Source: Nitrospirota bacterium (GTDB lineage: Bacteria > Nitrospirota > Nitrospiria > SBBL01 > JAADHI01). Taken from it: 64,000 bases of DNA. Both the position numbers and the translations under genes were made by a program. The notes beneath the pieces were generated by a model. It worked only from the letters and a program-made list of their open reading frames with translations, was not told the DNA's origin and made no database searches. The stretch covers positions 1 through 64,000 of the forward strand of contig JAJDBW010000021.1 in assembly GCA_029261155.1 (NCBI GenBank), read 5' to 3'. Of this stretch, positions 1 through 64,000 are shown one piece after another. Positions within the stretch are counted from its first letter, which is position 1. Each line of letters opens with the position of its first letter.

Positions 1-635
1 TCTATTTTTCGATACATGGACTCTCCTGGTGCACGCTTTTGGAGGGGGAACGGGTTATTTCTTTGCACTTCAGACATTATACTGAAACTAAATTATTTTT
101 AAAATCAAAAACTTAGATGTTTTTCAGCAAGCCCTAGGTAAAAGTGCTCCGCGATGGCGCTTTGCCTTAAAAATGAAAACGAAGATCACGCGAATCTAGC
201 TGGTTTTTATTCTTTATATTTAAAATGTAATATTTTTATGGATTATAGATTATTTTATATAGAAATATTATATGTCTCCTGTGTTGACTGGCAAAGGATG
301 CCTCAGTATAGTCTCGCTGTGATGATATCTCAGGTTATTCTACAAGATCGCTCAGAAGAACCCGAGGGACCGGGTGTATGATAGAGCTTTGTTTCAGCTC
401 ATCTTTCTCATGGTTCTCATTTTCCCCAGCTTATTTTTTCCCAAAAGTTAGACCTTTCCCTCTTTTTAAAGCGGCCGCGCCGGATGCGCCTTCGGGCCAC
501 TTCGCCGACTTTGCCCCATACCTTACTTCCTTTGATTCGACTGTTTCACAAATGCCAATCGCTGACTGCGTTCATTGCAAGGCCATCGGATTGCCTAAAT
601 CGAGGTGATCTAATTCAAGAATTGAGGAGGACGAT
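1..635. other. Leading intergenic region
   Basis: No gene can be supported here. The first 340 bases are AT-rich, the part from about 460 to 520 is GC-rich, and the two short open frames present (154-381 and 378-608) have no recognisable domain, signal peptide or ribosome binding site. A strong Shine-Dalgarno sequence, GAGGAGG at 624-630, belongs to the cytochrome gene that starts at 636. An upstream gene may end to the left of the window. Confidence 0.6.
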
Positions 636-1802
636 ATGATTAGACGCGTGGGTTTAATAAAACTGCTATTGGGGCTTGCCGTATTGGGATCGATTTTTGC
701 GATTGATGTCCTATCGGTTCAAGCGATGCCGGCCTTTGCCAGGAAGTATAATGCGCCTTGCTCTTCATGCCATACGACCTTTCCAAAGCTAAACGAAGCG
801 GGGATTGCCTTTAGGCAACGGGGTTTTCGAATGGAAGACGAAGGTCCGGGGGAGCATGTTTATTCTCAAAAACATGTGCCGATTGGCGGCATGGTGAAGA
901 TGAAGAATGTGTTTATGGATGACGAGGCATCAGTCTCACCGGACCCAAATAAAGATAACGTCTTTAGCGTGAATGAAGTTCAGCTCTGGGCCGGAGGCGT
1001 TTTAGGTCCGAACCTTTCTTTCTTTGGGGACATGCTAGGCGACCTGGATGGAAAAAGTCCGATTACGCCCCAACACTTTTTTGTTATCTTAAACGATGTG
1101 GTAAGCGACAGTCGGGTCAATATTAAACTCGGCGCTTATCATATGGATTTTCCCTTCCTGTCGGACCATCGAATTCCCACAATCTCAAAGTACTTGTTTC
1201 GGGGAACGGCAACGTCATCGGAAGAATTTGCACCCGGGACACGGGGTGGCGAATTCAACGGCTGGTTTGGGGAAACGGGAACGCGTTACGCGGCGGGCCT
1301 TCGAAAGGCAGCGGTGGCAAACGATACGAACAGCATGAAGTCATACTATGCTTGGCTCGCCCAAACTGTAGAATTGGCGGGTTTCCCCCAGACTCTCGGC
1401 GTGATGTTTCTTCAGGATCGAAACGGCGACAAGGCCACGAACACCGATGATGATACCTCCACCCTTTCAGGGGCCTTAGACCTTCATTTCGGATTGACTG
1501 GACTTGTTTTGGCCTTCGTACAATATGAAGGCGGGGTCTCCGAAGCGAATGTCGAAATCGACAGCGGCACGGCCGAGTTACTTCATGCCTTCACCGAAAA
1601 TATTGTGGGTGTCGCACGTTACGATTTTCAAGATATCTCTGGATCATCTGCGGAGAAAACGCAGATCGTCGTCAACCTCCAGTATTACTTGCTCACCAAT
1701 GTTAAAGCGGAGTTGGAGTTTGCGCAAATCACGACGACCAGTGCGGCCGGTGTTGAAACGGATAATACCAAGGGCATTTTCCAGGTCTCGCTCGCTTACT
1801 AA
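636..1802 (+). CDS. Monoheme c-type cytochrome with predicted outer-membrane barrel body
   Basis: The 388-residue protein begins with a signal peptide (hydrophobic residues about 8-25, cleavage near VQA-MPAF) and is followed at once by a single haem c site, CSSCH, around residues 42-46, in the context MPAFARKYN...FPKLNEAG. The rest has no further CxxCH and consists of alternating hydrophobic/polar stretches with many aromatic and Gly residues ending in LAY, which suggests a beta-barrel. Proteins with this arrangement occur in metal- and nitrite-oxidising bacteria and in Geobacter-like organisms and are thought to move electrons at the outer membrane. The haem motif and export are seen; the barrel and electron-transfer role are inferred. 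GAGGAGG lies 6 bases before the ATG. The gene stands alone, with no porin or multihaem partner in view. Confidence 0.75.
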   Translation: MIRRVGLIKLLLGLAVLGSIFAIDVLSVQAMPAFARKYNAPCSSCHTTFPKLNEAGIAFRQRGFRMEDEGPGEHVYSQKHVPIGGMVKMKNVFMDDEASVSPDPNKDNVFSVNEVQLWAGGVLGPNLSFFGDMLGDLDGKSPITPQHFFVILNDVVSDSRVNIKLGAYHMDFPFLSDHRIPTISKYLFRGTATSSEEFAPGTRGGEFNGWFGETGTRYAAGLRKAAVANDTNSMKSYYAWLAQTVELAGFPQTLGVMFLQDRNGDKATNTDDDTSTLSGALDLHFGLTGLVLAFVQYEGGVSEANVEIDSGTAELLHAFTENIVGVARYDFQDISGSSAEKTQIVVNLQYYLLTNVKAELEFAQITTTSAAGVETDNTKGIFQVSLAY

Positions 1803-1899
1803 GGCGCATCGGATGTCGGGGCGGCAGGGCGCGACTACTTATTCGAGAGGGCTGGTGCGGCCAGAGTGAATATGAAATTCTTAATTAGGGGAGGATGTT

Positions 1900-2958
1900 T
1901 TAGGTCTTGCGCTTTTTTAAACGAAGGTGGCTTTCCCGTAAAACGGCTTCCGTCGTGGCCCAATCAATACAGGCGTCGGTGACCGAAACCCCGTAGCGCA
2001 GGGTCGATAAGTCGTCCGGGACTTTTTGGTTTCCCGCTTCGAGGTTGCTCTCCAACATAAAGCCGACGATAGAGCGGTTTCCCTCGACAATCTGGCGTAT
2101 GCAACTTTCGAAGACTGCGGGTTGTTGTGAGGGGTCTTTTTTAGAATTGCCGTGGCTGCAATCCACTACGATATTTTTTTGAAGCCCGGCTTGCTCCAGG
2201 GCCGCTTCGCAAGCGGCGATGCTTTTCGGGCCATAGTTCGGGCCACCGCCGCCGCGCAGGACAATATGGCCGTAGTCGTTGCCACGCGTGTGAAACACGG
2301 CGCATTGACCCAATTGGTTAATGCCCAGAAAGTGATGCGGACGCGAAACGGAGCGTAAGGCGTTTACGGCCACTTGCAAGCTCCCATCCGTTCCGTTTTT
2401 AAAACCCACAGGCGTTGAAAGTCCGCTCGACATCTCACGATGCGTCTGCGATTCTGTCGTACGCGCGCCGATGGCTGTCCAGGTAATCAGGTCCGACAGA
2501 TATTGCGGCGTGATGGGATCCAAAGCCTCCGTCCCGGCGGGCAGGCCGAGTTCGGCCAGCCCCAATAAAAACGACCGCGCCGAACGCAAGCCTTTTTCCA
2601 TCTGAAAAGAGTCGTCCATATCCGGATCGTTAATCAAGCCTTTCCAACCAACCGTCGTGCGGGGTTTTTCGAAATAGACCCGCATGATCAAGACCAAAGT
2701 CTCCGAAACTTCGTCCGCCAGTTTTTTTAATCGGCCTGCATACTCACGCGCCGCTTTCAGGTCGTGGATGGAACAGGGTCCAACCACCATGAAGCGTCTC
2801 GGATCTTTTCGATTCAAAATATCTTCGAGGGCCTTCCGGCCCGCAATCACCGTTTTGATCGCATCTTGAGTTAAGGGAAGGGCGACTTTCACCTCCTCCG
2901 GTGTAGGCAGCAAGTCTTTCGATACAACATTGAGGTTGTTTAATTGATCTTCAGTCAT
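1900..2958 (-). CDS. aroG: 3-deoxy-7-phosphoheptulonate (DAHP) synthase, AroF/G/H type
   Basis: This enzyme condenses phosphoenolpyruvate with erythrose 4-phosphate, the first step of the shikimate pathway to aromatic amino acids. The type I-alpha signatures are clear: VVGPCSIHD, MRVYFEKPRTTVGWKG, a GARTTESQTHREM stretch, GFKNGTDG, CSHGNS near the C-terminus, and metal and substrate residues in the usual order, over a family-typical length of about 352 residues. I chose the ATG at 2958 (MTEDQLNNLNVV) because family members begin near this point; a GTG at 3003 would add 15 residues that look unlike the family. Chorismate synthase, the last enzyme of the same pathway, lies at 43.2 kb. Which feedback class (Phe, Tyr or Trp) it belongs to cannot be told by eye. 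Confidence 0.93.
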   Translation of the reverse strand: MTEDQLNNLNVVSKDLLPTPEEVKVALPLTQDAIKTVIAGRKALEDILNRKDPRRFMVVGPCSIHDLKAAREYAGRLKKLADEVSETLVLIMRVYFEKPRTTVGWKGLINDPDMDDSFQMEKGLRSARSFLLGLAELGLPAGTEALDPITPQYLSDLITWTAIGARTTESQTHREMSSGLSTPVGFKNGTDGSLQVAVNALRSVSRPHHFLGINQLGQCAVFHTRGNDYGHIVLRGGGGPNYGPKSIAACEAALEQAGLQKNIVVDCSHGNSKKDPSQQPAVFESCIRQIVEGNRSIVGFMLESNLEAGNQKVPDDLSTLRYGVSVTDACIDWATTEAVLRESHLRLKKRKT

Positions 2959-3056
2959 CACGTTTTTCTGACCCGATAAACGAAAAAGGATCCGTCTCGA
3001 CACGCTTTACCGGATTCTTCACCCTGGTGTTTTAATCGGACCGACTGCGTGTGGGT

Positions 3057-3224
3057 TTAGGCCTTTTCTTTCGAATGTTTTTCTACAAAGGCCTTGATGG
3101 CTTCGAAATGCTCAATAATGAGCTGCGCTTTCTTAACGCCAAACTGAAAAGGAAAATTGTCCTCTTCACCTTTACTGAGTACCAATAAGGGGTTGCCTTT
3201 AAATTCCGATTCCGATACGGGCAT
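3057..3224 (-). CDS. Conserved small hypothetical protein (55 aa)
   Basis: A 55-residue acidic/basic protein beginning MPVSESEFKGNPLLVL and ending with EHFEAIKAFVEKHSKEKA. It has a strong ribosome binding site (GGAGGA about 8 bases before the ATG). The pattern, a short beta-rich start, then FGVKKAQLIIEHFEAIKAFV as a probable amphipathic helix, matches a type of small protein I associate with Nitrospira-like genomes; no function is known to me. It has no membrane segment, Cys pair or signal peptide. It sits between the four-helix membrane protein and DAHP synthase on the same strand, so it may be cotranscribed with either. Its size is below common gene-calling limits, and it could be missed. 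Confidence 0.6.
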   Translation of the reverse strand: MPVSESEFKGNPLLVLSKGEEDNFPFQFGVKKAQLIIEHFEAIKAFVEKHSKEKA

Positions 3225-3264
3225 TTTGATATTCCTCCATGTTGTTGTACGACCTGTTTGTAAA

Positions 3265-3714
3265 TCAGGCGTGTTGGGCCTGAGGACGTTCTAAATAGGT
3301 TAGACTCCCTAAGACCAAGGCGAAACCGACGGCGACATAAATCACGCCCACGACGAGCGGGGGGGCACCGATGGATCGCGTGATCCGGCCAAGGGCCATC
3401 ATTCCGGCGACCAAGATCCAGCTTTTAGGGCTGAAGGTCATGTAGATGGGGCTGGTCTCCGGAAGTTTTTCGATTCGAGCGCTATACTTTCTCGCCACTT
3501 TTTTGAGCACAAGATTGCCTTTGATAAAACCGACCCCCAAGGCCAGGATCAATGCGATGGCTTCCGTCAGACCCGGCTTCGGTTTTGCCCCATCGAGCAC
3601 GCTGAGGGAACGGGCACCGAAAAGGAAGTATGATCCGGCAATGAGGAGGCCCGTGCCCACAAGACCCCACATAAAAAAAGCGACCCTTAAATGCGTTTCT
3701 CTTGTCACCTGCAC
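3265..3714 (-). CDS. Hypothetical integral membrane protein
   Basis: The 149-residue protein has about four predicted membrane segments: residues about 12-31, 49-66, 97-117 and 120-140, with a basic loop (KKVARKYSARIEK) in the middle. No catalytic motif, haem ligand pair or transporter signature is evident, so the function is unknown. It lies 29 bases downstream of rlmB on the same strand and upstream of the 55-residue small gene, and could be the tail of the pcm-cysS-rlmB operon. Membrane topology is read from hydrophobicity only. Confidence 0.6.
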   Translation of the reverse strand: MQVTRETHLRVAFFMWGLVGTGLLIAGSYFLFGARSLSVLDGAKPKPGLTEAIALILALGVGFIKGNLVLKKVARKYSARIEKLPETSPIYMTFSPKSWILVAGMMALGRITRSIGAPPLVVGVIYVAVGFALVLGSLTYLERPQAQHA

Positions 3715-3743
3715 AATCAGTGTTCCTTTTTAATCGAAACGTT

Positions 3744-4489
3744 TTACTCGCCCTGCCTTTGCCGGACCACTTCGTAGGCGACAATGCCCACGGCGATGGA
3801 AACATTTAAGGAGGCCACACGACCCAGCATGGGGAGGACAACCGTTTCGTCGCAGTGTTCCAAGACGCCGCGCCGAATGCCTTTGCCTTCGCCCCCCACG
3901 ACAATTGCGATTGGGCCGGTATAATCGTATTTTACATACGGGGTTTTTCCTTCGACGTCAAGGCCCACGATCCAAAAGCCCGCTTTCTTGAGTGTTTCAA
4001 TGGCCGTTGTCATATTGGTGACCCGGGCGACGGGGAGATGGGCGAGGGCCCCCGCAGAGGTCTTCGCAACCACCGGGGTCAGTCCGACCGCCCGCCGAGA
4101 GGGAATGACGATGCCGTTTCCCCCGGCCGCATCGACGGTTCGGATAATCGCCCCAAGATTTCGCGGGTCTTCGACCCCATCGATTAAAAAAAGGAAGGGC
4201 GGCTTGGGTCCGCGCTGGGCGGCTTCAATCAAGGGCTCCAATTCGAGATAAGACTGCACGGCCAGCACGGCCACAATACCTTGATGCTTGGGCGTCCCCG
4301 CCATCCGATCCAGAAAGATGCGTTGACTTGAAATTAGGGCGATCCGGCGTTGCTTTGCCAAGGCCCGGATTTCATCCATGTCCTTGCTGCCCTTGCCCGG
4401 CAAAAAATAGATTTTTTCGAGTTGGGCCGTTTCTGAACGGAGGGATTCACGAACCGGGTTGATCCCGTAAATGACGGACTCTTCTTTTG

Positions 4490-4493
<4 letters not shown>
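3744..4493 (-). CDS. rlmB: 23S rRNA (guanosine-2'-O-)-methyltransferase RlmB (SpoU/TrmH family)
   Basis: A 249-residue SPOUT methyltransferase. The N-terminal substrate-binding part begins IYGINPVRESL. The C-terminal knotted domain carries the three family motifs: PRNLGAIIRTVDAAGGNGI (motif 1), VVGGEGKGIRRGVLEHCD (motif 2) and LPMLGRVASLNVSIAVGIV (motif 3), which bind S-adenosylmethionine. RlmB methylates the ribose of G2251 in the 23S rRNA peptidyl-transferase loop; a tRNA Gm18 relative cannot be fully excluded. The ATG overlaps the cysS stop codon in an ATGA arrangement, so translation is probably coupled to cysS, a common bacterial neighbour pair. Confidence 0.9.
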
Positions 4494-5967
<1,474 letters not shown>

Positions 5968-5974
<7 letters not shown>

Positions 5975-6690
5975 GGTCTTTCTTGGAGCGCTGCTTTTCC
6001 TTCCTCCTCGTCCCAGCCCAAGTCGCCGAGTAGAGGGACGAAGGCACAGGCGGTGAGCGCAGTTTCCTCGAGTCCGGTTTTTGATTTTACGATGCGTTTT
6101 AAAACTTGCGAACGGCGCGTTCCGACAGGGATGACCATTCGACCGCCTTCCTTGAGTTGATCGACCAGGGCCTGAGGGACCTTGGGGCCTCCGGCTGCAA
6201 CGAGGATGGCATCGAAAGGAGCGGCCTCTTTCCAACCGAGGGTGCCGTCGGACAAACGAAATGTGACATTGTCGCAGGCCAAGCCCGCAAGACGATGCTG
6301 CGCCTTTTCGAACAAGCCTTTCAGCCGCTCCACTGTATATACACGGGCGCTTAGCCGTGAAAGAATCGCCGTCTGGTAGCCCGATCCGGTGCCAATTTCC
6401 AAGACCTGCTCCTTGCCGAGTAGGGCCAGTCCTTCCGTCATTAAGGCGACAATATAGGGTTGTGAGATGGTTTGCCCTTCGCCAATGGGAAGGGCGTTGT
6501 CGTCATAGGCCTGGTTTTGGAGGGTCGGTTCGACAAAGCAATGTCGTGGGAGGCTTCGCATAATGTCCAAAACGCGTGCGTTCCGGATTCCTCTTGGGAT
6601 CAGCTGTTCTTCCACCATGCGGTGGCGCGCCTCTTCAAAGCGGGACACGGGAGGCTCCCCTCCCGCCTTCTTCAGACACGATTTTAACAA
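5968..6690 (-). CDS. pcm: Protein-L-isoaspartate O-methyltransferase
   Basis: A family-typical Pcm of about 225-240 residues, which methylates isoaspartyl residues and so starts repair of aged proteins. Motifs visible: RMVEEQLIPRGI, RHCFVEP, ALPIGEGQTISQPYIVA, the SAM-binding VLEIGTGSGYQTAILS, and a C-terminal FVPLLGDLGW. The longest frame starts at a TTG (6690); a GTG 14 codons on (before SRFEEARHRM) fits the family start better, so the true start may be 6648. The stop codon lies within the cysS start region. It is the first gene of the pcm-cysS-rlmB run. Confidence 0.92.
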
Positions 6691-6889
6691 AAAGACGAAT
6701 CACGAAGTTGATTGTAACTGAGCAGGCAAGGCATTGGCAAGGCCTCCTAGCGGACTCTGAGGCGAGGTGATATTTTGGGGTTAAGCTCAGATTTTCGTCC
6801 GAAAATCGCCAGGGTGTGCAAAACATGATATCGGTCATATGGGGCGTGCGCGGCGGAGAATATGTTTGGAAGAAGTGAGCCATCTAGGC

Positions 6890-6926
6890 AAAAAAAAGAT
6901 CCTCCAAATACGGAGGATCTTTTTTA
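6890..6926 (-). terminator. Rho-independent terminator after rplT
   Basis: A perfect inverted repeat GATCCTCC ... GGAGGATC with a 6-base loop is flanked by A7 on the left and T6 on the right, so it can work in both directions. It lies about 20 bases after the rplT stop and ends the thrS-infC-rpmI-rplT operon; it would also shield pcm from that transcription. Confidence 0.88.
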
Positions 6927-6945
6927 GGGTTCATCTATAATGGTT

Positions 6946-7311
6946 TTAGCTTGCGCCTTCGGCTTGCGGCGAAATGGATTGGACGATTTGAGCAAATCCT
7001 GCCGGATCATGGGCGGCAATTTCCGCAAGGACTTTTCGGTTTAATCCGATGCCGGCCTTTTTCAGGGCTTCCATAAATCGACTGTAGCTCAAACCGTGGC
7101 TTCGCGCAGCCGCATTGATTCGTGCGATCCAAAGCCGCCGAAAGGTGCGTTTTTTGTTTCGACGGTCGCGGTAGGCATAGAGGCCCGATTTATCAACCGC
7201 TTCTGTCGCTGTTCTAAATAGTTTGCTTTTTGCCCCGTAGTATCCCTTCGCCATTTTCAGGCGGGCTTTACGCCGATGCCGGGTCTTAGGGCCTCCTTTT
7301 GCTCTTGGCAT
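6946..7311 (-). CDS. rplT: 50S ribosomal protein L20
   Basis: A 121-residue very basic protein with the L20 signature throughout: [58 protein letters not shown] and [15 protein letters not shown]20 binds 23S rRNA domain I early in assembly and in many bacteria represses its own operon. Gene order infC-rpmI-rplT is the classic one. It ends just before a strong terminator. Confidence 0.97.
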
Positions 7312-7364
7312 GTGAATTACTCCTTAAAAAACGACTTAATAATGGATCTTTAGTTTGTGTGAAA

Positions 7365-7568
7365 TTAACGAATATAGGGCAGGGCACACCGAATGGCTCG
7401 AATTTCTCCTTTAAAGATCACAGCGAGGCCGCTCATTTTTCGCTTCCGTTTTGAGGACTTGTGGCTTAGCATGTGTCTTTTTCCGGCCTTACGACGGACC
7501 AGCTTTCCGCTTCCGGTGAGCTTAAAACGCTTTGCCGCACCCCGGTGCGTTTTTAATTTCGTTTTCAT
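7365..7568 (-). CDS. rpmI: 50S ribosomal protein L35
   Basis: A 67-residue basic protein starting [22 protein letters not shown] with the L35 pattern [20 protein letters not shown]. It starts one base after the infC stop codon region and is followed by rplT 53 bases later, the usual IF3-L35-L20 operon. Confidence 0.96.
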
Positions 7569-7569
7569 T

Positions 7570-8121
7570 CTATGCTCCTTTTGCCGATTTGGGGGCCAAA
7601 ATCATAATCATATTACGCCCTTCCATTTTGGGAGCATACTCCTGTTGGCCTACATCTTCAAGCTGTTTTTGAATTTCGGCTAGAATTTCCCAGCCCTTTT
7701 GTCTATAGGCCATCTCTCGGCCTCGAAACATTAAAGTAACCTTCACCTTGTTTCGCTCCTCCAGAAACTCCCTGGCATGGTTAATTTTAAAGGCAAGATC
7801 GTGTTCACCGGTATAGGGGCGAAGCTTCACTTCTTTGAGGTGTCCACCTTTTTGGTTTGATTTTAGGGTGCGTTCTTTTCTGCTCTGTTCATATTTATGT
7901 TTTCCCAAATCCATAATTCTGCAGACCGAGGGGACTGCAGTCGGTGCGATTTCGACCAAATCGAGGCCGTGCTGGATGGCTTTTTCCAGGGCATCGGAGG
8001 AGGACATGATGCCGAGCTGTTCTCCTTCGGGTCCGATCACCCGGACTTCGTTTGCTCGGATATCTTTATTGGCGCGCATTTTGGGTGCGGCGGGTGGTTT
8101 TCGTTTATCTCGTAGTGCCAT
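7570..8121 (-). CDS. infC: Translation initiation factor IF-3
   Basis: A 183-residue IF-3, which keeps ribosomal subunits apart and checks the initiator tRNA and start codon. The N-terminal domain ([43 protein letters not shown]) and C-terminal domain ([32 protein letters not shown]) are both complete. The start used is an ATG with an adjoining GGAGGAG, not the rare AUU/AUC codon through which E. coli IF-3 controls itself, so that form of autoregulation seems absent; a shorter version starting at [11 protein letters not shown] is possible. It follows thrS by 9 bases. Confidence 0.96.
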
Positions 8122-8130
8122 TCTCCTCCA

Positions 8131-10044
8131 TTAGTTTGAATGTGGGTATTTGACCTGTGCCTTAATCTGTTTGAGGCAGATTTCAAGCGGAACGACGGTG
8201 CTTTCCCCATCGCGGTCTCGAATGGAGACGGTTCGTTCCTCCGCTTCCCGGTCTCCGACAATAAGCATGTAGGGTGTTTTTTGCAACTGCGCTTCCCGGA
8301 TTTTTAGGCCCATCTTTTCGTTTCTGTGGTCAACTTCACTGCGGATGCCTGCTTCGCGAAGCTGTTTGTGGAGCGCATCGCCATAGGCTTTTTGGCGTTC
8401 CGTAATCGGAATAACGAGGGCCTGAACGGGTGCAAGCCACAGGGGGAAGGCCCCAGCGTAGTGTTCTATCAAGATGCCAAAAAAGCGTTCGATGGAGCCC
8501 AGCAGGGCCCGGTGAATCATGATGGGTTGATGGGCTTGGCCGTCTTCGCCCCGGTAAGTCATCTCGAAGCGCTCGGGCAGATTAAAATCGACCTGAATGG
8601 TGCTGCATTGCCAGGAGCGGCCGAGGGCGTCGCGAATTTTCATGTCGATCTTGGGGCCGTAAAACACGCCTTCCCCCGGATCGATTTGGTAGGGAAGGCC
8701 CTTTTGTTTGAGTGCGCCTTCCAGCGCGGACGTGGCCTGTTCCCAGCGTTCGAGGTCGCCGACGTATTTTTCGGGGCGGGTCGAAAGGTAAATATCATAC
8801 TCTTCGAAACCAAAGGCCTTCATGACAAAGGTGGTGAAATCGAGGACCTTCAGTATCTCTTCTTCGATTTGTTCGGGTCGGCAAAAGAGATGGGCGTCGT
8901 CCTGGGTGAAGCCGCGCACACGAAGCAGTCCGTGCAGCACGCCCGAGCGTTCGTAGCGATAGACCGTGCCCAATTCTGCCCAGCGGAAGGGCAGGTCACG
9001 GTAGCTGCGCAGGGCGGTTTTGTAGATTTGGATGTGGAAGGGGCAGTTCATCGGCTTGATTTCGTAGGCCATTCCCTCGACCTCCATGGGCTCGAACATG
9101 TTTTCCTTGTAAAAGTCGAGGTGGCCGCTTTGCTGCCATAAATCGAGCTTCGCCATGTGGGGCGTGAAGACCAGTTCGTACCCGGCCTTTAAATGTTCCT
9201 CGCGCCAAAAGTCTTCCAAGATTTTCCGGATGAGCGCGCCTTTGGGATGCCAGAGGATGAGTCCGGGTCCCACCTGATCGGAAATCGAAAACAGGTCGAG
9301 GGCCTTGCCGATTTTCCGGTGGTCGCGTTTTTTGATCTCTTCCAGGTTTTTGAGGTGCGTGTCGAGGGCTTCCCGTGTGGGAAAGGAGGTGCCGTAGATG
9401 CGTTGCAGCATCTTGTTTTTCTCATCCCCTCGCCAATAGGCCCCGCCGGTGGAGAGCAGCTTGATCGCCTTGATTCTGCCTGTCGAATAGACGTGTGGGC
9501 CGGTGCACAAATCGATAAAATCGCCTTGGCTGTAGGCTGAAATGGGGGGCGTATCGAGTTCCTTGATGAGCTCTACTTTGTAGGGTTCGTCCCGGTCCGT
9601 GAAGAGTTGAATGGCTTCGTCCTTGCTCAGCTCCATACGGGAGACGGGCAGATTCCGCTTGAGAATCTCCTTGATCTTTTTCTCGATCGCCTTGAGATCT
9701 TCGGGGGTAAAGGGCCGCTCGAAATCGAAATCGTAATAAAAGCCGTCTTCGATCGCCGGGCCGATGGTGACCTTTGCCGTCGGAAAAACCTCTTTCACCG
9801 CCTGCGCCATGATGTGGGCCGAACTGTGGCGGTAGACTTCTTTCCCTTCCGGAGAATCGAAGGTGAGCGGGGCAATTTTGGCGTCTGCCTCCGCAACTGC
9901 GCCAAGGTCTTTCGGCACGCCGTCGACCACCACGGCGATGGCCTCTTTGGCCAGACCCAACTTTTTTAAGATGTCGAAATATGGCGTACCGGTAGGAACC
10001 GTTTCAGTTTGACCATTGATCCGAAGGGTAAGGTCTTTTTTCAA
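8131..10044 (-). CDS. thrS: Threonyl-tRNA synthetase
   Basis: A full-length (637-residue) class II synthetase. Domains in order: N-terminal TGS domain (about 1-62), the editing SAD domain with [20 protein letters not shown] and the zinc/editing residues (about 63-225), the catalytic core with [40 protein letters not shown] and the motif 3 region [11 protein letters not shown], and the C-terminal anticodon-binding domain from about 540. It charges tRNA-Thr and clears mischarged Ser. It heads the operon with infC, rpmI and rplT. No T-box leader or operator hairpin was recognised upstream. Confidence 0.97.
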
Positions 10045-10293
10045 GAGTGGCCTAGTCGGGTGAAGGGGGTCAAGCAGTTAATAGAGCAAATCTCCTCGGA
10101 TTTGTGGGAAATATTTTGTATACACTGCAAAGGAAATTAATATGAAAAGATACCATAAAAAACCCTTTGCGGCGGTTTTGAGGTTGCTTCTTAATCGATT
10201 TTCTTTATTGGTTTTAACCGTGGAGGTGGTATGAAAAGGGGGGTCAAACACGGGGTGTTTTTTTTTATCGATCACATAAATCCAGATTAACGG

Positions 10294-10368
10294 TGGTAGG
10301 CACGGGCGGTTTTGAACCGCCGACCTCTTGCGTGTCAAGCAAGCGCTCTCCCCCTGAGCTACGCGCCT
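10294..10368 (-). tRNA. tRNA-Val (anticodon GAC)
   Basis: The reverse strand folds as a full cloverleaf of 75 bases: acceptor AGGCGCG pairs with CGTGCCT (one G-U), U8-A9, D arm GCTC/GAGC, anticodon arm CTTGC-TTGACAC-GCAAG with anticodon GAC, five-base variable loop, T arm GGCGG-TTCAAAA-CCGCC, discriminator A and an encoded CCA. GAC reads the valine codons GUC and GUU. It lies upstream of thrS on the same strand. Confidence 0.93.
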
Positions 10369-10446
10369 TCAAAAAAAAAGGTGAAATAATCGTATTCAAA
10401 TAGAAAAGACTTGTCAAGAAAAAAGGGGGTGACCCTAAGAAATGGC

Positions 10447-10475
10447 TTGACAGATTTTGAAAAAATATTTAGGAT
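10447..10475 (+). promoter_or_regulatory. Sigma-70-like promoter for the PEP-CTERM gene
   Basis: A perfect -35 box TTGACA, a 17-base spacer and a -10 box TAGGAT (4 of 6 to TATAAT) stand about 145 bases before the next gene on this strand. The long leader holds no open frame that I would call. Prediction by consensus only. Confidence 0.5.
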
Positions 10476-10619
10476 TCACAACTTGAAATCCGATTTTATT
10501 TTGAGGCGGCGCATAAGATTGCCTCTCTGGTTATTCCTTTTGGGTCGATGCGTTTTTATAAATATGAGCGAAGGTTTGAAGTAGATCCCCCACCCTAAAT
10601 AAAAGCCCGGAGGCGTTTC

Positions 10620-11291
10620 ATGAAGCGTAGACGACAAGATCCTAGCCTGAAGATCCGTTTTTTTACCGGCGTGTTCATGACCATTTTGTTTTTTTCGAGC
10701 GAAGTCTCGGCAATTCCTCTCTTTATCAACGAAATTCACTATGACAACGCGGGGGGAGACAGTGGTGAGGCGGTTGAAATCGCCGGTCCTGCAGGAAGTA
10801 ATTTAACGGGTTGGCAGCTGGCGCTCTACAACGGGAATGGGGGCGCCACTTATGGTTCAACGGCCTTATCCGGTATTATCCCCAACCAGCAGGCGGGTTT
10901 TGGTACCTTGTTTTACCCCATCTTGGGCATACAAAATGGTAGCCCCGATGGCCTGGCCTTAGTCGATTCGAGTAACACCGTGGTGCAATTCCTCAGTTAC
11001 GAGGGTACTTTTACTGCAACAGACGGTCCGGCAAATGGATTGACGAGTACGGCGATCGGGGTTTCCGAATCGAGCGGCACGCCGGTCGGTCATTCGCTTC
11101 AGTTGGGCGGAATTGGCCTCATCTATAGCAATTTTTTCTGGGAAAACGCGGCCCCGGGGACTTTTGGCGCTTTGAATACAAACCAGCAGTTTAGAGTGGC
11201 TGCCGTTCCAGAAGCTTCCCAACTTGCCTTGATCGCTTTGGCTTTCGTCGCACTTGGATGTGCAAGCCTTCGGAAGCGATGCCGAGCTTAG
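10620..11291 (+). CDS. Exported lamin-tail-domain protein with PEP-CTERM-like anchor
   Basis: A 223-residue secreted protein. Residues about 14-31 form a signal peptide. The middle (LFINEIHYDNAGGDSGEAVE, then QNGSPDGLALVD, FLSYEGTFTATDGPANG, SLQLGG) matches the lamin-tail domain found in secreted nucleases and surface proteins, here without a nuclease domain. The C-terminus has the PEP-CTERM layout: VPEAS, about 18 hydrophobic residues and a basic tail RKRCRA, normally cut by exosortase EpsH/XrtA. The second motif residue varies (PEA in place of PEP). No exosortase gene lies in the window. GGAGG lies close before the ATG. Function is unknown; a biofilm-matrix or surface role is inferred from the sorting signal. 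Confidence 0.82.
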   Translation: MKRRRQDPSLKIRFFTGVFMTILFFSSEVSAIPLFINEIHYDNAGGDSGEAVEIAGPAGSNLTGWQLALYNGNGGATYGSTALSGIIPNQQAGFGTLFYPILGIQNGSPDGLALVDSSNTVVQFLSYEGTFTATDGPANGLTSTAIGVSESSGTPVGHSLQLGGIGLIYSNFFWENAAPGTFGALNTNQQFRVAAVPEASQLALIALAFVALGCASLRKRCRA

Positions 11292-11293
11292 GC

Positions 11294-11324
11294 GACAAGG
11301 CTTTCCTCGCCTTGTCTTTTATTT
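11294..11324 (+). terminator. Rho-independent terminator after the PEP-CTERM gene
   Basis: A perfect 8-bp stem GACAAGGC/GCCTTGTC with a 7-base loop followed by TTTTATTT lies 2 bases after the stop codon. Confidence 0.85.
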
Positions 11325-11465
11325 AAAAACATTATCGCACAATCCGAAAAAGAAATTGACTCCCTTCAATCCTGCCTTTTTAAGATAAGGTCCTTTCCGC
11401 TCGAATCGCCCTGAGTTTGTTGGAAAGATTTGAAACCGAATCTCCTTTCACGTAAGATGCCCTGA

Positions 11466-12899
11466 ATGTCGGATTCCAGAAAAAAAATCGTTATTATTGG
11501 TGGCGGTATTACAGGTTTGTCGACCGCTTATTTCCTTCAAGAATCTTTAAAAAAGAAGGACCTGGCGGTGGATTGTGTGCTTATCGAAGCCGAGGGTCGG
11601 CTTGGGGGAAAAATCCGCTCAGAACGGGTCGATGAGTTTATTATTGAAGGCGGTCCCGATTCCTTCATTACCCAAAAAAAGTGGGGGGTGGAACTCTGCA
11701 GGCGCTTGGATTTGACGGATAGTCTGGTTCAAACCAATCCCATAGATAAATCTATTTTCGTTTTGTCAAAAGGAAAGCTCCAAGCCTTTCCGGAGGGTTT
11801 TAATTTAATGGTCCCCAGCCGCATGATTCCCTTCATGCTGACACCGCTGATCTCTCCGCTGGGAAAATTACGAATGGGCATGGACCTCCTGATCCCCAAA
11901 AGACAGTCGTCGTCTGATGAAAGCATTGCCGCCTTTGTTCGACGGCGCTTGGGAGAAGAGGCCGTGCAAAAATTTGCGCAACCGATCTTGGCGGGCATTT
12001 TCGCCGGGGATGCCGAAAAGCTCAGCATGCAGGCGACCTTTCCACAATTTTCCGCCTTGGAACAAAAGTACGGGAGCTTGATTAAGGGCATGCGTCAGGC
12101 CCGGGGAAAAGCCCAAGGCCCGACCCCCTCAAAACCGGCATTGTCCCTTTTTGTGACGCTCCGTGAGGGCTTATCGAGCTTGCCTTTAAAAATTCGAGAA
12201 AAATTAGATGAGGTGGAAATTATAAGCGGTCAAGCCGTAACTGCAGTGGCGCGCGTCGACCATCGTTATGCGGTTGATGTGGGACCTTCGCGACTTTTTG
12301 CCGATGCGGTTGTGATGACCACGCATGCCCACCGTGCGGCGGAATGGATCGTCGGGTGGGACCCTCGGCTTTCAGATCTGTTAAAGGCCATTCCCTATGT
12401 GTCGACTGCGACTGTGTCGCTTGGCTTCAAGAAGGCGGATGTTCCACATGCCTTAAAGGGCTTCGGTTTCGTGGTGCCGCGCCAAGAAGCGTGTACGATT
12501 ATGGCCTCGACCTGGAGCTCCACAAAATTTCCAGGGCGCGCGCCGAAAGATCATGTGCTGATTCGTACGTTTTTGGGTGGAGCGGGTCGGGGAGACCTTG
12601 TCGAACGAGAAGATAAAGACCTCGTTGCGCGCGTTCGAGAAGATCTTCGAAAAATTCTGGGTATTGTGCCGGAGCCAGTGGTCGCCAAAGTTTTTCGGTG
12701 GATGAAGGCCAACCCACAATATGCGGTTGGGCACCTAGATCACGTGGGTAAAATTGAAAAGCAAACGGAAGCACATGCAGGACTTTATTTAGCGGGTGCA
12801 GCCTATCGCGGCGTAGGCATTCCAGACTGTATCGAACAGGGGATGCGAACTGCCGAAAAAATTACGACATGGCTGACTGCGGGCCGGATGACAGCTTGA
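11466..12899 (+). CDS. hemG: Protoporphyrinogen oxidase (HemY/PPOX type)
   Basis: A 477-residue FAD enzyme that oxidises protoporphyrinogen IX (or coproporphyrinogen in the HemY branch) to the porphyrin, late in haem synthesis. The dinucleotide-binding fold KIVIIGGGITGLSTAYFL is at the N-terminus, followed by the PPOX pattern EAEGRLGGKIRSER, EGGPDSFITQK, FAQPILAGIFAGDAEKLSM, and the C-terminal FAD contact GLYLAGAAYRGVGIPDCI. HemY and classical HemG differ in kind; this one is the FAD amine-oxidase-like type, and the symbol is used loosely. The gene stands apart from other haem genes, but it may supply porphyrin for the cytochrome at 0.6 kb and is relevant to the PCP_red cassette at 52-57.6 kb. 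Confidence 0.93.
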   Translation: MSDSRKKIVIIGGGITGLSTAYFLQESLKKKDLAVDCVLIEAEGRLGGKIRSERVDEFIIEGGPDSFITQKKWGVELCRRLDLTDSLVQTNPIDKSIFVLSKGKLQAFPEGFNLMVPSRMIPFMLTPLISPLGKLRMGMDLLIPKRQSSSDESIAAFVRRRLGEEAVQKFAQPILAGIFAGDAEKLSMQATFPQFSALEQKYGSLIKGMRQARGKAQGPTPSKPALSLFVTLREGLSSLPLKIREKLDEVEIISGQAVTAVARVDHRYAVDVGPSRLFADAVVMTTHAHRAAEWIVGWDPRLSDLLKAIPYVSTATVSLGFKKADVPHALKGFGFVVPRQEACTIMASTWSSTKFPGRAPKDHVLIRTFLGGAGRGDLVEREDKDLVARVREDLRKILGIVPEPVVAKVFRWMKANPQYAVGHLDHVGKIEKQTEAHAGLYLAGAAYRGVGIPDCIEQGMRTAEKITTWLTAGRMTA

Positions 12900-12981
12900 T
12901 TGAGCGATAAAATCCCATTCTCGTTTGCCTTGAGAATGGACGTTCTTGAGACGATTTCCAATAAAAATAATGGAGGGGAAG

Positions 12982-13644
12982 ATGGCAAAAAAAATTGGCG
13001 TGGTCCTTTCGGGCTGCGGCCACCTTGATGGTGCGGAAATTCGGGAATCGGTCCTGACCTTGCTCGCAATTGACCGAGCCGGCGCAGAGGCGATTTGCAT
13101 GGCCCCCGATATCGATCAGATGCATGTGGTGGATCATCATAGTGGTAAAGAAGTGCCGGGGCAAAGGAATGTCTTGGTTGAATCCGCACGGATCTCACGT
13201 GGCGATATTAAGGACATCAAGGAAATCGACATTGCCGATCTCGATGGATTAATTTTGCCCGGAGGCTATGGCGCGGCTAAAAATCTCTCTGATTTTGCCC
13301 TAAAAGGGGCGCAATGTGAAGTTCAAGGCGATACGTCGTCCTTGATCAAAGCCGCCTTAAAAGCCGAAAAACCGATTGGGGTGATTTGCATTGCACCGGC
13401 GGTGATGGCGAAAGTGGCTCAAGATTTAGGTGAAAAAATAAAGCTGACCATTGGGAACGATGCCGATACGGCCTCTGCGCTCCAATCCATGGGGACGGAG
13501 CATATCGACGCAAAAGTGGATGAAATTGTCGTCGATAAGGCGCATAAGATTGTTTCGACCCCGGCCTATATGTTCTCTGCCCGGATTTCTGAGATCGCGC
13601 GCGGAATCGAAAAGCTGGTTCAATCCGTGGTCGAGATGAGTTAA
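12982..13644 (+). CDS. elbB: ElbB/ES1-like protein (DJ-1/PfpI superfamily)
   Basis: A 220-residue class I glutamine-amidotransferase-like protein of the ES1/ElbB group: KIGVVLSGCGHLDGAEIRES at the start, LDGLILPGGYGAAKNLSDF in the middle, and PIGVICIAPAVMAK carrying the nucleophile-elbow cysteine. E. coli ElbB has weak glyoxalase activity and a loosely supported tie to isoprenoid metabolism; its true role is uncertain. The start at 12982 (MAKKIGVV) is chosen because GGAGGGGAAG lies just before it; the frame opens 12 codons earlier without support. It follows hemG on the same strand, with a terminator after it. Confidence 0.88.
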   Translation: MAKKIGVVLSGCGHLDGAEIRESVLTLLAIDRAGAEAICMAPDIDQMHVVDHHSGKEVPGQRNVLVESARISRGDIKDIKEIDIADLDGLILPGGYGAAKNLSDFALKGAQCEVQGDTSSLIKAALKAEKPIGVICIAPAVMAKVAQDLGEKIKLTIGNDADTASALQSMGTEHIDAKVDEIVVDKAHKIVSTPAYMFSARISEIARGIEKLVQSVVEMS

Positions 13645-13687
13645 TGCGACACCTGCTGTATTAAGGTGTTGTAATTATTGTAAAATA

Positions 13688-13721
13688 GGGTGCCTTCTTT
13701 CACAGGTAGGCCCCTTTTTTT
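13688..13721 (+). terminator. Terminator after elbB
   Basis: GGG-T-GCCT pairs with AGGC-CCC (7 bp with one bulge) around a 12-base loop and is followed by a run of seven T. It lies 43 bases after the elbB stop. Confidence 0.65.
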
Positions 13722-13833
13722 CTGTTCATTCCCCTTTGGCTTCCGTCTTACTTGCCAACTAATCATCGACGCGATAACATATAAAAAGAAACGACGCGCA
13801 CCTTCCGGTCGTTAATGGTTTTTTGGAGGTAGA

Positions 13834-14397
13834 ATGAGGAAGAAAGGGATTATGGACATCTCAAAAGGAAAACTATTGGTTGCCATGCCGAAGCTCAATG
13901 ACCCGAACTTTCGACAAACCGTCATCTTGCTCTGCGAGTATAGTCCCGACGGTGCCCTCGGCGTTGTCCTGAACCGTCCGACTGAGTTGGCCGTATCAAC
14001 CTTGATCGATGGGTTTCAGGGGGTATCCGGTGGCGAGCGCGTCTATGCAGGGGGGCCTGTCGCGAAAAACGGGATGTTAATCCTTTGTCGTAGCGATCTC
14101 TATTGCGATGGTCATAGTGTCTTTGACGGGGTATTCGTTCCGAAGGATCTCGAAAAGATTAAAGCGCCCGGGGCTTTGGGCGATTATGGCGAAATTCGAT
14201 GTTATCTGGGCTATGCCGGATGGACTGCTGGACAACTGGAAACGGAAATGGAAGAGGGTGCTTGGGAAGTCCTCCCCTCGGATTCCACCTTGATTTTCGA
14301 TGCCGATCCGTCGATCCTCTGGTCACAAATGATGCGAAGATTAGGGAATAAGTGGGCCTTTTATGCCACAATGCCGCTAGATCCGAGTATGAATTAA
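13834..14397 (+). CDS. yqgE: YqgE/AlgH family protein (DUF179)
   Basis: A 187-residue protein matching the YqgE/AlgH family along its length: GKLLVAMPKLNDPNFRQTV, the GALGVVLNRPTEL loop, VYAGGPVAKNGMLIL and the C-terminal YAGWTAGQLETEMEEGAW. It is a conserved bacterial protein of unknown biochemical role that was once linked to alginate regulation and is often found beside the RNase H-fold protein YqgF; no such partner is here. GGAGGT precedes the ATG at 13834, and an internal ATG at 13852 is also possible. Confidence 0.9.
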   Translation: MRKKGIMDISKGKLLVAMPKLNDPNFRQTVILLCEYSPDGALGVVLNRPTELAVSTLIDGFQGVSGGERVYAGGPVAKNGMLILCRSDLYCDGHSVFDGVFVPKDLEKIKAPGALGDYGEIRCYLGYAGWTAGQLETEMEEGAWEVLPSDSTLIFDADPSILWSQMMRRLGNKWAFYATMPLDPSMN

Positions 14398-14512
14398 ATC
14401 AGGTCCACGTTTTCCCCCCTAGGTCCCTATTATTCTTACTCTCCACTCTCAATACCGTCATCATCGCAACCTTTTATCTTGTACGCTTTCCCTTTTTCCG
14501 GTATAAGCGTCG

Positions 14513-15508
14513 ATGAGTCCCTCTGAGATTAGGTGCGGTCCTTTGCGTCGATTGTTTTCTATTTTCCCGATCATCCTAATCGTTCTCCTCTCGATCCAGT
14601 CCTTAAGTGCATCCGATTTTTATAAATGGACGGATGAACGTGGGACTGTCCATTTCTCGAATTCCTTGTCTGATGTTCCCGCGCGTTATCGGGATCAAGT
14701 CGAAAAAAGAGCATTTAAAAAGAAAAAGAAGCGCAAAGGAACATCGGAGCCTTCTGAGGATCTGAGTGATCCCAGTCGGCAAGATAATGCTCCGCTAAAT
14801 AGTGGCACGATTGAAACACCGCCGGCCGCGCGTAAACGGCATCTTGTTCCTTATCGAGATCATGAAGGATCGGTACGGCGGGTGATCATCGAGGTTACCT
14901 TTCACGATCGCGTGACTGTGCCCATGGTGTTTGACACCGGTGCCTTTGAAACCCTCATCTTTCCGGAGCTTGCCGATCAGCTGGGTCTCTTTGCGCAGGA
15001 TCAACCCATGCTACAAGTTCCCTCGGGTGGCATCGGAGGATCGGCTCCTTCGATTCGAACGATCATCGATTCGATGCGCGTCGGCGATTTTAGGCGCGAC
15101 TTCGTCCCCATTAAAATTATCGATCGACTTTCTAATGCCTTCGAAGGCATCATCGGCCTCGACTTTATCTCCGATTATTTTATTCGTATCAATCCAAAGA
15201 AAAAGCTTGTCCTTTTCGAGGAGATGGCCTCCGAGACCCAGCGCTATGGTGGGCACGACGAATTATGGTGGCGGAACTATTTTACCGAGTTCGGTTTTTA
15301 CCGTCATGCCTGGACGGAACGAATTGATTATCTCGAAGATCGCCTAAGGGAAGAACGCATGACCTTCAGTGCACAAAAAAGCCACATTCAGTCCGAGCTT
15401 TCCCTGGCAAAGTATTTTCAACAAGAATCCGTAAAACTATTCGATCGCCTAAATCGTCATGCGACGGAACACTCCGTTCCGGTGCACTGGCGGCGCGCCA
15501 AGAACTAA
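14513..15508 (+). CDS. DUF4124 - retropepsin-like aspartic protease fusion, exported
   Basis: A 331-residue exported protein. An N-terminal hydrophobic segment (about 12-29) is followed by a DUF4124 module (SDFYKWTDERGTVHFSN, about 32-60), a Lys-rich linker, and then a retropepsin-like domain with one aspartic protease motif, MVFDTGAFETLIF, near residue 140, and a second part FEGIIGLDFISDYFIRI. Single-motif retropepsins work as homodimers. The C-terminal 80 residues are a charged helix, probably coiled coil, that could support dimer formation. The substrate is unknown; periplasmic location is inferred. DUF4124 occurs again in the protein at 22.4 kb. The pairing of these two modules is seen directly. 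Confidence 0.8.
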   Translation: MSPSEIRCGPLRRLFSIFPIILIVLLSIQSLSASDFYKWTDERGTVHFSNSLSDVPARYRDQVEKRAFKKKKKRKGTSEPSEDLSDPSRQDNAPLNSGTIETPPAARKRHLVPYRDHEGSVRRVIIEVTFHDRVTVPMVFDTGAFETLIFPELADQLGLFAQDQPMLQVPSGGIGGSAPSIRTIIDSMRVGDFRRDFVPIKIIDRLSNAFEGIIGLDFISDYFIRINPKKKLVLFEEMASETQRYGGHDELWWRNYFTEFGFYRHAWTERIDYLEDRLREERMTFSAQKSHIQSELSLAKYFQQESVKLFDRLNRHATEHSVPVHWRRAKN

Positions 15509-15614
15509 AGACCGGCGAATCGGCACATCCCCGGACTTGATCTGATACCGTCATCGAAGTCGAAAAAACAAAAACGCCTTGACCGCTTCGCAGCTCAAGG
15601 GCTATGATCGGCCC

Positions 15615-16397
15615 ATGCTTATCGACACACATGCCCATATTGCCGATCCAGAATTCGATGCAGACCGTGAGGCTGTCATCGAACGGGCCTTGGCTTCCGA
15701 TGTTGGTAAAATGGTCCTAATCGGGACCGGTTTGGAATCGAGCCAGCGTGCTGTTTCGCTGGCGGAGCAGCACGCTTTCATGTGGGCCGTGGTTGGTTTG
15801 CATCCCCATGATGCGGATCAATTGGATGACGAGGTTCTTGAAGCCTTAGCGCGGCTTGCGGATCACCCGAAGGTTGTCGGGTGGGGTGAATGCGGCCTGG
15901 ATTTTTTTTACAATCATGCCTCCAAAGCGGCGCAAATTTCGGCCTTTACGAAGCAGATTCACAGGGCAAAAGAAAAGCAGCTTCCCCTGGTGGTCCATAC
16001 CCGTGACGCCTGGGAAGAAACTTTCGAGATTATGGCTCAAGAAAATATCCAAGCCCATGCCGAGGAAAATGGTGTCGTCCTCCATTGTTTTACGGGAGAT
16101 CGAGTTCAAGCGGAAAAAGCGATTGCCTTAGGATGTACGATCTCTTTTTCGGGTATTCTTACTTTTAAAAAAGCGCTCCCCATTCAAGAGGCCGCTGCGG
16201 CGGTTCCCCTCGATAAAATCGTGATTGAAACCGATTCCCCCTATCTGGCCCCTCAGGGTTTCAGGGGAAAAAGGAATGAACCCGCCTATGTGCGCGGAGT
16301 GGCCGAGAAAATAGCCGAAATAAAAAACCTATCGTTTGAAACGGTGGCGCAGGCGACCACACAAAATGCTGAAGCCCTATTTCGGCTTTCTGCTTAG
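15615..16397 (+). CDS. tatD: TatD-family metal-dependent hydrolase (deoxyribonuclease)
   Basis: A 260-residue TIM-barrel hydrolase: metal ligands in MLIDTHAHIADPEFD (HxH), VVGLHPHDA, GWGECGLDFFY, LPLVVHTRDAWEE, LHCFTGD and the final IETDSPYLAPQGFRGKRN are all present and in order. Family members are 3'-5' exonucleases or YcfH/YjjV-type hydrolases. The start is set at MLIDTHAH (15615), since the twelve codons before it are not part of the fold. It stands between the retropepsin gene and the kinase gene. Confidence 0.92.
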   Translation: MLIDTHAHIADPEFDADREAVIERALASDVGKMVLIGTGLESSQRAVSLAEQHAFMWAVVGLHPHDADQLDDEVLEALARLADHPKVVGWGECGLDFFYNHASKAAQISAFTKQIHRAKEKQLPLVVHTRDAWEETFEIMAQENIQAHAEENGVVLHCFTGDRVQAEKAIALGCTISFSGILTFKKALPIQEAAAAVPLDKIVIETDSPYLAPQGFRGKRNEPAYVRGVAEKIAEIKNLSFETVAQATTQNAEALFRLSA

Positions 16398-16645
16398 AAA
16401 CTTCCTTTTAATCCTTCTGAATTTTCTGGAATTTATTACACATTAAGGACAATTTGCGTCACCCCTTCAATACCTCTTTTCCCCCTCCATACGGTTTTTT
16501 ACGCTTATAGGCCTCTAAACAAGGAAAAGACCTCCATATTCGATAATCCTGAACTGCCTCCTATTTCGGACTGGAAATTGCAAATATTCGGGTTAATTTA
16601 CGATCGAATCTCGATCGCGTTGTTTTGAACAAGGGTTCAATCGAC

Positions 16646-18304
16646 ATGAATAAGATCGTTGGCAAGCTTTTAATCGCTGTAACTTTGACCTTTCTGATTC
16701 CGCTCTTGGTCCTGTTTTATGTCTCGGGGGACCTCACCGCCCGCTCTTCTTTTACCCTCATCCTCTCCACCCTTTTTATTACTGGGACTGGCTGTTTCTT
16801 ATTTTGGGATCTGATTCATTCCATTCAATCCGTTTTTAAAGGGATTTCGGATATTACCCAGGAAGAATTGAAAGCGGAGTCTCACGTGGTTGACGACGAA
16901 TTTCAAGTCATGGGCGAATCGATCGAGATCATCTCTAAAAAAATTGTCGAAAATATGGAATCGCTTCAACGTTCGGCTTCTGTGATTGAAAAGACAAAAC
17001 AAGATTTGAACGAAGCCTTGTTGTATTCGGAAAATGTAATGAATTCGATGGGCGATGCCTTGATTGTGATCGATCTGGACCACCGGATCAAAAAAATGAA
17101 TCCCGCGGCCAAGGATCTGCTTGAATTTCATGCCGATCATTATCACAAGCAATCGGTCGACCTCTTTTTCGATCAAGACGAGACGATTGTCTTTTCAAAA
17201 AACGATTTTATTACCGGGAAGCGCATGACCTTTGTGACCACAAAGGGAGAGAAAATCCCTGTCGATGTGAATAGCCGACCTGTGTTCGATCAAAAAGGAG
17301 TACACCTTGGTTATGTTTTGGTGGGACGGGATCTGCGAGAGACATTGGCCTTGCGTTCGCGCGTGGAACAAATGAACGGAGGTATGGATCTTCCGCGTTT
17401 ACATCATGATGGCGTGATGGAGGATGACGAAGGCGGGAAAGACACAACACGGGATGCCCAAATCCTGTTGCAGGAAGAGTTGGCATCTATAGGCGTGTTG
17501 ACGACCGGCATTAGTCACGAGATCAACAACCCCCTTGGCTATATCAGCAGCAATCTCGAAGTCCTTCAAGAGGATTTTAACGACATCCTCTCCTACACGC
17601 AATTGCTAGAATATGGCATGAGCGACCTCATCGAAGAAGATAATCGGGACCGGCGTGCGAAAGAGATTGAGCAATTCCGGCAAGTCCGCTCAAAAATGAA
17701 TATAGAGAGCCATCTTGGAGGTTTTGTTCACATCCTCAAGGAGTCCCGGAAAGGCCTGGACCGGATTCGGAAGATCGTATTTGAGATGAAGCGGTTTTCT
17801 TCGACAGGCGAAAACAAAATGGAAGACACGGACCTCAACGAGGAAATTCAAGGCGCACTGAATATTATACGGCACGATTTAAAAGGAAAAACGAAGATCT
17901 TAAGCGAACTGAACACCCTGCCTGAAGTTCAATGTTTCGCGCATCAAATCAATCAAGTGTTTTTGAATATTTTAATTAACGCCTCTCAGGTCGTCGGAGA
18001 ACAGGGAACTATTACCATCCGAACCTACTGCAATGATGCATCCGTTTTTGTGTCGATTCAAGATACCGGACCGGGTATTCCTTCGGATGATCTGAAAAAA
18101 ATATTCAATCCTTTTTATACGACAAAGCCTCCGGACAAAGGGACTGGGTTGGGTCTTTATCTTAGCCAAGATATTGTCAAACGCCACCAGGGCGTACTTT
18201 CGGTGAGCAGTGCGTTCGGCGAAGGCACGACCTTTACGATTGAGCTACCCATTACGCAACCTGACCTAGCCCTTCCAGTGGAGGAGAAGATTCCCGTATG
18301 GTAA
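16646..18304 (+). CDS. Membrane sensor histidine kinase with PAS domain
   Basis: A protein of about 552 residues. Two membrane segments (about 8-25 and 32-50) with almost no periplasmic loop are followed by a HAMP-like/coiled-coil stretch to about residue 130, a PAS domain (NVMNSMGDALIVIDLDHRIK onward, about 130-240), the dimerisation helix with the phospho-accepting His in TTGISHEINNPLGY, and a GHKL ATPase domain with N box (INQVFLNILINASQV), DTGPGIP and KGTGLGLYLSQDIV. The HExxNPL form is that of NtrB/AtoS-type kinases. A TTG 7 codons upstream (16625) is an alternative start. Its last codons overlap the start of the receiver gene by 7 bases, so the two are translationally coupled. Confidence 0.92.
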   Translation: MNKIVGKLLIAVTLTFLIPLLVLFYVSGDLTARSSFTLILSTLFITGTGCFLFWDLIHSIQSVFKGISDITQEELKAESHVVDDEFQVMGESIEIISKKIVENMESLQRSASVIEKTKQDLNEALLYSENVMNSMGDALIVIDLDHRIKKMNPAAKDLLEFHADHYHKQSVDLFFDQDETIVFSKNDFITGKRMTFVTTKGEKIPVDVNSRPVFDQKGVHLGYVLVGRDLRETLALRSRVEQMNGGMDLPRLHHDGVMEDDEGGKDTTRDAQILLQEELASIGVLTTGISHEINNPLGYISSNLEVLQEDFNDILSYTQLLEYGMSDLIEEDNRDRRAKEIEQFRQVRSKMNIESHLGGFVHILKESRKGLDRIRKIVFEMKRFSSTGENKMEDTDLNEEIQGALNIIRHDLKGKTKILSELNTLPEVQCFAHQINQVFLNILINASQVVGEQGTITIRTYCNDASVFVSIQDTGPGIPSDDLKKIFNPFYTTKPPDKGTGLGLYLSQDIVKRHQGVLSVSSAFGEGTTFTIELPITQPDLALPVEEKIPVW

Positions 18305-18795
18305 AGACGCCTTTTCATAAAGGGTGTTGTGCCCTCATCGTGGATGACGAACCCTATATCCGAAGTAGTCTCTTCCGAATTTTCGAGCGAGAAGGCATCC
18401 ATTGTCTTTTGGCCGGGAATAGCGAGGATGCCTTGGTTTTTCTAAAAAAACGCAGGATTTCTGTTGTTTTTTCGGATGTGGTTATACCGGGTGGTTCGGG
18501 AATCGCGTTTTTAAGCGAGGTAAAAAAACGTTATCCTATGATTTCGAGGATTTGTTTGAGTGGACGCGCGGACAAGAAGGTCATCGAATCCGCCATTCAA
18601 AATGGTGTGATCTCGCACTTTCTTTCAAAGCCCTGGAGCAATACGGTCTTAAAGAAAACCCTTCATCTGGCCCTCGCAGATTTTGCGCGGAAGTCCCAAG
18701 TCCGCCAGATCTCTGCGTCGAAAAAGGGGCGTATTCTTAAAGCGACTCGCCCCGGTTTCTATCCAAACATATTGCTTGCCGGAGAAAGCCGATAA
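18298..18795 (+). CDS. Receiver-domain-only response regulator
   Basis: A 165-residue protein with a single CheY-like receiver: acidic pair IVDDEP at about 15-20, the phospho-acceptor Asp in VVFSDVVIPGG (about residue 60), a Ser in CLSG and the conserved Lys in LSKPWS. The 40 residues after the receiver carry no DNA-binding, GGDEF or HD-GYP domain. The LSKPW form and the ...NGV..FLSKPW pattern are like receivers of RpfG/HD-GYP regulators that have lost an output domain. It overlaps the kinase gene by 7 bases and is its likely partner, acting by protein contact or as a phosphate sink or relay. Confidence 0.9.
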   Translation: MVKTPFHKGCCALIVDDEPYIRSSLFRIFEREGIHCLLAGNSEDALVFLKKRRISVVFSDVVIPGGSGIAFLSEVKKRYPMISRICLSGRADKKVIESAIQNGVISHFLSKPWSNTVLKKTLHLALADFARKSQVRQISASKKGRILKATRPGFYPNILLAGESR

Positions 18796-18929
18796 AGATT
18801 TGAACATCTCTCCGATTCTCAGATATTCTGCGTGGACGTTGAGGATGTGATAGAGAAAGGTCGTGGCGCAGGCCGACGAAGTGGGCTTGCGTGGCGTGTG
18901 GTTAAATATGAATACAGTCTCGCTCTTGT

Positions 18930-20066
18930 TTAGGATTCTCGGTCCGAAATCGGAAGGTAGGGGAGACCATGATCTCCCTCATAAATCTCGGTTGGTCGGA
19001 AGATATGATTATCTTTTAATTGTTCTATCCAATGAGCCAGCCACCCGGAGACCCGGGCCATGGCAAAGATCGGCGTAAAGAAATCGGATTCAATGCCCAT
19101 CTTTTGATATAGAAGGCCGGAGTAAAAGTCGACATTGGCATAGACTTTTTTCGAGGCAAGAAATTCCTCCCCCACGCGTTCCACTTCAACGGCGACTTTA
19201 TACAAAGGAGATTTTCCGAGGTGCGCAAAGAGGCGCTTGGCGAGTTGCTGCAAGATAATCGCCCTGGGATCTTTCACCTTGTAGACGCGGTGGCCCAGAC
19301 CCATAATTTTTTCCTGCGCCTTCACTTTTGCCTCGATATAAGGCCGAACCTTCTCTACGGTTCCGATCTCTGAGAGCATCTTTAGCACCCTTTCATTGGC
19401 CCCTCCGTGTAAGGGCCCTTTTAAGGTGCCGACTGCGGAGGAGACCACGGTATAGGGATCGGAGAGGGTCGACGCCGTGACCAATCCACTAAAGGTCGAT
19501 GCGTTCATCGTGTGCTCTGCATGGAGAATGAGGCAGGTGTCGAAAATTTCCGCCATAATTTTGTCGGGCACTTTTTCGGTGAGCATGTAAAGGAAATTTT
19601 CCGAATAAGAGAGGTCGTCGCGGGGTTGGACCTGATCGTCTCCACGGCGAAGTCGGGCATAGGCCGCGATGATAGTGGGTAGCTTCGCGATCAGTCGAAC
19701 CGCCGAAATATATTGGGTCGCTTTATCCTGAACGTTTTTATCGGGGTAAAACATCCCCAAGGCGGCCACCGCGGCTTGCAGGGCATCCATCGGGTGTCCC
19801 GCCTCAGGCAGGCATTTAATGAGATCGACGATGCGGTATTTAATGCGTCGGTGAATACGGAGGTCGTGATCGAACTGTTTAAGCTGCGCTGCGGTTGGCA
19901 GGTTGCCGAAAAGAAGTAAATAAGCGGTTTCGATAAAGTGGCTTTTTTCCGCCAAGGTCTCGATCTGAATCCCACGGTAGGCTAACAAGCCCTTGGTGCC
20001 GTCTAAGTAGCTCACTTTCGAGCGTGCTGCAGGCACTCCCGCCAAGCCTGGAGAATACTCGCCCAT
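18930..20066 (-). CDS. gltA: Citrate synthase
   Basis: A 378-residue citrate synthase of the short (type I/2-methylcitrate-like) class, condensing oxaloacetate with acetyl-CoA. Seen: GLAGVPAARSKVSYLDG at the start, LLFGNLPT, catalytic His in LILHAEHTMNAST, GTLKGPLHGGANERVLKML with the second catalytic His, and GLGHRVYKVKDPRA with CoA- and citrate-binding residues; the catalytic Asp lies in NVDFYSGL. GGAGGG lies 7 bases before the ATG. It is alone in its transcription unit. Whether it runs in the oxidative TCA cycle or in a reversed cycle cannot be said from this window. Confidence 0.94.
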   Translation of the reverse strand: MGEYSPGLAGVPAARSKVSYLDGTKGLLAYRGIQIETLAEKSHFIETAYLLLFGNLPTAAQLKQFDHDLRIHRRIKYRIVDLIKCLPEAGHPMDALQAAVAALGMFYPDKNVQDKATQYISAVRLIAKLPTIIAAYARLRRGDDQVQPRDDLSYSENFLYMLTEKVPDKIMAEIFDTCLILHAEHTMNASTFSGLVTASTLSDPYTVVSSAVGTLKGPLHGGANERVLKMLSEIGTVEKVRPYIEAKVKAQEKIMGLGHRVYKVKDPRAIILQQLAKRLFAHLGKSPLYKVAVEVERVGEEFLASKKVYANVDFYSGLLYQKMGIESDFFTPIFAMARVSGWLAHWIEQLKDNHIFRPTEIYEGDHGLPYLPISDRES

Positions 20067-20246
20067 TTTCTTCCCTCCTTTTTTCGATAATTGCTCTAAT
20101 TTCTTTAATTTTAGCTTAGAAGGGCCTATCGGTAAAGAAAGGCGAAAGCTGAAGTAAAATCTTTATTTGCGTGGAGACGATTTTTTCAGAAAGATTCGGG
20201 TGATCCATAGAAAATCTAGAGGTACACGGTGTTCGCTATAAAAAAG

Positions 20247-21707
20247 TTAAGCGGAGTCAGGGCAGAGGGTGCCTGACGTTCTAATACTCGAAATCTGGTT
20301 TGCCCTGGGTTCCGCGCAGCAAAACCAGGGCTCGGAAAGGCGTGGGACCGCTTTATTTTTATCGGAAACTTGTATTTTGATCTTTCGAGGCGAGCGAGAG
20401 GCGCGGGCTGCATCGGCATATTCCTTTAGCTGATAAAAAATCGTTTTCGCGCTTGTTTCTTTTTCGAGGCCTTGTTCGACCTCTTGGCTAAACCGATTTT
20501 GGAGCGCGTCTATTTGAGGGTTCGGATGCGTCCACCGATAGGTAAATACGGAAGCGTCCAAGGGGCCCAAGGCAGGGGCCATGGCCGTTTCAGGAAGGAG
20601 CAATGAGCCCGGAGGGACTAAGAGTCGGATGGTATATTGAACCGGATCGACATGTTCGATCATATCTTCTTTTTCGATCGTTTCGAAAAGATCGCAGAGG
20701 TCTTCCAAAGTGGTCCAGGGTGTAAAGGGCATGAGGGAAGGGCGAAGGGCGATGCCAGCTTGTTTTAAAAGTTGAAAGACGTGGATCACATCGGCTCGGC
20801 TATGTTGTTTCACAAGGTGTTCTAGGATGACATCGCTCATCGATTCGACTGCCGAGACGATGAAGATACAGCCGAGATCGGCGAATTCGGTCAGATGAGA
20901 TTGATAGCGGATGAGGTGTTCGACCTTGGCGGTAAAATCAAAGCTGAGTTGAGGAAAGCGGTTATGAAGCGCGCGAAGGATACGGAGGGAATGGCTCGGT
21001 CCGTTTAGGAAATCTGGGTCGCCGAAGGTAATATGTGTCGCCCCCAAAGCCACAAGATTGGCGATGTCGTTCAGAACACCCTCTAGGGGAAAAATAAAAA
21101 AGCGTCCGCCATAAACCGGCGGAATGGGACAGTGCCGACAGAGATGGCGGCATCCTCGACTGGCCTCGACATAACCGACTTGCCTCTTAGTTTTACCTTC
21201 GATCAAGTGAGCATATTGAGATAGGGGCGGCAGGTTGGCCCGGCTTGGGGCCGGCAAAAGCTGATGGCCCAAGTGGGGTGCCGAGGGATGATTTCGGGTG
21301 TGGACCCCCGAAATCAAAGGCCTTTCCCCTTGTGCCAGCGATTCGACCAAGGCAAGCAAGGGGTCTTCGTATTCTCCGCCAATTACCGAGTCGGCCTCTT
21401 TTTCGAGCAGGGCTTCTCCATTAAGCGAAGCGTAAAGGCCGTAAAACGAAATATGGCAGCTTGGATTGATTTCCCGAATACGCGCCGCGACTTCCTTTCC
21501 AATGCGCAAGGCGGTGTGCATCGGCACTGAAATGCCGATAAAGCGTGCCCGTGCAATCTTTCCCGTGTCCATTTGTTGGACCGCAAGGTCGAGCGTGTCG
21601 GGCAGATAGCCTGCGCGTTCAAGAAAAGCTGCGGGCAAGGCAATGCCCAGGGGTTGATGTCCCAATTCATAACAGGAAATTAAAAGGATCCGGCCTTTGG
21701 ACTTCAT
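20247..21707 (-). CDS. Cobalamin-binding-domain radical SAM protein
   Basis: A 486-residue B12-binding/radical SAM protein. The N-terminal Rossmann-like domain (KGRILLISCYELGHQPLG, about 1-140) fits a B12-binding fold, though the DxHxxG motif is not evident, so the cofactor may be bound base-on or not at all. The radical SAM core carries CRHLCRHC in EASRGCRHLCRHCPIPP (about residue 190), followed by THITFGDPDFLNG. It resembles enzymes that methylate or rearrange unreactive carbons, but the substrate cannot be told. GAGAGGG precedes the ATG. The last 30 residues (after KIKIQVSDKN) look less conserved. Confidence 0.8.
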   Translation of the reverse strand: MKSKGRILLISCYELGHQPLGIALPAAFLERAGYLPDTLDLAVQQMDTGKIARARFIGISVPMHTALRIGKEVAARIREINPSCHISFYGLYASLNGEALLEKEADSVIGGEYEDPLLALVESLAQGERPLISGVHTRNHPSAPHLGHQLLPAPSRANLPPLSQYAHLIEGKTKRQVGYVEASRGCRHLCRHCPIPPVYGGRFFIFPLEGVLNDIANLVALGATHITFGDPDFLNGPSHSLRILRALHNRFPQLSFDFTAKVEHLIRYQSHLTEFADLGCIFIVSAVESMSDVILEHLVKQHSRADVIHVFQLLKQAGIALRPSLMPFTPWTTLEDLCDLFETIEKEDMIEHVDPVQYTIRLLVPPGSLLLPETAMAPALGPLDASVFTYRWTHPNPQIDALQNRFSQEVEQGLEKETSAKTIFYQLKEYADAARASRSPRKIKIQVSDKNKAVPRLSEPWFCCAEPRANQISSIRTSGTLCPDSA

Positions 21708-21755
21708 CGCGTTCCCTCTCTTGTGTGTTTCAATATCAGGTCCGCCCTTCCCGTA

Positions 21756-22157
21756 TTAAGGTTGATAGACATTGAGTACGCCCCAATAGGTGAAAGCTTT
21801 AAAATCGGTGAAGGAAATATGCTCTAAGTAGGCGTAGCTTCCGTCGTTTTGTTTGATGATTTTGATATAGCCGCCGGTCTTCTGGTCGAGGAAGAGGTCG
21901 AATTGCCGCGTCTGGGTAAAAATCAGTTCGTGGTGGTCCCTTGTCTCCCAATAATATTTACCTTCATCCTCAACAATGACCAAGCGGTTGCTCACTTTTT
22001 GGTTGTTGTCCATTGAGACGCTAAATGCCGAATCGATCGTGCTGCGGGTCTGGGTGATCGGTACGCCGACCGCCGCGAATTTTTTTGCGACGGCGGGGGC
22101 TTGAAAAGAAGATAGGAGTCCGATTGCCAATACACAAACATAAAATGGGTGCTTCAT
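21756..22157 (-). CDS. Exported hypothetical protein
   Basis: A 133-residue protein with an N-terminal signal peptide (residues 1-24, cleavage near VAKK). The mature part is about 110 residues rich in Tyr and charged residues (KYYWETRDHHELIF, GGYIKIIKQNDGSYAYL) with no recognised domain. GGAGG precedes the ATG. It lies 48 bases upstream of the radical SAM gene on the same strand and may be cotranscribed with it. Confidence 0.6.
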   Translation of the reverse strand: MKHPFYVCVLAIGLLSSFQAPAVAKKFAAVGVPITQTRSTIDSAFSVSMDNNQKVSNRLVIVEDEGKYYWETRDHHELIFTQTRQFDLFLDQKTGGYIKIIKQNDGSYAYLEHISFTDFKAFTYWGVLNVYQP

Positions 22158-22377
22158 GGGTCCTCCATGGTGCGTGCCTTCACACGCTATACTGAATGTT
22201 TATCATGGTGTTAGAGATATAAGCTCGGACAGACAGGGTGGCCTATCGGCCTGAGGTAGCGGAAGTATATCAGATCCCGTAGGAGATCGACAAAGGTTGC
22301 AAGAAAACAATGCGGAATAAGCCTTTGGTGGAAGCGTCGTGAGGCAGCTTGCCAGAAAAGGTGTATTATTTTATTGA

Positions 22378-23094
22378 ATGAATAACTTAAAACCACATCT
22401 TAAATTTCTCAGGTGTCGAGATATAAAGGCCAGAGTTTATCTCCGTTTGATAAACACTTGGGGGGCTTTCGCTTATCTGTTTTTCGTCGTATTCATCTGG
22501 GGTGCTGTCGCAGAAGCGGCAACATTTTATAAATATATGGACGAAAAAGGGACCCTGGTTTTGACGGACCGCCTCGAAGAGGTGCCCTCGGCATTTAGAA
22601 AAAAGATTGAAAAAATCGAATTACCCGACGGGGTGACACAGGAAATGAAGGATCCTTTGCCCTTGGAGGAGATCGAAGAGAAAATCAAAGATGTTCCGCT
22701 GATTGCCGAAGAAAAAATACGCGTCGCCAGGACCGGGCTTTCCTCTTTTTTAGAGGATCGGAAGCGGATGCTGATGGCCTATGGTCTTGTCGCAATCGTA
22801 TCGTGGATGGTTCTCTTTTTTTTGCTTAAAAGGATCGTCGGGGGCCTTGCTGCAAAGATCGTATTAAATCTGGCGGTGATGGCGATCTTGTTTTCCGGCG
22901 CTTATCTCATTTACCTGTCCTGGTTGAATAAGACTATCCTAAATTTTAACCCAGTGGGGACGGAGGACAAGTCAATCATGGAGCAGTTGACAGCGCCCCA
23001 GGATCTGATCGATCAAACACAAACCGTGGTCGATCAACTCAATACCAAAACAGATATGCATCAGGGAAGATTGCGGGAAATCGAAGGCCCATAA
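22378..23094 (+). CDS. DUF4124-containing membrane protein
   Basis: A 238-residue protein with a long signal peptide or first membrane segment (about 25-46), then a DUF4124 module (ATFYKYMDEKGTLVLTDRLEEVP, about 48-75), a charged stretch, two membrane segments near residues 133-152 and 158-182, and a cytoplasmic or periplasmic tail ending in DMHQGRLREIEGP. The role of DUF4124 is unknown; it is common in envelope proteins of Proteobacteria and related phyla. The first ATG at 22378 has no clear ribosome binding site and a later start is possible. Confidence 0.7.
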   Translation: MNNLKPHLKFLRCRDIKARVYLRLINTWGAFAYLFFVVFIWGAVAEAATFYKYMDEKGTLVLTDRLEEVPSAFRKKIEKIELPDGVTQEMKDPLPLEEIEEKIKDVPLIAEEKIRVARTGLSSFLEDRKRMLMAYGLVAIVSWMVLFFLLKRIVGGLAAKIVLNLAVMAILFSGAYLIYLSWLNKTILNFNPVGTEDKSIMEQLTAPQDLIDQTQTVVDQLNTKTDMHQGRLREIEGP

Positions 23095-23169
23095 GGGAAA
23101 CGAAGGTTGAAGCGATTTTCGTTTGAACGTAGATCGATCCGAAAGATTAAAAAATCCAGCAGTCCGATT

Positions 23170-23904
23170 TTATTCGGGATAGGCAACCATGACGATGGAG
23201 ATGTTATCTTCTCCGCCCTTTTTTTTGGCGAGATCAACCATCTTCCGTGCAGCGGCTTCGATATCTTCTTTTGAATCGATGAAGATCGTTGTGAGGTCTA
23301 AGGGAGAAAGCTTGTTGCTTAAGCCGTCCGAGCAAAGGAGGTAGATATCTCCGGGGCGCGGTGTGCGTTTGAAGGTTTCGACTTCGACCTCGGCTCCGGT
23401 ACCCAAGGCGCGGCTCAAAACATGCTTTTGCGGATGGTTGTCGGCGGCCTCGGGTGCCAAGACCCCTCTTTTTACATATTCGTTGACAAGGGAATGGTCG
23501 TGGGTCAGTTGTTGAATTGCGTTGTTTTGGTAAAGGTAGACGCGGCTGTCACCCACAAAGCCGATCGTGACCTCATCCGGCTTGGCCCAGAGCGCAACCA
23601 CCGTGGTTCCCATACCATTTAAGGCGGCATCTTCTAAACTGGTGGTGAAGATTTTCCGATTGGCATGCGAGATTGCCCCGGTTAACTCCTCCTCTATCGG
23701 TGCCGTTTCGCGATTGGCGGCGCGCACCATACAATACGATTTGATTTGATCGACAGCCATTCGGCTCGCCACTTCACCTGCCGCATGGCCGCCCATTCCG
23801 TCGGCAACGATGTAGAGCCCCAGGGCGTTGAAACGTCCGATACTATCTTCATTGGAGCGGCGAACACAGCCGACATCGCTGACGCCCGTTGAGGTAATAC
23901 TCAT
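23170..23904 (-). CDS. PP2C-family protein serine/threonine phosphatase
   Basis: A 244-residue PrpC/Stp1-type phosphatase with all metal-binding motifs: VRRSNEDSIG, YIVADGMGGHAAGEVAS, TVVALWAKP, GFVGDSRVYLY, LTHDHSLV, LLCSDGLSNKLS and the final GGEDNISIVMV. It removes phosphate from Ser/Thr residues and is the natural opponent of a Hanks-type kinase; the only such kinase in view is at 38.7-41.1 kb, about 15 kb away. No membrane segment is present, so it is cytoplasmic. Confidence 0.93.
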   Translation of the reverse strand: MSITSTGVSDVGCVRRSNEDSIGRFNALGLYIVADGMGGHAAGEVASRMAVDQIKSYCMVRAANRETAPIEEELTGAISHANRKIFTTSLEDAALNGMGTTVVALWAKPDEVTIGFVGDSRVYLYQNNAIQQLTHDHSLVNEYVKRGVLAPEAADNHPQKHVLSRALGTGAEVEVETFKRTPRPGDIYLLCSDGLSNKLSPLDLTTIFIDSKEDIEAAARKMVDLAKKKGGEDNISIVMVAYPE

Positions 23905-24198
23905 GATCGTTTAAACCGTTGACCGCATCGTTTAAAGGGATAAATTCCAGGTCACAAAAATGCGCATTGTATAGAACTCTATAGATTTTGTCCACTCAGA
24001 CAGATCAAAAACACAACTTGTTTGTGAGTATATCATAAGGGGGCCTCAATGACGGCTTGGCGTTTATCTCGTTGCCGACCCGCATTATCTATTGTCGGAA
24101 ATGCTTATGTTCACGCTCCTGTGTGAGGGCCGCTCATCTCCTCTTTTTCCAGCTCTAAGCTAGGTGGTCTACGAAAAGTCGTTCAGGTGGAGATCGAT

Positions 24199-24228
24199 AA
24201 GTGTCGGCACGATTTTATGCCGGTACTT
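24199..24228. other. Eleven-base-pair inverted repeat
   Basis: AAGTGTCGGCA and TGCCGGTACTT pair over 11 bp (9 Watson-Crick, 2 G-T) around the 8-base loop CGATTTTA; GGAG and CTCC farther out could extend the stem. No T-run follows on either strand, so it is not a simple terminator. It may be an RNA element or an operator. Confidence 0.5.
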
Positions 24229-24250
24229 ACCTCCTTTGTCTATATTTTTG

Positions 24251-24278
24251 TTGACAAAAAGTGAAAATTCGATAAGAT
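24251..24278 (+). promoter_or_regulatory. Sigma-70-like promoter for mltD
   Basis: TTGACA, a 16-base spacer and TAAGAT (5 of 6 to TATAAT) give a start site about 125 bases before the mltD ATG. Confidence 0.5.
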
Positions 24279-24347
24279 TGTTGAATAAGTTGCGCATCTG
24301 TAGAATCTTGAAAAGACTCTGAACATGAACTCTATTGGGCAGCCCTG

Positions 24348-24376
24348 AACCTGGCCGATGAAGCCTGGTTTTTTTA
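24348..24376 (+). terminator. Terminator-like hairpin in the mltD leader
   Basis: AACCTGGC and GCCTGGTT pair (7 of 8, one T-T mismatch) around CGATGAA and run into seven T in all. It lies between the promoter at 24251 and the mltD start at 24410, so it could act as an attenuator. Confidence 0.5.
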
Positions 24377-24409
24377 TGCGAATTGACCCTTTGTAGATCG
24401 GAATGATCC

Positions 24410-26143
24410 ATGCGTCGAACGACCTTCTTTTTCCTGATCAGCAGTCTGATTTCCACGATACTCTTCCTCTTTTCTGGCGAATCCTATGCCTCTATTTCCG
24501 TTTTAGGTGAGGACGAGGTTCCAAGCGAAAACAGGATCAGCCTTGAGGAAGACGCCCTGTTTTCACTTCTAGACGAAGTGGAAACGAAAGACACCATGCC
24601 TGACTTGGCTTCGCTTTCTGTTTTGGACATGGAGGCTCGATTTTCCGATCGAAGTGACCGTGACGATGAACGCTCGTTTGAGGATTTTGCGTCGATTGCC
24701 GATTTGGCGCTTTCCGCCTTGTTGGACGAAATCGAAGCTTCCGAAGCGGATTCGGAAGCCCTGAGTCCTAATACCCTTGACCTGGATGAAATGGTCAGAC
24801 TTGTTCCGGAACCCGAGGTGCCTTTTCTAGAGGATGGGTTTCCATCCATACCCGATTCCAGTTCACTCAGTGCCAGGCAAGAGAAGGAGATTACATACGA
24901 CATCCCCATCGTGGTCAATTCGCTTGTTGAAAAGTACATCAGTCTATTCCAGACTCGGCTTCGGCCTCACTTTGAAAAATGGTTGGTCCGCTCCGGTCAC
25001 TATATCGAAATGATGCGTAAAATCCTACGGGAGAATGACCTCCCTGAAGACCTCGTCTATCTCGCCATGATCGAAAGTGGCTTTAATCCCAAGGCTTTTT
25101 CGAGGGCGCGGGCCTCCGGCCCTTGGCAGTTTATTCAAGGAACCGGAAAGAAGTATGGCTTGCGGATTGACCAATGGATTGATGAACGGCGAGACCCAGT
25201 AAAGGCGACCCATGCGGCCGCAAGATACTTGAAAGATCTCTATGCGATGTTTGAGTCCTGGCCCTTGGCCATGGCAAGTTATAATGCCGGTGAAGGACGC
25301 GTTTCCCGTGCGATAAGAAGGTCAAAAACAACAGATTTCTGGAAGCTTAGAAAAACGCGGCATCTGCACCGGGAGACAAAAAATTACATTCCGAAATTTA
25401 TGGCGGCTACCATTATTGCCAAGGATCCTCAGCGTCACGATTTCTCTGTGGATTACCAAGAGCCCTGGACCTTCGAGGAAGTCGAGATTGAAAAGGCGAC
25501 TTATCTTAGCTCAATCGCAAAACATGCCGGTGTGTCGATTCATGAAATCAGACGCTACAATCCAGAGCTAAAAAGGGATGTCACTCCGCCACGGGCGCCG
25601 GGCTATCGGATTAAACTTCCGATCGGAAAGAAAGAAACCTTTTTGGCCAGTTATTCTCCAAACGATGAGGAAGACCTTGTCCTGGGGCATGCATTTAAGC
25701 ACCGCGTTCGCCGAGGGGAGAGCGTCTCTTCCATTTCTCGTAAATACGGGGTCAGCGTCGATCTCCTACTCGAAACCAATCGCTTAGATCGAAATAGCAT
25801 TATTCATACAGGGCAATATATTCTCGTGAGCGAAGCTTGGAGTGATGGGGATAAACACCGAATCCGAAGGGGCGAAACCATCAGTACCATCGCCCTACGT
25901 TACAACGTGTCGATGCGAAAACTCCTCGATGTCAATCAACTCCACAAAAGGAGTGTGATCCGCGCAGGGGACACGCTTATTATCCCCGTTGCCCACCGGA
26001 GAACCAAGCACACCATTCAGCGGGGCGAAACTCTCAGTACCATTGCCCGTAAATATGCAGTTCGGAAGAAAGACCTCATTCGGGTCAACCGCTTGAAAAG
26101 GGAACATTTCATCCGGGAAGGCCACACCCTGATTATTCCCTAA
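24410..26143 (+). CDS. mltD: Membrane-bound lytic murein transglycosylase D-like, three LysM domains
   Basis: A 577-residue exported enzyme that cuts peptidoglycan glycan strands with formation of 1,6-anhydro ends. After a signal peptide (about 1-26) and an unusual acidic region of about 130 residues with repeated SxLxxE-type motifs (LFSLLDEVETKD, LSALLDEIEASE), an SLT domain begins near residue 200: catalytic Glu in LAMIESGFNPKAFSRARASG, then PWQFIQGTGKKYGL and LAMASYNAGEGRVSRAI. Three C-terminal LysM modules follow (HRVRRGESVSSISRKYGVS, HRIRRGETISTIALRYNVS, HTIQRGETLSTIARKYAV) and bind glycan. There is no lipobox, so it is probably not a lipoprotein. The acidic low-complexity linker is the odd part. 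Confidence 0.92.
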   Translation: MRRTTFFFLISSLISTILFLFSGESYASISVLGEDEVPSENRISLEEDALFSLLDEVETKDTMPDLASLSVLDMEARFSDRSDRDDERSFEDFASIADLALSALLDEIEASEADSEALSPNTLDLDEMVRLVPEPEVPFLEDGFPSIPDSSSLSARQEKEITYDIPIVVNSLVEKYISLFQTRLRPHFEKWLVRSGHYIEMMRKILRENDLPEDLVYLAMIESGFNPKAFSRARASGPWQFIQGTGKKYGLRIDQWIDERRDPVKATHAAARYLKDLYAMFESWPLAMASYNAGEGRVSRAIRRSKTTDFWKLRKTRHLHRETKNYIPKFMAATIIAKDPQRHDFSVDYQEPWTFEEVEIEKATYLSSIAKHAGVSIHEIRRYNPELKRDVTPPRAPGYRIKLPIGKKETFLASYSPNDEEDLVLGHAFKHRVRRGESVSSISRKYGVSVDLLLETNRLDRNSIIHTGQYILVSEAWSDGDKHRIRRGETISTIALRYNVSMRKLLDVNQLHKRSVIRAGDTLIIPVAHRRTKHTIQRGETLSTIARKYAVRKKDLIRVNRLKREHFIREGHTLIIP

Positions 26144-26160
26144 CCCTCTTGTTTGTTTAT

Positions 26161-27018
26161 TTATTCTTCTACCGGTTGTGCAGTGGACGGTGCCGCTTCT
26201 TTTTCTTGATCTACTGAAATTGAACTGTCTTTGTTGTCCGATACGCTTTCTTCGGATGGGAGGATGTCTTCTGTCTTGGGCGGGTTGAGGCCTGTGAGGC
26301 GTACTTTGGCTTCCGTGCCCCATGGCGATTTAGGAAAGTTTGTCGAAACGTCGGTATAAATAGCAAGGGCTTCATCGACCTTTTCATCGGCTTCGAGAAG
26401 TCGGGCCAACTCAAAGCCCGCCTGATCTTTATTGATCGCATCCGGGACTTTATAGACATTCTTGAAGCGGTCCGTCGCTTTTTCACGGTTTCCCGTTTTC
26501 AAATAGAGATAGGCCAACTTCATTTCGGCCAACCGGACCAAGCCGCTTCGATCCGCGTGCCGTTGGATAAAGGAGACGAAGCGTTCTTCGGCTTTGTCAT
26601 AAGATTCCAAGGCATAATAGACATTGCCGCTTTCAAAGCGGGCGATGGCAGCCGCACGCCGGTTTGGATGTTTATCTATAATCTCATCATAAATCTCAGC
26701 GGATCGCTTCAAGCGGTCGATCGGGTCTAACAAAACAAGCGGCGCATCCTCTTGCCCTTCTTCGATCGGCTCAGGAAGCGGCGGGGGCTCGTGAAAAAAT
26801 TTGGAGGCTTCCGCTTCAAGGATCCAGGCGGCCTCCTCTGCGTTTTTGTTTTGGGATTGCCAGGTGAAGACCGCAAAGGCGATCAAGACAAGAACGGCGA
26901 GGCCTCCCCAGATGCGTCCGGGCCGGGCCAAGAGTGATTGCAAGCGCTCTTCCGATCGACTTGCAATCTTGAGCGGTTCAACTTCTTTTTTCTTTTGTAC
27001 GCGAATTTTATATGCCAT
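26161..27018 (-). CDS. Membrane-anchored tetratricopeptide-repeat protein
   Basis: About 285 residues from the ATG at 27018 (MAYKIRVQKKKE), which has AAGG six bases upstream; the frame opens 22 codons earlier without support. One membrane segment (IWGGLAVLVLIAFAVFTW, about 36-53) leads to a periplasmic part with TPR-like helices resembling YbgF/YfgM-type proteins (EIYDEIIDKHPNRRAAAIAR, LAYLYLKTGNREKATDRFK, LARLLEADEKVDEALAIYTD) and a Ser/Glu-rich tail. YfgM-like proteins attend the SecYEG translocon and periplasmic chaperones; this role is inferred from layout only. Convergent with mltD (17 bases between stops). Confidence 0.72.
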   Translation of the reverse strand: MAYKIRVQKKKEVEPLKIASRSEERLQSLLARPGRIWGGLAVLVLIAFAVFTWQSQNKNAEEAAWILEAEASKFFHEPPPLPEPIEEGQEDAPLVLLDPIDRLKRSAEIYDEIIDKHPNRRAAAIARFESGNVYYALESYDKAEERFVSFIQRHADRSGLVRLAEMKLAYLYLKTGNREKATDRFKNVYKVPDAINKDQAGFELARLLEADEKVDEALAIYTDVSTNFPKSPWGTEAKVRLTGLNPPKTEDILPSEESVSDNKDSSISVDQEKEAAPSTAQPVEE

Positions 27019-27216
27019 GATACCTTGTGCCTGTTTCCCTTTGATTTTCGCTGAAGTGGTCTCTATAAAAAAACAGTGTACCATATTGAATTCGGCTGGA
27101 GATTGTCAAGGTGGAAAACCACTTTCTCATTCAAGCCGCTGATCGAAGGATCGGCTTCCCCTGTCCATGTAAATCGGTGATGAATATGGTACCATCTGTT
27201 TTGTGGTGTCTTTTTT

Positions 27217-27744
27217 ATGGCAAAACGTTTGAGTCGAGCGCGCGTATTCAGTAAAGGGGTTTCGGATTCGGTTTCGGAGATGGTCCAGCTGGTCTTGCCG
27301 AACGACACGAATGTGCTGGGCAACCTCTTGGGTGGGACCTTGATGCATTGGATCGACCTCGCAGGGGCCATTGTTGCCAACCGGCATTGCCGATTGCCCA
27401 TTGTCACGGCCTCAATGGAAGGGCTCGACTTCATGTCGCCTATTCCACTAGGCTACTTGGTTGTATTAAAAGGGAAGATCCTCTACGCCGGGACAAGCTC
27501 CATGGAAGTGCGGGTCGAAGTTTATTCGGAAGATACGCTGTCCGGAAAGCGCCGTTTAACCAGCACGGCGTTCTTAAGCTATGTTGCAGTAGACCGCGAA
27601 GGCCGTCCCGTGCCGGTTCCCCCTTTAGATTTGAGCACGGATGAAGAGCAAAAAAATTTTCAAGAGGCAGAGAAAAGAAAGAAACAGCGCCTCGCGAAAA
27701 TGAAAAAACTTAAAAGTAGGAGTGCGAATGACAGCGAGTCGTAG
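27217..27744 (+). CDS. Acyl-CoA thioesterase, hotdog fold (YciA-like)
   Basis: A 175-residue protein with one hotdog domain of the YciA/BACH type: VSEMVQLVLPNDTNVLGNLLGGTLMHWIDLAGAI includes the catalytic Asn/Asp and Gly residues, then TASMEGLDFMSPIPLGYLV and SSMEVRVEVYSED. It hydrolyses acyl-CoA thioesters to the acid and CoA. The C-terminal 30 residues are a charged helix. The stop codon lies within the start region of tldD (overlap about 17-23 bases), so the genes are coupled. Substrate chain length is unknown. Confidence 0.85.
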   Translation: MAKRLSRARVFSKGVSDSVSEMVQLVLPNDTNVLGNLLGGTLMHWIDLAGAIVANRHCRLPIVTASMEGLDFMSPIPLGYLVVLKGKILYAGTSSMEVRVEVYSEDTLSGKRRLTSTAFLSYVAVDREGRPVPVPPLDLSTDEEQKNFQEAEKRKKQRLAKMKKLKSRSANDSES

Positions 27745-29200
27745 TGAGCGTCCTGAGCAATTTTTTTTGGAGAAATATGGGCTTTCGACGCGTTCCCTCG
27801 AATCGACCCTCGGTCGGGCACTTGGGCAGCGTATTGATTATGCCGACCTTTATTTCGAATATCAGACGAGCGAGTTTCTGAGTTTGGAAGAGGGGATCGT
27901 GAAGAAAGTGTCGAAGGATATTTCCCAGGGCGTCGGCGTCCGCGCCATCGCCCAAGAGAAAACGGGTTTTGCCTATTCGGATGAAATCACCGTCGATCAT
28001 CTACTTTCCGCCGCGAAAACGGCCCGCTATATCGCCGAGGACGGCGCCGGGCGAGAGGCCGTTCCAGTGCATCAAGCTGCTTCTCTGTCTCACAACCTTT
28101 ACTCGGTTGAAAAACATCCCATCGAAATGCCCGCCGCGGAAAAGGTCGCCCTCCTTCAAGAGGTCGACCGCTTGGCCCGGGCTTACGATCCACGGATTAA
28201 AAAGGTGATGGCCTCCTTCAGCAGTGAGCAAAAGATTATCTTGATCGTGACCTCAAAAGGTCTTGTCGTCGGCGATGTTTTACCGCTGATGCGCCTTAAC
28301 GTCAGTTGTATTGCCGAGGACGGTTCCAATCGCCAAGTTGGGTCTTTTGGCGGCGGCGGTCGAAGTGCGTTCGAATTTTTCTTCGAGGCCACGGAAAATG
28401 ACACCACCAAAAAACGCTACGCGCATTACGTCGACGAAGCGGCGCGCCAGGCCATCCTAAACCTCTCCGCCATTGACGCACCGGCTGGCGCCATGGAGGT
28501 GGTGCTTGGTCCGGGTTGGCCGGGCATCTTGTTACACGAAGCCATTGGACATGGATTGGAAGCCGATTTTAACCGAAAGTCGACCTCGGCCTTTAGCGGC
28601 CGCTTGGGTGAGCGTGTCGCTTCGGATCTCTGTACCGTTATCGACGACGGTACGATTCCAAACCGCCGAGGGTCGCTCAATTGCGACGACGAAGGAACGC
28701 CGACCCGTCGCACGGTGCTCATCGAAAAAGGCATCTTAAAAAACTACCTGCAAGACCGTCTCAACGCCGAAATGATGAAAATGCCGCTGACTGGAAATGG
28801 CCGCCGTGAAAGTTATGCCCACAGCCCCATGCCGCGCATGACCAATACCTTTATGCTGGCTGGCGAATCGGACCCCGGTGATATCATCCGTTCCGTTCAA
28901 AAAGGCATTTATGCGGTTTCCTTCGGGGGTGGCCAGGTGGATATTACCTCCGGCAAATTCGTTTTCTCGGCGAGCGAGGCCTATCTGATAGAAAACGGAA
29001 AAATTGGCGCGCCCGTCAAGGGAGCCACCCTCATCGGCAACGGCCCGGATGTTTTAACGAAGGTGAGCATGGTCGGTAATGACCTCTCCCTCGACTCCGG
29101 TGTGGGGACCTGTGGCAAGGATGGCCAAAGCGTGCCGGTGGGTGTTGGACTTCCGACGATCAAAATTTCGGAAATCACGGTGGGCGGTACTGCGGCCTAG
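27728..29200 (+). CDS. tldD: Metalloprotease TldD
   Basis: About 490 residues, the TldD subunit of the TldD/TldE heterodimeric protease, which trims unfolded peptides, for example microcin B17 and the PqqA peptide. The HExxxH zinc site is seen in LLHEAIGHGLEADF (about residue 270), with the conserved GTCGKDGQSVPVGVGLPTIKIS at the C-terminus holding the third zinc ligand Cys. GTG at 27722 or ATG at 27728 both fit. The partner tldE follows after 65 bases. The window also holds a PqqD-like domain protein at 47.4 kb, but no RiPP precursor was found. Confidence 0.93.
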   Translation: MTASRSERPEQFFLEKYGLSTRSLESTLGRALGQRIDYADLYFEYQTSEFLSLEEGIVKKVSKDISQGVGVRAIAQEKTGFAYSDEITVDHLLSAAKTARYIAEDGAGREAVPVHQAASLSHNLYSVEKHPIEMPAAEKVALLQEVDRLARAYDPRIKKVMASFSSEQKIILIVTSKGLVVGDVLPLMRLNVSCIAEDGSNRQVGSFGGGGRSAFEFFFEATENDTTKKRYAHYVDEAARQAILNLSAIDAPAGAMEVVLGPGWPGILLHEAIGHGLEADFNRKSTSAFSGRLGERVASDLCTVIDDGTIPNRRGSLNCDDEGTPTRRTVLIEKGILKNYLQDRLNAEMMKMPLTGNGRRESYAHSPMPRMTNTFMLAGESDPGDIIRSVQKGIYAVSFGGGQVDITSGKFVFSASEAYLIENGKIGAPVKGATLIGNGPDVLTKVSMVGNDLSLDSGVGTCGKDGQSVPVGVGLPTIKISEITVGGTAA

Positions 29201-29271
29201 TCCTTCGGACAGGGTCCCATGTCGATGCGAAAATCCGAGCCGAAAAATTTAATTTTAAAAGGGATGTGACC

Positions 29272-30618
29272 ATGGAATTTGAGATAGAACACGCAGAGGC
29301 CTTATTATCGCGGGCAAAGGCCTTAGGGGCGAGCGAGGGCGATATTGTTGCTGTTGAAGGGGAATCCTTTTCGACGCAGGTCCGTTTGGGTGAGGTGGAA
29401 AAAATCAGCAGTGCGCGAGGCAAGCGTCTCGGGCTGCGACTCTTTTTCGGAAAACGCTCCGCCATCACTTCGACCTCTGATTTAAGCGAGACCTCTCTCG
29501 ATCGCCTTTTATCCGATACCTGCGATCTGGCAAAAATTGCTGAGGAAGACGACTTTTCCGGCTTGCCCTCCGGCGAGGCCTGTGCGAACTCTTTTCCTGA
29601 ACTCGACACTGTGGACAGGGAGATCGGCGCACTCTCCATTGACGAAAAGATCGCCATGGCCCGCCAGACCGAAGCCGCAGCCTTAGCGCAAGACAAACGT
29701 CTAAGTAATTCCGACGGCGCCGACTTCAGCCATTCCTATAACGAAAGACTTTATGTCGCAAGCAACGGTTTTCACGGCCGCTTCGAAGGTTCGGGCGTCT
29801 CCTTGTCGGTTGCGCCCATCGCGACGCAGGACGGCAAGATGCAACGCGACTATTGGTACAGCTCGAAAAGAAAGTTTAAACAGTTGGAGTCGGCCGAGTC
29901 GATCGGTATTACTGCGGCAAAACGGACGCTGCGGCGCATCGGCGCGAAAAAAGTGGCAACCCAAAAAGTCCCTGTTATTTTCGAACGGGAGACGGCCGCT
30001 TCCCTCTTGGGTCACCTCGCCTCCGCCGTTTCCGGCCATACCTTGTATAAAGGGGCCTCTTTTTTACAGGATCAACTCGGAAAGCAGGTGGCGGCGAAAA
30101 ACATAAGCCTATACGACGACCCCACCCTGCCGCTCGCCTTGGGTTCTCGTCCTTTCGATGGGGAAGGTCTGCCTTCCTATAAAAAAATGATCGTCGAGCA
30201 GGGTATCTTAAAAAGCTATCTCCTCGACACCTATTCCGGAAAAAAATTGGGTCTTCCTTCAACAGGGAACGCCGTCCGTGGCACGGGTGGACCGCCTTCG
30301 GCGGGGCCGTCCAATTTCCATCTCCTACCCGGCGACTTCTCCATTGAGGACTTGATACGCTCCGTCGGCAGCGGTCTCTACGTGACCGAGCTCATCGGTT
30401 TTGGCGTCAATATGACCACAGGCGATTATTCACGCGGCGCAAGCGGCATCTGGATAGAAAATGGGAAATTGGCTTACCCTGTTGAAGAGTTGACGATCGC
30501 TGGAAACCTGAAAGAGATGTTCAAGCAAATCGACATGATCGCCGACGATATCGATGCAACAAAGTCAATTGCGTCCTCCACATTGAAGATTTCAGAAATG
30601 ACCGTCGCGGGGAACTAA
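29272..30618 (+). CDS. pmbA: TldE/PmbA subunit of the TldD/E protease
   Basis: About 448 residues, related to TldD but with no HExxxH site, as expected of the non-catalytic partner: the aligned region reads VIFERETAASLLGHLASAVSGH. Typical PmbA stretches are SSARGKRLGLRLFFGKRSA, GNAVRGTGGPPSAGPSNFHL and FGVNMTTGDYSRGASGIWIENG. The ATG at 29272 is preferred over a GTG two codons earlier; GGGAT lies close before it. It completes the thioesterase-tldD-tldE unit. Confidence 0.92.
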   Translation: MEFEIEHAEALLSRAKALGASEGDIVAVEGESFSTQVRLGEVEKISSARGKRLGLRLFFGKRSAITSTSDLSETSLDRLLSDTCDLAKIAEEDDFSGLPSGEACANSFPELDTVDREIGALSIDEKIAMARQTEAAALAQDKRLSNSDGADFSHSYNERLYVASNGFHGRFEGSGVSLSVAPIATQDGKMQRDYWYSSKRKFKQLESAESIGITAAKRTLRRIGAKKVATQKVPVIFERETAASLLGHLASAVSGHTLYKGASFLQDQLGKQVAAKNISLYDDPTLPLALGSRPFDGEGLPSYKKMIVEQGILKSYLLDTYSGKKLGLPSTGNAVRGTGGPPSAGPSNFHLLPGDFSIEDLIRSVGSGLYVTELIGFGVNMTTGDYSRGASGIWIENGKLAYPVEELTIAGNLKEMFKQIDMIADDIDATKSIASSTLKISEMTVAGN

Positions 30619-30834
30619 GTTCGTGCGTTTCGGCTGAGTGGGGCCTGGCCCGGGTCTTCACGCTTTTTAAGTCGGAACCGATAAGGGCTTTAAGCGATTT
30701 GTGTTTCGTTTTTAAGCCGTTGGAGGCTTTAAAGTAAAACCCTCTTGCCTTTTACCGAGAACATGCGGTAGAGTGTCGCAATTTTTATCCACCCATTTTG
30801 GACACTGCAATTTCCCAATGAAGATTGTGTTTTA

Positions 30835-32244
30835 ATGAATCTTAAGAAGAGTCTTCCAAAAAGTATTGTCCGAGCAAGCGGCTTGGCTTTCTTAATCGTG
30901 CTTCTCTATTACGGCGGCCAATTTCTTACTGTCTCGGAGTCCAAGGAGTCGCAAGGTTTTGGCCCCGGTCTAGCGCGCGTTGAAAACGGGGGCGAGGACG
31001 CGACGCGCCTCGCGGAAGTCGCTTCCGATCCCGAGGGCTTTCCCCTTGCCCTTGATGCGTCTCAGCCAGAGGCCATATCCGATCCGGATGCGCTTATCGA
31101 CGCGCCTTTAACCGAAGGTGAGCCCCTAGAAGAAGCGCCGATTCAAAAGGAGCACCTCCTTAAAAAGGGCGATTCCCTCTACCTCGCACTCTCGGGATTT
31201 GGCATTGGCGACCAAGAAATCGACGCGATTACCAAAGCCATCAAACCGGTTTACGATTTGCGTCGTATACGCCCTGGACAGACGATTAGGGTCAGCCTTC
31301 AGGAGGGTTCGGACCGCATTGAAGGTCTTGTCTATGAGATTGATTTATTAAACCGCTTAAAAGTTGAACGATCCGAAGACGCCTATTCTGTTGTGAAAGA
31401 ACAAGTTCCCTTGGATCGGGAACTAGCCCATCGCAGTGGCGTGATTCGGGGATCCTTGTATGAATCGGGCTTACAAGTTGGTGTTCCTGTCGAAATTATT
31501 ATGGCTCTGGCGGATATCTTTGCATGGGACCTGGATTTTGGGAGCGACATTCATTCCGGCGACGAATTCTCTCTCATCTTCGAGATCTATAAAAAAGATG
31601 GAGAGACGGTCCAATCGGGACGGGTCTTGGCGGCCGAAATCGTAAATCGAGGGAAGGCTTATCGCGCCTATTATTTTTCGCCTCCGAATGGGAGTGGCGA
31701 TTATTACGAGGAAGGTGGGCGATCTTTAAGAAAGGCTTTCCTTAAATCCCCTTTGCGTTATCGCTACATTAGTTCCGGTTATGCGACACGGCGCTTGCAT
31801 CCCATTTTAAAGATCAATCGACCGCACTTGGGCATCGACTTCGCTGCGCGCCATGGGACACCTGTTCGTGCCGCTGCGGATGGCGTCATCCATTTTATGG
31901 GTTGGAAGGGTGGACACGGGAAGACGGTCATCATTCGACATCGAAACGGTTACAAAACACTCTATGGCCACCTTTCTTCATTTTGGCCCGGTCTCAAAAA
32001 AGGCAAGCGGGTCAAGCAAGAAGACTTTATCGCGAGAGTGGGTTCGACCGGCTTGAGTACCGGCCCGCATCTTCATTACACCATGCTTAAAAATGGCAAG
32101 GCGATCAATCCTAAGATTGTGGACCGCCTTCGTGGCGAAGCACTGCCCAAAAAGTGGATCCCTCTTTTTTCCGAGCAGGTCGAACTGATGGATCGCTTGC
32201 TCTCCCCCGTCCTTGACGTCGTTCCCGAAAGCGAATCCACTTAG
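30835..32244 (+). CDS. M23 family metallopeptidase (peptidoglycan endopeptidase)
   Basis: A 469-residue envelope protein. One membrane segment (about 14-30), an acidic linker of about 90 residues, an OapA/LysM-like part (HLLKKGDSLYLALSGFGIGD, about 108-190), a middle domain, and a C-terminal LytM/M23 domain with zinc ligands in RLHPILKINRPHLGIDFAA (HxxxD) and GPHLHY (HxH). Proteins of this MepM/YebA layout cut D-Ala-mDAP cross-links to let the sacculus grow. The basic residues and the conserved YGHLSSF and GSTGLSTGPH are present, so it should be active. No strong ribosome binding site is seen before the ATG. Confidence 0.9.
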   Translation: MNLKKSLPKSIVRASGLAFLIVLLYYGGQFLTVSESKESQGFGPGLARVENGGEDATRLAEVASDPEGFPLALDASQPEAISDPDALIDAPLTEGEPLEEAPIQKEHLLKKGDSLYLALSGFGIGDQEIDAITKAIKPVYDLRRIRPGQTIRVSLQEGSDRIEGLVYEIDLLNRLKVERSEDAYSVVKEQVPLDRELAHRSGVIRGSLYESGLQVGVPVEIIMALADIFAWDLDFGSDIHSGDEFSLIFEIYKKDGETVQSGRVLAAEIVNRGKAYRAYYFSPPNGSGDYYEEGGRSLRKAFLKSPLRYRYISSGYATRRLHPILKINRPHLGIDFAARHGTPVRAAADGVIHFMGWKGGHGKTVIIRHRNGYKTLYGHLSSFWPGLKKGKRVKQEDFIARVGSTGLSTGPHLHYTMLKNGKAINPKIVDRLRGEALPKKWIPLFSEQVELMDRLLSPVLDVVPESEST

Positions 32245-32353
32245 TTTTGAACCGGCGTCTTCTCTAAGCACCCCTTTGTTTTTAAGATCGCTGAGCCCAT
32301 GGTAAATCGTGTGGCTGGCCTTCGGCCCAGCCACTTCATTGAGGCCTGTTGCA

Positions 32354-33220
32354 TTGGAAAGACCCCAGTGGCGTTTTATAAACGATCCGCCTTTATCCGC
32401 CGCAGAGAACATGGCTCGAGACGAAGCCATTGCGATTGCCTTTTCTGAGGGCAAGGTGCCGCCGACCCTTCGACTCTATCAATGGTCGGCGCCCAGTTTT
32501 TCTATTGGCGCCTTCCAAAGGCTCGATCCGAATTGGCTGGCACGTTTCGAGAATCCGCGTGAACAAGATGCTATCGTTCTGGTGAGAAGAGTGACCGGCG
32601 GCCGAGGCCTGCTCCATGATCGCGAAATGACCTATGCTGTCATCGCCGGCACGGAAGATCCTTTGTTTTCCGGAGGGATTAAAGAGACTTTTTATGCGAT
32701 TGCCACGGGATTATTGGCCGGTCTGGAAACACTGGGTGTCGTTGCGTCTGTTCACCGGCCTTCCAAAAAGAAACAAGGCAGTCAGAGCAAGGATCCCCTT
32801 TGTTTTTCTTCGACTTCTTGGTATGAAATTGTCGTCGGAGACAAGAAATTAATTGGAAGCGCCCAACGGCGCTGGCGGCGTCATTTTCTTCAGCAAGGTT
32901 CGCTGATGACGGAAAAAAGCCAGATCGCGCTCCATGACAACGAAGCGTTGAACCTGTCCTTTGTTTCGGAGCATCAGGTGACGCTCAGCGAACTCCTCCC
33001 TGCGCTTCCTTCTCAAGCGCAAGCGGCCGAAGCCCTGAAATCCGGTTTTGAAAAGGCCCTCGGACTCCATTTTATTTCAGCCAGGCCCACAGCGTATGAG
33101 TTGGCCTTGGTTGAGCGTCTTGTCACGGAAAAATATGGCAATCCAGACTGGAATCGGGATCGCCAGAGCCGAACCGAATCGCCCGCTCATTTAGGCAGGG
33201 ATGCGCAGAAGTCCTTGTAG
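32354..33220 (+). CDS. Lipoate/octanoate transferase (LipM/LplA family)
   Basis: About 288 residues of the biotin/lipoate A/B ligase fold: QWRFINDPPLSAAENMARDEAI, RLYQWSAPSFSIGAFQ, RRVTGGRGLLHDREMTY (the RRxTGG lipoate-site loop), then PLCFSSTSWYEI with a Cys in the position of the LipM nucleophile, and KKLIGSAQRRWRRHFLQQGS. LipM-type enzymes move octanoate from acyl carrier protein onto GcvH or E2 domains; an LplA-type ligase is the alternative. The start is uncertain: a TTG near 32354 preceded by GAGG suits the family, while the frame opens at 32309. Its 3' end overlaps the convergent gene on the other strand by 34 bases. Confidence 0.82.
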   Translation: MERPQWRFINDPPLSAAENMARDEAIAIAFSEGKVPPTLRLYQWSAPSFSIGAFQRLDPNWLARFENPREQDAIVLVRRVTGGRGLLHDREMTYAVIAGTEDPLFSGGIKETFYAIATGLLAGLETLGVVASVHRPSKKKQGSQSKDPLCFSSTSWYEIVVGDKKLIGSAQRRWRRHFLQQGSLMTEKSQIALHDNEALNLSFVSEHQVTLSELLPALPSQAQAAEALKSGFEKALGLHFISARPTAYELALVERLVTEKYGNPDWNRDRQSRTESPAHLGRDAQKSL

Positions 33221-33726
33221 GCTTCGATGCATTCACTTGTGCCACTTGGGCAAACCATGCCCACCACTTTCAGCATGCAATCTTCCGGTCCGGTCATATT
33301 GGGCGGAAGTTTTCGTGCGACCTTTTTGGGGGTCTTGAATGTGGGCGTTTGAGAATTTAAATCGCCTAAATTTTCTTTTCGAAGTGAAGGCAGGGTGTCG
33401 GATGAGGGGCTTTGTTCCAATTCTTCGGTTCCTACAGCTTCGAGATCTCGAGATAAAGCGAGGTTTTCTTGAGGGATCGAATCGGTGCCCACGCTTTTTG
33501 GAAAAGGGGTGCGCACTGGCTGTGGTTCTTCTTCCGCTGCTTTAGGCGGGGAGAGGAGTTGGACTTCCATACTCCGTTCTCTTTCTAAGGGGTCTTCCTT
33601 GTTGTTTAAGAGAAGAAATGGATTTCCGATTAAGATAAAGAAGGTCGCGTAATGAAGGAGTACGGAGTAGAAAAGCACCTTTGAAAAGGGATCGTTTCTG
33701 GAGATGTTGCGATCAAGAAATGGCAT
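33187..33726 (-). CDS. TonB-like membrane-anchored protein, function unknown
   Basis: A 179-residue protein with an N-terminal membrane segment (VLFYSVLLHYATFFILIG, about 17-34) placed as in TonB/TolA (SxxLH), a Pro/Glu-rich periplasmic linker (SPPKAAEEEPQPVRTPFPK) and a short C-terminal part with four Cys (EDCMLKVVGMVCPSGTSECI ... DFC), probably two disulfides. No TonB C-terminal domain is recognised. The last 34 bases overlap the lipoate transferase gene tail to tail. Confidence 0.6.
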   Translation of the reverse strand: MPFLDRNISRNDPFSKVLFYSVLLHYATFFILIGNPFLLLNNKEDPLERERSMEVQLLSPPKAAEEEPQPVRTPFPKSVGTDSIPQENLALSRDLEAVGTEELEQSPSSDTLPSLRKENLGDLNSQTPTFKTPKKVARKLPPNMTGPEDCMLKVVGMVCPSGTSECIEAYKDFCASLPK

Positions 33727-33981
33727 GCTTGCCGTCCTCGACGGTAAATCAAATCCTGTTTAAGTGGATACCAATAATTCCCCTGGGCTAAGATCTCGTA
33801 ATCTATTGCACGAATTTTTCCCCGACGTCTCAAAAGAAATGAAGACCGGATCGATCAAGAAAAATACGATCTAAGGAAATCCCATCCCTATCGCCCTTTG
33901 TCTTTGCAGATACGATTGTGAAAGCGCAGCTGTCGACTAAAATTCAATAGTGGCAAGGGTATGGACGAACCCTCCGTCCTT

Positions 33982-34215
33982 TTATTTTGGGCGTCCTTTC
34001 CGCTGTGCACGCTGTGCTGTGGTTTCCTTATGAAAGTGTTGGCTGATGGCTGTCCAGGTGTGAAAAACATCTTCCATAATGCCTTTGGAATCGGTTGTGG
34101 TTCCCTTTTGAAGATGAACCAGCTTGGCTGTGAACAGTGCATTTGTTAGGATTGCCGCAATCAATTTGTTTTTTTCGATATCCGTTTCTCTTGCATTCGG
34201 TTGTTCCAGTGCCAT
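33982..34215 (-). CDS. Conserved small hypothetical protein (77 aa)
   Basis: A 77-residue hydrophilic protein starting MALEQPNARETDIEKNKLIAA with probable helices and ending in a very basic tail (QRAQRKGRPK). A GGGGG-type ribosome binding site lies 7 bases before the ATG. The pattern KNKLIAAILTNA.....LVHLQKG looks like a family of small proteins I associate with Nitrospira-like genomes. No function is known. A second minus-strand frame on top of it has no domain and was left out. Confidence 0.45.
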   Translation of the reverse strand: MALEQPNARETDIEKNKLIAAILTNALFTAKLVHLQKGTTTDSKGIMEDVFHTWTAISQHFHKETTAQRAQRKGRPK

Positions 34216-34403
34216 TCTGATCCCCCTTTATTAAAGTTGTGTGTTTATCCCTCACGCCAGGGCTTTGCCTTGAGATAAAATCCTTCGATTTTTTGAAGCC
34301 ATTAAAAATCGGCTTATTGTGTTGAGCACAGCAAATTGTTTGGGCCAGGATGCCAGTTGGCCTGCCGAGCAGGCTGGTTTTAGTCTGCTTCAAGCTCAGG
34401 GCT

Positions 34404-35405
34404 TTATTGAAGCCAGTCCGGCGTCGGCAAATTGAGTTCTTTTAAAAAGGCCGGGTTGTATAATTTGCTTTGATATCGTGTGCCGAAGTCTGCTAAGACA
34501 GTCACAATGGTGTGTCCCGGCCCCAATTTCTTCGCGAGGCGAACTGCACCGGCGATGTTGATGGCAGACGATCCACCCAGACAGAGCCCTTCATTTTTCA
34601 GTAAATCGAAAATGTAAGGCAGCGCTTCTTCGTCCGAAATTTGAAAGGCCTCATCGATCTGTGCATCGACCATGTTTTCCGTAATCCGTCCTTGGCCGAT
34701 GCCCTCGGCAATGGAATCGCCTTCCGCCTTGAGCTCGCCGAATTTATAGTAGTGGTAGAGTGCGGCTCCCATGGGGTCGGAGAGCGCGATGCTGACCTTC
34801 GGGTTTCGGGCTTTAAGCGCTTTGCCGACCCCGGCAAGTGTTCCGCCCGTGCCCACCGCACAAGTAAACCCGTCGATTTTTCCCGCAGTTTGATCCCATA
34901 TTTCAACACCTGTCGTTTGGGCATGAAATTCTCGATTGGCGACGTTGTCGAATTGACGGGCCCAAATCGCCGAACCGGCTTCTGCCTTATTGAGTTGTTC
35001 CGCCAAGCGTTGGGCGACATGGACATAGTTTTCCGGATTCTTATACGGCGCTTCCGGGACAAGCTTTAACTCGGCCCCGAAAAGCTTTAAGGTTTGAATC
35101 TTCTCTTGGCTTTGCGTTTCGGGGATGACAATGAGGGTTCGATATCCCAAGATCTTTCCGATGAGTGCCAAACCGATTCCGGTATTCCCGGCGGTGCCTT
35201 CGACAATGGTGCCACCAGTTTTGAGTTCGCCCCTCTGTTCAGCATCGCGAACGATGCCCAATGCCGTCCGGTCTTTAATGGATCCGCCGGGATTTAGAAA
35301 CTCTGCTTTCCCAAGGATTTCACAGCCGGTTTCCGCTGAGACCTGGTTTAATCGGATTAAGGGTGTGTGTCCTATGAGATCAAGTATGTCATGGCAAATT
35401 GTCAT
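34404..35405 (-). CDS. cysK: Cysteine synthase (O-acetylserine sulfhydrylase family)
   Basis: A 333-residue fold-type II PLP enzyme making cysteine from O-acetylserine and sulfide. PLP Lys in LNPGGSIKDRTALG, substrate loop EGTAGNTGIGLA, phosphate-binding GTGGTLAGVGKAL and the C-terminal GGSSAINIAGAV are present. The substrate loop reads EGTAGNTG, in place of EPTSGNTG of classical CysK; this form is found in a separate CysK/CBS-like branch, and a cystathionine beta-synthase-like reaction is the main alternative. GGAGAAAC precedes the ATG. A short inverted repeat (GCCTGC-CGA-GCAGGC, near 34360) lies after the stop but lacks a T-run on this strand. Confidence 0.88.
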   Translation of the reverse strand: MTICHDILDLIGHTPLIRLNQVSAETGCEILGKAEFLNPGGSIKDRTALGIVRDAEQRGELKTGGTIVEGTAGNTGIGLALIGKILGYRTLIVIPETQSQEKIQTLKLFGAELKLVPEAPYKNPENYVHVAQRLAEQLNKAEAGSAIWARQFDNVANREFHAQTTGVEIWDQTAGKIDGFTCAVGTGGTLAGVGKALKARNPKVSIALSDPMGAALYHYYKFGELKAEGDSIAEGIGQGRITENMVDAQIDEAFQISDEEALPYIFDLLKNEGLCLGGSSAINIAGAVRLAKKLGPGHTIVTVLADFGTRYQSKLYNPAFLKELNLPTPDWLQ

Positions 35406-35444
35406 GAAGGTTTCTCCACTTATTCTCGTGCGGGATAAATAGTT

Positions 35445-35756
35445 CTAGCTCATCATTCGAATGTATTTTCCTTTTTCGAAGCCTGTAAAAAAATGATTGA
35501 TCATTGGATGTTCAATAGAGGTCTGCGATGGGTCGGGTTCTAGATTTCTTTCTGCGACATAGGTCATGTGTTGTCCTTTGTCGACCAGGATATGATACCA
35601 GGGCTGGTCTTTAGGCGGCTTGGAACGCGCAACTTGTTGATACCAAACTTCCGTTCCTTGAAACTCGGGGTCGACATCGACGACCACGCCTCGATAATCG
35701 AACAAAGCGTGATGAACAAGTTGACCGACATAAAATTTACACTGCACTTCTTTCAT
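35445..35756 (-). CDS. hspQ: Heat shock protein HspQ (YccV-like hemimethylated-DNA-binding fold)
   Basis: A 103-residue HspQ/YccV domain protein: KFYVGQLVHHALFDYRGVVVDVDPEF, PWYHILVDKGQHMTYVAERNL and HPMINHFFTGFEKGKY. In E. coli HspQ is a specificity-enhancing factor for Lon and a DnaA-regulating factor under heat stress. The start codon is preceded by AAGGAATTAG. It lies 39 bases before cysK on the same strand; the two may be cotranscribed. Confidence 0.9.
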   Translation of the reverse strand: MKEVQCKFYVGQLVHHALFDYRGVVVDVDPEFQGTEVWYQQVARSKPPKDQPWYHILVDKGQHMTYVAERNLEPDPSQTSIEHPMINHFFTGFEKGKYIRMMS

Positions 35757-35883
35757 TCTAATTCCTTTTTATCCGGTGTGCCTGCCATTTTGATGAACGG
35801 CTTTTTATGACCTTTGGCGACTCAAAGGCGCGCCACAAAGGTGATTTCATCGCCTTACTTCGAGGTCATGTGTTCTGGGGTTT

Positions 35884-36498
35884 TCATTTTTTGGATAATT
35901 TGGGCGGTGCCGACACTTTTTTATATCCGGCTGGAATTTCAAATAGCGTCGGGTTGAGTTTTTTTGTCTTAATGTTTGCTAACTGGACCAAGACGTGTTC
36001 GTCTTTGTTAAAAAATTCCTGGCGAATGGGGGCGTTGTTGAGCTCGACGGCCTCCCAAGCCAGTCCCGTTTGACGATTTCCTTCCTTATCTTTCCAGACC
36101 AGCCTAAATTTATTTGTCATAATGCCCGCGACCGGTTCTTTCGAAAGAAATACCTTTTCGTAATTTCCTGAAGTTCCTGGGGAAAAAGGCCCGGGCCCGT
36201 CGGGTTTTGCGTCTGTTTCCATGTACATTCTTTCATCCGGCATCAGCGTCCAATTCACAGGGGGGGCAAGGTCTCCTCGGGCGATATTCACCGATAGGCG
36301 TCCGGCCATTTCTATTTCAATCCGTAATTTCTTGTTTTGAGCATAGATTTTTGCAGGGAAAATACGCTGATTCCCGCCGAATTCTCCCCTGGAAATGGTG
36401 ATGAATTGGTCTGCCGAATAATCCGCTTGTGCATAGTGCGGCGAAAACAATAAGGCCATCCAAAGGATGACGAAGCCGCTATATTTATAGTCTTTCAC
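35884..36498 (-). CDS. Exported hypothetical protein, LolA/DUF4412-like layout
   Basis: A 204-residue protein with a signal peptide (about 1-25, cleavage near AQADYS) and a mature part of alternating strands: GGNQRIFPAKIYAQNKKLRIE, NWTLMPDERMYMET, VAGIMTNKFRLVWKDKEGNR and the final NPTLFEIPAGYKKVS. The last motif (LFEIPAGYKKV) is typical of DUF4412-like periplasmic proteins of a LolA-type fold that bind lipidic ligands; the ligand here is unknown. It starts with GTG, preceded by GGGGG. Confidence 0.65.
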   Translation of the reverse strand: MKDYKYSGFVILWMALLFSPHYAQADYSADQFITISRGEFGGNQRIFPAKIYAQNKKLRIEIEMAGRLSVNIARGDLAPPVNWTLMPDERMYMETDAKPDGPGPFSPGTSGNYEKVFLSKEPVAGIMTNKFRLVWKDKEGNRQTGLAWEAVELNNAPIRQEFFNKDEHVLVQLANIKTKKLNPTLFEIPAGYKKVSAPPKLSKK

Positions 36499-36691
36499 GT
36501 TTATACCCCCAAATATTCCCTGAACTATATCATTTTCTCGGTCGGCAGGGCAACGCAGATTGATTCTTTTCTCACCGCCGAGTATGATGTTTTTATCTTG
36601 TTTGTGTCCTTATCGATCGGGCCTCTTTGGGGTCTGATAACATAACTTTGTCAGAAAAAAAATGTGCAATGTCCTTTAGTTGGAGGATTGT

Positions 36692-38122
36692 GTGAGCACT
36701 CGATGCAGAACCAAAATTGTGGCCACGCTCGGCCCGACCACTTCATCTGAAGAGGCCCTTTCTCGCTTGATTGGGGCTGGGGCGAATGTGATTCGCCTGA
36801 ACTTCTCGCATGGCCGCCATCAAGACCATGAAGCCGCCATCCAGCGCATCCGTTCGATCGCCCAAAAAAACGGAAAGGTGGTGGCCATTCTCCAAGACCT
36901 TCAAGGACCAAAAGTCCGAATTGGGCGCCTCAGAGCCGCGTCGTATCTTCTTAAGCGAAATGCGCTTTTTAGACTATTGAAAAATAATGTCGTGGGGGAT
37001 GGTGAGGCGGCAGCGAGCGATTATCCCGATCTTTACAAAAAAGTACAACCAGGCGACGCCGTTTTAATTAACGACGGCAGTATCGCATTACGGGTACTGG
37101 AGATTGTGAAGGGAGAAATTCATTGCCGCGTCGTCGAGGGCGGGATCCTTCAATCGCAAAAGGGCGTAAACGTGCCCGGACGGGAGCTCGGCTTTCCAGC
37201 CTTAACGACAAAAGACAAAAGAGATTTGGCCTTTGGCTTGGCCAATGGCGTGGATTATATCGCACTTTCTATGGTTCGCACCGCCCAAGATGTTCGTACG
37301 CTGAAAAAGATGATCGAAAAGGCAAAAAAAAATGTTCCCGTGATTGCCAAGTTGGAGCAAGCGATGGCAATTCAAAATTTAGAAGAGATCATGGCCGTGG
37401 CCGACGGGGTCATGGTTGCCCGGGGCGATTTGGGGGTCGAGCTGCCATTGGAACAGGTCCCGACGCTTCAAAAAGAAATTATAAAAATGGCGAATAAGGC
37501 GCATATTCCTGTGATTACGGCAACGCAAATGTTGGAGTCGATGGTGGAGAACACGCGGCCGACACGGGCGGAGGTCTCGGATGTTGCCAATGCGATCTAC
37601 GACGGCACCGATGCCGTGATGCTTTCCGGGGAAACCGCTTCCGGAAAACACCCGATTAAATCGGTGCAAATGATGGCGCGTATCATCGTCGCAGTGGAAG
37701 GTCATCTCGCCATGCAACAGCCTCATCTCGAAAAAGGCCTTTCGCCTCCTGCTGCAGTGAGTCATGCGGCTTGTATGCTTTCTTATCAAATCGACGCGAA
37801 GGCGATTGTAACCTCAACCCTTTCCGGTGGATCTGCGCTTCGCCTTTCGAAATACAGGCCGAATATTCCTATTATTGCCTTCACGCCGAATGAAGAGGTG
37901 AAGCGGCGTATGGCCCTTTTTTGGGGTGTAGAGCCCTATGACATGAGTTTATTGAAAAGAACGGATGACGTGCTGGAAGAAATGGTGAAGGGGGTGCGCT
38001 CGGCAAGGGTCGCCAAGAAAGGCGATGTCTTAGTGATGGTCTCTCAATCTCCCCGAGGCCGCCTGAATCGAGAACGGACGAGTCCGACGGATTTAATCAA
38101 AGTGCATCGCATGACCTCATAA
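36692..38122 (+). CDS. pyk: Pyruvate kinase
   Basis: A 476-residue pyruvate kinase converting phosphoenolpyruvate and ADP to pyruvate and ATP. The TIM barrel motifs are complete: RTKIVATLGPTTSS, NVIRLNFSHG, LQDLQGPKVRIG, the substrate-binding VPVIAKLEQ, GVMVARGDLGVELP, VITATQMLESM and DGTDAVMLSGETASGKHP. The C-terminal regulatory domain is shorter than in E. coli PykF but present. The GTG at 36692 is chosen, because the ATG-like frame opening at 36680 lies inside the ribosome binding site TTGGAGGATTG. A bidirectional terminator follows. Confidence 0.95.
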   Translation: MSTRCRTKIVATLGPTTSSEEALSRLIGAGANVIRLNFSHGRHQDHEAAIQRIRSIAQKNGKVVAILQDLQGPKVRIGRLRAASYLLKRNALFRLLKNNVVGDGEAAASDYPDLYKKVQPGDAVLINDGSIALRVLEIVKGEIHCRVVEGGILQSQKGVNVPGRELGFPALTTKDKRDLAFGLANGVDYIALSMVRTAQDVRTLKKMIEKAKKNVPVIAKLEQAMAIQNLEEIMAVADGVMVARGDLGVELPLEQVPTLQKEIIKMANKAHIPVITATQMLESMVENTRPTRAEVSDVANAIYDGTDAVMLSGETASGKHPIKSVQMMARIIVAVEGHLAMQQPHLEKGLSPPAAVSHAACMLSYQIDAKAIVTSTLSGGSALRLSKYRPNIPIIAFTPNEEVKRRMALFWGVEPYDMSLLKRTDDVLEEMVKGVRSARVAKKGDVLVMVSQSPRGRLNRERTSPTDLIKVHRMTS

Positions 38123-38157
38123 AAAAAAGCCTCAAGAAAAATTCTTGAGGCTTTTTT
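38121..38157 (+). terminator. Bidirectional terminator between pyk and the cold shock gene
   Basis: GCCTCAAGAA and TTCTTGAGGC form a perfect 10-bp stem with a 3-base loop, flanked by A8 on the left and T6 on the right. It ends pyk on the plus strand and the convergent cold shock gene on the minus strand. Confidence 0.92.
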
Positions 38158-38176
38158 GTGTGACCTGCTGCAAGAA

Positions 38177-38377
38177 TTATAACTTTACAACATTAGCCGC
38201 CTGTGGCCCTTTTTCGCCAGAACTCACATCAAACTCAACTTCTTCATCTTGTTCGAGGGATTTAAATCCATCACCCTGTATTGCCGTAAAGTGAACAAAG
38301 ATGTCATTCCCGTCTTCTTGTGTAATAAATCCGTACCCTTTGCTGGCGTTGAACCACTTCACACGACCTTTTACCAT
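38177..38377 (-). CDS. cspA: Cold shock protein (CspA family)
   Basis: A 66-residue cold-shock-domain protein with both RNA-binding motifs (KGYGFIT and DIFVHFTAI), acting as an RNA chaperone and antiterminator. GGAGG lies 10 bases before the ATG. The 280 bases upstream of the start have no gene and could hold a long thermosensing leader as in cspA of E. coli, but I see no clear cold box. Confidence 0.95.
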
Positions 38378-38659
38378 TTTCTAAAACCTCCATATTAAAC
38401 GCTTGCTACGCAAACTGAATCTCCCAATCGAATGGGGTCTAAACCAAAATGGGTTCATGTTCTATAGCGTGAAATTGCCTAGTCTCTGTGCAGAGTGAAG
38501 GGCGCGTTTCACTCGCCAATACCCATTTTCAAACAGGGGAATCTTATCCTAGTTGAGCAAAATGTGTCAAGTCCATTTGGCCTCATTTGACCCCCCTCAA
38601 ACGAGGGATAAATCGATTTTCGATCCGCCCCAACTGTGCGGTTTTGGCATTGGACCGGT

Positions 38660-41125
38660 TTATGTTTTTTGATTGATGTTTGGGTTTGGCGGGGACGCGT
38701 GTGGTGCCACTGCAGTGGCTTTCGAGAGATTGGAGATGGCGTCGATTACTTCATCGACCGATTTATAACGGAGTGCTTTTTTCTTTTCAATGCATTTTAG
38801 AACGATTTTTTCGAGTGCGGGGGGGACCTTGGGGTTAATAGACCTCAGAGGACTCGGATAGGAGTGGAGATGTTGATAGTAAATGTCGCCTTTGGAAAAA
38901 GGCGGCTTCCCGGTTAACATTCGATAAAAACTACAGCCGAGGGAATAGATGTCTGAAAGTTTATCGACTTGTTCGCCAACGATTTGTTCCGGAGACATAT
39001 AGAGGGGAGTGCCTTTGACGGAAGTTCTCTCATCCATTGCGTCAGTCAAGCGCTTGGCCAAACCGAAATCCATGATCTTGACCGTCCGGTCGCGTAGCAG
39101 CATGACATTGGACGGTTTCAGATCGCGATGGATGACATTCCTTTGGTGCGCATAGGCGACGCCGCGGCAGACCGATTTCATAATCTCAATCAATTCACTA
39201 AGTGACGCTTTGTAGCGTTCTTGATATTGTTTTAAGGTGATGCCATCGACATATTCCATGGTGATATAGATGTCTTCTCCATTTTTCCCCGTATCGAAGA
39301 TGGTCACTAAATTAGGATGGTTGAGTGCGGCGGCGATCTGGGCTTCTTGCAGAAAATTTTTCAGCACAGCCGGATTTTCTTTTATGGCGTCGGGGAGAAT
39401 TTTGTAGGCGACAATGCGTTTCAGCACAATGTCTTCGGCCTGAAATACAACGCCCATCCCCCCTTGGCCGATTTTTTTGATCATCTTATAACGGGAAGCC
39501 TGTGTTCCATTTGTGGCTTGAGACTGCTGTTCGAAGACCTGTTTGGATTCAGAATGATTCAAGGCTTTTTTGACTTCGGCCAAGGCCTTTTTAAGGAGAT
39601 CTCTTCGATCTTTGACATCTTTGTAGGCGTAATCTTTTTTTAAGATCGCATCATACAATTTTTCTGATTTTTCGAATTCTTTCCCCAGTTCGTAAAGAAC
39701 GCCAAGCCGGTAATAGATTTCAATGTTTTTAGACGATACCGGTTCTTCTGAGACCACTTTTCGATAACAATCTTTTGCCGCGGGCAGCATCTTACGCTGC
39801 GTGAGCAGTTCACCCAGGAGTAGGGATGCCGGATAGTAATGAGACACATCTTTTCCTACGCGTTGGAGATAGGAGATACAACGGTCGAGATCACCATGAT
39901 TTTTAAAAAAGAGTGCCGCTTCATAGTAGTTTCCGAGCAAGTCTTGCATTTGTGCGGCGCGGTCGAATTGCTTTAAGTTGACGTAAAGATCGGAGGCTTC
40001 CATTAAACGGCCGCTTCGCTCTAGTGCGCGCGCTGCCGAGGAAAGATCTTCCGAGGCCAGGAATAAATCGGCGCTACGGTGATAATCCCCCGCTTGTTCA
40101 TACATTTCGCCGGCCTTCTTTTTTTCTCCCGCTTCTTCGTACATCTCTGCAGCTTCAACCCAAGATTCTCCTTCTTCGAAGGCCTTTGCTGCGGAAAGGG
40201 AATCGCCTGTTTCTTGGTGTTGCTTGGCCATAATCCAATGGCTTTGTTTTTCGTCTCCCATGGCCTCGAAAAGCTTGGCGGCCTTTTCATAGGACTTGGC
40301 AGAAAGATAAAACTGCGCCGCTTTTTCTATTTCTCCCGCTTGAACAGCGGCTTCTGCCGCTTGATTCGGGTAGCCGGCTTCAGAATAGATTTCCATTGCC
40401 TTTTTGAATTCGCCAATTTTCATATATAAGGCGCCGCCTTCAATAGCGGCTTGTTTGATTTGTTTTACTTTCTCGGGAGAGACGTTAGAGGAGACAAGCT
40501 TTTGTTTCATGAAATAGGAATGATATTTTTCCGCCGCTTTTTCGTAGTCTTTAGAGCGTTTGTAGAGTTCGGCGGCTTTGAAAAGTCGACCGAATTTTTC
40601 GAATTGAATTGCAGCTTGTTTAAATTCACGTCCCTTTTCGTACATTTCGGCCGCAAGGAGATTTTTGTTGCAGGACAGATAACATTCCGCAGCGCGAAGA
40701 TATCCCCCCCCGCGTTGATACATGATGGCCGCTTTTTCGGTCTCTCCGGAAATTTTATAAAATTGTGCGGCGTCATCCCATTGTTTCATGATCTCATACA
40801 CACGGCCCACCTGCTGAAAGGCGCGGGCCTGTTTATATGCTTCGATCGCTTGGTTGTAATCGCCCGCCTTTTCGAAAAGCTCTCCGGCAAGATAAGGGTC
40901 TTGTGATTTGGCTGCTTGCTCGGCCGCAGCCGACGGGTCGAATTGTCGTTCGCCCCGCATGGCGGAATAGCGTTTAAAGAGAGACAAACCCCAAAAAACC
41001 AAGACACCGAGTAAGGCATAGCCGATCCAGCCGGCCGTGGAGACCTTGGAGAGGTAGGGTTGAATTAAGTTCGTCCCCTTTTGGAGGAGTGCGCCGAGAT
41101 CGTTTTGCATGGTAGAGGGGTTCAT
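38660..41125 (-). CDS. Membrane-anchored TPR-array Ser/Thr protein kinase
   Basis: An 821-residue protein with an inverted domain order. A membrane segment (IGYALLGVLVFWGLSLF, about 34-51) is followed by a long TPR/Sel1-like array (about 75-520) rich in YxxAAExY and AxLYE-type helices, and a Hanks-type kinase domain at the C-terminus (about 545-810). Kinase motifs: GQGGMGVVFQAED, VAYKIL (Lys of VAVK), HRDLKPSNVML, DFGLAKR, and GTPLYMSPEQ. All catalytic residues are present. It overlaps the FHA gene by 4 bases (ATGA), so the FHA protein is its probable phosphopeptide-reading partner or substrate. The signal sensed is unknown. Confidence 0.9.
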   Translation of the reverse strand: MNPSTMQNDLGALLQKGTNLIQPYLSKVSTAGWIGYALLGVLVFWGLSLFKRYSAMRGERQFDPSAAAEQAAKSQDPYLAGELFEKAGDYNQAIEAYKQARAFQQVGRVYEIMKQWDDAAQFYKISGETEKAAIMYQRGGGYLRAAECYLSCNKNLLAAEMYEKGREFKQAAIQFEKFGRLFKAAELYKRSKDYEKAAEKYHSYFMKQKLVSSNVSPEKVKQIKQAAIEGGALYMKIGEFKKAMEIYSEAGYPNQAAEAAVQAGEIEKAAQFYLSAKSYEKAAKLFEAMGDEKQSHWIMAKQHQETGDSLSAAKAFEEGESWVEAAEMYEEAGEKKKAGEMYEQAGDYHRSADLFLASEDLSSAARALERSGRLMEASDLYVNLKQFDRAAQMQDLLGNYYEAALFFKNHGDLDRCISYLQRVGKDVSHYYPASLLLGELLTQRKMLPAAKDCYRKVVSEEPVSSKNIEIYYRLGVLYELGKEFEKSEKLYDAILKKDYAYKDVKDRRDLLKKALAEVKKALNHSESKQVFEQQSQATNGTQASRYKMIKKIGQGGMGVVFQAEDIVLKRIVAYKILPDAIKENPAVLKNFLQEAQIAAALNHPNLVTIFDTGKNGEDIYITMEYVDGITLKQYQERYKASLSELIEIMKSVCRGVAYAHQRNVIHRDLKPSNVMLLRDRTVKIMDFGLAKRLTDAMDERTSVKGTPLYMSPEQIVGEQVDKLSDIYSLGCSFYRMLTGKPPFSKGDIYYQHLHSYPSPLRSINPKVPPALEKIVLKCIEKKKALRYKSVDEVIDAISNLSKATAVAPHASPPNPNINQKT

Positions 41126-42123
41126 GAGCGAAGTACCACTTTAATGGTGGTGTCTCCTAGGCGGATGGTGTCCTTGTCCGATACTTTTTGCCGAGTTACT
41201 CTTTCACCATTGACGAAGAGGCCGTTTGTACTTTTTTGATCCACAACGATGAGCGTGCCTTCAGATTGTTCTAAATCGGCATGATGGCGTGAAACTTGTG
41301 GATCGCTGAGTCGAATATCGCCCATACCCCGACCGATCGTAGCCCGTTTTTGAACCAGATCGATGATCGTTCCAGCTTGATCTCCGCTAAGAAATTCGAT
41401 TGCCCATTGTCCATGCTCTGCTTCAACCTCGTCTTCGACGATTTGATCTTCCGCGTCGCTCCAAAGTTCGATATCGGAGGGTGTAATGGAAGCAATCTGT
41501 TCCTCTGCAGCGTCTTGATCTTCTGCTGGAGAGACCGTGATTTCTTGGTAGAGTGCGATTTGAGCCGGCGGGGCCTTTGAAAAATCGGTAAAGGTGATAA
41601 AGGCGTCCTTTAGATCTCCGCTTTTGTTCTTTGTATTCGCTTCGAAGTAGCCGTCGCAGAGCGTCCCTTCTCTAAAATAAAAGAGGTTAAGCTGATGCTC
41701 CTTCATCAAACTCAAGACAGCATCCTTTTTATCCCGATTGATGTTGCCCAAAAGACGGTCGTTATCGATCATATCGCTCGACACGACAGCGGTGGGCTGG
41801 CTTTGAGCCAGGACAAGCAAGGCTTTAAAGAGGACCGGACTAATCAGATAAAGGCTTAAAACCCCATAGGAATGGGACATTTCAGCAAAGTAGTCTGAAA
41901 AAGAAACCCGCTTGAATCCATTTCCATCGAGCTTGTAGGCCGCATAAAGCGCACTCTGGAAGATAAAGAGAATCGTTGGGCGATCCTCTCCTTCTAGAAG
42001 CAGTACGGCCGTCGAAATTTCCCCCTTGCGCTTGAGATTTCCAAGCAGCGGTTCGACTGAATCGTGGGGATCGAGATTGGCGGAATAGGCCTTTTTTTGG
42101 CTGGTAATCAACTCTTTTAACAC
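41122..42123 (-). CDS. FHA-domain protein
   Basis: A 333-residue protein that starts with GTG (MLKELITSQKKAYSAN). The N-terminal 240 residues form an unrecognised domain (TAVLLLEGEDRPTILFIFQ, LFYFREGTLCDGYFEANTKN) that looks like a two-part sensing or binding module. The C-terminal forkhead-associated domain (about 258-333) binds phosphothreonine peptides: ATIGRGMGDIRLSDPQVSRHHADLE, the Asn in STNGLFVNG and DTIRLGDTTIKV. The start codon lies in a 16-bp palindrome. It is the first gene of a two-gene unit with the TPR-kinase. Confidence 0.82.
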   Translation of the reverse strand: MLKELITSQKKAYSANLDPHDSVEPLLGNLKRKGEISTAVLLLEGEDRPTILFIFQSALYAAYKLDGNGFKRVSFSDYFAEMSHSYGVLSLYLISPVLFKALLVLAQSQPTAVVSSDMIDNDRLLGNINRDKKDAVLSLMKEHQLNLFYFREGTLCDGYFEANTKNKSGDLKDAFITFTDFSKAPPAQIALYQEITVSPAEDQDAAEEQIASITPSDIELWSDAEDQIVEDEVEAEHGQWAIEFLSGDQAGTIIDLVQKRATIGRGMGDIRLSDPQVSRHHADLEQSEGTLIVVDQKSTNGLFVNGERVTRQKVSDKDTIRLGDTTIKVVLRS

Positions 42124-42131
42124 ATGTTAAA
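42116..42131. promoter_or_regulatory. 16-bp palindrome over the FHA gene start codon
   Basis: TTTAACA-CA-TGTTAAA is an inverted repeat with 7-bp perfect arms that covers the GTG start. It could be an operator or a small RNA hairpin at the start codon. Confidence 0.4.
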
Positions 42132-42379
42132 GTTTATTTTATAAGGGGAATCTTGTCAAACTGTGTTCCTCGGTATGGCTTTGAAAAAAGAGCTAAAATT
42201 CAAGGCGTTTCGCTTCGAATCCTCGCTCGCGATGTAGAGGGATGATAAAAAATATCGTAACATCAATCGCCGGAAGCTCTGATCTTCCGATTTTAGACGT
42301 GTATATTAGAGGAAAGTATTATATTTCAAAGGGTTAGGTATTGTAAGGGTGTTTGAATAAGCGAATATGAATTTCTTAT

Positions 42380-42856
42380 TTATTGTGGGCTTGTTTGGGA
42401 GGAGCTGGAGTCATGATGTTGTTGTGCGTTTAGGGTGCGTGTGGCCTTTTCTAGGATAGAGCGTTCGCTGCTGTGTGCGAGCATTCCCAGGGCCTCTTGG
42501 ATGCAGACCCATCGTGCTTCTTCTACTTCGCCGTCGTGGTCTTCGGTATTTCCGTTTAAGTACTTGAGCAGATAAAAATGGACCGTTTTGAAGATTTTCG
42601 ACGCTTCCTGCCTAGAATAAAACCAGTATTGAATGCGGCCAATCTTTTCAAGGATATGGCCGTTAGTGCCTGTCTCTTCGCGTACTTCCCTTAATGCCGT
42701 TTCTTGGAGCGATTCGCCTTCTTCAACCGATCCTTTTGGAAGGCACCAGATCAACCGCCCTTTTAAATTAAGGTGAGAGATCAAGATGACTTGAAGACGC
42801 CCCTCTTTCTCGTCGAAAACGACGCCCCCGGAAGAGGTATGTTTCCTGGTCTTCAT
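42380..42856 (-). CDS. Nudix hydrolase
   Basis: A 158-residue Nudix-fold pyrophosphohydrolase. The Nudix box GX5EX7REUXEEXGU is read as GSVEEGESLQETALREVREETGT within ILISHLNLKGRLIWCLPKGS. The LPKGSVEEGE form is that of diadenosine polyphosphate or RNA-cap-type hydrolases (RppH/Ap4A-like). It starts MKTRKHTSSGGVVFDE and is the only gene in its unit; the 250 bases after it are AT-rich. Substrate not determined. Confidence 0.9.
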   Translation of the reverse strand: MKTRKHTSSGGVVFDEKEGRLQVILISHLNLKGRLIWCLPKGSVEEGESLQETALREVREETGTNGHILEKIGRIQYWFYSRQEASKIFKTVHFYLLKYLNGNTEDHDGEVEEARWVCIQEALGMLAHSSERSILEKATRTLNAQQHHDSSSSQTSPQ

Positions 42857-43204
42857 CTCATTTAATCCAGTCGGTTTAATTGGCTGTCTTCGAAAGGATA
42901 AGCCGGTATTTTTTTGAACTGCAACTTCAAATCATCTAGGACTTGTCCAAAACCGATACATCCTTACTCCAATTTTTGAACTGTCCAATCTTCATGAAGT
43001 CTCGCGCATTGAACAATTTAAATCTCAATTTTGTCTTTCCACGCCGCTCAAATCATCCGGGTATCAAAGATGTCTAAATAACTTCGAACTTAAGGTCTTC
43101 GAAATAGTAACATTTACACGAAAATATTAATAGCCTTTTGAGAAGCATTTTGTAAGATCAACTCAAATACGTCTGCCCATTTTTATTACAAGCCAAGCCC
43201 AGAT
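42857..43204. other. 348-bp intergenic region
   Basis: AT-rich, with no open frame of interest and no terminator seen. Two copies of a short direct repeat, TTTTTGAACTG, occur at about 42912 and 42975. It probably holds the promoter of the Nudix gene. Confidence 0.5.
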
Positions 43205-44272
43205 TTAGTCAGAAGGAGGAAGTTTTATCAGTTTATTTCTCAGAAAAAAGTCCGCCAGAATAAGCGCCATCATAGCTTCCGCGATGGGAACGGCCCGAAT
43301 GCCAACACAGGGGTCGTGCCGTCCTTTGGTGACGATGGTGGCGGGTTGGTTATATATATCGACAGTGTCTTGGGGTATCGCAATAGATGAGGTCGGCTTT
43401 AACGCGAGTCGTACCACGATTTCGTCACCATTCGAAATGCCCCCCAGAATCCCGCCGGCATTGTTGGAACGAAAACCCGTGGGGGTGATGGGATCACAGT
43501 TTTCGCTTCCGCTCATTTCAACGACACGGAAGCCTGCGCCGATTTCGACCCCTTTGACGGCATTGATGGACATCATCCCGCCAGCCAGGACGGCATCAAG
43601 CTTATCAAAGACGGGTTCTCCCAGACCGGGAGGTGTGCCCTTGGCCACAACCTCGACCATTGCCCCGATGGAGTTACGATCTGCCTGGGCCTTGCGGATG
43701 ACCGCTTCCATTTCGGCCACGGCATCGGGGTCCGGGCAGAAAAGAGGATTCCGAGAAATTTCGGCCTTGTCGATCTTGTTCACCTTAACGCCCCCGACTT
43801 GGACGACGTACGCGACGATTTCTATGCCTTCCTGGGCGAGCAGCTTTCGGGCGATGGCTCCGGCCGCAACCCGTGCAAGGGTTTCCCGTGCGGATGCACG
43901 TCCACCACCTCTGTAATCTCTGAAACCGTATTTCTTGAAATAGGTGAAATCGGCATGGCCCGGACGGAAGAGATCTTTGATCGCATCGTAATCTTTTGAT
44001 TTTTGATCTTCGTTAAACACGACAAAGGCGATGGGGGTGCCCGTGCTTTTTCCTTCGAAGACTCCGGAAAGGATTTGTACGGTATCGGATTCTTTTCGTT
44101 GTGTCGTTAGGCGGTGCTGACCGGGTTTCCGGCGATCAAGGTCGACTTGGAGGTCTTTTTCTGAAAGCGCCAGGCCCGCAGGACAGCCGTCAACAATGCC
44201 TCCGAGGGCAATGCCGTGGCTTTCTCCAAAAGTGGTCAGACGAAAGACTTGTCCGAATGTATTGCCTGCCAT
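43205..44272 (-). CDS. aroC: Chorismate synthase
   Basis: A 355-residue enzyme making chorismate from 5-enolpyruvylshikimate 3-phosphate, with reduced FMN as cofactor. Family signatures: [69 protein letters not shown], and the C-terminal [19 protein letters not shown]. Length is usual (about 355). It starts MAGNTFG at 44272; the gene lies 56 bases after the thioredoxin-like gene on the same strand. Confidence 0.95.
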
Positions 44273-44328
44273 AAAATACCGTTTTGAAGTACCTTATAAA
44301 TAGAACGGCAATAAAAAGAAGTGCCGAT

Positions 44329-44874
44329 TTAAATTTGTGCCCATTTAATCGTGCATCCGACGGCATGGGTTTCTTCATTCTTGATGGCTTGGTTCGAAAG
44401 AAGGGCCTCGATGGCCTTTCGGAAATCGTGCGTACGGGCCTTGCTGGCCTCTTTCCAGTTGTCGTCGATTCTTCCGGTATAGCGTAGGCGTCGGCCTTGA
44501 TCGAATAAAAAAACCTCGGGTGTATAGTGCGCACCGTAGGCATTGGCGACGGCTTGATCATCGTCTCTGAGGTAAGGAAAGTTATAGCCTTGTTCTTTTG
44601 CGCGAAGAATCATGTTGTCTAAGTTGTCTTCCGGATAGTTCTTTGTCTCGTTGGCATTGATGGCAAGCAGCGCGACACCTTTTTCCATAAAATCCGCTTG
44701 TATTGTAATCAAGCGGTCCTCATAGGCCTGAACATAGGGACAGTGGTTGCAGGTAAACAGGACCGCAAGCACTTTTTTTTCGCTAAAATTGTTTAGGGAA
44801 TAGGTCTGTCCATCGACCCCTGGAAGTTGGAAGTCGGGGGCCAATACGCCAATCGGCAAACGGCTTGAATCCAT
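44329..44874 (-). CDS. Thioredoxin-fold protein (AhpC/TSA-like)
   Basis: A 181-residue protein of the thioredoxin fold: GVLAPDFQLPGVDGQTYSLNNF, then VLFTCNHCPYVQAYEDRL with a CxxC (CNHC) active site, ALLAINANETKNYPEDNLDNM, and YTPEVFLFDQGRRLRYTGRID. This is a cytoplasmic peroxiredoxin/thioredoxin-like family often named thioredoxin-family protein; its reductant is unknown. No signal peptide. Eleven bases separate it from the FmdE-like gene, so both are cotranscribed. Confidence 0.85.
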   Translation of the reverse strand: MDSSRLPIGVLAPDFQLPGVDGQTYSLNNFSEKKVLAVLFTCNHCPYVQAYEDRLITIQADFMEKGVALLAINANETKNYPEDNLDNMILRAKEQGYNFPYLRDDDQAVANAYGAHYTPEVFLFDQGRRLRYTGRIDDNWKEASKARTHDFRKAIEALLSNQAIKNEETHAVGCTIKWAQI

Positions 44875-44885
44875 GCGTCACTCTC

Positions 44886-45479
44886 TTAAGCGGGTATTGT
44901 TCCTAAGCACTCCGTGCAAAGTCGCTTGCCTCCCTTGTCTTTCAAGAGGGCGATGTCGACATGCTCATGGCATTGATCACAAGGCTCGGCTTGGTATTTC
45001 CCGGATTTTGGGGGCGGAGGAAGTGAAACTTCCGAGATTGAAAAAAGCGCCGAATCTGGTGCCGCTAATATCGCATCGATAATTTCTTCTGTCTTTTTCT
45101 GGAGCGCGGCTTTGGCTTCGGGGCTGGCATCCGGCCGCTTTGTCTCCTTTCGGAGTGCTCGGAGCTGGCTGTGATCAAAGGTGTCCCAATACTTACAATA
45201 GGCCCGGACTGCTGTTCCCGTTGCTGTATTTTGAAGGATGTAGACGGGTTTACCGATATGCGTCAAAATGAGATTGCGTTTTCCAAAGGTGCAGCCTGTG
45301 ATTTCTTGAATCGCATCCACGGCGCAGGTTTCGTTTCCAACGAGGGCGACGACTTCTTTCATGTTTTTTAATTGATCGCCCATTTCGCTGACCAGGACTT
45401 TTGCCGCCCGATAGCCGATGGCGATATCCAGACAAAGATGTTGATGGAATGCGACCGCATCTTTAAACTCGCTGCCCAT
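44886..45479 (-). CDS. FmdE/FwdE-domain protein with zinc finger
   Basis: A 197-residue protein with an FmdE-type domain: FHQHLCLDIAIGYRAAKVL and NETCAVDAIQEITGCTFGKRNLI carry the Cys/His metal-binding residues, and a C-terminal zinc ribbon (CDQCHEHVDIALLKDKGGK ... CTEC). FmdE is named for subunit E of formylmethanofuran dehydrogenase, but in bacteria outside methane metabolism such proteins are thought to handle molybdenum/tungsten cofactors or metals; the role is not known. No other methanogenesis-type gene is in view. Confidence 0.82.
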   Translation of the reverse strand: MGSEFKDAVAFHQHLCLDIAIGYRAAKVLVSEMGDQLKNMKEVVALVGNETCAVDAIQEITGCTFGKRNLILTHIGKPVYILQNTATGTAVRAYCKYWDTFDHSQLRALRKETKRPDASPEAKAALQKKTEEIIDAILAAPDSALFSISEVSLPPPPKSGKYQAEPCDQCHEHVDIALLKDKGGKRLCTECLGTIPA

Positions 45480-45623
45480 GAATCCGATCCCCCTTTTTTT
45501 TGATCGATATTTGGATAGAACGGGGCTTATCTTATCACATCGTCCAAAAGAATGAAATCGCGCTTAGGGTGAAATTGGGATGAAAGGTTTTTAGAGGAGG
45601 ACTGAATATTTAATGGGACCGAA

Positions 45624-45652
45624 GCCCCCCTTGATTAGCAAGCAAGCGGGGC
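45624..45652 (-). terminator. Possible hairpin after the PilT-operon tail
   Basis: GCCCCGCTTG and CAAGGGGGGC (minus strand) pair around CTTGCTAAT immediately after the stop of the 149-residue gene. There is no T-run, so efficient Rho-independent termination is doubtful. Confidence 0.3.
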
Positions 45653-45653
45653 A

Positions 45654-46103
45654 TTAATCGTGAATGGAAAGGACAAGCTTCGGGTTTAAGTAGACGATGA
45701 CGTCATCCAGGAAAAGCCTAAAGAAACCGGACGTCGCGTTCGCATAATCCTTAACGCGCGTGCGCCCGTCGGGGAGGCTGATGTAGATCTCACCCCTAAT
45801 CTCCTCTCCCAGGATTGTTTTTACCGTTACGGTGTGTTTTTCTCCAAGCCGCATGAGGTCATCTTCTTCCTGCTGACTGTCAATTTTGGCTTGTAAAATA
45901 TGGCTTACGTTTAAAAGGACCACGCCCGTTTCGGTTTTTACCGGGATAAAGCGATCTCCTCGGCTCAAGAGGTCGTCCATTTTTTGAGCACCCAAGTGAT
46001 GTTCGTCGTACAAACTCAAATAGGTCTCTCCCTCAATCCAATTCCCATTGGACAGTTGAAATTTGGCGGTTCGCGCCCCCTTCTCGATTTTATTTTTACC
46101 CAT
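45654..46103 (-). CDS. Hypothetical protein with two similar halves, beside pilT
   Basis: A 149-residue protein that seems to contain an internal duplication: residues about 16-75 (IEGETYLSLYDE ... FIPVKTETGVVLLNVSHIL) and about 95-148 (IRGEIYISLPDG ... FFRLFLDDVIVYLNPKLVLSI) share the order 'I-x-GE-x-Y-x-SL ... F-x-x-(L/V)-x-(V/T)', each a small beta-rich module. No family is recognised. It overlaps pilT by 8 bases and is coupled to it, so a role in pilus retraction or twitching is suggested by position only. Confidence 0.7.
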   Translation of the reverse strand: MGKNKIEKGARTAKFQLSNGNWIEGETYLSLYDEHHLGAQKMDDLLSRGDRFIPVKTETGVVLLNVSHILQAKIDSQQEEDDLMRLGEKHTVTVKTILGEEIRGEIYISLPDGRTRVKDYANATSGFFRLFLDDVIVYLNPKLVLSIHD

Positions 46104-47166
46104 ATTTCACTGCCTGTTGCGGTATGGGAAAACGCTCCTTGCTCGTTGCGTACTTGTGGGCTTCCTCGACTGTCACTTTTTTTTCTGAAACCAAGGCTTG
46201 AAGAGCCTGGTCCATCTGCTGCATGCCGTCCTTCTTTCCCGTTTGAATCACCGAGGGAATTTGAAAGGTTTTGCCCTCTCGAATCAGGTTCGAGACCGCG
46301 TGCGTCACATAGAGAATCTCCAAGGCGGCGGCCCTTTTCCCGTCGATGGTTTTGAGGAGCTGTTGTGAGATGACCCCTTTTAAAGATTCGGCGAGCATGG
46401 CGCGAATCTGCTCTTGTTGATTGGTGGGAAACACATTGATGATTCGATCGACCGTCTTGGAGGCGCTACTGGTATGAAGCGTACCGAAAACAAGATGACC
46501 GGTTTCCGCCGCTGTAATGGCCAACTCGATGGTTTCGAGGTCACGCATTTCTCCCACCAAGATAATGTCGGGGTCTTCCCGAAGCGCTGCCTTCAGCGCT
46601 GAGGCGAAGCTTTGGGTATGACGACCGACCTCCCTTTGATTGACCAAACTTTGCTTACTGGGGTGAACAAACTCGATCGGATCTTCTACGGTGAGAATGT
46701 GTTCCTTTTGCGAAGCATTGATATAGTCGACCATGGCGGCGAGGGTTGTGGATTTCCCGCTCCCTGTCGGTCCGGTCACCAAAACCAGGCCCTTCTTTAA
46801 CTGACAAAAACGGAGAACGACATCAGGAAGGCCGAGATCTTTCACGCTCAGAATCTTTGTCGGGATCAAGCGAAAAACGGCTGAGATCCCTAATCTTCCG
46901 AAAAAAATATTTGCCCGAAAACGGCAAGCCAGTTCTAGGACTTCGTAAGCACAATCAAGGTCGTGGCTCGCTTCGAAACGTTTACGTTCGCTTTCGGTCA
47001 GCATGCCGTAGACCAGGGATTTGATCTGTTCATGTGTGAGCTTTTGTGCCATGAGCGGGACCAATTCCCCGCCCGCACGCATGAGCGGAGGGTTTTCGGG
47101 AGAAAGATGGAGGTCGGAGCCATTTTTATCTTTTAGCGCTTTAAAAAGCTTGTCGATTTGGGGCAT
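46096..47166 (-). CDS. pilT: Type IV pilus retraction ATPase PilT
   Basis: A 356-residue hexameric ATPase that depolymerises the type IV pilus. Motifs: N-terminal SDLHLSPENPPLMRAGGELV, Walker A GPTGSGKSTT, Asp box HILTVEDPIEFVH, Walker B DPDIILVGEMRDLETIELA and His box GHLVFGTLHTSSASKTVDRI. The C-terminal AIRNLIRE motif of PilT is present as HAVSNLIREGKTFQ. PilU is the closest alternative. It is followed at once by the 149-residue gene; no other pilus gene is in the window. Confidence 0.94.
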   Translation of the reverse strand: MPQIDKLFKALKDKNGSDLHLSPENPPLMRAGGELVPLMAQKLTHEQIKSLVYGMLTESERKRFEASHDLDCAYEVLELACRFRANIFFGRLGISAVFRLIPTKILSVKDLGLPDVVLRFCQLKKGLVLVTGPTGSGKSTTLAAMVDYINASQKEHILTVEDPIEFVHPSKQSLVNQREVGRHTQSFASALKAALREDPDIILVGEMRDLETIELAITAAETGHLVFGTLHTSSASKTVDRIINVFPTNQQEQIRAMLAESLKGVISQQLLKTIDGKRAAALEILYVTHAVSNLIREGKTFQIPSVIQTGKKDGMQQMDQALQALVSEKKVTVEEAHKYATSKERFPIPQQAVKYG

Positions 47167-47402
47167 TGCGGCGTCCTCGGTGTCTTTCTAGATACCCAGA
47201 AAGCATACCAGAAAACGGTCGATCCGCAAGGCGTGAAGAGAAACACAAGGGCTTTGGAATCGAGAAGCCGATATCGAGCGCGTTCATGCGCTTCGATCGC
47301 TTATTCGCTTGGGCGGTCTGGGAAAAAGCAGGGCTTTTCCGCGAGAAAAACGGAGGCATGCTTGGTGGTCATACAGGACTGAGTGTCTTTAGAAGATGAT
47401 CG

Positions 47403-49892
47403 TTAACAGCAGTCCGTTGACGAACAGGAGTCTGCGTCTTCCGAGGCCTTGGCCTTGATGACAGACGCTTCCCCTTGTGTGATCACGAAGGCCTGTTGGT
47501 AAGGTGGCTTTTGTAGTTTCGCCGCCGTATCGGTGCACACCTGCACGGCTTGATTCCGAGGGAAGAGATGGCCTTCCTCATCCACGACGGCTTGCATGGG
47601 GCCCAGGTAGGTTGCCCATTGTCCGACATAGTTGCAGCTCGCCTTTTTTTCGAATTTGTAGCCGCGAATAACTGCGGAGTAAAACCGGTAGCCTTCCACT
47701 TCTTTCCAAAGGGTTTTTTTCAAAATGGAGAGCCCGTAGAAGCCGGCCTGTTCGAGCTTCGCCAGATATTCCTTTTCGGTCAGCGCCCCCGAGACGCATT
47801 CTCCCCAAAGGCGTGGATTGGCCTTCATCCCCTCGGGCAGGGCCTGTTCCGTAATGGTATCCGAGATAACGATGCGCCCGAAATCTTTCAAGACGCGCCA
47901 AATCTCGACGAAGACCTGTTTTTTATCGGGGGAAAGATTGATAACGCAATTCGAGGTGACCAGATCGGTAAATTGGTCCGGCAAGGGGATTTCTTCGAGA
48001 TAGCCCTTTTTGAATTCGACATTGGCATAGCCTAGATTGGCCGCGACGATTTCTCTCGCCGCGTTGGCTTGACGCAGCATCCGATCGGTCATGTCGATGC
48101 CGACGACACGGCCCCTGGGCCCGACTTTTTTGGCGGCGATAAAACAGTCGATGCCACCGCCCGAACCGAGATCAACCATGATTTCACCTGCTTTGAGGCC
48201 GGCCAGATCCACCGGGCTGCCGCAGCCGTAGGAAATTTCCAGGACCTCCTTGGGGATGTGGTCGCTACCGTCCAAGGGATAGCCCTCGGGGCAGCAAAGT
48301 GCGGCCTGTGGGGTTTCGGCCGCATCTCCGTAGAAATCGCTGACGACGCGGCGGGAGTGATCGAGATCGACCGAGAGGACACAGGCCGAACGCGAGAGCG
48401 AAACCGCGAAGCCGCCAAGGGTTTCGACGCCAGGACGGGGGCTGTCTAAAACGGCATCGTCCCCCATGGCGGCAAAAATGACCGGCCGGTCATAGCCGGA
48501 GGCGGTTTTCTGCCGGGCCTTGGCCTCCGCGCGAGAAAATAAAATATCCAATATCCAGGCTTCGTAAAAATCGGAGAAGGGGTCTTCGCCCAAAAATCGA
48601 CCGCTGTATAAGTAGCTGTGTTCAATATCGCCGCCGCCGCAAAGGAATTTTAGATAACAGTCTTTACATTTCGCCTTATTTTGCACGGTCGCTTTACGAA
48701 TCGATTCAGCCAGAGGCGCGTTTTTCCATATGGCCTCAAGACTTTTTTCCAAAGTACTGCCCAAACTCAGTTCAGGAATCCCGGCCAGGGCCGCCGTCGG
48801 GTAGACTTGCGCGTCCGCATACACGCAGAGGGATTCGTAGGCCGCGTTGGAGAGATCGACCTTTAGATGCGATGGTCCCATTAAGCTGCCCATCAACACA
48901 TCGTGATTGTCGAAGCTGAGGCCCAGGGCATCCGTCGCCGCCTTGCTGCGTTTGAAGGCTTCGAGCAAGGCCGCAGTCGAAGGGGGCGCGAGGGTATCCG
49001 ATTCGAGGGCACGGCCTCGGTGATGACTCAGCAGGAGATGGAGATTTTTAATGCCGAGCTTTGAGGCGAGATGAACCATGTCTTCGAGATGCGCGACATT
49101 CGAGCGATTCACGACCGTGGTGAGGGTGGGAGAAAAACCGAGGCCGATGGCTTCTTTGATGCCACGGATGGTCGCGTCGAAGGTTCCGTTTCCCCGCATG
49201 GCATTGTTGATTTCGGCCGTCGGCCCGTCCAGGCTGATTTGGAGCTGCAGGCGGTTTGGATCGCAGAGGGATAATTTCTTGAGGTGTTCTCCACGAAACA
49301 GCATGCCGTTGGTCAGGATAATCAATTCCGCCTTCGGTATCTCAAGGATATGGTCGATGATTTCGAAGATGTCGTCTCTTAAAAAGGGTTCGCCGCCCGT
49401 AATGTAAAAACGCGATGTTCCCAAGGCCTGGGCTTGATCGATGATATTTAACCAAAACGCCGTGTCTCCACCGGGGATGCCGCTGGGCGAAGAGCTGACC
49501 AGGCAATGGCTGCAGCTGAGGTTGCAGGCATTGGTGACATGAAGCCATAGTTCACTCAAGCGGCCGGGGCGGAGGACTTCGGCGCGGCCGGGATAGGGGG
49601 CCTTCGTTTGGGATTGCGTCGAGATGAATTTCTTGCCGAGCGCCTCCTCGAAAAAACTGTGGCAATGCAGCCAGGCCTTGGCCCAGTCCATGCCGTTTTC
49701 TCGGGCGTAGGTTGCAACGAGATCGCCGAAGGTTGTCTTCCCATCCAGCTTGCGAATCAAGTCGGCGCCTTGGGCGTCCGTCGCAATCCAATGGGGCCCT
49801 TCCGGATCGATTAAAAGTCTGAGATTTTGACGAGAGATCTCTCGGTAGAGGGGGACGAAAAATCGACTGTCGTTTGCAATGGCTTCAGTCAT
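47403..49892 (-). CDS. PqqD-like - radical SAM/SPASM - ArsM-type methyltransferase fusion
   Basis: An 829-residue three-part protein. Residues about 30-92 ([20 protein letters not shown] ... [12 protein letters not shown]) have the helix-turn-helix layout of PqqD/RiPP-recognition domains. The radical SAM core has Cys 123, 127 and 130 ([12 protein letters not shown]), the GGEPF motif and an auxiliary-cluster SPASM motif [14 protein letters not shown] near 405-425. The rest is an arsenite S-adenosylmethionine methyltransferase-like module (about 520-800): [51 protein letters not shown] and [12 protein letters not shown] carry the conserved arsenic-binding cysteines. The C-terminus ends CSSTDCC. 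It is divergent from the Crp/Fnr gene with a palindromic operator between them. No arsR or ars operon is nearby, so the arsenic substrate is likely but not shown. Confidence 0.85.
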
Positions 49893-49966
49893 GTGCTCAG
49901 CTCCAATGGGGTTGTTTTTGTCCTTGTCGAATCGCGATAAGTATACGAAAAAATGGGCTGAAATAC

Positions 49967-49982
49967 TGTAGCCTATCCTACA
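49967..49982. promoter_or_regulatory. Palindromic operator TGTAGC-N4-CCTACA (copy 1)
   Basis: TGTAG-N6-CTACA, a 16-bp inverted repeat, lies in the divergent promoter between the radical SAM/methyltransferase gene and the Crp/Fnr gene. The same palindrome occurs at 50788 before the next plus-strand genes. Its form (TGTAG half-sites with 16-bp span) suits a Crp/Fnr dimer. Confidence 0.65.
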
Positions 49983-50051
49983 TTTGAAAAGGCCGGTGGG
50001 TCAAGAGCGAATCCATTCAAACCGACATTGATTAATACAGTCCCTTCACCT

Positions 50052-50765
50052 ATGATGCCTTGCATGGAAGAAAAAACCAAGCTCTGGTATCTGCAAAAGA
50101 TTAACCTCTTTAAAGAGATGACTCCCGAAGAGATGCGCGAGCTTAACCGTGTGACTCGAATGGAGTCGGTTCGGAAAAAAATGCCGATCTTTTTCCCCGG
50201 CGACCCCAGCCATCAAGTCTATCTCCTAAAGGAGGGTCGGGTAAAAATTAGCCGCATCTCCGAGGAGGGACGGGAGGTGACCCTTGCGATGCTTTCGCCG
50301 GGGGAGATCTTCGGAGAACTCGAAGTCCTTGGCGACACCCCTCGCGATACCTTGGCGGAGGCCCTGGACGACTGCCAGATTTGCGTGGTGAGCAAAGACA
50401 TCTTTCTTGCGATGGTAAGCCGCAAGCCGGAATTTTCCTTTCGGCTGACCAAGCTGATCGGATTTCGCCTCAGAAAGATCGAAAACCGCGTCGAAGATCT
50501 CGTCTTCCGAGACGTTCCGGCCCGCTTGGCCCATCTCTTAATCGACTTGTCCAAAGAGCATGGGGAGGAGGCCCCGGTTGGGATTGCCCTCAAAATTAAG
50601 ATTACTCATCAAGAGATTGCGAACCTCATCGGTTCCATCCGTGAAACCGTGAGCGCCGTGATGGGCGAGTTTAAGCGTGAGGGTTGGATTGCCTTTGAAG
50701 GGCGCCAGATCACCCTGCTTCGTCCCGATCTTCTTCAAAAACGTTCCGAATCCGCTACCCCATAG
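50052..50765 (+). CDS. Crp/Fnr-family transcriptional regulator
   Basis: About 237 residues. A cyclic-nucleotide-binding-type domain (about 15-125: ELNRVTRMESVRKKMPIFFPG, YLLKEGRVKISRISEEGREV, LSPGEIFGELEVLGDTPRDT) and a C-terminal helix-turn-helix (KITHQEIANLIGSIRETVSAVMGEF, with the R-E-T-V recognition helix) are seen. The N-terminal four-Cys cluster of FNR is absent, so it is not an oxygen-sensing Fe-S regulator by that means; it may use another ligand or haem. The start is set at 50052, with TTG 50028 and ATG 50064 as alternatives. Palindromes at 49967 and 50788 flank the gene, so auto-control and control of both neighbours is likely. Confidence 0.88.
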   Translation: MMPCMEEKTKLWYLQKINLFKEMTPEEMRELNRVTRMESVRKKMPIFFPGDPSHQVYLLKEGRVKISRISEEGREVTLAMLSPGEIFGELEVLGDTPRDTLAEALDDCQICVVSKDIFLAMVSRKPEFSFRLTKLIGFRLRKIENRVEDLVFRDVPARLAHLLIDLSKEHGEEAPVGIALKIKITHQEIANLIGSIRETVSAVMGEFKREGWIAFEGRQITLLRPDLLQKRSESATP

Positions 50766-50787
50766 TCCAAAAAACTGCAAGTCGATT

Positions 50788-50803
50788 TGTAGCCCGCCCT
50801 ACA
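50788..50803. promoter_or_regulatory. Palindromic operator TGTAGC-N4-CCTACA (copy 2)
   Basis: TGTAGCCCGCCCTACA is identical to copy 1 at 13 of 16 positions and perfect in both half-sites. It stands 23 bases after the Crp/Fnr gene and 35 bases before the thioredoxin-like gene. Confidence 0.7.
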
Positions 50804-50837
50804 TTTTCTCCCTGTCACATCGATTAGAGTAAGCGAC

Positions 50838-51131
50838 ATGGCTGTCTTAGAATTGTTTCTCGATACGCGTTGTTTCTCCGCGTCCCGGGCGATTGAACTC
50901 GCCCAATGTGTTGTCGCGAACACGGAGGGCCTCCGGCTTTTCATTCGAGATAGGCAAGCGGAGGGTGATCGGGCGCGTTTTGCCGGGGTTTTTATCACCC
51001 CGGCCTTTGTCCTCGACGGCGAGCTTTGTGCCCTTGGGACCCCCTCGCTCGACAGTCTGGTTATGAAAATAAAGAAGCGGTGCGCTGTAAGGAAAGCAGA
51101 ACATCTGAAAAATCCATCCATCGACCAATAA
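50838..51131 (+). CDS. Thioredoxin-like-fold small protein
   Basis: A 97-residue protein resembling glutaredoxin/thioredoxin-like domains: MAVLELFLDTRCFSASRAIELA at the N-terminus, then VFITPAFVLDGELCALGTPSLDS with the cis-Pro (TPAFV). The active site is CFSA, so the second Cys of a CxxC is missing, as in monothiol types. Function unknown. It is preceded by a copy of the Crp/Fnr palindrome and is followed by the His-rich periplasmic gene after 12 bases, so all are probably one regulon. Confidence 0.6.
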   Translation: MAVLELFLDTRCFSASRAIELAQCVVANTEGLRLFIRDRQAEGDRARFAGVFITPAFVLDGELCALGTPSLDSLVMKIKKRCAVRKAEHLKNPSIDQ

Positions 51132-51143
51132 AGGAGGAAGATC

Positions 51144-51671
51144 ATGAATTTGAAATCCTTGATATTTAGTCTTGCCCTCGTGGGCACCATGTTTTTCATG
51201 AATGACACGGCTTTGGCGGATACCGAACACGGCGGACATCAAAAAAATGGCGCCGTTCCAAAGGCGACCTTAGAGGCCATTGGGCCGCATATGTCGCAAT
51301 TTTTAAACTATGAACCCTTCGATCCCCCCTTGAAGAACCATCTTTGGATGAAAACCGATACGGACAAGATGATCTTTTTTCATTTTGCCAAGCCGGTCAG
51401 CGAAAAAGAAAACAAGTTGCTCTTTACCGGCGACGCCGTTAAGGGTCGTTTTTGTGCCGAGGATCAGCCGGCGGGCGGAAAAACGGGCTATGTGCATTTC
51501 CACAGTGGCGCAGTCGCCGAGGGGCACAAACACGGGCATGGGGGCGAAAAGGGGCAAGCGGGCTATTGGTTGCGCCATATTGCCTTGGGAGATTTTGAGA
51601 TGATGAACATTCAATTTCGTCCCGGCGTTGCCCATAATTTTAAAGCTACCTCTGCGCCGAGTTGTAAGTAA
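51144..51671 (+). CDS. Exported His-rich hypothetical protein
   Basis: A 175-residue periplasmic protein with a signal peptide (about 1-25, cleavage after ALA-DTEH). Histidines are clustered at the mature N-terminus (EHGGHQKNG) and in a central HFHSGAVAEGHKHGHGG motif; it also has Cys in FCAEDQPAGGKTGYVHFHS and a conserved GYWLRHIALGDFEMMNIQF. This layout suggests binding of a metal such as Cu or Zn, not a known enzyme. AAAGGAGGAAG precedes the ATG. It follows the thioredoxin-like gene by 12 bases in the likely Crp/Fnr-controlled unit. Confidence 0.65.
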   Translation: MNLKSLIFSLALVGTMFFMNDTALADTEHGGHQKNGAVPKATLEAIGPHMSQFLNYEPFDPPLKNHLWMKTDTDKMIFFHFAKPVSEKENKLLFTGDAVKGRFCAEDQPAGGKTGYVHFHSGAVAEGHKHGHGGEKGQAGYWLRHIALGDFEMMNIQFRPGVAHNFKATSAPSCK

Positions 51672-51984
51672 TTGATTTTATGTTATGAATTTGTCCGCGA
51701 GGCCGTGATCCCTTCCCCTGTGGTTGATCGGCCTTCGCTCATTTCCCTTCTTCTAGACACAAAAATAGACACAAAAAGTCTCGTTTTCCTGAGTGAATCC
51801 CGTTTTTTTATCCTCGCGTACAAAATCTCCTTCTTATCCGCCTTTTTTCGTTAAATATTACGAATGTCGTTCTTGAAAAACCGGTTGTGGTTTCTGAGAG
51901 AGAATGCTATAATCTCGAAATTTTCTAAGAGGTTCCTGCAACTTCGTTTAGATAATATCGCTATAGATAGGGGAGGAATGAAAA
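51672..51984. other. 313-bp intergenic region upstream of the PCP_red cassette
   Basis: No gene is supported. A promoter-like sequence at 51885-51913 lies in it and is listed separately. No copy of the Crp/Fnr palindrome is here, so the cassette at 51985 is not obviously in the same regulon. Confidence 0.5.
51885..51913 (+). promoter_or_regulatory. Promoter of the PCP_red cassette
   Basis: TTGTGG (4 of 6 to TTGACA), a 17-base spacer and a perfect TATAAT give a predicted start near 51920 and a leader of about 65 bases that ends in GGGGAGG before the Usp gene. Confidence 0.6.
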
Positions 51985-54645
51985 ATGTATAAGTCGATTT
52001 ATATTCCGGTGGACAATTCGGACTATTCGAACACCGCCATCGACATTGGCATGTTGTTGGCAAAACAGTTCGGATCGAAGGTCATTGGAAGTCATGCTTA
52101 TGCCGCCAAGCTTCACGACCGGCGCTTCAAACAGATGGAGGCCGGCCTTCCTGAAGAATACCACGACGAAAACGAACTGGAACGCCAACGAAAAATCCAC
52201 GATTCGCTTATTACCCGCGGACTCGAAATTATTACTGACTCTTACCTCGACATCGTCGATCAAAAAGCAAGCGAGCACAATGTGCCGGTCGAACGCCGAT
52301 CCCTTGAGGGCAAAAACTACAAAGTGCTCGTTGAAGACATCGTGAAAAATGGCTACGACCTGGTGATTTTGGGTGCCCTCGGTGTCGGGGCCGTCAAGGA
52401 AAGCCTCATCGGCAGTGTCACCGAGCGGACCATTCGCCGCGTGCGCAAATCCGATATTTTTATTGTCAAAGAACCGGCTTACGCGATCCCTAACAAGAAA
52501 AAAATCGTTGTGGCCGTGGATGGCAGCCACTACTCCTTCGGCGGCTTTAAAACCGCCCTGGCCCTGGCCAAGGCCTTCGATCTCGAAGTCGACGTCGTCT
52601 CCGCCTTCGATCCCTACTATCACTACGCCGTGTTCAACTCCATTTCAGGCGTTTTAAACGAAGAGGCCGGAAAGGTCTTCCGCTTTAAGGAACAAGAGAA
52701 GCTGCACGAGGAAGTGATCGATTCCGGCTTGGCCAAAATTTACCAATCGCATCTGGAAGTCTGTACCAAACTCGCCGAAGAAGAAAATGTCAAAATCAGC
52801 ACCTCGTTGCTCGACGGCAAGCCCTTTGAAAAAGTTTATCAATATGTCCAACGTGAGCGGCCCTGGCTCCTGGTGGTCGGGCGTATCGGTGTCCACTCCG
52901 ACGAGGAAATGGATGTCGGCAGCAACAGCGAAAATCTCATTCGAAGCGCCCCTTGTAACGTTTTGGTGTCGAACAAAAGCTACATTCCACCCATCGACGC
53001 CATTGCCGAATATACGGTCGCCTGGACCGAAGAGGCTTCCAAAAGGATGGAGAAGGTGCCGATTTTCGCTCGCGGCGTGGCCAAAACGGCGGTCTATCGC
53101 TACGCCATCGAAAAAGGCTTTACGATTATTTCCAATTCGGTGGTCGATAGCGCCATGGGCGACATCCTGCCAAAGTCTGCTATCGATATGATGAAGAATA
53201 TGGGCAAGGAACTCGACGAAAAAGGCATCGACCGAAATAAGATGGTCGCCGACGACGGCGTGGCCGAATCCCTGAAAAGCGGCGGCATCGCCGGGATGAT
53301 GACCCAAATCGTGGTCGACCCGGATGCGGAGCGTGCCGCCGGTTACGACGAAAAGGCCAAGCTCGATTTTTATCTCTGCGGCGGATGCGGCTATACCGCC
53401 AAAGGCAGCCAGCCGGTGAAGTGTCCCATCTGCAGCGCCGAAGGTAGCAAATTCCAATTTATCGACAAGTCGCTCTTCGAATCGGCAGCAAAAGCCGAAG
53501 GCGGTGTGTCTCAGGAAGTCGGCTACGATGGCGTGCCGCTCAATTGGACGGAAGATGCAAAAAATATTCTGCGAAAAGTCCCGGCCGGTTTTGACCGTCG
53601 CCGCACCAAGGCCAAGGTCGAGAAAACGGCGCGTAAGATGGGCTTCCAAACCATTTCGAAGGAATTCGTGGTTCGTATTGTGGATGGCGGGCTCGACTAC
53701 ACCGATCTCGAAAATACGGACGAAGTCACCGCCAAAGAGGAAAGCGCCAAGCCCGGGCCGACCGCACCCACATTTACTTGGAGCGACGAGGCCAAGGCCC
53801 GTCTCGAAAAGGTGCCGGTGGGTTTCATGCGGGACGCCACGCGACAGCATATTGAAAATTATGCCTTTGGAGAGTCGGTCGGTCATATTACCCTCGATAT
53901 TGCCGAAGGTGGCATCCAAAAGGCGACAAAAGAAATGGAAGACGTCATGTCCGGGGCAACGAGTCTCGACGAGATTAAAAAACGGATGGCGGCGATGTCC
54001 TCTGGTGTCTCCCCCGATGTAGCCACGGAGGAAAAATCCTTCCACTTTTGTGGAATGTGCGGACATGTCGTGAATCGGGTTCCCGAAAAATGCCCGGTCT
54101 GCGAGGCCCAGAAATCGCGTTACATGTTAATGCGCGCTGAGATCGACTACTTTATCTGCATGGTCTGCAGCTTGGTGGTCGAGCAGGTGGTGCCGGAACA
54201 TTGTTCCCTCTGCGGCGCCAATGGTGAATATCACATCCAGCTTGAACGAAAAGTCCGCGATCTTGAATCGGCCCTTCCGCAAATCGTGTGGACCGAAGCC
54301 GCATCCACCATTCTCGAAGAAATTCCGGAAGGCTTTATGCGGGAGATGACCCGTTGGCGGATTGAGGCTGATGCACGCAAAAAAGGACTCTCTGAAATCG
54401 ATCCTGAGGTGGTCTCCAGTAAGTATAATCAATGGAGCCAAGTGTCCAGAAAAGTTGAACGGCACTTGCCATGGGGTGATGATGCCTTGCATCGCATGTC
54501 CTTAATTCCTTCTTTCGTGCGCGGCACCGTGGTCAAGGAGATCGAAGCCCATGCCGAAGAGCAAGGCCTGGCGCGTGTGACGGTCGAGATCCTCGATCAG
54601 GTCACCGCACGCTGGACCGAAGCCATGCGCAACCAAGGTTTCTAA
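51985..54645 (+). CDS. Usp2 - PCP_red5 - rubredoxin-like3 fusion protein
   Basis: An 886-residue protein of five kinds of module. Two universal stress domains (about 1-165 and 168-335), each with the nucleotide-loop pattern (GALGVGAVKESLIGSVTER; GRIGVHSDEEMDVGSNSEN). Five PCP_red repeats, of the type W-T/S-x2-A-x2-R/I-L-x2-(I/V)-P-x-F-x-R, start near residues 346, 520, 597, 768 and 828. Three rubredoxin-like zinc ribbons have paired CxxC motifs (CGGCGYTAKGSQPVKCPIC about 466; CGMCGHVVNRVPEKCPVC about 688; CMVCSLVVEQVVPEHCSLC about 725). PCP_red is known from the C-terminus of BchB/ChlB. The whole has no membrane segment, so it is cytoplasmic; I infer an electron- or tetrapyrrole-carrying scaffold. 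A strong GGGGAGG precedes the ATG. Confidence 0.85.
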   Translation: MYKSIYIPVDNSDYSNTAIDIGMLLAKQFGSKVIGSHAYAAKLHDRRFKQMEAGLPEEYHDENELERQRKIHDSLITRGLEIITDSYLDIVDQKASEHNVPVERRSLEGKNYKVLVEDIVKNGYDLVILGALGVGAVKESLIGSVTERTIRRVRKSDIFIVKEPAYAIPNKKKIVVAVDGSHYSFGGFKTALALAKAFDLEVDVVSAFDPYYHYAVFNSISGVLNEEAGKVFRFKEQEKLHEEVIDSGLAKIYQSHLEVCTKLAEEENVKISTSLLDGKPFEKVYQYVQRERPWLLVVGRIGVHSDEEMDVGSNSENLIRSAPCNVLVSNKSYIPPIDAIAEYTVAWTEEASKRMEKVPIFARGVAKTAVYRYAIEKGFTIISNSVVDSAMGDILPKSAIDMMKNMGKELDEKGIDRNKMVADDGVAESLKSGGIAGMMTQIVVDPDAERAAGYDEKAKLDFYLCGGCGYTAKGSQPVKCPICSAEGSKFQFIDKSLFESAAKAEGGVSQEVGYDGVPLNWTEDAKNILRKVPAGFDRRRTKAKVEKTARKMGFQTISKEFVVRIVDGGLDYTDLENTDEVTAKEESAKPGPTAPTFTWSDEAKARLEKVPVGFMRDATRQHIENYAFGESVGHITLDIAEGGIQKATKEMEDVMSGATSLDEIKKRMAAMSSGVSPDVATEEKSFHFCGMCGHVVNRVPEKCPVCEAQKSRYMLMRAEIDYFICMVCSLVVEQVVPEHCSLCGANGEYHIQLERKVRDLESALPQIVWTEAASTILEEIPEGFMREMTRWRIEADARKKGLSEIDPEVVSSKYNQWSQVSRKVERHLPWGDDALHRMSLIPSFVRGTVVKEIEAHAEEQGLARVTVEILDQVTARWTEAMRNQGF

Positions 54646-54682
54646 AACGCCTTTGTTTTAGCCTAAGGATCGGAGTTTCGTC

Positions 54683-56068
54683 ATGGCATACCAAGCCTAT
54701 TCTGTTTCATGGAATCTCACCCAGCGCTGCAATCTGTTTTGCACCCACTGCTACATGAGCGCCTTCCCCAATGCCGATGTCTCCGGAGACTTGACGACGG
54801 AAGAATGCTTCAAGGTGATGGACGACATCGAAAAGGTGAATCCGAACGTCTTCCTGATCCTCACCGGCGGTGAGCCCCTGGTCCGGAAAGACATCTTCGA
54901 TATTGCTGGCTATGGTTCCGACAAAGGCTTTACCTGCGTGCTCGGCACCAATGGGGTGCTCATTGGCAAGACTGAGGCGCGAAAGATGCGCGAGAGTGGT
55001 CTGCAGGGGGCATCCATTAGTCTCGACTCGGTCGATCCGGCCAAGCACGACGAATTCCGCCAGCTCCCGAAATCCTGGGAACACGCCATCCGGGGCATGA
55101 ACTATCTCAGGGAAGAGGGCCTCGATTTTTCCATCCATATGAGCGTGATGGCTTGGAACGTCTCCGAGATTCCGCGCATGATTGACCTTTCCCGCAAGCT
55201 GGGTGCGAAGGTCTTGAACTTTTTCTTTCTCATCCAAACCGGACGAGGAGAAAATATCATCGATATTGAGCCGACCCAGTACCGCGAAATCCTCACCTAC
55301 TTGGCACGGGCACAAGGCGTCGGGAGTGCAGAGCACAAGGTCTCGGGTTCCCTCTTCACCGAATTTGGCGATCCTTGGACCACGCCGGCGGGCGAAAGTC
55401 ACGGACTGATCCTTCGCGCAAAATGCGCACCCCATTTTCGAAAGGTGATCTACGATCTCGATCCCGAATCGCCTCTGCTTAAAAACTATGCTCAGGGCAG
55501 TTGTCCGGCAGGAAAATACTATTGCCGCATTACGCCCTCCGGCGACATCACGCCTTGCCCTTACATGCCGGTGACGGCGGGCAACTTGCGGGAGAAATCC
55601 TTCGACGAAATCTGGCACAACTCGCCCGTGCTCAATGACCTGCGCGATCCGGTCTTGGGCGGACGCTGTGGCGACTGTGAATTCTCGGAGATGTGCGGAG
55701 GCTGCCGCTGTCGGGCCTATGCCTCGTCCGGCGATTATCTGGGTGAAGATACGGCCTGCGATTACGAGCCGGGACAATATGGCGGAGAAAAAATTACCCT
55801 TGGGGCCGAGCAGACCTTTGGCTTGGCGGTTAATTTAACTCTAAACTGGTCGGAGTCCGCACGCGCACGCTTAAAGGGTCTGCCCTCTTTTGCACGTGGC
55901 ATGGTTTCGAGAGGGGTTGAGCAATACGCCAAAGAAAATGATATTGATTGCATCACACCGGAAGTGATGCAGGTGGTTCGTGAACGCGCAGAGACGCGTC
56001 TCGGTCGCCGCTTTAATTTTACGGAATTTAATCGGGATGGGTCTGAAGTCACCCCCACTCGAAAATAA
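54683..56068 (+). CDS. AhbD/NirJ-like radical SAM/SPASM protein with C-terminal PCP_red repeat
   Basis: A 461-residue enzyme. Radical SAM cluster at Cys 16, 20 and 23 (NLTQRCNLFCTHCYM), GGEPL motif, and a SPASM region with CAPHF, CPAGKYYC, CPYMPV and CGDCEFSEMCGGCRC for auxiliary [4Fe-4S] clusters. This order is that of AhbD, NirJ and related haem- or haem d1-modifying enzymes. After about residue 388 a PCP_red repeat ([20 protein letters not shown]) is fused on. Substrate could be a tetrapyrrole or peptide; the PCP_red fusion supports the former, as inference. GGAG is 7 bases before the ATG. It lies 37 bases after the giant Usp gene and 42 bases before the PCP_red-only gene. Confidence 0.85.
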   Translation: MAYQAYSVSWNLTQRCNLFCTHCYMSAFPNADVSGDLTTEECFKVMDDIEKVNPNVFLILTGGEPLVRKDIFDIAGYGSDKGFTCVLGTNGVLIGKTEARKMRESGLQGASISLDSVDPAKHDEFRQLPKSWEHAIRGMNYLREEGLDFSIHMSVMAWNVSEIPRMIDLSRKLGAKVLNFFFLIQTGRGENIIDIEPTQYREILTYLARAQGVGSAEHKVSGSLFTEFGDPWTTPAGESHGLILRAKCAPHFRKVIYDLDPESPLLKNYAQGSCPAGKYYCRITPSGDITPCPYMPVTAGNLREKSFDEIWHNSPVLNDLRDPVLGGRCGDCEFSEMCGGCRCRAYASSGDYLGEDTACDYEPGQYGGEKITLGAEQTFGLAVNLTLNWSESARARLKGLPSFARGMVSRGVEQYAKENDIDCITPEVMQVVRERAETRLGRRFNFTEFNRDGSEVTPTRK

Positions 56069-56110
56069 AATGGGTGCAAGGCAGCCCAATTTGAGTTAAG
56101 GAACGATCCA

Positions 56111-57097
56111 ATGGCAAAACAAGAAGAATCGACGATCACTTGGACGCCCGACGCCGAGGCAAAACTAAAGAAGGCGCCTTTCTTTTTAAGGGGCATGGTG
56201 CGTAAGCTTTCGGAAAAAAAGGCCCGCGAGGCGGGTATTGATCTTATCACCGAAGAGGTTCTCGCGAAGTTTAAAGACAAGATGATGAACCCGATGATCG
56301 CGGAAGGCACTGGCACCTCACATGCGGCGGCGGGGGTGGAAACGCAGCCCTTGGCCTGGACCCGTGAGGCGACGGAGCGACTCGAAACCGTGCCCGAGTT
56401 TATTCGTGGGATGATCAAAAAAATCGCCGAGGAAGTCGCTTTGGAACGCGGTCACCTTGAAGTTGATTTGGCCCTCTTAAAAAAGGCGGAAGCCCTGGGT
56501 GATACCCAGGAAGATGCCTCGCGTCCGGCAATGGCATGGACCGATGCGGCGAAGGTTCGCCTCGAACAAAAAATCGCCGAAGCGCCCGATATGGCGCGTG
56601 ACTTCGTTCGTGACATGTTAAAAAACGATGCCGAAGACCTTGCGCGGGAGATGGGATTAGAGCGGATTGATCTGGCGGCGGCCACGCAAATCTGGGATGC
56701 GCCCAAAAGCGATGTGACTTGGAGCGAAGAAGCGCACAAGCGTTTGATGACCTCACCCGACTTCGTTCGCAGCGGCATCAAAAAGGCGGCGGAGCGCCGC
56801 GCCCGCAAGATGGGGCTGACGACCATCGGTTCGGAGCATTTGACAGGCTTTAGAAACGAGGCCATGATGAAGGCAATGAAACGGCTCCGTTCTTTTGGTT
56901 ATGACGAAATGACCTTCGACGGTTTCGAGGATGCCAAAGAAAAAATCAATCGCCTCAAAGACAATCCCGAAGCCTCAAAACGCTTAGAGGACATTAAGTC
57001 CTATATGGAAAAAAAGGGAGATATCGGCCTGATCGATGAGGAAATGCTCGATCGGATGAAGGATTACTTAAAAGACCCCACCAAGAAAAAGATGTAA
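56111..57097 (+). CDS. Tandem PCP_red-repeat protein
   Basis: A 328-residue protein built of four PCP_red repeats starting near residues 14, 82, 141 and 202 (WTPDAEAKLKKAPFFLRGMV, WTREATERLETVPEFIRGMI, WTDAAKVRLEQ, WSEEAHKRLMTSPDFVRSGI), spaced 59-68 residues apart, and a C-terminal coiled, Lys/Glu-rich tail ending LKDPTKKKM. The third repeat has an insertion of about three residues. There is no other domain and no membrane segment. It is the third gene of the cassette and may serve as a soluble carrier or scaffold. AAGGA lies before the ATG. Confidence 0.8.
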   Translation: MAKQEESTITWTPDAEAKLKKAPFFLRGMVRKLSEKKAREAGIDLITEEVLAKFKDKMMNPMIAEGTGTSHAAAGVETQPLAWTREATERLETVPEFIRGMIKKIAEEVALERGHLEVDLALLKKAEALGDTQEDASRPAMAWTDAAKVRLEQKIAEAPDMARDFVRDMLKNDAEDLAREMGLERIDLAAATQIWDAPKSDVTWSEEAHKRLMTSPDFVRSGIKKAAERRARKMGLTTIGSEHLTGFRNEAMMKAMKRLRSFGYDEMTFDGFEDAKEKINRLKDNPEASKRLEDIKSYMEKKGDIGLIDEEMLDRMKDYLKDPTKKKM

Positions 57098-57136
57098 CGA
57101 AGCCCTTCCTTATGGAGGACCTCAATTGGAGTTGGA

Positions 57137-57598
57137 TTGAATTTTTCTGCTGTTCTGAATCATTGGTTGCACCTCCTTTCCGTCATCGTGTGGATCGGCG
57201 GTTCCGCTTATCAAGTGTTTGTCCTCTCTCCCCTGATTAAATCGGGAGATCTCCCTTCAAAAACCCTCGTACAGATGTTGCGTCGCTTCCGGAACGTGTC
57301 CCTGGTCGCCCTTATTGTCCTGGTGGTGACCGGCGGAATTAATCTTGGCATCCGGCGTGCCGGTCATGAAAGCTTTCCGCCGGGCTATGTGTCTGCGCTG
57401 GCCGTGAAAGTTTTTTTGGTTGTGGCCATGGGTTCCGGCCTTTTAGTCGGTTATGTCCGTTCTGCCGATGACGAAAACAAAAAGGAAAGCGGATCGGATC
57501 AGTCGGCACTTCCGGGTTTTGGTACCACCAAGGTGACCTTTGCCTTTGGCATTATTGTGATTTTCTTGGCCTCAATGCTCAGGCAGTGGAAGTTCTAA
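57137..57598 (+). CDS. CopD/HemJ-like four-helix membrane protein
   Basis: A 153-residue integral membrane protein with about four helices (near residues 6-26, 52-72, 84-104 and 130-148). The first holds His 9 and His 12 in LNHWLHLLSVIVWIGG, the sequence typical of CopD-like and HemJ-like proteins, which bind haem or copper; further on it has VALIVLVVTGGINLGIRRAGHE. HemJ oxidises protoporphyrinogen with haem b as electron acceptor, CopD moves copper; which applies cannot be told. It starts with TTG (57137) 39 bases after the PCP_red gene, GGAGT in front, and closes the cassette. Confidence 0.72.
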   Translation: MNFSAVLNHWLHLLSVIVWIGGSAYQVFVLSPLIKSGDLPSKTLVQMLRRFRNVSLVALIVLVVTGGINLGIRRAGHESFPPGYVSALAVKVFLVVAMGSGLLVGYVRSADDENKKESGSDQSALPGFGTTKVTFAFGIIVIFLASMLRQWKF

Positions 57599-57652
57599 AC
57601 GCGATTCACTCAGGCGGCTTGCGCCTTGATCCCTGCTTTTCTTGAATGCCGA

Positions 57653-58258
57653 ATGACTTCATCTTTGACCTTTCTTTTTAAAAGACAGTTTATCCAGAAA
57701 ATTGCATTATTTAGTTTTATTCTTCTTGTCCTTCCGCTTCCGAAACTCTTCGCCATCCACGCGATTTTAAAAGACGGAGAAGCCCTTCCCAGGACAGTCG
57801 AATCAATCACACTGGAGATGCCGATTGAATCCTTTCTACAAAAAAATGAAGGGGAGTTAGAAGTGCCGGCGGCGATCGGGCAGTTCGAAGACGAGCGGCG
57901 CTTTCAACTCGATTCCTTCCCCAGCCGTCGCGGCATCGATAATCTCATTGTCGATTTTTTTCAAGGCATCTTGTTTCGCATCGAAGTGAACTATCTGCCT
58001 TTGGACAAAGACGCTTCGACAGTCGAGCACCTGATCGAAACCTGGTCTCGGCGATTCGGTCCGCCTCGGATCAATGTCCTTCCGGAAACCCGGCTCCTGT
58101 TTTGGGACGACGGCGCAACGCGTTTAATTTTAGCGATCGAAGATGCACCCAAGGCCCAACTCTATTCGGTGACCTATATCGACGATGACTTGTTTCACCG
58201 TATTAGCCGCGAACGGGTGCAACGGGAAACATCGGGCCAATCCAGTTATGGCAAATAA
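57653..58258 (+). CDS. Exported hypothetical protein
   Basis: About 200 residues, with a hydrophobic N-terminal segment (FIQKIALFSFILLVLPLPKL, about 14-33) as signal peptide. The mature part (QFEDERRFQLDSFPSRRGID, FFQGILFRIEVNYLP, TLIETWSRRFGPPRI-type) is a compact alpha/beta domain of unknown family. It lies 27-54 bases after the CopD-like gene on the same strand. The start at 57653 (MTSSLTFLFKRQ) is preferred to a TTG at 57626. It could be an accessory of the cassette, but only position supports this. Confidence 0.6.
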   Translation: MTSSLTFLFKRQFIQKIALFSFILLVLPLPKLFAIHAILKDGEALPRTVESITLEMPIESFLQKNEGELEVPAAIGQFEDERRFQLDSFPSRRGIDNLIVDFFQGILFRIEVNYLPLDKDASTVEHLIETWSRRFGPPRINVLPETRLLFWDDGATRLILAIEDAPKAQLYSVTYIDDDLFHRISRERVQRETSGQSSYGK

Positions 58259-58402
58259 GTTTTGTTGTTAGGCCCTATTTTCCAAGCACGGGACAAATAT
58301 TCGCGAATGAATAAAAAATAAGGACTCATGTCTCGGATGGGAAAATCGTCGGAAAACCCAGAAGGCAGTCGAAAAATGAGCACAAGTAAAGTGGGAGCCC
58401 TG

Positions 58403-58436
58403 TTCTCCACAGATATTGTGGATAACCTATGGATAA
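58403..58436. other. Cluster of three DnaA-box-like 9-mers
   Basis: TTCTCCACA (8 of 9 to TTATCCACA, plus strand) at 58403-58411, a perfect TGTGGATAA (the reverse of TTATCCACA) at 58417-58425, and TATGGATAA (8 of 9) at 58428-58436 stand within 34 bases, in front of an AT-rich stretch. This is an arrangement of a DnaA-binding site, possibly a titration site or part of an origin. dnaA, dnaN and gyrB are not in the window. Confidence 0.5.
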
Positions 58437-58736
58437 AGGAAAATCAAACAAGGTCTCGGCTAGATTCCCAGACGAGATCACCAAACTGCATAAGAAAGAG
58501 GCAGTTTTTAATTCATAAAAATCAATGCTTTAGGTTAAGAAAGCGGTCTTTATCCCTTTAAGGTCTTCCCTTCGAACTCGCCCCTTGTGGGTAGCGCTAC
58601 TATATGTTGACAAAAGGATTCGAAGGCTACAAGATATCGATTTTCGATTTAAAAAAACGGCATCTGCTCAATTCGATATTGGTCGTATAGTTTTTTTGGG
58701 GAGTGCATGTTGTTTATTTGGGGGAGATGGGTAGGA

Positions 58737-58765
58737 TTGTCAATTGAAACAAGATATGATATAAG
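58737..58765 (+). promoter_or_regulatory. Promoter of the PilZ gene
   Basis: TTGTCA (5 of 6), a 17-base spacer and TATAAG (5 of 6) lie immediately before the PilZ start; the predicted start site (about 58772) coincides with the ATG, so the transcript could have little or no leader. Confidence 0.45.
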
Positions 58766-58771
58766 GCGACT

Positions 58772-59134
58772 ATGAATAAGAGACTACACCTCCGGGTCCC
58801 ATTTTCTGGAAAAGCAAAATTAGTGGCGGGGAAAGCCGCAGCCGAAGTCACCATCAGTAACATGAGTCTCGGCGGCCTGTTATTTCATACCTCAGAGGAG
58901 TTTGATCTCGGCAAGGAAGTGATCATCAACATCTCTGGGACCTATCGCAGAAAAAGCTTCGACGAAAAAGTTATCGGTAGAATCGTGGCCGTCCACCGGG
59001 GCGCCGTTGGGAATTCCTTCGGGATTCGATTTTTAAGTTATCTAAACGCCGAGAGAGAACCTTCTCTTTTTTCCTGGGTGGAGAGCCACAAAGATAAACC
59101 CTCGCCCTCGTTTTTACGGAACAGTCGAGAATAA
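58772..59134 (+). CDS. PilZ-domain protein
   Basis: A 120-residue single PilZ domain, a cyclic di-GMP receptor. The first motif R-x3-R is read as RLHLRVPF and the second (D/N)-x-S-x2-G as NMSLGGLLF, followed by VIIN..GTYRRK and GIRFLSYL. An Asn in place of Asp in the second motif is common and does not rule out binding. No GGDEF or EAL protein lies in the window. It may act on type IV pili (pilT at 46 kb) or another effector. It and the lipoprotein gene 20 bases on are probably one unit. Confidence 0.85.
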   Translation: MNKRLHLRVPFSGKAKLVAGKAAAEVTISNMSLGGLLFHTSEEFDLGKEVIINISGTYRRKSFDEKVIGRIVAVHRGAVGNSFGIRFLSYLNAEREPSLFSWVESHKDKPSPSFLRNSRE

Positions 59135-59154
59135 GATAACCTCGGAAAAGCGTC

Positions 59155-59616
59155 GTGCCTGAAGCCCAAACCCAAAAAGATAAGCGCGTCGAATTGCTCC
59201 CCTGCCCCAAATTAAAAACGGCATTATTTTTTATTGCCTTATTGGCCTTGTCCGCTTGTGCCCAGCATCGCAGCCTCCGCATCTCCTTGCCCGAATCCCG
59301 GCTTCCGTTTGACCAGGCCTGGGCCTCTTCTTTAGATGCGAGTCTGCTTTACTATGAACGCATTGCCATTGACGATAAGGAATCGGGTTACTTCCAAACC
59401 ACTTGGGACATCCACAAGGTCGGCCTCATTATTGGTAATCCGGTCAAAAGAAGCCGTTTAATCGGCCGCGTCACAAACAAAGCGCCCTTTCGACTCGATC
59501 TCGACATCCAACAAGAGGCCTTTTCCATGGAATTGGGGCGCTGGGTTCGCGATGCGCCCGATAAAAAACGCTTGAGCGAAATTGTCGATAAAATGCGTAA
59601 CCGGCTTTTGTTTTAG
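59155..59616 (+). CDS. Putative lipoprotein, function unknown
   Basis: A 153-residue protein beginning with GTG. A hydrophobic stretch (LKTALFFIALLALSAC, about 19-35) ends with a lipobox LSAC, where Cys 36 or so would be lipidated. The mature part (FDQAWASSLDASLLYYERIAID, RVTNKAPFRLDLDIQQEA) has no family I recognise. It lies 20 bases after the PilZ gene, so it is probably cotranscribed with it. Confidence 0.6.
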   Translation: MPEAQTQKDKRVELLPCPKLKTALFFIALLALSACAQHRSLRISLPESRLPFDQAWASSLDASLLYYERIAIDDKESGYFQTTWDIHKVGLIIGNPVKRSRLIGRVTNKAPFRLDLDIQQEAFSMELGRWVRDAPDKKRLSEIVDKMRNRLLF

Positions 59617-59691
59617 TTCGACGTTTTTCCTGAGCCATGCTGTCAGAGCCATTCTGATTCTTTATCGCGAGTTCATGTTTATCAATCGGTC

Positions 59692-60765
59692 GTGCGTCCG
59701 CCCCATGCCATGCTAGCAAAGCTATACAGTGCCGTGCTCTATGGGGTTGAAGCCCACCCGATCGACGTCGAAATCGATTTATCGCAGGGGCTTCCTCTGC
59801 TGTCCATCGTCGGGCTTCCCGATCTTGCGGTCAAAGAAAGTAAGGACCGCCTCCGCTCCGCCATTAAAAACACCGGCTTCCATTTTCCCGTTAAAAAAAT
59901 CACCGTTAATTTAGCTCCTGCCGATCTCAAAAAAGAAGGCTCGGCCTTCGATCTGCCCATGGCCCTGGGGGTTTTGGCCGCTGACGGCGTTGTCAAAGAA
60001 GGTCGGCTCGAAAACTATTTGGTTGTTGGCGAACTCTCACTCGATGGCCGAATCAAGGCGATTAAAGGCGCACTGCCCATTGCGATTCTGGCGAAAAAGC
60101 TGGGGATGGATGGAATTATCCTACCGGCCCAAAATGGGCCCGAGGCGGCAGTGGTTTCGGGCATCAAAGTCTTGGGCATGGAGACCCTGCCTCAGGTCGT
60201 CGAATTTGCCAATGGAAATCAGGAGGTCAGCCCCGTCACCGTCGATCTCGATGTCCTCTTTGCCCAGAGTACCGACTATGCCGACGATTATTTCGAGGTG
60301 AAAGGACAGGCCCATGCCAAGCGGGCCCTGGAGATCGCCGCAGCTGGCGGGCATAATCTCCTCATGGTCGGACCACCCGGTTCGGGTAAAACCATGTTGG
60401 CGAAACGCTTCCCGAGTATTCTTCCCCGCATCGGTTTTGAAGAGTCCCTCGAGGCGACGCAGGTGCATAGTGTGATCGGCATTCTCGGCGGCAAGCATCC
60501 GCTTTTAACCATCCGGCCCTTTCGCGCCCCGCATCATACGATATCCGATGCCGGACTCATCGGCGGCGGACAGATCCCGCGCCCCGGCGAAGTCAGCCTG
60601 GCCCACAACGGCGTCCTTTTTCTCGACGAGCTTCCCGAGTTTAAACGCAACGTCTTGGAGGTCCTTCGCCAGCCGCTCGAAGAGGGGAAGGTCACCATCT
60701 CCCGCGCCACAGCATCTTTAACCTATCCGGCCCAATTCATGCTCGTCGCCGCGATGAACCCCTGA
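59692..60765 (+). pseudogene. comM: ComM/YifB (Mg-chelatase-like), 5' part, cut by an integrated element
   Basis: The first 357 of about 510 residues of the AAA+ helicase ComM, which extends heteroduplex DNA branches in natural transformation. Seen are the N-terminal domain ([41 protein letters not shown]), Walker [16 protein letters not shown], the [17 protein letters not shown] motif and LFLDELPEF. The frame stops at AAMNP, exactly where intact members continue as NPCPCG, and foreign sequence begins. The missing C-terminal third is expected beyond the right edge of the element. It starts with GTG 59692 or near ATG 59707 ([10 protein letters not shown]). The protein product is probably not functional. 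Confidence 0.9.
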
Positions 60766-62317
60766 CGTTGTGGTGCCTTCGAGTCATGTCTAAAGAGGAA
60801 GGGAGGTAACAGAGGTTGATGGTTACTTCGTCTGATCCAATGGTAATTTTTTCGACAAGGTTCTCGACGACCTTCCTCTTTTCATCCCGAACAAGAGTCG
60901 GCCACTTGGTGTAAAGGTCTTTGGCCTCGGTCAAAATCTGATCGCTTGAGATGTAGCGGATCTTTAAAAAATCGATCTCGCCTTGCAGTTGAGGGATCTG
61001 TTCTTCGAGTTGAAGCCGCCGGTCTTCCAGGGGCTGGTACTTGATGACAAACCCGTCTTTGGTGATCTTCTCATCAAACAGAAGGTTGTAGACCGTATCG
61101 ATCCCCTTTCTGACCTTGGTAAGTTCTTCCGACAGAATACGGAGTAATTTTTCCTTTTCCTTGATCTTTTGATCGGCGTTTTCCATGTAGCCGGTGATTT
61201 CTTTCGGAGAACAGAAATAGGTTTTGAGTTGTTCGTGGAAGACTCCTTCAAGGTCGGCCACGCTGATCTTGTTTCGGCAGGTGTAGCAGATGTATTTGGG
61301 TGAATTGGAGGGGACGTACATCTTGGTCTTGCAATTACAAAAGGCAACGCCGGTGAACAGATGGACGGCTTTTCTTGTCGGTGGTTTACGGTTCTTTCGG
61401 CGCTCATCCAAGATCATGTTGCACTGATCCCATAGTTCTTCCGAGACAACCGGCTCCACCTTGGTGATGACCCACTCATTTTTGGGTTTTAAGACCCATT
61501 GCTTGCCTTCTCCCAGGCTTTTTGTGTAGTTGGCTCTCCGTTCCCCTTTGGCCGTGGGATCACGAATCAGGCGCTCGATGGTGGTGTCGGTGAATTTTGC
61601 CCCTTTCCTTGTCCGGTGTCCGGCTTCGGTGAGCAGCCTTGCAACCGTCTTTCTTCTTCGGTGTTCTAAAAACATCTCAAAGATGAGTTTGCGGACCGGC
61701 GCTTCCTTGGGATCGGGAACCAACTTCCGGTGTTCATTGTACCGGTAGCCAAAGGGGGCGGCCCCGCCCAAGGGCTTGCCGAGCTTTGCCCGGATCGGGA
61801 CCGAAGCACGAATACGGGACGCGATCTCTTCCCGCTCCCATTCGGCCAAGCCCGCAATCATCGTGTAAAAGAACCTCCCAGCCGGTGTGGAGGTGTCGAT
61901 GGACTCTTGGAGAGAGATGAGATCGGCATTGTGTTGTTGGAAGAAATCAGAGAATTCCAAGAGTTCCCTGGTATTACGGGCGAGCCGGGCGACTTTTGAA
62001 AAAATAAGGCCGGTGATATGACCACTTTTTATGTCTTTGAGCATCCGCTGAGCTTCGGGATGGGAAATGACCGACTTTCCGCTGACGGCCTCAAGGTGAT
62101 AGACCTCTTTGACTTCCCAATCTCTGGAGACGACGTAGGACTCTGCGCGTTTTTGGTGATGTTCCGGGCTGTCGCCTCCGGCTTGTTCTTCGGTCGAGAC
62201 ACGAATCCAGATACCAACGTGCTTTCCTTTCGAGGATTCTTCCGATAAGAGATGTTTGCTGGAATCGCGTAAAAGCGTCGGCATGATCAAACGATTGAGG
62301 TTGTTTTCATCGTTCAT
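60737..62317 (-). CDS. Large serine recombinase (integrase)
   Basis: A 526-residue site-specific recombinase. The N-terminal resolvase domain (about 30-175) has the catalytic Ser in [11 protein letters not shown], plus [13 protein letters not shown] and [19 protein letters not shown]; then a recombinase domain ([33 protein letters not shown]), a zinc ribbon ([12 protein letters not shown] ... CYTC) and a coiled-coil region (about 385-470). It inserts an element at its attachment site, here within comM. Its stop codon lies inside comM: the last eight residues or so (RGSSRRRA) are read from comM antisense sequence, a sign that integration itself made the present C-terminus. The start [10 protein letters not shown] is uncertain by a few codons. 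Confidence 0.95.
60756..60770. other. Attachment junction (attL) in comM
   Basis: The comM reading CCC TGA replaces the usual Cys-Pro-Cys codons just after AAMNP, so the crossover lies at or just before 60764. The bases AACCCCTG are shared by the expected comM site and could hold the core dinucleotide. Exact borders need the right end. Confidence 0.6.
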
Positions 62318-62462
62318 GGCGTTGTGACTCCTGTTTTAGTTTTTGGTTTTGTGAGGTAAATCGATTTCACGTATATATCACTCTGGCAGATGAGATGCAA
62401 TGAGAGGGAGCGAAAATGATTGAAATTAGATAGGGTCTGGAAATGTTTAGCTGACGGTAGGG

Positions 62463-63983
62463 CTATTTTTTAGTATCTATTCGTACTCCCAGCTGTTTTA
62501 GAGAACGTAAAGGCTCTATTAACTCTTTTGCATAGTTTTTGCTGATAAGCGCATCTGCTTCTCTTAGAGCTACTTCTTTATAAGTTGTATTTGCAGACAT
62601 TTCCTCTCTTGCCCAATAAAAAGCGGCGATTGATGCCGCGCGATTATCCTGGGCTTTTTTGAATCTAGCAATAGCTTCTTTATACAACTTCCTCCCTTGT
62701 TCTAGATTTCCTTTTCGAAATTCTAATAGCCCTTCTGTTGCGAGCACAGTATTTCGGTATGGATTTGTTTCATCTATATTGTGAATTTTTGATAGTTCCT
62801 TTTCTGCATCCTGGACTCTCCCGATGGATGCGAGTGAAAATATGTAATTATTCCTTAACAATATACTGTCTGGAGAAATCAATCTTGCATCTTCAATCAT
62901 TTTAATGGATTTATTATGGTTTTGGAAGCACGTTGAAGCAATATAAGATGCAAAAACAACAGGGCGTGACGTAAACGGCTGGAAATAAAACCACTTTTCA
63001 GCAAATTCAAGAGCAGTACTATAATCTTCTTCTCGGAAAGCACGACGAGCCGTAGCTTCATATGGTGCTATCACTTCCTTACCAAGTTCCAAAGAATCTT
63101 GGCCTATTTTTTCTAAAAGCCACTCTGCTTGAGCTACCGTATTTTCGTTAGGGTTACTCAAGGCTTTAGAAAGAAGTTTTTTTGATTTACTTCTGGCTCC
63201 ATGTTGAGCTTCTAATGTACTCAAAGTCGCGGCTAGTTCATTAATCGACCAGGAAGACAATTCATCGTTATTGAGCATCGCTCTAGCAGCTTTAATGAGG
63301 TGAGGTTTTTGTTTCGATCTTTCAGAAATAGCAATTTCAGTGGAAGTAATCCAAGGGTCATACTTTGCAAGTTCAGAACTACGTAAATAATGCAGTGCTT
63401 TTTGGGGGTCGTCAAAGTGGACAAACAGTCGTGCTGCTGATCTCAGGACAAAACGATTGTTTGGCGCTATAGCAATGGCAATCTCCATGTATCGTTTAGC
63501 TTTTTCATGTTGATTGAGTAAAGTATAGTAAAAAGCCAAATCAGCATAAACGATTGCATTACGTGGATATACTTTAAGAATACGTTTCAAGTTAGCTATC
63601 TGTTGTTTGTGAAAATCCCCATGTAGATCTAAACCAATTCCCCCAATTTCCCCTCTGTTTTTACCAGCCAAATAAGCAGTCGCAATCTCTTTTCCGAACT
63701 TGGAAATGTGATCTTTTCTTTTTAGAATAGTCTCTGCTGTATTGATTAGGTCTGGTTTAGAATATTCTCTAAGAATTAATGCTGTCCCAACTAGGTCAAT
63801 CGCATCTGAAATTCTCTTTTTAGACTGCCATTGCAAAAGCTTCTTATCCAGAATTTTTAAGTCGGATTTTGGATGGAGGTCAGTGGAGCTTATAGGTTCA
63901 AGGTCTCCCAGGATATTAGCGGTGCTAAATGGATACCATCTAGGAATTACTTGTCGATTATTATCTTCGTAAATTCCACTCAT
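62463..63983 (-). CDS. TPR-repeat protein in the integrated element
   Basis: A 506-residue protein mostly of tetratricopeptide-like helices: KVYPRNAIVYADLAFYYTLL, AIAIAPNNRFVLRSAARLF, DARLISPDSILLRNNYIFSL and LATEGLLEFRKGNLEQGRKLY. The first 90 residues (YEDNNRQVIPRWYPFSTANI) are not TPR and are not recognised. It has no catalytic motif in view, and its base composition is more AT-rich than the host genes. Its ATG overlaps the end of a longer gene by 4 bases (see next entry), so it is the second gene of an operon in the element. A defence or toxin-antitoxin-like role is possible but has no direct support. Confidence 0.75.
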   Translation of the reverse strand: MSGIYEDNNRQVIPRWYPFSTANILGDLEPISSTDLHPKSDLKILDKKLLQWQSKKRISDAIDLVGTALILREYSKPDLINTAETILKRKDHISKFGKEIATAYLAGKNRGEIGGIGLDLHGDFHKQQIANLKRILKVYPRNAIVYADLAFYYTLLNQHEKAKRYMEIAIAIAPNNRFVLRSAARLFVHFDDPQKALHYLRSSELAKYDPWITSTEIAISERSKQKPHLIKAARAMLNNDELSSWSINELAATLSTLEAQHGARSKSKKLLSKALSNPNENTVAQAEWLLEKIGQDSLELGKEVIAPYEATARRAFREEDYSTALEFAEKWFYFQPFTSRPVVFASYIASTCFQNHNKSIKMIEDARLISPDSILLRNNYIFSLASIGRVQDAEKELSKIHNIDETNPYRNTVLATEGLLEFRKGNLEQGRKLYKEAIARFKKAQDNRAASIAAFYWAREEMSANTTYKEVALREADALISKNYAKELIEPLRSLKQLGVRIDTKK

Positions 63984-64000
63984 AAGAATTTATTCTCCGC
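63980..64000 (-). CDS. 3' end of an upstream gene in the element (partial)
   Basis: Reading minus-strand from the window edge, the last codons AENKFL are followed by TGA, whose TG is shared with the ATG of the TPR gene (ATGA). This fits a translationally coupled upstream gene that lies outside the window; seven codons are too few to identify it. Confidence 0.35.
   Translation of the reverse strand, partial: AENKFL

Follow-up and report, generated by a model that had tools for sequence, protein, structure and literature searches.

A Ser/Thr kinase with a leading solenoid and an FHA protein, encoded by overlapping genes in Nitrospirota, probably form one signalling unit

RESULTS

An overlapping kinase-FHA gene pair

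The window (the whole 64,000-nucleotide stretch of Nitrospirota DNA analysed here) contains a gene for a Ser/Thr protein kinase that overlaps a gene for an FHA protein, and the two probably form one signalling unit, assembled from known types of parts in an unusual order. Within the class sample, the pair is shown by sequence comparison to be an inherited unit: in all 27 kinase-bearing genomes, the solenoid kinase adjoins an FHA protein whose N-domain is of the same kind as in the window. The layout of the pair, and of two other genes of the window considered below, is given in Table 1; the 4-base overlap, already described in a sequence-only reading of this DNA, is confirmed by the coordinates of both ORFs.

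Table 1. Coordinates of the gene pair, its domains and two other genes of the window
Feature	Position	Strand	Description
Solenoid Ser/Thr kinase gene	38660-41125	-	821 aa, ATG start; order TM - 13-residue-period solenoid - kinase
FHA adaptor gene	41122-42123	-	333 aa, GTG start; FHA domain with kept pThr-binding residues
4-base overlap, FHA stop/kinase start, ATGA	41122-41125	-	From ORF coordinates
N-terminal transmembrane helix, kinase aa 32-50	40976-41032	-	Predicted by hydropathy scan; AlphaFold2 helix
Helical solenoid, kinase aa ~77-515	39581-40897	-	Single helices, mostly of 13-residue spacing; repeat test and AlphaFold2 model
Protein kinase domain, aa 546-788	38762-39490	-	Pfam PF00069, 191 bits; own-genome search, 194 bits
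Activation segment, DFG to PE, kinase aa 686-713	38987-39070	-	T701 and T706 invariant in 27/27
Second half of FHA protein N-domain, aa 112-212, DUF4388-like (tentative)	41488-41790	-	Weak Pfam match and hhalign
C-terminal FHA domain, aa 240-333	41125-41406	-	Pfam FHA, fold matches; GR, SRxH and NG invariant in 26/26
PP2C, Stp1/IreP family	23170-23904	-	NCBIfam Stp1/IreP cut-off passed
PilT-family gene	46096-47166		476 bits

Conservation of the pair

The solenoid kinase was found in 27 of the 58 genomes searched, that of the window included; hits whose alignment began only at residue 414 of the query or beyond (two from G041 and one apiece from G004 and G007) were excluded from this count. The kinase and FHA genes overlap by 4 bases at 21 of the 27 loci and by 1 base at three, 24 having an overlap of any kind, and in family f9 the order of the two genes is reversed with adjacency kept. 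The flanking genes vary between families while the pair stays, so that the neighbours point to no common pathway. In a tree of 43 kinases, those linked to an FHA gene all fall on one side of a branch with a support of 98/94. The kinase of a Nitrospirota kinase-PP2C-FHA locus (L099, in G041) lies outside this group; this locus resembles the window in clustering its kinase with an FHA protein and differs from it in that the PP2C is adjacent. The kinase of L098, also in G041, was left out because ORFs on the opposite strand had been picked there. A scan of genome contigs gave six loci, all from MAGs titled as Nitrospira, Nitrospirota, Nitrospiria or Manganitrophaceae.

The sequence-only reading had taken the pair for one phospho-signalling unit and had proposed co-occurrence as a check. 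The constant adjacency, together with the intact catalytic and pThr-binding residues described below, bears this out: as far as sequence tells, the pair is conserved and the residues of its FHA domain give no sign of lost pThr binding. Since the two genes are found together in so many relatives, they probably belong to one signalling unit.

The kinase: membrane helix, solenoid and catalytic domain

The catalytic domain had been placed at the C-terminus, behind a long TPR array and a membrane segment. The position of the catalytic domain behind the repeats holds, but that of the membrane segment does not: the best 19-residue hydropathy window of the kinase (mean 1.78) is the one at aa 32-50. 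A hydropathy scan revealed an N-terminal hydrophobic window (mean from 1.65 to 2.73) in each of the 27 kinase orthologues, and the AlphaFold2 model has a helix at residues 30-56, with low to middling confidence. The membrane segment thus precedes the solenoid, hence the order TM - solenoid - kinase. The net charge of the window kinase is +2 before the helix and +1 after it, values with which the charge rule gives no decision as to topology.

Nor are the repeats, which span about 440 residues between the N-terminal helix and the kinase domain, a canonical TPR array. In a period test, the leading lag of the window solenoid was 13 (self-identity 0.178, z 8.4), which rules out the 34-residue TPR period; the same test on an ordinary-looking TPR protein picked by eye (L125:4935-5927) gave a lag of 40. 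Four kinases (L084, L085, L089 and L092) missed the pattern of the first period test and their period was tested separately. Pfam nonetheless gave many weak matches of TPR, SNAP or clathrin type over kinase aa 78-462, several TPR models being weakly above their cut-off. The solenoid appears nearest in type to the short-helix solenoids of IFT-A (WDR35, IFT144), clathrin and SNAP-type proteins. Pfam SNAP was over its cut-off while Clathrin, TPR_WDR35 and GEMI5 were under theirs; phmmer gave a weak match to IFT144 and Foldseek gave matches to IFT-A chains. This likeness is a resemblance, distinct from a demonstration of common ancestry: the solenoid of the window is bacterial, is fused to a kinase and, in long runs, repeats single helices every 13 residues, and engineered TPRs as well as the TPRs of OGT and SPINDLY match it too. 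The 13-residue solenoid also occurs without a kinase; a plasmid search with it gave zero matches, and it is named in no title found in a literature search limited to titles. For structural studies, it offers a clean family of repeats.

The catalytic domain scored 191.1 bits against the Pfam Pkinase model (cut-off 31.7), and the residues of the Gly loop, the Lys, the Glu, HRD, the Asn, DFG and PE are invariant in the 27 kinases. By its full set of catalytic residues, the protein is a Hanks-type Ser/Thr kinase. The best profile for this domain was PknB_PASTA_kin (NF033483), with 320.7 bits, below the 450-bit cut-off for a PASTA kinase. The top profile is thus one shared with the PASTA kinases PknB, PrkC and Stk1, from which the window kinase differs by the C-terminal position of its catalytic domain and by the lack of any PASTA match in a Pfam scan. 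PknB structures also head the Foldseek list for what is a poor domain model (AlphaFold2 pLDDT mostly below 50 over aa 517-719, pTM 0.37, from an alignment of 7); because the domain is badly modelled, the Foldseek and VIA results weigh little beyond the sequence profiles. Threonines are sparse ahead of the kinase domain (0 to 6 per 45 residues, from the 18 of the 27 kinases covered).

The kinase-last order had been called unusual. In keeping with this, the TPR kinases for which the literature covered, seen in part, states a domain order are kinase-first; on the other hand, solenoid-first kinases were found in other Nitrospirota classes too. Our partial literature search found no paper on the pair or on this kinase order in Nitrospirota, from which we do not claim that they are absent from print.

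The FHA protein

The FHA domain (PF00498) was detected at aa 262-323 of the partner protein with 62.9 bits. G264, R265, S278, H281, N300 and G301 are invariant in the 26 FHA proteins aligned; the protein of L083 (G017), where the FHA frame is broken, was excluded from this alignment and still counted as adjacent among the 27. These residues make up the GR, SxxH and NG set described as the pThr-binding motif of FHA domains (PMC1262709, in part), and judging from them the domain can probably bind phosphorylated threonine.

The fold of the window's FHA domain best matches OdhI/GarA, tied within one Z unit with CT664 and DgcB. Along the family profile, GarA/OdhI match best at the first FHA domain present in relatives that have two, and the position of the window's FHA domain is best matched by mycobacterial TB39.8. 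A [DE][TE]T motif lies in the linker between the two FHA domains in 11 out of 11 proteins of families f7, f10, f11 and f12, which gives 11 of the 26 aligned proteins with the motif before a second FHA domain; among the 16 aligned proteins with two FHA domains, 5 lack it, and shuffled single linkers carry it in 0.3-16% of cases. In the window's protein, the FHA domain is preceded by no motif of the ETT type.

The second half of the N-domain may be DUF4388-like, as hhalign comparisons suggest (probability 72% for the whole N-domain and 89% for this half, versus 0.1-2% for four controls). The first half gave no signal against DUF4388 (1.3%). Weak Pfam matches to DUF4388 (PF14332) were obtained for 8 of the 26 FHA proteins, the best of them (L084, E = 1.8e-4) scoring 21.9 bits against a cut-off of 25; the window's own protein was not among the eight and gave no hit with an E-value limit of 1. 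The matches listed by Foldseek and VIA-align for the whole FHA protein were all to FHA domains. A duplication within the N-domain was also considered and rejected, first versus second half giving no hhalign signal (2.2%).

Possible functions of the pair

Among the closest known counterparts is the PknG-GarA/OdhI system of Actinobacteria (PMC8546545, in part), which likewise combines a Hanks-type kinase, a helical-repeat scaffold and an FHA protein. There, the TPRs lie behind the kinase and a membrane link via GlnX has been proposed (same source), whereas in the window kinase the solenoid lies ahead of the catalytic domain, has a 13-residue period and comes with a transmembrane helix of its own. 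The window's FHA protein differs from GarA/OdhI by its extra N-domain and by lacking an ETTS-type phosphosite N-terminal to its FHA domain; the motif of the 11 two-FHA relatives recalls the phosphorylatable ETTS of GarA/OdhI.

We lean slightly towards a membrane-tethered, two-protein kinase-adaptor module resembling PknG-GarA/OdhI, its scaffold preceding the kinase domain instead of following it. The adjacency in 27 out of 27 genomes, the well-supported branch, the invariant catalytic and FHA residues, the OdhI/GarA fold match, the PknB-type best profile and the ETTS-like linker motif argue for it. In such a module, the N-terminal helix would anchor the kinase in the inner membrane, with solenoid and kinase domain in the cytoplasm, and the two genes would be translationally coupled. 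The solenoid would serve as a docking scaffold that brings a regulator to the kinase; the kinase would autophosphorylate in its activation loop, at T701/T706, and the FHA domain would dock on a phosphothreonine of the kinase, thereby retaining the partner as a substrate or adaptor, with the output carried by the partner's N-domain. Counted against the module were the missing ETT motif in the window, the two-FHA proteins without the motif and its occurrence in shuffled linkers, the TB39.8 profile match, the occurrence of the partners apart elsewhere, the undecided charge rule and the few threonines. A more elaborate version, which we consider doubtful, is a dedicated signalling complex at the membrane of Nitrospiria, in which a C-terminal kinase fused to an IFT/clathrin-like solenoid of 13-residue period holds the FHA adaptor by pThr docking, a PknG/GarA-like logic in inverted architecture, with a GarA-like switch in several families and a PATAN-like output, possibly onto the pilus motor. 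If the module reading is true, the pair represents a further arrangement of the PknG-GarA/OdhI-type scaffold-kinase-FHA unit, one in which the kinase carries its own membrane link. It would then open Ser/Thr signalling to experiment in Nitrospirota, the manganese-oxidising Manganitrophaceae among them.

Alternatively, the enzyme could be a general kinase with its main targets elsewhere and the FHA protein an independent downstream reader of phosphorylated targets, co-transcribed for dosage and not docked on the kinase. The partners do indeed occur apart: each of the nine loci scored in families f16, f17 and f20 has a solenoid kinase and no FHA gene within the sequence fetched (at two, L114 and L116, the contig breaks off shortly upstream of the kinase gene), and at all seven f18 loci the N-domain FHA protein comes without solenoid kinase. 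Ten loci had been fetched for the former three families, L120 (G077) being dropped since its ORFs had been picked on the opposite strand, and partial kinase matches in G068 and G085 were left out. The unbroken adjacency in the class sample, the overlap at 24 loci and the reversed pair of f9 make an independent reader unlikely in our view. That the two genes are functionally unrelated neighbours, associated by chance or through the layout of a housekeeping operon, would fit the differing flanking genes and is very improbable given that the pair stays while its flanks change. A further proposal is control of the type IV pilus motor through the DUF4388/PATAN-like region of the FHA protein, which would act on the pilus machinery. 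Besides the DUF4388-like signal, it draws on a PilT-family gene near the pair at four of the eight f1 loci (the window, L076, L077 and L078) and on a pilus ATPase near the kinase-less FHA protein at two of the seven f18 loci; in L106 a PilT-family gene (377 bits, over cut-off) lies directly upstream of the FHA gene, and in L111 a PilB/GspE-type gene, below cut-offs, about 2.4 kb downstream of it. PATAN response regulators are, moreover, tied to cyanobacterial type IV pili, one being hypothesised to bind PilB1 (PMC7690835, in part). However, no PilT match came from the ORFs picked at the 19 loci of families f5, f7 and f9-f12, nor from five of the seven f18 loci; in the window, unrelated-looking genes separate PilT from the pair, and the DUF4388 link is weak. 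We regard pilus control as improbable.

The PP2C of the window had been suggested as the phosphatase opposing the pair. It passes the Stp1/IreP cut-off (259 bits versus 230) and its genome has no second Stp1-family match, but the gene linkage does not speak for a dedicated partner, a role that we reject on this ground: Stp1-family PP2Cs are present in 57 of the 58 genomes, with or without the pair, and among the matches listed for these 58 genomes none lies beside the pair, the nearest being the window's own, at 15 kb. The presence of kinase, PP2C and FHA protein within one window also brings to mind the threonine-phosphorylation switch of type VI secretion (PpkA-PppA-Fha), an explanation that we find scarcely credible: besides the distance of the PP2C, which does not adjoin the pair in relatives either, the VipB/TssC sheath gene (VipB, PF05943) gave no match in the window's genome (95.6% completeness) while E. 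coli was positive, and this pathway was rejected. Being the only such match in the genome, the PP2C may still serve the pair by default, shared with the other kinases of the genome.

Anatomy of the kinase-FHA pair

The pair lies in a draft genome of 3.56 Mb (95.6% completeness), in which the window makes up bases 1-64000 of contig C14. Its two ORFs have four bases in common, and Pfam places the kinase's Pkinase domain at aa 546-788 and its partner's FHA domain at aa 262-323; ORFs, overlap and domains are as the sequence-only reading had stated. This anatomy, like the conservation described below, is a direct observation.

Coordinates of the pair and of other genes mentioned (families are f-numbered, f1 being the window's own; L, fetched loci; C14, the window's contig)
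Feature	Location (strand)	Remarks
Solenoid Ser/Thr kinase	38660-41125 (-)	821 aa, ATG start
FHA protein	41122-42123 (-)	333 aa, GTG start
NUDIX hydrolase	42380-42856 (-)	just upstream of pair
PilT-family ATPase and DUF6812 protein	45654-47166 (-)	upstream of pair; 8-base overlap
829-aa protein	47403-49892 (-)	radical SAM/SPASM and arsenite-methyltransferase-like parts; weak PqqD match
Stp1-type PP2C	23170-23904	
Weaker kinase match	C14:64076-64918	just past window
Different Nitrospirota kinase, PP2C and FHA genes	L099:7417-11604	adjacent
Kinase-less 13-residue solenoid	L124:2658-4220	
Kinase-less 13-residue solenoid	L125:5986-7521	N-terminal hydrophobic stretch by eye
Kinase-less 13-residue solenoid	L126:6398-7900	N-terminal hydrophobic stretch by eye
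Kinase-less 13-residue solenoid	L127:6506-8011	

In an alignment of 27 kinases, G553, G555, G556, G558, K575, E594, H666-R667-D668, N673, D686-F687-G688, T701, K704-G705-T706-P707 and P712-E713 were invariant. The kinase domain had been said to follow a long TPR array. Helical repeats do precede it, but their period in the window protein is 13 residues (lag-13 self-identity 0.178, z 8.4; lags 26, 39 and 52 echo it). Lag 13 ranked first in 21 of the 23 orthologues of the first period test, second in the remaining two, and first in each of four orthologues scored separately; for a control, an ordinary-looking TPR protein, the leading lag was 40. The AlphaFold2 model, built from 7 sequences and not trustworthy as to overall arrangement (pTM 0.37), shows helices mostly 10 residues long, with 15 of the 22 successive helix starts in aa 129-447 spaced by exactly 13. 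Its pLDDT is 79-92 for ten-residue blocks across aa 121-370, save a single block at 67, and falls before aa 110 and after aa 370. On this region Pfam gave a SNAP match, with clathrin, WDR35 and GEMI5 models below cut-off, and phmmer weakly matched it to engineered TPRs, IFT144 and SPINDLY. From the period, the helix spacing and these matches we conclude that the region is a short-helix solenoid and not a canonical TPR array. Kinase-less solenoids of this period (500-520 aa) were also seen, in families f25, f27 and f33.

The most hydrophobic 19-mer of the window kinase was aa 32-50 in a hydropathy scan, and all 27 aligned kinases have a hydrophobic 19-mer within the first ~100 residues (mean hydropathy 1.65-2.73). 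Since the charge is more positive after this segment than before it in 23 of them, the window protein being an exception, a cytoplasmic position of solenoid and kinase domain is likely but not proven.

The FHA protein

Superposition of the FHA domain on the OdhI and GarA chains gave a Z of about 18 over 93-98 residues (rmsd 0.9-1.6), other bacterial FHA domains, e.g. CT664 and DgcB, being tied with them within about 1 in Z. The family profile ranked Rv1827/GarA and OdhI highest, but in the two-FHA members these matches fall on the first FHA domain; where the window's domain aligns, the top score goes to TB39.8. Residues G264, R265, S278, R279, H281, N300 and G301 were invariant in 26/26 FHA proteins. 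The window protein has probably lost one FHA domain, since another genome of that family, G003, retains two.

Between the two FHA domains, [DE][TE]T was found in 11 of the 16 aligned two-FHA proteins, i.e. those of f7, f10, f11 and f12; it was absent from the linkers of L074 (f1) and of all four f5 proteins. The f1 and f9 proteins with one FHA domain (10 in all) also lack it in the matching stretch. Each single match is weak, because the motif arises in 0.3-16% of shuffled linkers; its occurrence across four families is suggestive of a possible phospho-switch in these relatives. GarA and OdhI possess a phosphorylatable ETTS motif (PMC8546545), whereas the window protein has a single FHA domain and no such motif at the matching stretch.

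A Pfam search with the N-domain of the window protein (aa 1-215, ahead of the FHA domain) gave no match; AlphaFold2 predicts a mixed alpha/beta fold (pLDDT mostly 74-92). DUF4388 was matched weakly by 8 of the 26 family members (best E 1.8e-4), the best of which scored 21.9 bits, below the cut-off of 25, and also matched a UvrC RNase H model (0.004). With hhalign, the family against 23 DUF4388 proteins gave 72% over the N-domain as a whole and 89% when its second half was taken alone, versus 0.1-2% for four controls. Kinship to DUF4388, a domain related to PATAN, is taken as a lead.

Conservation and origin of the pair

Solenoid kinases, counted when the match reached query residue 404 or earlier, were found in 27 of the 58 genomes searched in the class, own genome included, and among the matches listed the N-domain FHA protein was present in the same 27. 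The two genes were adjacent and on the same strand in 27/27 loci; by the proposed co-occurrence check, the pair is conserved. They overlap by 4 bases in 21 loci and by 1 base in three; gaps of 11 and 19 bases separate them in L084 and L089, and the FHA frame is broken in L083. Two of the 31 other genomes, G016 (72% completeness) and G036 (88%), belong to otherwise positive families.

The flanking genes vary from family to family. In f9 (L085, L089, L092) there are three genes, in the order small FHA protein, shorter solenoid kinase, N-domain FHA protein. A NUDIX homologue lies upstream in 13 of the 26 relative loci (f1, f5 and f10, the last with intervening genes), possibly as a functional neighbour or as conserved synteny.

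Among 295 genomes sampled across the phylum, solenoid kinases were also found in f16, f17 and f20, families of other classes, with no FHA within the fetched stretch in 9/9 scored loci, two of which end at a contig edge just upstream. By eye, the f17 neighbours read as GlmM and ComEC/Rec2 (L121). Conversely, in f18, a family of another class, 7/7 loci (L105-L111) have the N-domain FHA protein but no solenoid kinase; its neighbour, in the three loci inspected by eye, reads as hypoxanthine phosphoribosyltransferase. A tree built from 43 kinase domains puts all 27 FHA-linked ones on one side of a branch (support 98/94). Given these FHA-less kinases and this branch, the solenoid kinase architecture is wider than the FHA link in this sample, and the pattern fits a single origin of the pair.

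Phosphatase, mechanism and output

The PP2C proposed as opposing phosphatase is a real Stp1-type PP2C, and its genome gave no second match of that type. A dedicated link to the pair is not supported: it is unlinked, Stp1-type PP2Cs occur in 57 of the 58 genomes irrespective of the pair's presence, and among the matches listed none lies beside the pair. At least two further clear kinases are encoded in this genome (contigs C42 and C44), and the PP2C may be a general opposing phosphatase. The arrangement which the sequence-only reading expected was seen at L099, around a different kinase.

As to signal, substrate and output, we infer a likeliest model by analogy with the recruitment of FHA partners by PknG and PknB: the kinase would autophosphorylate in its activation loop, the FHA domain would dock on the phosphorylated kinase, and output would pass through the N-domain, the assembly being carried by a membrane-held scaffold. 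GarA is reportedly recruited by PknB through the PknB activation loop. PknG recruits its FHA substrate via TPRs and an autophosphorylated segment (PMC8546545). TPR repeats are counted among the domains that most often accompany prokaryotic kinases (PMC2877116), and FHA domains and TPRs are both named as such in another source, where the TPR kinases with a stated order are kinase-first (PMC1262709). The pair is a new variation on these known combinations and no new kind of system.

A pilus-motor output is a possible lead, given the DUF4388-like signal and the pilus ATPase genes near some loci: a PilT-family gene in 4 of the 8 f1 loci (window counted), another directly upstream of the lone FHA protein of L106, and, roughly 2.4 kb from the lone FHA protein of L111, a PilB/GspE-type gene. 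Against it, the ORFs picked around the pair in f5, f7 and f9-f12 (19 loci) include no PilT-family gene, and neither type is found in 5 of the 7 f18 loci. Near the pair, PilT is retained in part of f1 only.

Follow-up and report, generated by a model that had tools for sequence, protein, structure and literature searches.

A recurrent PqqD–radical SAM–ArsM fusion as a likely new variant of organoarsenical biosynthesis

The fusion gene and its locus

The window, that is, the whole stretch of 64,000 nucleotides analysed here, comes from the genome of a Nitrospirota bacterium (3.56 Mb in 90 contigs). On its minus strand, at 47403..49892, lies a gene for a single protein of 829 amino acids, with an ATG start and an uninterrupted reading frame; the plus strand across the same positions contains 15 stops. 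The protein is a fusion in which a PqqD/RRE-like domain is followed by a radical SAM core, a degenerate SPASM region, an ArsM methyltransferase core, an ArsM C-terminal domain and a Cys-rich tail. An initial annotation had named three modules in one chain (PqqD-like, radical SAM/SPASM and ArsM-like), and profiles and structure indeed find all three, in that order.

The Pfam matches of the protein are to Radical_SAM (residues 119–275, E 1.6e-22) and Methyltransf_31 (residues 567–717, E 7.7e-32), with SPASM (PF13186, residues 352–413; 20.6 bits against a cut-off of 21.5) and PqqD (PF05402, residues 27–70; 18.2 bits against a gathering cut-off of 23.4) falling just under. Across the fusion family, SPASM is matched in 35 of 38 members and PqqD, at E<=0.01, in 18 of 38, with a best E of 4.1e-12. 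A profile of the family's N-terminal part moreover finds the TbiB1 structure 5v1u (E 0.0026), which we take to be an RRE domain. The AlphaFold2 model of the fusion, built with 38 sequences, has a mean pLDDT of 85.1 and a pTM of 0.83; its residues 14–458 align with the radical SAM-SPASM maturase 5wgg (Z 30.7, rmsd 4.6, 412 residues aligned), and its residues 529–807 with the ArsM structure 6cx6 (Z 28.8, rmsd 6.6, 276 aligned). From the TbiB1 profile, and from the 5wgg alignment beginning at residue 14, the N-terminal domain (residues about 10–95; 49608..49865, minus strand) has an RRE fold. The concern that profile searches might return neither a PqqD-like domain nor ArsM similarity is therefore removed, both being recovered by profiles and by structure. 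No NCBIfam model exceeds its own cut-off on the fusion protein.

The neighbours of the fusion at this locus are housekeeping genes and a divergent Crp/FNR-family regulator gene (50028..50765, plus strand; assigned by Pfam), which also stands beside the fusion at loci L028, L031, L050 and L069. Between the two genes lies a palindrome, TGTAG-N6-CTACA (49967..49982), a second copy of which is found downstream of the regulator (50788..50803). Two copies in the window compare with 0.01 expected, and these are the only two in the 3.56-Mb genome. Genome G131 has one copy adjoining its own fusion; over the ten genomes scanned, the palindrome is absent in five, and the copy in G290 is some 13 kb away from the fusion. 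From its pattern and position, the palindrome is probably the operator of the Crp-family regulator, which would link the fusion to that regulator. A promoter and terminator scan gave weak signals, near chance.

Several other genes in the window deserve mention in their own right. Beyond the regulator, on the plus strand, are a small thioredoxin-like protein (50838..51131; Thioredoxin_3 at 18.9 bits, under the cut-off of 24.8), with a like gene in L028, L031 and L069, and a His-rich, secreted-looking protein of 175 amino acids without a Pfam family (51144..51671), kept in L028 and L031. PCP_red (PF08369), the small protochlorophyllide reductase domain, occurs five times in a Usp protein that also has rubredoxin-like domains, once in a radical SAM/SPASM protein and four times in a protein of 328 amino acids; the three genes are adjacent, on the plus strand at 51985–57097. 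Such repeats are odd in a host that is probably a non-phototroph. On the minus strand, at 44886–45479, an FmdE-like domain and a DksA/TraR-type zinc finger are joined in one protein, the gene for which also follows downstream of the fusion in L028, L029 and L031.

Conserved residues of the two halves

Conservation was read from an alignment of 39 rows, 29 from clade A, to which the window's protein belongs, and 10 from a more distant clade B (families f32 and f39, 37–41% identity); L009, L010, L011, L012, L052, L053, L026 and L016 were left out as copies of other rows or as partial, and a 38-row alignment (A2) additionally omits L043. The radical SAM core (residues about 107–290; 49023..49574, minus strand) has both the PF04055 match and the CxxxCxxC motif by which the superfamily is recognised, and lies within the part aligned with 5wgg. 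The motif itself (C123/C127/C130; 49503..49526, minus strand) is invariant in 39/39 rows and a GGEP stretch is present in 38/38 rows of A2, from which it follows that selection maintains catalysis by the radical half.

The SPASM region (residues 352–440; 48573..48839, minus strand) is of a different character. It has C356, C409, C412 and C418, and at T366, D422 and S440 it departs from clade B and from the split form described below, which have Cys at these positions. Indeed, positions 366 and 422 are Cys in none of the 29 clade-A rows, and Cys 409, 412 and 418 are lost together in eight of the 29, whereas all nine SPASM positions checked are Cys in clade B and in the split enzymes of family f13. 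In other words, the fusion does not have the full set of SPASM Cys residues that presumably serve the auxiliary clusters, and clade A can perform its reaction without SPASM clusters. Since the split form retains all of these residues in the same context, their loss is unnecessary for function.

The ArsM core (residues about 520–745; 47658..48335, minus strand) contains C534, C557, C649 and C699. The Cys set to which the initial annotation had drawn attention, in the stretches CVINLS and ECVSGA, is confirmed, in that C649 (CVINLS) and C699 (ECVSG), together with C534 and C557, are invariant in all 39 aligned relatives. On the assumption that these four residues have the As-binding roles of their counterparts in ArsM and AS3MT, this half of the protein combines the arsenic-binding set with the ArsM fold. 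A sequence search of the PDB likewise returns the arsenic methyltransferases 4fr0/4kw7 (E 1.2e-38, residues 530–807), and the best NCBIfam model is the arsenite methyltransferase NF008823 (236.2 bits, residues 543–730), the cut-off of which, 263, is not reached; the unfused Nitrospira-type ArsM found next to ArsS likewise stays below it, at 233.4 bits. C504 and C753 are present in 39/39 rows. The second of these lies in the ArsM C-terminal domain (residues 746–807; 47472..47657, minus strand) with C786, which is kept in 29/29 clade-A rows, and a similar domain ends the Nitrospira-type ArsM adjoining ArsS. The chain closes with the Cys-rich tail CSSTDCC (47406..47432, minus strand), whose C828 and C829 are present in 29/29 clade-A rows.

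A recurrent family

Full-length relatives of the fusion, at 45–71% identity, occur in many phyla, and chance is thereby excluded. The possibility that the chain is a sequencing or assembly fusion of two genes was rejected on similar grounds, as the same chain recurs in independent genomes of several phyla. Among 295 genomes of the window's phylum, full-length or nearly full-length relatives show about 70% identity in the window's own family, 48–52% in other families of the class and, as clade B, 38–41% in f32 and f39. The fusion of L028 is 71% identical to the window's, and that of L031, from Candidatus Manganitrophaceae, 69–70%, so that the window probably belongs close to this family. A species-level collection yielded 27 fusion loci, two of them partial. 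Fusion loci are found in Nitrospirota, Planctomycetota, Wallbacteria, Elusimicrobia, Acidobacteriota, Omnitrophota and bacterium HR37. In G131 and G175 the gene is interrupted by contig ends, and the pieces were left unjoined.

Family f13 encodes the two halves in separate genes. In its genome G002, the PqqD-radical SAM gene ends at the C504 region, where the radical SAM half of the fusion ends, and is followed by TIGR04282 (202.7 bits); the ArsM gene is grouped with TVP38 and TIGR04283 (270.4 bits). An ArsM tree, in which only five non-fused ArsM proteins were included, joins clade A with the unfused ArsM proteins of f12 and f13 at 98/93 and sets it apart from clade B and from Nitrospira-type ArsM. 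Within clade A, the fusions of the window's class are scattered and interleaved with those of other phyla, such that well-supported branches alone force four changes, L045 being counted as another phylum although its record title names none.

Gene neighbourhood

No pathway gene is adjacent to the fusion at the window locus or in its close family. In unrelated phyla, its neighbours are TIGR04282, TIGR04283, TVP38, DUF547-like, MerA-like and Pit-like genes, the term 'arsenosugar' for the TIGR04282 and TIGR04283 glycosyltransferases being NCBI's label. The gene orders are fusion-TIGR04282-Pit in L033 (TIGR04282 at 201.8 bits, over cut-off), TVP38-MerA-DUF547-fusion in L034, Pit-fusion-TIGR04283-DUF547-TVP38-MerA in L037 (TIGR04283 at 226.1 bits, over cut-off) and fusion-TIGR04282-TVP38-TIGR04283 in L045. 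At least one of these six markers lies near the fusion in 11 of 26 clade-A loci (the window, L028–L051 and L054) and none in the other 15; of the 11, L049 and L050 have one gene each, that of L050 weak, and in L036, L039 and L049 the fusion itself escaped the greedy ORF caller, so that the neighbours there are unreliable. Judged by whole-genome positions, TIGR04283 and the fusion share a contig and are no more than about 4 kb apart in six (G304, G305, G306, G308, G311 and G317) of the 25 fusion genomes that have TIGR04283 over cut-off.

For comparison, 16 stretches of the phylum were fetched for ArsS and its ORF was recognised in 13. ArsM, TIGR04282/04283, TVP38 or a MerA-like or Pit-like gene lies near ArsS in nine of the 13, and no such neighbour in the remaining four (L085, L096, L097 and L098). 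The fusion occupies the same genomic slot in other phyla as does ArsS.

Two further associations were observed. In Vicinamibacterales-type Acidobacteriota, MsrQ directly precedes the fusion at seven loci (L038, L040, L041, L043, L044, L046 and L054), often with MsrP also present, the two being a methionine-sulfoxide repair pair. In the window's own family, TIGR04283 (L079–L083, from the window's genome and its relatives) adjoins not the fusion but a heavy-metal P-type ATPase-like gene, with MreB/MreC-like cell-shape genes nearby in most of these loci, both named by eye.

Distribution relative to ArsS

ArsS (TIGR04167) is found over cut-off in 158 of the 295 phylum genomes and TIGR04283 in 178, including, by hand count, 148 of the 158 with ArsS. 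In the window's class, ArsS is over cut-off in 0/10 genomes with the fusion and in 100/103 of the others. Of the 113 genomes, therefore, none has both genes, 10 have only the fusion, 100 only ArsS and three neither (two of these three also without TIGR04283, the third with a partial ArsS match). This exclusion has a Fisher p of 4.6e-12, not corrected for relatedness; the tables for class, phylum and order were all drawn up by hand, and all their Fisher values ignore relatedness. In families f8 and f10, however, sampled sisters carry ArsS where G131 and G262 carry the fusion, and these ArsS-bearing sisters, together with the separate tree positions of the class's fusions (four changes), speak against the objection from relatedness. 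In the Acidobacteriota order of G306 (120 genomes: 13 with the fusion, 23 with ArsS) the exclusion is absent, 4/13 fusion genomes also having ArsS (p 0.27).

The association with the glycosyltransferase is found in both groups. Among ArsS-less genomes of the phylum, TIGR04283 is present in 13/13 with clade A or the split form as against 17/124 with neither (p 2e-10), clade-B genomes without ArsS being placed in the latter group and the figures coming from a hand count. Among ArsS-less genomes of the Acidobacteriota order, the corresponding figures are 8/9 and 18/88 (p 8e-5). Over a set of 27 genomes, chosen for having the fusion and including the window's own genome and five close relatives, TIGR04283 is over cut-off in 25, TIGR04282 in 20 and ArsS in two; in 14 named control genomes each of the three is over cut-off in one. 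The window's own genome contains both TIGR04282 (202.3 bits) and TIGR04283 (245.6 bits) over cut-off, on contigs other than that of the fusion, and no ArsS over cut-off. For clade B, which has the same two halves, the link to TIGR04283 is weak, and five of its genomes (G140, G158, G162, G178 and G209) also have ArsS over cut-off. The distribution suggests an unrecognised second route by which arsenic is joined to a sugar-like group.

Proposed function

Drawing on domain make-up, Cys conservation, predicted fold, recurrence, neighbourhood and distribution, we consider the fusion to be, on balance, a non-orthologous replacement of ArsS fused to ArsM, which would methylate As(III) and then form a C–As bond. 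The predicted substrate, As(III), would be bound by the ArsM half through C534, C557, C649 and C699 and methylated to a mono- or dimethylated trivalent arsenical. Hand-over to the radical SAM half would follow, perhaps by way of C504, C753 and the CC tail, whereupon the 5'-deoxyadenosyl radical of that half is predicted to add to the arsenic, giving a C–As bond. The expected product would be of a dimethylarsinoyl-adenosyl type, to be processed further by the glycosyltransferases of the pathway. In other words, the fusion would do the work of ArsM and ArsS together, its ArsM half supplying As(III) in methylated form and its radical SAM half forming the next C–As bond. The RRE-like domain may be an inheritance from a peptide-modifying ancestor, with a present role that is structural or in docking. 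Several observations weigh against this reading: ArsS accompanies the fusion in four of 13 genomes of the Acidobacteriota order and in two of the set of 27, the window locus has no adjacent pathway gene, marker genes lie near only 11 of 26 fusion loci, 17 phylum genomes have TIGR04283 with neither ArsS nor the fusion or its split form, and clade B shows no clear link to TIGR04283.

A different C–As bond, whether to a 3-amino-3-carboxypropyl group or by way of some other radical, with the glycosyltransferases shared, seems unlikely but has a precedent in ArsL of arsinothricin synthesis, as described in an excerpt of PMC12159101. Moreover, NF040538, the model for the ArsM of arsinothricin synthesis, gives the ArsM half a higher score (194 bits) than does NF038099, the model for arsenosugar ArsM (156 bits), these being its next NCBIfam models and both scores far below the cut-offs. 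The same preference is seen, however, in the Nitrospira-type ArsM beside ArsS (222 as against 169 bits) and is therefore not diagnostic, and the glycosyltransferases that accompany the fusion, like its substitution for ArsS, indicate the same class of product.

It is improbable that the protein is simply an arsenic-detoxifying methyltransferase, with a radical SAM half that forms no C–As bond and is kept for redox upkeep or for something unrelated. The ArsM half is complete, as such an enzyme would need, and Acr3 is found in 0/5 own-family genomes, a count that makes other arsenic handling plausible though it is in itself uninformative; against this, the invariant CxxxCxxC motif and GGEP stretch indicate catalysis by the radical half, and the presence of the fusion predicts that of TIGR04283.

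The initial annotation had proposed an organoarsenical or a modified peptide as the product, and of these the first is the better supported, whereas the second finds no support. A RiPP-type maturase, whose RRE would hold a leader peptide for modification by the SPASM enzyme and for methylation or arsenic loading by the methyltransferase part, would fit the order of RRE, radical SAM and SPASM domains and the best fold match, the sactipeptide maturase 5wgg. The short precursor ORF that such an enzyme would call for, and which the annotation had suggested looking for, did not appear: within 1 kb of the fusion at 21 loci there is no conserved small ORF (20–110 aa), the candidates all being copies of neighbours, whether antisense, out of frame or cut. 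With the loss of the auxiliary-cluster Cys in clade A this led us to reject peptide modification, which would besides fail to account for the intact set of ArsM Cys or for the arsenosugar neighbours, and we hold it to be very improbable. Another soft element as substrate (Se, Te or Sb) is highly improbable: ArsM-like proteins are known in selenoprotein fusions, to judge from NCBIfam names, but the protein here retains the ArsM fold and all four As-binding Cys, and its neighbours are labelled for arsenosugars.

The ArsM–ArsS-like reading thus describes what is likely a new and recurrent variant of organoarsenical biosynthesis, the exact reaction of which is predicted. Searches of the open-access PMC literature returned no description of a PqqD–radical SAM–ArsM fusion. 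To our knowledge, radical enzymes that form C–As bonds are very few, namely ArsS and ArsL; a fusion combining methyl transfer with a radical step would be a third kind. It would explain why many uncultured bacteria without ArsS retain arsenosugar glycosyltransferases, would widen the likely range of organoarsenical producers to several phyla and would be a case of an RRE/SPASM enzyme acting on a metalloid instead of a peptide. The chances appear about even that adenosylation of arsenic, or a like C–As bond, was invented twice, once as ArsS and once when an RRE/SPASM peptide enzyme turned to arsenic and was fused to ArsM, giving one chain from arsenite to an organoarsenical precursor, the gene of which then spread between phyla and repeatedly displaced ArsS.

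Comparison with known systems

The maturase 5wgg, which we take to be CteB and to have an RRE of its own, is like the fusion in domain order and in fold over residues 14–458. The fusion differs from it in that no precursor peptide was found within 1 kb, in the large loss of auxiliary-cluster Cys and in its C-terminal ArsM.

According to the excerpt of PMC12159101 (citing Cheng 2021 and Yao 2024), the radical SAM enzyme ArsS adenosylates arsenic in arsenosugar synthesis and ArsL transfers an aminocarboxypropyl radical in arsinothricin synthesis. ArsS with its partner ArsM resembles the fusion in gene neighbourhood and in the activity of the partner, and in the window's class a genome has one or the other. 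The fusion is unlike ArsS in having RRE-like and SPASM domains and in being fused to ArsM, and it scores only 56.2 bits with TIGR04167 against a cut-off of 300, over model positions 4–150 of 303. ArsL and its ArsM are likewise a radical SAM enzyme and an ArsM that make C–As bonds (same excerpt), but they are unfused, and NF040542, the model for ArsL, is absent from the best 25 NCBIfam models listed for the fusion.

The fusion of clade B (f32, f39) shares the PqqD-radical SAM-SPASM-ArsM order with clade A, yet it has no ArsM C-terminal domain, keeps the full SPASM Cys, bears an N-terminal CC and occurs also in ArsS-bearing genomes. A B12-binding radical SAM gene (c4) follows it at 8/8 loci (L058–L063, L070 and L073), possibly as part of a separate organoarsenical or lipid pathway. 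Closest to the ArsM half among the relatives sampled, at 52–57% identity, are the stand-alone ArsM proteins of f12 and f13 (L064, L067 and L071), which differ in being unfused, the f12 genomes having ArsS and the f13 genomes a separate PqqD-radical SAM gene.

Follow-up and report, generated by a model that had tools for sequence, protein, structure and literature searches.

Conserved palindromic promoters around a Crp/Fnr-family regulator point to an arsenic-methylation regulon in Nitrospiria

Two copies of the palindrome TGTAG-N6-CTACA lie on either side of a gene for a Crp/Fnr-family protein (50064-50765, plus strand), and we judge it probable, at roughly four chances in five, that this protein activates, in class II fashion, a small regulon with arsenic methylation at its core. 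Positions refer to the window, that is, the whole stretch of 64,000 nucleotides that was analysed. In the proposed mechanism, the active dimer of the regulator would bind the palindrome, turning on the leftward gene of an ArsM fusion from site 1 and the rightward gene pair of a thioredoxin-like (Trx-like) and a His-rich protein from site 2. The operator, placed 41.5 bp before the predicted start, would stand in for the -35 element, the arrangement seen in class II promoters activated by CRP and in those activated by NtcA. Expression of the regulator would probably come from its own sigma-70-type promoter and not via site 1. An operon of TVP38 and FAD-oxidoreductase genes and a DUF3179 gene would be further targets, and arsenic or thiol stress may be the signal.

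The two palindromes and their promoters

Site 1 (49967-49982, minus strand) reads TGTAGCCTATCCTACA on the forward strand and TGTAGGATAGGCTACA toward the ArsM fusion, and site 2 (50788-50803, plus strand) reads TGTAGCCCGCCCTACA. Both match the symmetric core TGTAG-N6-CTACA exactly, and both are predicted activator operators, centred at about -41.5, of the ArsM fusion and of the Trx-like/His-rich pair, respectively. The first-pass annotation had described them as two near-identical copies of TGTAGC-N4-CCTACA with perfect half-sites. The two copies are present at these positions with 13 of 16 bases identical; however, the perfect half-sites comprise 5+5 bases (TGTAG/CTACA) and not 6+6, the inner C...C pair of the longer form adding no symmetry. 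The sequence flanking site 1 differs from the flanks of site 2. The annotation had also proposed a genome-wide scan, with a palindrome frequent across the genome speaking against its role. In the whole genome of 3.56 Mb the exact pattern occurs at exactly two places, both flanking the regulator gene, and a reversed control pattern occurs at five. The number of exact copies expected by composition is about 3.4 in the genome and 0.0008 in the 837-bp interval from site 1 to site 2. With up to two mismatches the pattern is found at 511 places genome-wide, which is common noise, and the information therefore sits in the exact form together with position and conservation.

For the spacing analysis, 31 sites were each oriented to their target gene. 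A TATAAT-like hexamer signal peaks only 21-22 nt downstream of the palindrome in this set, and no -10 peak was found on the mirror side of the same 31 sites. For the 18 sites corresponding to ArsM, Trx-like and His-rich genes, the mean -10 score at 21 nt is 5.4 compared to 2.3 (sd 0.47) elsewhere, and 17 bp before the -10 stands a hexamer with 0-2 of 6 matches to TTGACA. In the window, the hexamer TATACT of the ArsM-fusion promoter (49940-49945, minus strand) lies 21 nt past site 1 with a predicted start near 49933, and the hexamer TAGAGT of the Trx-like promoter (50825-50830, plus strand) lies 21 nt past site 2 with a predicted start at about 50837. We looked for a -35 element at both window sites and found none. 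A -10 at 21-22 nt and no -35 put the palindrome centre at about -41.5, where it takes the place of the -35. With starts being predicted ones, this is the layout of a Crp/Fnr class II activator, namely an operator at about -41.5, no -35 and a conserved -10. The distance between the site centre and the start codon of the Trx-like gene is 41-42 nt in all eight measurable cases, drawn from three families, which makes the predicted mRNA leaderless. The -10 hexamers of both the regulator (50028-50067) and the Trx-like gene (50825-50840) are separated from the ATG by only about 7 nt, again predicting leaderless mRNAs, and this spacing is kept in relatives.

Conservation and co-occurrence with the regulator

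Orthologs of the regulator are found in relatives within the class Nitrospiria of the phylum Nitrospirota. A check of conservation in related genomes, which the first-pass annotation had also suggested, came out in favour of the palindrome, which recurs before orthologous ArsM-fusion, Trx-like and His-rich genes. With at most one mismatch it is present within 350 bp upstream of 7 of 16 orthologous ArsM-fusion genes, compared to a mean of 0.06 and a maximum of 2 in 300 rounds of dinucleotide shuffles of those 16 upstream regions. The sites are kept in genomes where ArsM or the His-rich gene lies at a distance from the regulator (G001, G003, G014, G019 and G020); ArsM is on a separate contig yet site-bearing in three of these genomes (G001, G019, G020), and in G003 the His-rich gene is 12 kb off with the site still present. 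The palindrome tracks the target gene and not the regulator. Co-occurrence with the regulator has exceptions, which weaken the case: sites are present in G007 and G077, where no close regulator was found, and the regulator is present in G023 and G028 with no site before ArsM.

We then summarised the promoter as a model of 49 positions, R1, which includes the palindrome pairs and the -10 and was trained on 24 promoters from relatives, none of them from this genome. Some of the distal training promoters were picked by a pattern requiring a -10-like TAnnnT; the ArsM and Trx ones were not. In the whole genome, R1 ranks site 1 first (36.4 bits, E 3e-4) and site 2 second (26.0 bits, E 0.11), with ranks 4 and 5 lying before the TVP38 + FAD-oxidoreductase operon and the DUF3179 gene. 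Of 50 genomes, 14 have a regulator ortholog with an identity of 60% or more, and R1 matches were found in 12 of these and in 2 of the 36 others (Fisher 6e-8), figures that are supportive and not exact because the E-values are rough and related genomes were counted as independent. Within genus g7, regulator and R1 matches occur together in G014 and G015 and are both missing in G011, G013, G016 and G017. R1 matches are absent from genomes that lack a close ortholog but carry several further Crp/Fnr genes.

Family f6 consists of Nitrospira-like genomes, the family name being one that we infer. Its regulator is about 56% identical to that of the window, and it has the same promoter layout with the palindrome TGTRA-N6-TCACA, first seen as weak matches. 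This form precedes the Trx-like gene of G041, G059 and G067, a TVP38 gene adjoining the regulator in several f6 genomes and, in G067, an ArsM that stands alone. A second model, built from nine f6 sites, has matches with E of 0.01 or less in 11 of the 12 f6 genomes that carry the regulator vs 1 of 38 without; leaving out the training genomes, the values are 3 of 4 vs 1 of 38. Many of its lower-scoring matches lie just before ArsM genes. The operator drift in f6 accompanies changes beside the recognition helix of the regulator, from GSIRETVS to GCSRETVS. Since Trx, TVP38 and ArsM genes of f6 carry the drifted site, targets are kept while the operator drifts. We put forward, tentatively and as something we would sooner doubt than assume, that a dedicated Crp/Fnr sensor of arsenic or thiol/metalloid stress may activate arsenic methylation Nitrospiria-wide, with its operator drifting between TGTAG-N6-CTACA and TGTRA-N6-TCACA and its targets constant.

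The regulator and its candidate targets

The regulator has 233 aa, comprising a cNMP-binding fold (PF00027, 77.9 bits) and HTH_Crp_2 (PF13545, 66.3 bits), and both Pfam domains score above their cut-offs, which makes it a member of the Crp/Fnr superfamily. Its best NCBIfam match is NtcA, but with 111.8 bits for TIGR03697 against a cut-off of 244.95 we do not call it NtcA, and likewise it is not assigned to cAMP-CRP, reaching 107 of the 266 bits of the NF008732 equivalog cut-off. The N-terminal [4Fe-4S] Cys cluster of the oxygen sensor FNR is absent in 22 aligned orthologs, of which only that of G019 has a single N-terminal Cys, and an FNR assignment was rejected. We also searched the regulator sequence for a clue to its signal and found none, there being no FNR cluster and the sole Cys conserved in all 22 orthologs lying in the beta-roll. 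By sequence, the nearest solved structures belong to mycobacterial Crp/Fnr-family proteins. The genome has at least three further Crp/Fnr-like matches.

It had been predicted in the first-pass annotation that the ArsM fusion, the regulator and the Trx-like/His-rich pair form a local regulon. Architecture and conservation strongly favour this for the ArsM fusion and the pair, and we found autoregulation to be unsupported. The regulator has its own sigma-70-like promoter, TTGATT-N17-TATGAT (50028-50056, plus strand), 7 nt before the ATG and predicted to give a leaderless mRNA; TATNAT just 5' of the regulator ATG recurs in G002, G003, G004, G014 and G020. Moreover, site 1 lies some 90 bp before the regulator's predicted start, the palindrome remains beside ArsM in genomes where the regulator is located elsewhere, and regulators without a divergent ArsM neighbour (G001, G015, G019, G020, G021 and G030) have no upstream site with fewer than three mismatches. 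The term local is also too narrow, given the conserved distal promoters before the TVP38 + FAD-oxidoreductase operon and the DUF3179 gene.

The leftward target (47403-49892, minus strand) encodes an 829-aa fusion, in which a radical SAM and SPASM-like region is followed by ArsM. The ArsM part aligns to the solved ArsM 4kw7 (E 3e-39) and keeps the Cys residues of YGCG, SNCV and GEC, and from its fold and these three conserved Cys we predict it to be an arsenite methyltransferase. The fusion is 48-71% identical across several Nitrospiria families; genomes of the Nitrospira family align only to its ArsM half. The Trx-like protein (50838-51131, plus strand) has a weak Thioredoxin_3 match (E 0.0015) that is below the Pfam cut-off, and orthologs were found. 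The His-rich protein (51144-51671, plus strand) has a signal-peptide-like start and conserved His and Cys and belongs to no Pfam or NCBIfam family. It is conserved among close relatives: seven orthologs share 64 invariant positions, including many His and two Cys, and this exported-looking protein is present in only 12 of the 96 genomes of the class that were searched. Its AlphaFold2 model has a pLDDT of 52, and a PDB sequence search with it returned no match. The window also encodes an 886-aa protein (51985-54645) with two universal-stress domains, five PCP_red (protochlorophyllide reductase-type) repeats and rubredoxin-like domains, which is followed by a NirJ/AhbD-like radical SAM protein with a C-terminal PCP_red domain (54683-56068).

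Elsewhere in the same genome, a distal operon (L230:3579-5881) encodes a TVP38/VTT protein and a MerA/lipoamide-dehydrogenase-like FAD oxidoreductase. It is preceded by a one-mismatch palindrome with a -10 at 22 nt. The promoters before this operon and before the DUF3179 gene are also found in other family members. Both are likely further targets in this genome, and from the R1 matches and the promoters of the other family members, four operons or more probably make up the regulon here. Candidate targets in relatives include a PiT phosphate permease (G001, G020), ArsR followed by Pst genes (G019) and HD-domain genes; G030 adds a bufferin-like operon, a thioredoxin and a DsrE-like gene. Together with TVP38 and DUF3179, this target set suggests a metal(loid)/thiol stress response. 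The bufferin-like operon of G030 (L058:4585-7365) has an exact palindrome upstream, flanked on each side by a -10, and comprises a DUF2282 precursor and DUF692-like, DUF2063-like and DoxX-like genes, the last three named by eye.

Alternative readings and relation to known systems

The same sites and regulator could also act in repression, with the protein blocking RNA polymerase until an inducer releases it. Although the operator overlaps the -35 region, from which repression would be feasible too, the fixed -10 spacing over several families and the lack of a -35 (0-2 of 6 matches) fit an activator-dependent promoter; an operator for repression would be free to lie elsewhere and would leave a functional -35 in place. 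We consider repression unlikely, and we give slightly less weight still to another Crp/Fnr paralog reading the sites with the neighbouring regulator gene as a bystander. Each genome does have several Crp/Fnr-like genes, but the sites are found together with this particular ortholog and show no such link to Crp/Fnr genes at large, and the motif drift of f6 goes with the changes next to this regulator's recognition helix. It would be most surprising if the two palindromes were a coincidence or a functionless duplicated intergenic fragment: the few exact copies expected by composition would allow for the former, which is rejected by conservation, -10 spacing and the independent model R1, while the differing flanks of the two sites speak against the latter. 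We thus favour class II activation by the neighbouring Crp/Fnr-family protein.

If this activation is true, arsenic methylation in Nitrospirota would be switched on by a Crp/Fnr activator and not released from an ArsR repressor. The regulon would be a clean case of operator specificity drift with a conserved target set, and it would tie the His-rich protein, TVP38, DUF3179 and the radical SAM-ArsM fusion, all uncharacterised, to one response. Among the open-access papers searched we found none on this regulator, operator or regulon, where texts printing "Crp/Fnr" with a slash may escape the search. The regulon would be a new one, under a regulator of a known kind.

NtcA-activated cyanobacterial promoters have GTAN8TAC centred near -41.5 and a sigma-70-like -10, and this layout at -41.5 without a -35 is known from both NtcA-activated promoters and class II CAP promoters (PMC2661322). 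The window sites resemble those of NtcA in that their TGTA-N8-TACA contains GTAN8TAC and in that the site replaces the -35 at -41.5. They differ in having arsenic and redox genes instead of nitrogen genes as predicted targets, in belonging to Nitrospirota instead of cyanobacteria, and in an operator that prefers the inner G/C of TGTAG/CTACA. Fold and layout are also the same as those of class II CRP proteins (E. coli CRP, mycobacterial Crp), and the f6 operator TGTRA-N6-TCACA approaches the CRP consensus TGTGA-N6-TCACA, whereas the operator of the window lineage is TGTAG-N6-CTACA and the proposed regulon is small and dedicated. As in ArsR-type control, arsenite methyltransferase genes would be under control, and the ArsR gene itself is a candidate target in G019; unlike in ArsR-type control, the likely controller is a Crp/Fnr-family activator and not a metal-released repressor.

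Follow-up and report, generated by a model that had tools for sequence, protein, structure and literature searches.

A PCP_red-repeat cassette with an AhbD-type radical SAM enzyme in Nitrospiria: a candidate heme maturation system for noncanonical bd-like respiratory complexes

We describe a cassette of adjacent genes from a Nitrospirota bacterium that carries ten copies of the PCP_red domain together with an AhbD-type radical SAM/SPASM enzyme, and we propose, at roughly even odds (about 0.5), that it serves tetrapyrrole (heme) maturation, altering a heme or fitting it into the noncanonical bd-like respiratory complexes of Nitrospirota. PCP_red is otherwise known from chlorophyll synthesis, where it forms the C-terminal part of BchB/ChlB. 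The cassette lies in a window of 64,000 nucleotides, the whole stretch of DNA that was analysed. Its relatives adjoin the unusual oxygen- and nitrogen-respiring enzymes of this phylum and contain a heme-type radical enzyme, and the cassette therefore probably produces or inserts a special heme for these enzymes.

Gene content and conservation of the cassette

The first-pass annotation of this DNA had described ten PCP_red repeats, distributed as five, one and four over three adjacent genes, alongside Usp, rubredoxin-like, radical SAM/SPASM and CopD/HemJ-like parts. A search with PF08369 recovered all ten repeats (Table 1); scored as whole proteins, genes 1, 2 and 3 reached 174, 47 and 160 bits (Pfam hmmscan, cut-off 32.5); one gene 3 repeat (56537-56677) scored 29.2 bits in the six-frame genome search and falls under the cut-off when scored alone. 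Both Usp domains of gene 1 match the Usp profile and keep an intact ATP-type motif (G-2x-G-9x-G-S), and the rubredoxin-like part was confirmed as three CxxC/CxxC knuckles in the same protein. Pfam hmmscan found radical SAM plus SPASM clearly in gene 2 and no catalytic domain in gene 3. For gene 4 the assignment held for CopD (PF05425), at 33.0 bits and thus 0.9 bit above the cut-off of 32.1, but not for HemJ/UPF0093 (PF03653; 19.9 bits, cut-off 34.2); the weak HemJ membership was counted against the explanation proposed here. The gene 4 homolog of Nitrospira defluvii scores 24.2 bits, under the CopD cut-off, and residues H9, W10, H12, W19 and K91 are invariant in 58 homologs.

Table 1. Features of the cassette and of the second PCP_red locus. 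Positions are those of the window, except those prefixed C1, which lie on another contig of the genome.
Feature	Position	Strand	Residues	Content
Gene 1	51985..54645	+	886	two Usp, five PCP_red, three rubredoxin-like knuckles
Gene 1 PCP_red repeats	53023-53154, 53545-53670, 53779-53901, 54289-54417, 54472-54600
Gene 1 rubredoxin-like CxxC/CxxC knuckles	53377-53433, 54049-54102, 54157-54213
Gene 2	54683..56068	+	461	AhbD-type radical SAM/SPASM; C-terminal PCP_red at 55847-55972
Gene 3	56111..57097	+	328	four PCP_red at 56141-56269, 56357-56488, 56537-56677, 56720-56845
Gene 4	57137..57598	+		small CopD/HemJ-like membrane protein
Gene 5	57626..58258	+		unknown family; possible fifth operon member; neighbour conserved in Troglogloeales
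Two-PCP_red zinc-ribbon-like protein	C1:8679-9398		239	holds the two extra PCP_red domains

Genes 1 to 4 are separated by 37, 42 and 39 bases, the tight spacing from which a single operon had been proposed earlier. The one promoter proposed with it found no support, because a promoter consensus scan gave fewer sites than in shuffles and nothing above chance; the promoter-like site nearest gene 1 overlaps its start codon. A Shine-Dalgarno-like GGGGAGGAA lies 5' of gene 1. The cassette had been delimited at four genes, which are indeed adjacent, but gene 5 follows gene 4 after 27 bases, is kept at the same place in most related Troglogloeales loci examined and has no Pfam or NCBIfam match. A gene for a Crp-type regulator lies just upstream of the cassette in the window and was not conserved beside the cassette in the relatives examined. 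The window also holds, outside the cassette, a tetrapyrrole gene at 11466..12899 (+), which encodes a HemY-type protoporphyrinogen/coproporphyrinogen oxidase (TIGR00562, 327 bits, cut-off 97.85).

The host itself belongs to the class Nitrospiria, close to Manganitrophaceae. PCP_red was present in 58 of 58 relatives within this class, representing 24 genera and usually carrying 9-13 copies each, most often 12; Candidatus Nitrospira defluvii (FP929003) is among the holders of the gene set. In a phylum-wide sample, it occurred in every in-class genome and in only some genomes of other classes. The nearest records came from Nitrospirota MAGs, Candidatus Manganitrophaceae and Troglogloeales, and the best 80 matches listed were all from Nitrospirota. 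The neighbourhood survey showed that gene 1, the radical SAM gene and the CopD-like gene sit side by side in nearly every locus whose length allows a judgement and that the cassette order is constant within the class, so that the genes proved to be conserved together in related genomes. In Troglogloeales, gene 3 lies between the radical SAM and CopD-like genes and gene 1 carries five PCP_red domains; in Nitrospira, gene 1 carries three and gene 3 is found elsewhere in the genome.

A six-frame search of the whole genome found exactly the ten cassette domains and two more, at C1:9081-9371, and no BchB-type protein. The full BchB model (TIGR01278) gave 94-95 bits against a cut-off of 490, with only the C-terminal domain matching. 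A photosynthesis remnant was ruled out by the lack of a BchB-type protein in this genome. The protein with the two additional domains belongs to a second conserved locus, in which it is paired with an Mrp/ApbC-type P-loop ATPase and, in some genomes including the host, is also accompanied by a heme-oxygenase-like diiron protein. The first reading had contained neither this locus, nor the class-wide universality of the cassette, nor its likely client, the bd-like complexes. We found no prior description of the gene set in the literature searched, which covered papers outside subscription, and no paper that brings Usp and radical SAM together with protochlorophyllide reductase in Nitrospira; a search for PF08369 or PCP_red returned only unrelated papers, as far as the title and the start of the abstract tell for the PF08369 match.

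The radical SAM enzyme of gene 2 and the PCP_red domain

The best NCBIfam scores of gene 2 were to NirJ2 (308 bits), AhbD (298.5), TIGR04053 (249), NirJ (189) and AhbC (179). Each lies under its own cut-off, which is 500 bits for the AhbD equivalog (TIGR04545) and 515 bits for the NirJ equivalog (TIGR04051), and such scores and cut-offs report homology, not activity. The radical SAM motif CX3CX2C is at residues 16-23. The full SPASM motif of AhbD is CX20-33CX17CX36-37CX2CX5CX2CX17-35C (PMC10452713), and residues 248-359 of gene 2 fit it exactly, with spacings of 25, 17, 36, 2, 5, 2 and 17. The same motif was found in 120 of 123 PCP_red-bearing homologs and in 0 of 910 other ORFs; it was absent from two NirJ proteins and from the ArsS-like enzyme of the window. 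All eight SPASM cysteines and all three radical SAM cysteines were invariant in 40 sequences.

In the tree, the cassette enzymes grouped in a single clade (SH-aLRT 91), separate from that of AhbD (98), with gene 2 outside the latter. PCP_red was acquired a second time inside the AhbD clade, at two loci, and one of these PCP_red-AhbD fusions scored 489 bits against the AhbD cut-off of 500. The position of gene 2 under every heme-family cut-off and outside the AhbD clade was counted against the proposed explanation. The top fold matches of the gene 2 model were PqqE, SkfB and SuiB, with no AhbD among the solved relatives. The structure models were mediocre (pLDDT 68 for gene 2 and 62 for gene 3), and the placement of PCP_red relative to the gene 2 active site could not be read from them.

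Fusions of PCP_red in the phylum involve radical SAM enzymes of both the AhbD and the cassette type, chlorite-dismutase/ChdC-family domains (two loci) and a NIR_SIR siroheme-type sulfite/nitrite reductase domain (one locus). The AhbD, Cld/ChdC, NIR_SIR and BchB classes have no common fold but have tetrapyrrole substrates or cofactors in common. Counting BchB, PCP_red has fusion partners of four unrelated kinds, all of them tetrapyrrole enzymes. Among 388 distinct PCP_red domains, Trp1, Pro13, Phe15, Arg17, Glu25 and Ala28 were conserved, and no conserved His or Cys was found. PCP_red as an iron-ligating heme domain was therefore ruled out and direct iron binding is unlikely; judging from these residues, the domain would dock partners or hold the macrocycle by stacking and salt bridges. 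The missing iron ligand was also counted against the main explanation. Solved PCP_red structures include 2KRU, 2L09 and the DPOR entries 2YNM and 2XDQ, and the structural likeness of the repeats to BchB was borne out by a modelled gene 3 repeat that superposed on 2KRU at an rmsd of 1.3 A over 52 residues in a low-confidence model. A link to the cytochrome 579 heme of Leptospirillum was dropped because, in the group that we take to comprise families resembling Leptospirillum, PCP_red occurs only as a PCP_red-Cld fusion or is absent.

Respiratory neighbours and rival explanations

Cytochrome bd-like terminal oxidases (TO complexes) are known respiratory complexes of Nitrospira and Manganitrophaceae (PMC9040806, PMC8115632), and a text search of these two papers found neither radical SAM nor protochlorophyllide genes mentioned alongside them. 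The bd-like family profile separated cleanly from canonical CydA (E < 1e-100 versus 1e-10 to 1e-40). Outside the class, cassette genes lay at most 5 kb from noncanonical bd-like oxidase genes in 10 of 34 loci, from 8 families, against a chance expectation of about 0.28 loci (Poisson P of about 6e-13, with related loci not fully independent). At eight of these loci (L146, L149, L192, L195, L197, L252, L255 and L256) the Usp and radical SAM-PCP_red genes adjoin the bd-like operon, and at the other two (L151 and L245) the adjoining PCP_red proteins lack radical SAM. These operons hold c-type cytochromes, some together with ethylbenzene-dehydrogenase-type heme subunits and a DMSO-reductase-type II molybdoenzyme. 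At one further locus (L196) the cassette adjoins nosZ and a bd-like gene lies 12 kb away on the same contig, and at L149 the cassette also adjoins hemY. Of the out-of-class genomes, 24 matched the bd-like profile strongly, and every one of these has PCP_red; within the class, oxidase and PCP_red occurred together in all genomes sampled.

Several observations were counted against the proposed explanation. Within the class the cassette was not adjacent to bd-like genes; three genomes (G065, G252 and G300) have the cassette with no bd-like oxidase detected; and 'sm244', a conserved out-of-class partner, has no counterpart in Nitrospiria. In two genomes of one family (L253 and L254) the cassette flanks a heme d1 operon with nirS/cytochrome-type genes, NirJ, NirF (cytochrome d1 domain) and a siroheme decarboxylase AhbA-AhbB fusion. 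In this family the cassette also occurs with nirS or alone, and the client may therefore be broader. The earlier interpretation as a whole is partly supported. Its idea that the cassette binds or modifies a tetrapyrrole has independent support from the cysteine signature of AhbD type, from the scores to the AhbD/NirJ family, from the fusion of PCP_red to three tetrapyrrole enzyme classes other than BchB and from the nirS/heme d1, hemY and bd-like neighbours.

Gene 2 could be an ordinary heme b synthase, a divergent AhbD with carrier domains that converts coproheme to heme. Its cysteine signature, the universality of the cassette in the class and its standing as the closest AhbD relative in Nitrospiria, where other classes keep a separate AhbD-like gene beside hemH, speak for this, but the heme b routes of these genomes do not. 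Ferrochelatase (HemH) was found in most genomes searched and a ChdC/Cld-family protein (190-207 bits) in most Nitrospiria tested; HemF was found in one family (f11), HemF besides Cld in another (f7) and HemN with HemF in a third (f9). Since Nitrospiria have these other routes, the cassette is unlikely to be their standard heme synthase, and the searches for HemH, HemN, ChdC and HemF ruled out a replacement synthase for most of the class. Several outgroup genomes, moreover, contain both the AhbD-like and the cassette enzymes. The cassette is kept whichever route a Nitrospiria genome has and therefore acts beside or after heme b synthesis. We consider a heme b synthase improbable, and slightly more so than the next two alternatives.

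SPASM enzymes often modify peptides, and the fold matches of gene 2 would suit a system that modifies proteins or peptides, with PCP_red as its recognition domain and a subunit of a respiratory complex as its substrate; the multi-PCP_red proteins resemble docking scaffolds. Those matches, however, come from solved relatives that include no AhbD, heme enzymes rank first among the sequence families, the AhbD-specific cysteine spacing is conserved, the partners of PCP_red elsewhere are tetrapyrrole enzymes, and no conserved short precursor peptide was found beside gene 2 in the loci examined. This reading is unlikely, if the least so of the four alternatives. Only a little less likely is a low-oxygen stress or regulatory module, in which the Usp scaffold, rubredoxin knuckles and PCP_red would regulate respiratory complexes by sensing redox state or oxygen, with no cofactor being made. 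It would account for the Usp domains of gene 1 and the upstream Crp-type regulator, and it recalls Nitrospira marina, in which Usp proteins beside electron-transport operons, not identified as gene 1, rise at low oxygen (PMC8115632). The regulator is not conserved beside the cassette, however, and an AhbD-type enzyme is kept throughout with all cluster ligands invariant. Least likely is a system that assembles iron-sulfur clusters for respiratory enzymes or delivers them, in which the Mrp-type ATPase would be the carrier and PCP_red the adaptor. The ATPase adjoining the two-PCP_red protein fits it, as does a Usp-radical SAM pair beside iscS/iscU-like genes, but that isc neighbourhood occurs in one genome only (L193), and the AhbD-type enzyme and the tetrapyrrole enzyme fusions are left unexplained.

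Proposed role and comparison with known systems

For heme maturation by the cassette, we infer as follows the substrate and product, which way the product is passed on and what each PCP_red domain does. Gene 2 would oxidise side chains of an iron porphyrin by radical chemistry, with a propionate of heme b or coproheme as the likeliest target; propionate decarboxylation as the specific reaction is a tentative guess. The PCP_red modules, one on gene 2, five on gene 1 and four on gene 3, would dock partners and present or carry the tetrapyrrole, and the two on the zinc-ribbon-like protein beside the Mrp-type iron-sulfur ATPase may have the same role. Gene 1, with its ATP-binding Usp domains and rubredoxin knuckles, would supply or remove electrons and organise the complex. 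The delivery of electrons or clusters to the radical SAM enzyme, already suggested in the first-pass annotation, is possible in view of these knuckles and the ATPase. Gene 4 would pass the product on to the membrane, or through it, at the place where the bd-like oxidase assembles.

It is possible, if doubtful, that the cassette makes an undescribed heme derivative which the bd-like terminal oxidases use as the cofactor of their active site, with the PCP_red strings as a dedicated tetrapyrrole carrier or docking device. If so, this heme would be a cofactor of the oxidases with which nitrite-oxidizing, comammox and manganese-oxidizing Nitrospirota presumably respire. The bd-like oxidases of Nitrospira, comammox organisms and manganese oxidizers are poorly characterised, cofactors included, and the cassette offers a direct handle on them. 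PCP_red, in turn, can be understood more generally as a domain that partners tetrapyrrole enzymes.

Among known systems, the C-terminal part of BchB/ChlB in dark-operative protochlorophyllide reductase (2KRU, 2YNM, 2XDQ) is the same domain by sequence and fold, but the cassette is without the nitrogenase-like N/B part and spreads its ten copies over three other proteins. Gene 4 resembles CopD/HemJ membrane proteins in having invariant His and Lys residues within its membrane part, at the CopD threshold and under the HemJ cut-off. NirJ and NirJ2, the radical SAM enzymes of heme d1, belong to the same superfamily as gene 2, with NirJ2 giving its top NCBIfam score; NirJ, however, is without the full SPASM motif, and NirJ coexists with the cassette enzyme in the two genomes with the heme d1 operon. 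AhbD, the iron-coproporphyrin III decarboxylase and heme b synthase, shares the radical SAM domain and the eight-cysteine SPASM spacing and forms the sister clade, whereas gene 2 scores under the AhbD cut-off, stands in a separate clade, carries a C-terminal PCP_red domain and is kept beside other heme b routes.

Variants of PCP_red and a companion protein

Among loci from other Nitrospirota genomes, PCP_red was found in several arrangements. In family f22 (L148, L149 and L150), three to four copies form the C-terminus of the radical SAM enzyme itself, and hemY comes after this fusion gene. A His-rich cupin-like gene precedes a stand-alone PCP_red gene in family f15, and further loci encode PCP_red fused to other enzyme domains (table).

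The protein we call sm244 accompanies the cassette at many loci outside Nitrospiria, and none of the 23 Nitrospiria tested has a counterpart. Searches of Pfam and NCBIfam gave no match to sm244, which carries the motif FSAHLPVM...GLEIFxGKxxxN.

Other genes of the window

The window that holds the cassette also contains a tetrapyrrole gene, encoding a HemY-type oxidase. A radical SAM/SPASM fusion gene stands upstream of the Crp-type regulator. The comM (yifB) gene lies in two pieces, the second about 44 kb downstream of the first, and appears to harbour an integrated element roughly 44 kb long. Serine-recombinase-like genes accompany the split (table).

Coordinates of the features described
Feature	Position	Strand	Remarks
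Small stand-alone PCP_red protein	L242:1372-1555		f15
Small stand-alone PCP_red protein	L243:9209-9445	-	f15
PCP_red + chlorite-dismutase/ChdC-family domain	L249:6689-7675		f23
PCP_red + chlorite-dismutase/ChdC-family domain	L248:10035-11057		f23
PCP_red + NIR_SIR siroheme-type domain	L250:2227-3051	-	4Fe-4S ferredoxin insert
sm244	L251:6963-7637 and related loci		conserved, 220-240 residues
HemY-type protoporphyrinogen/coproporphyrinogen oxidase	window 11466-12899	+	TIGR00562, 327 bits
PqqD-like region + radical SAM/SPASM + ArsM-type methyltransferase	window 47403-49892	-	829 residues
comM, residues 1-354	window 59692-60765		
comM, residues 352-509	contig C14 104777-105250		
Serine-recombinase-like genes	60737-62317		others further inside
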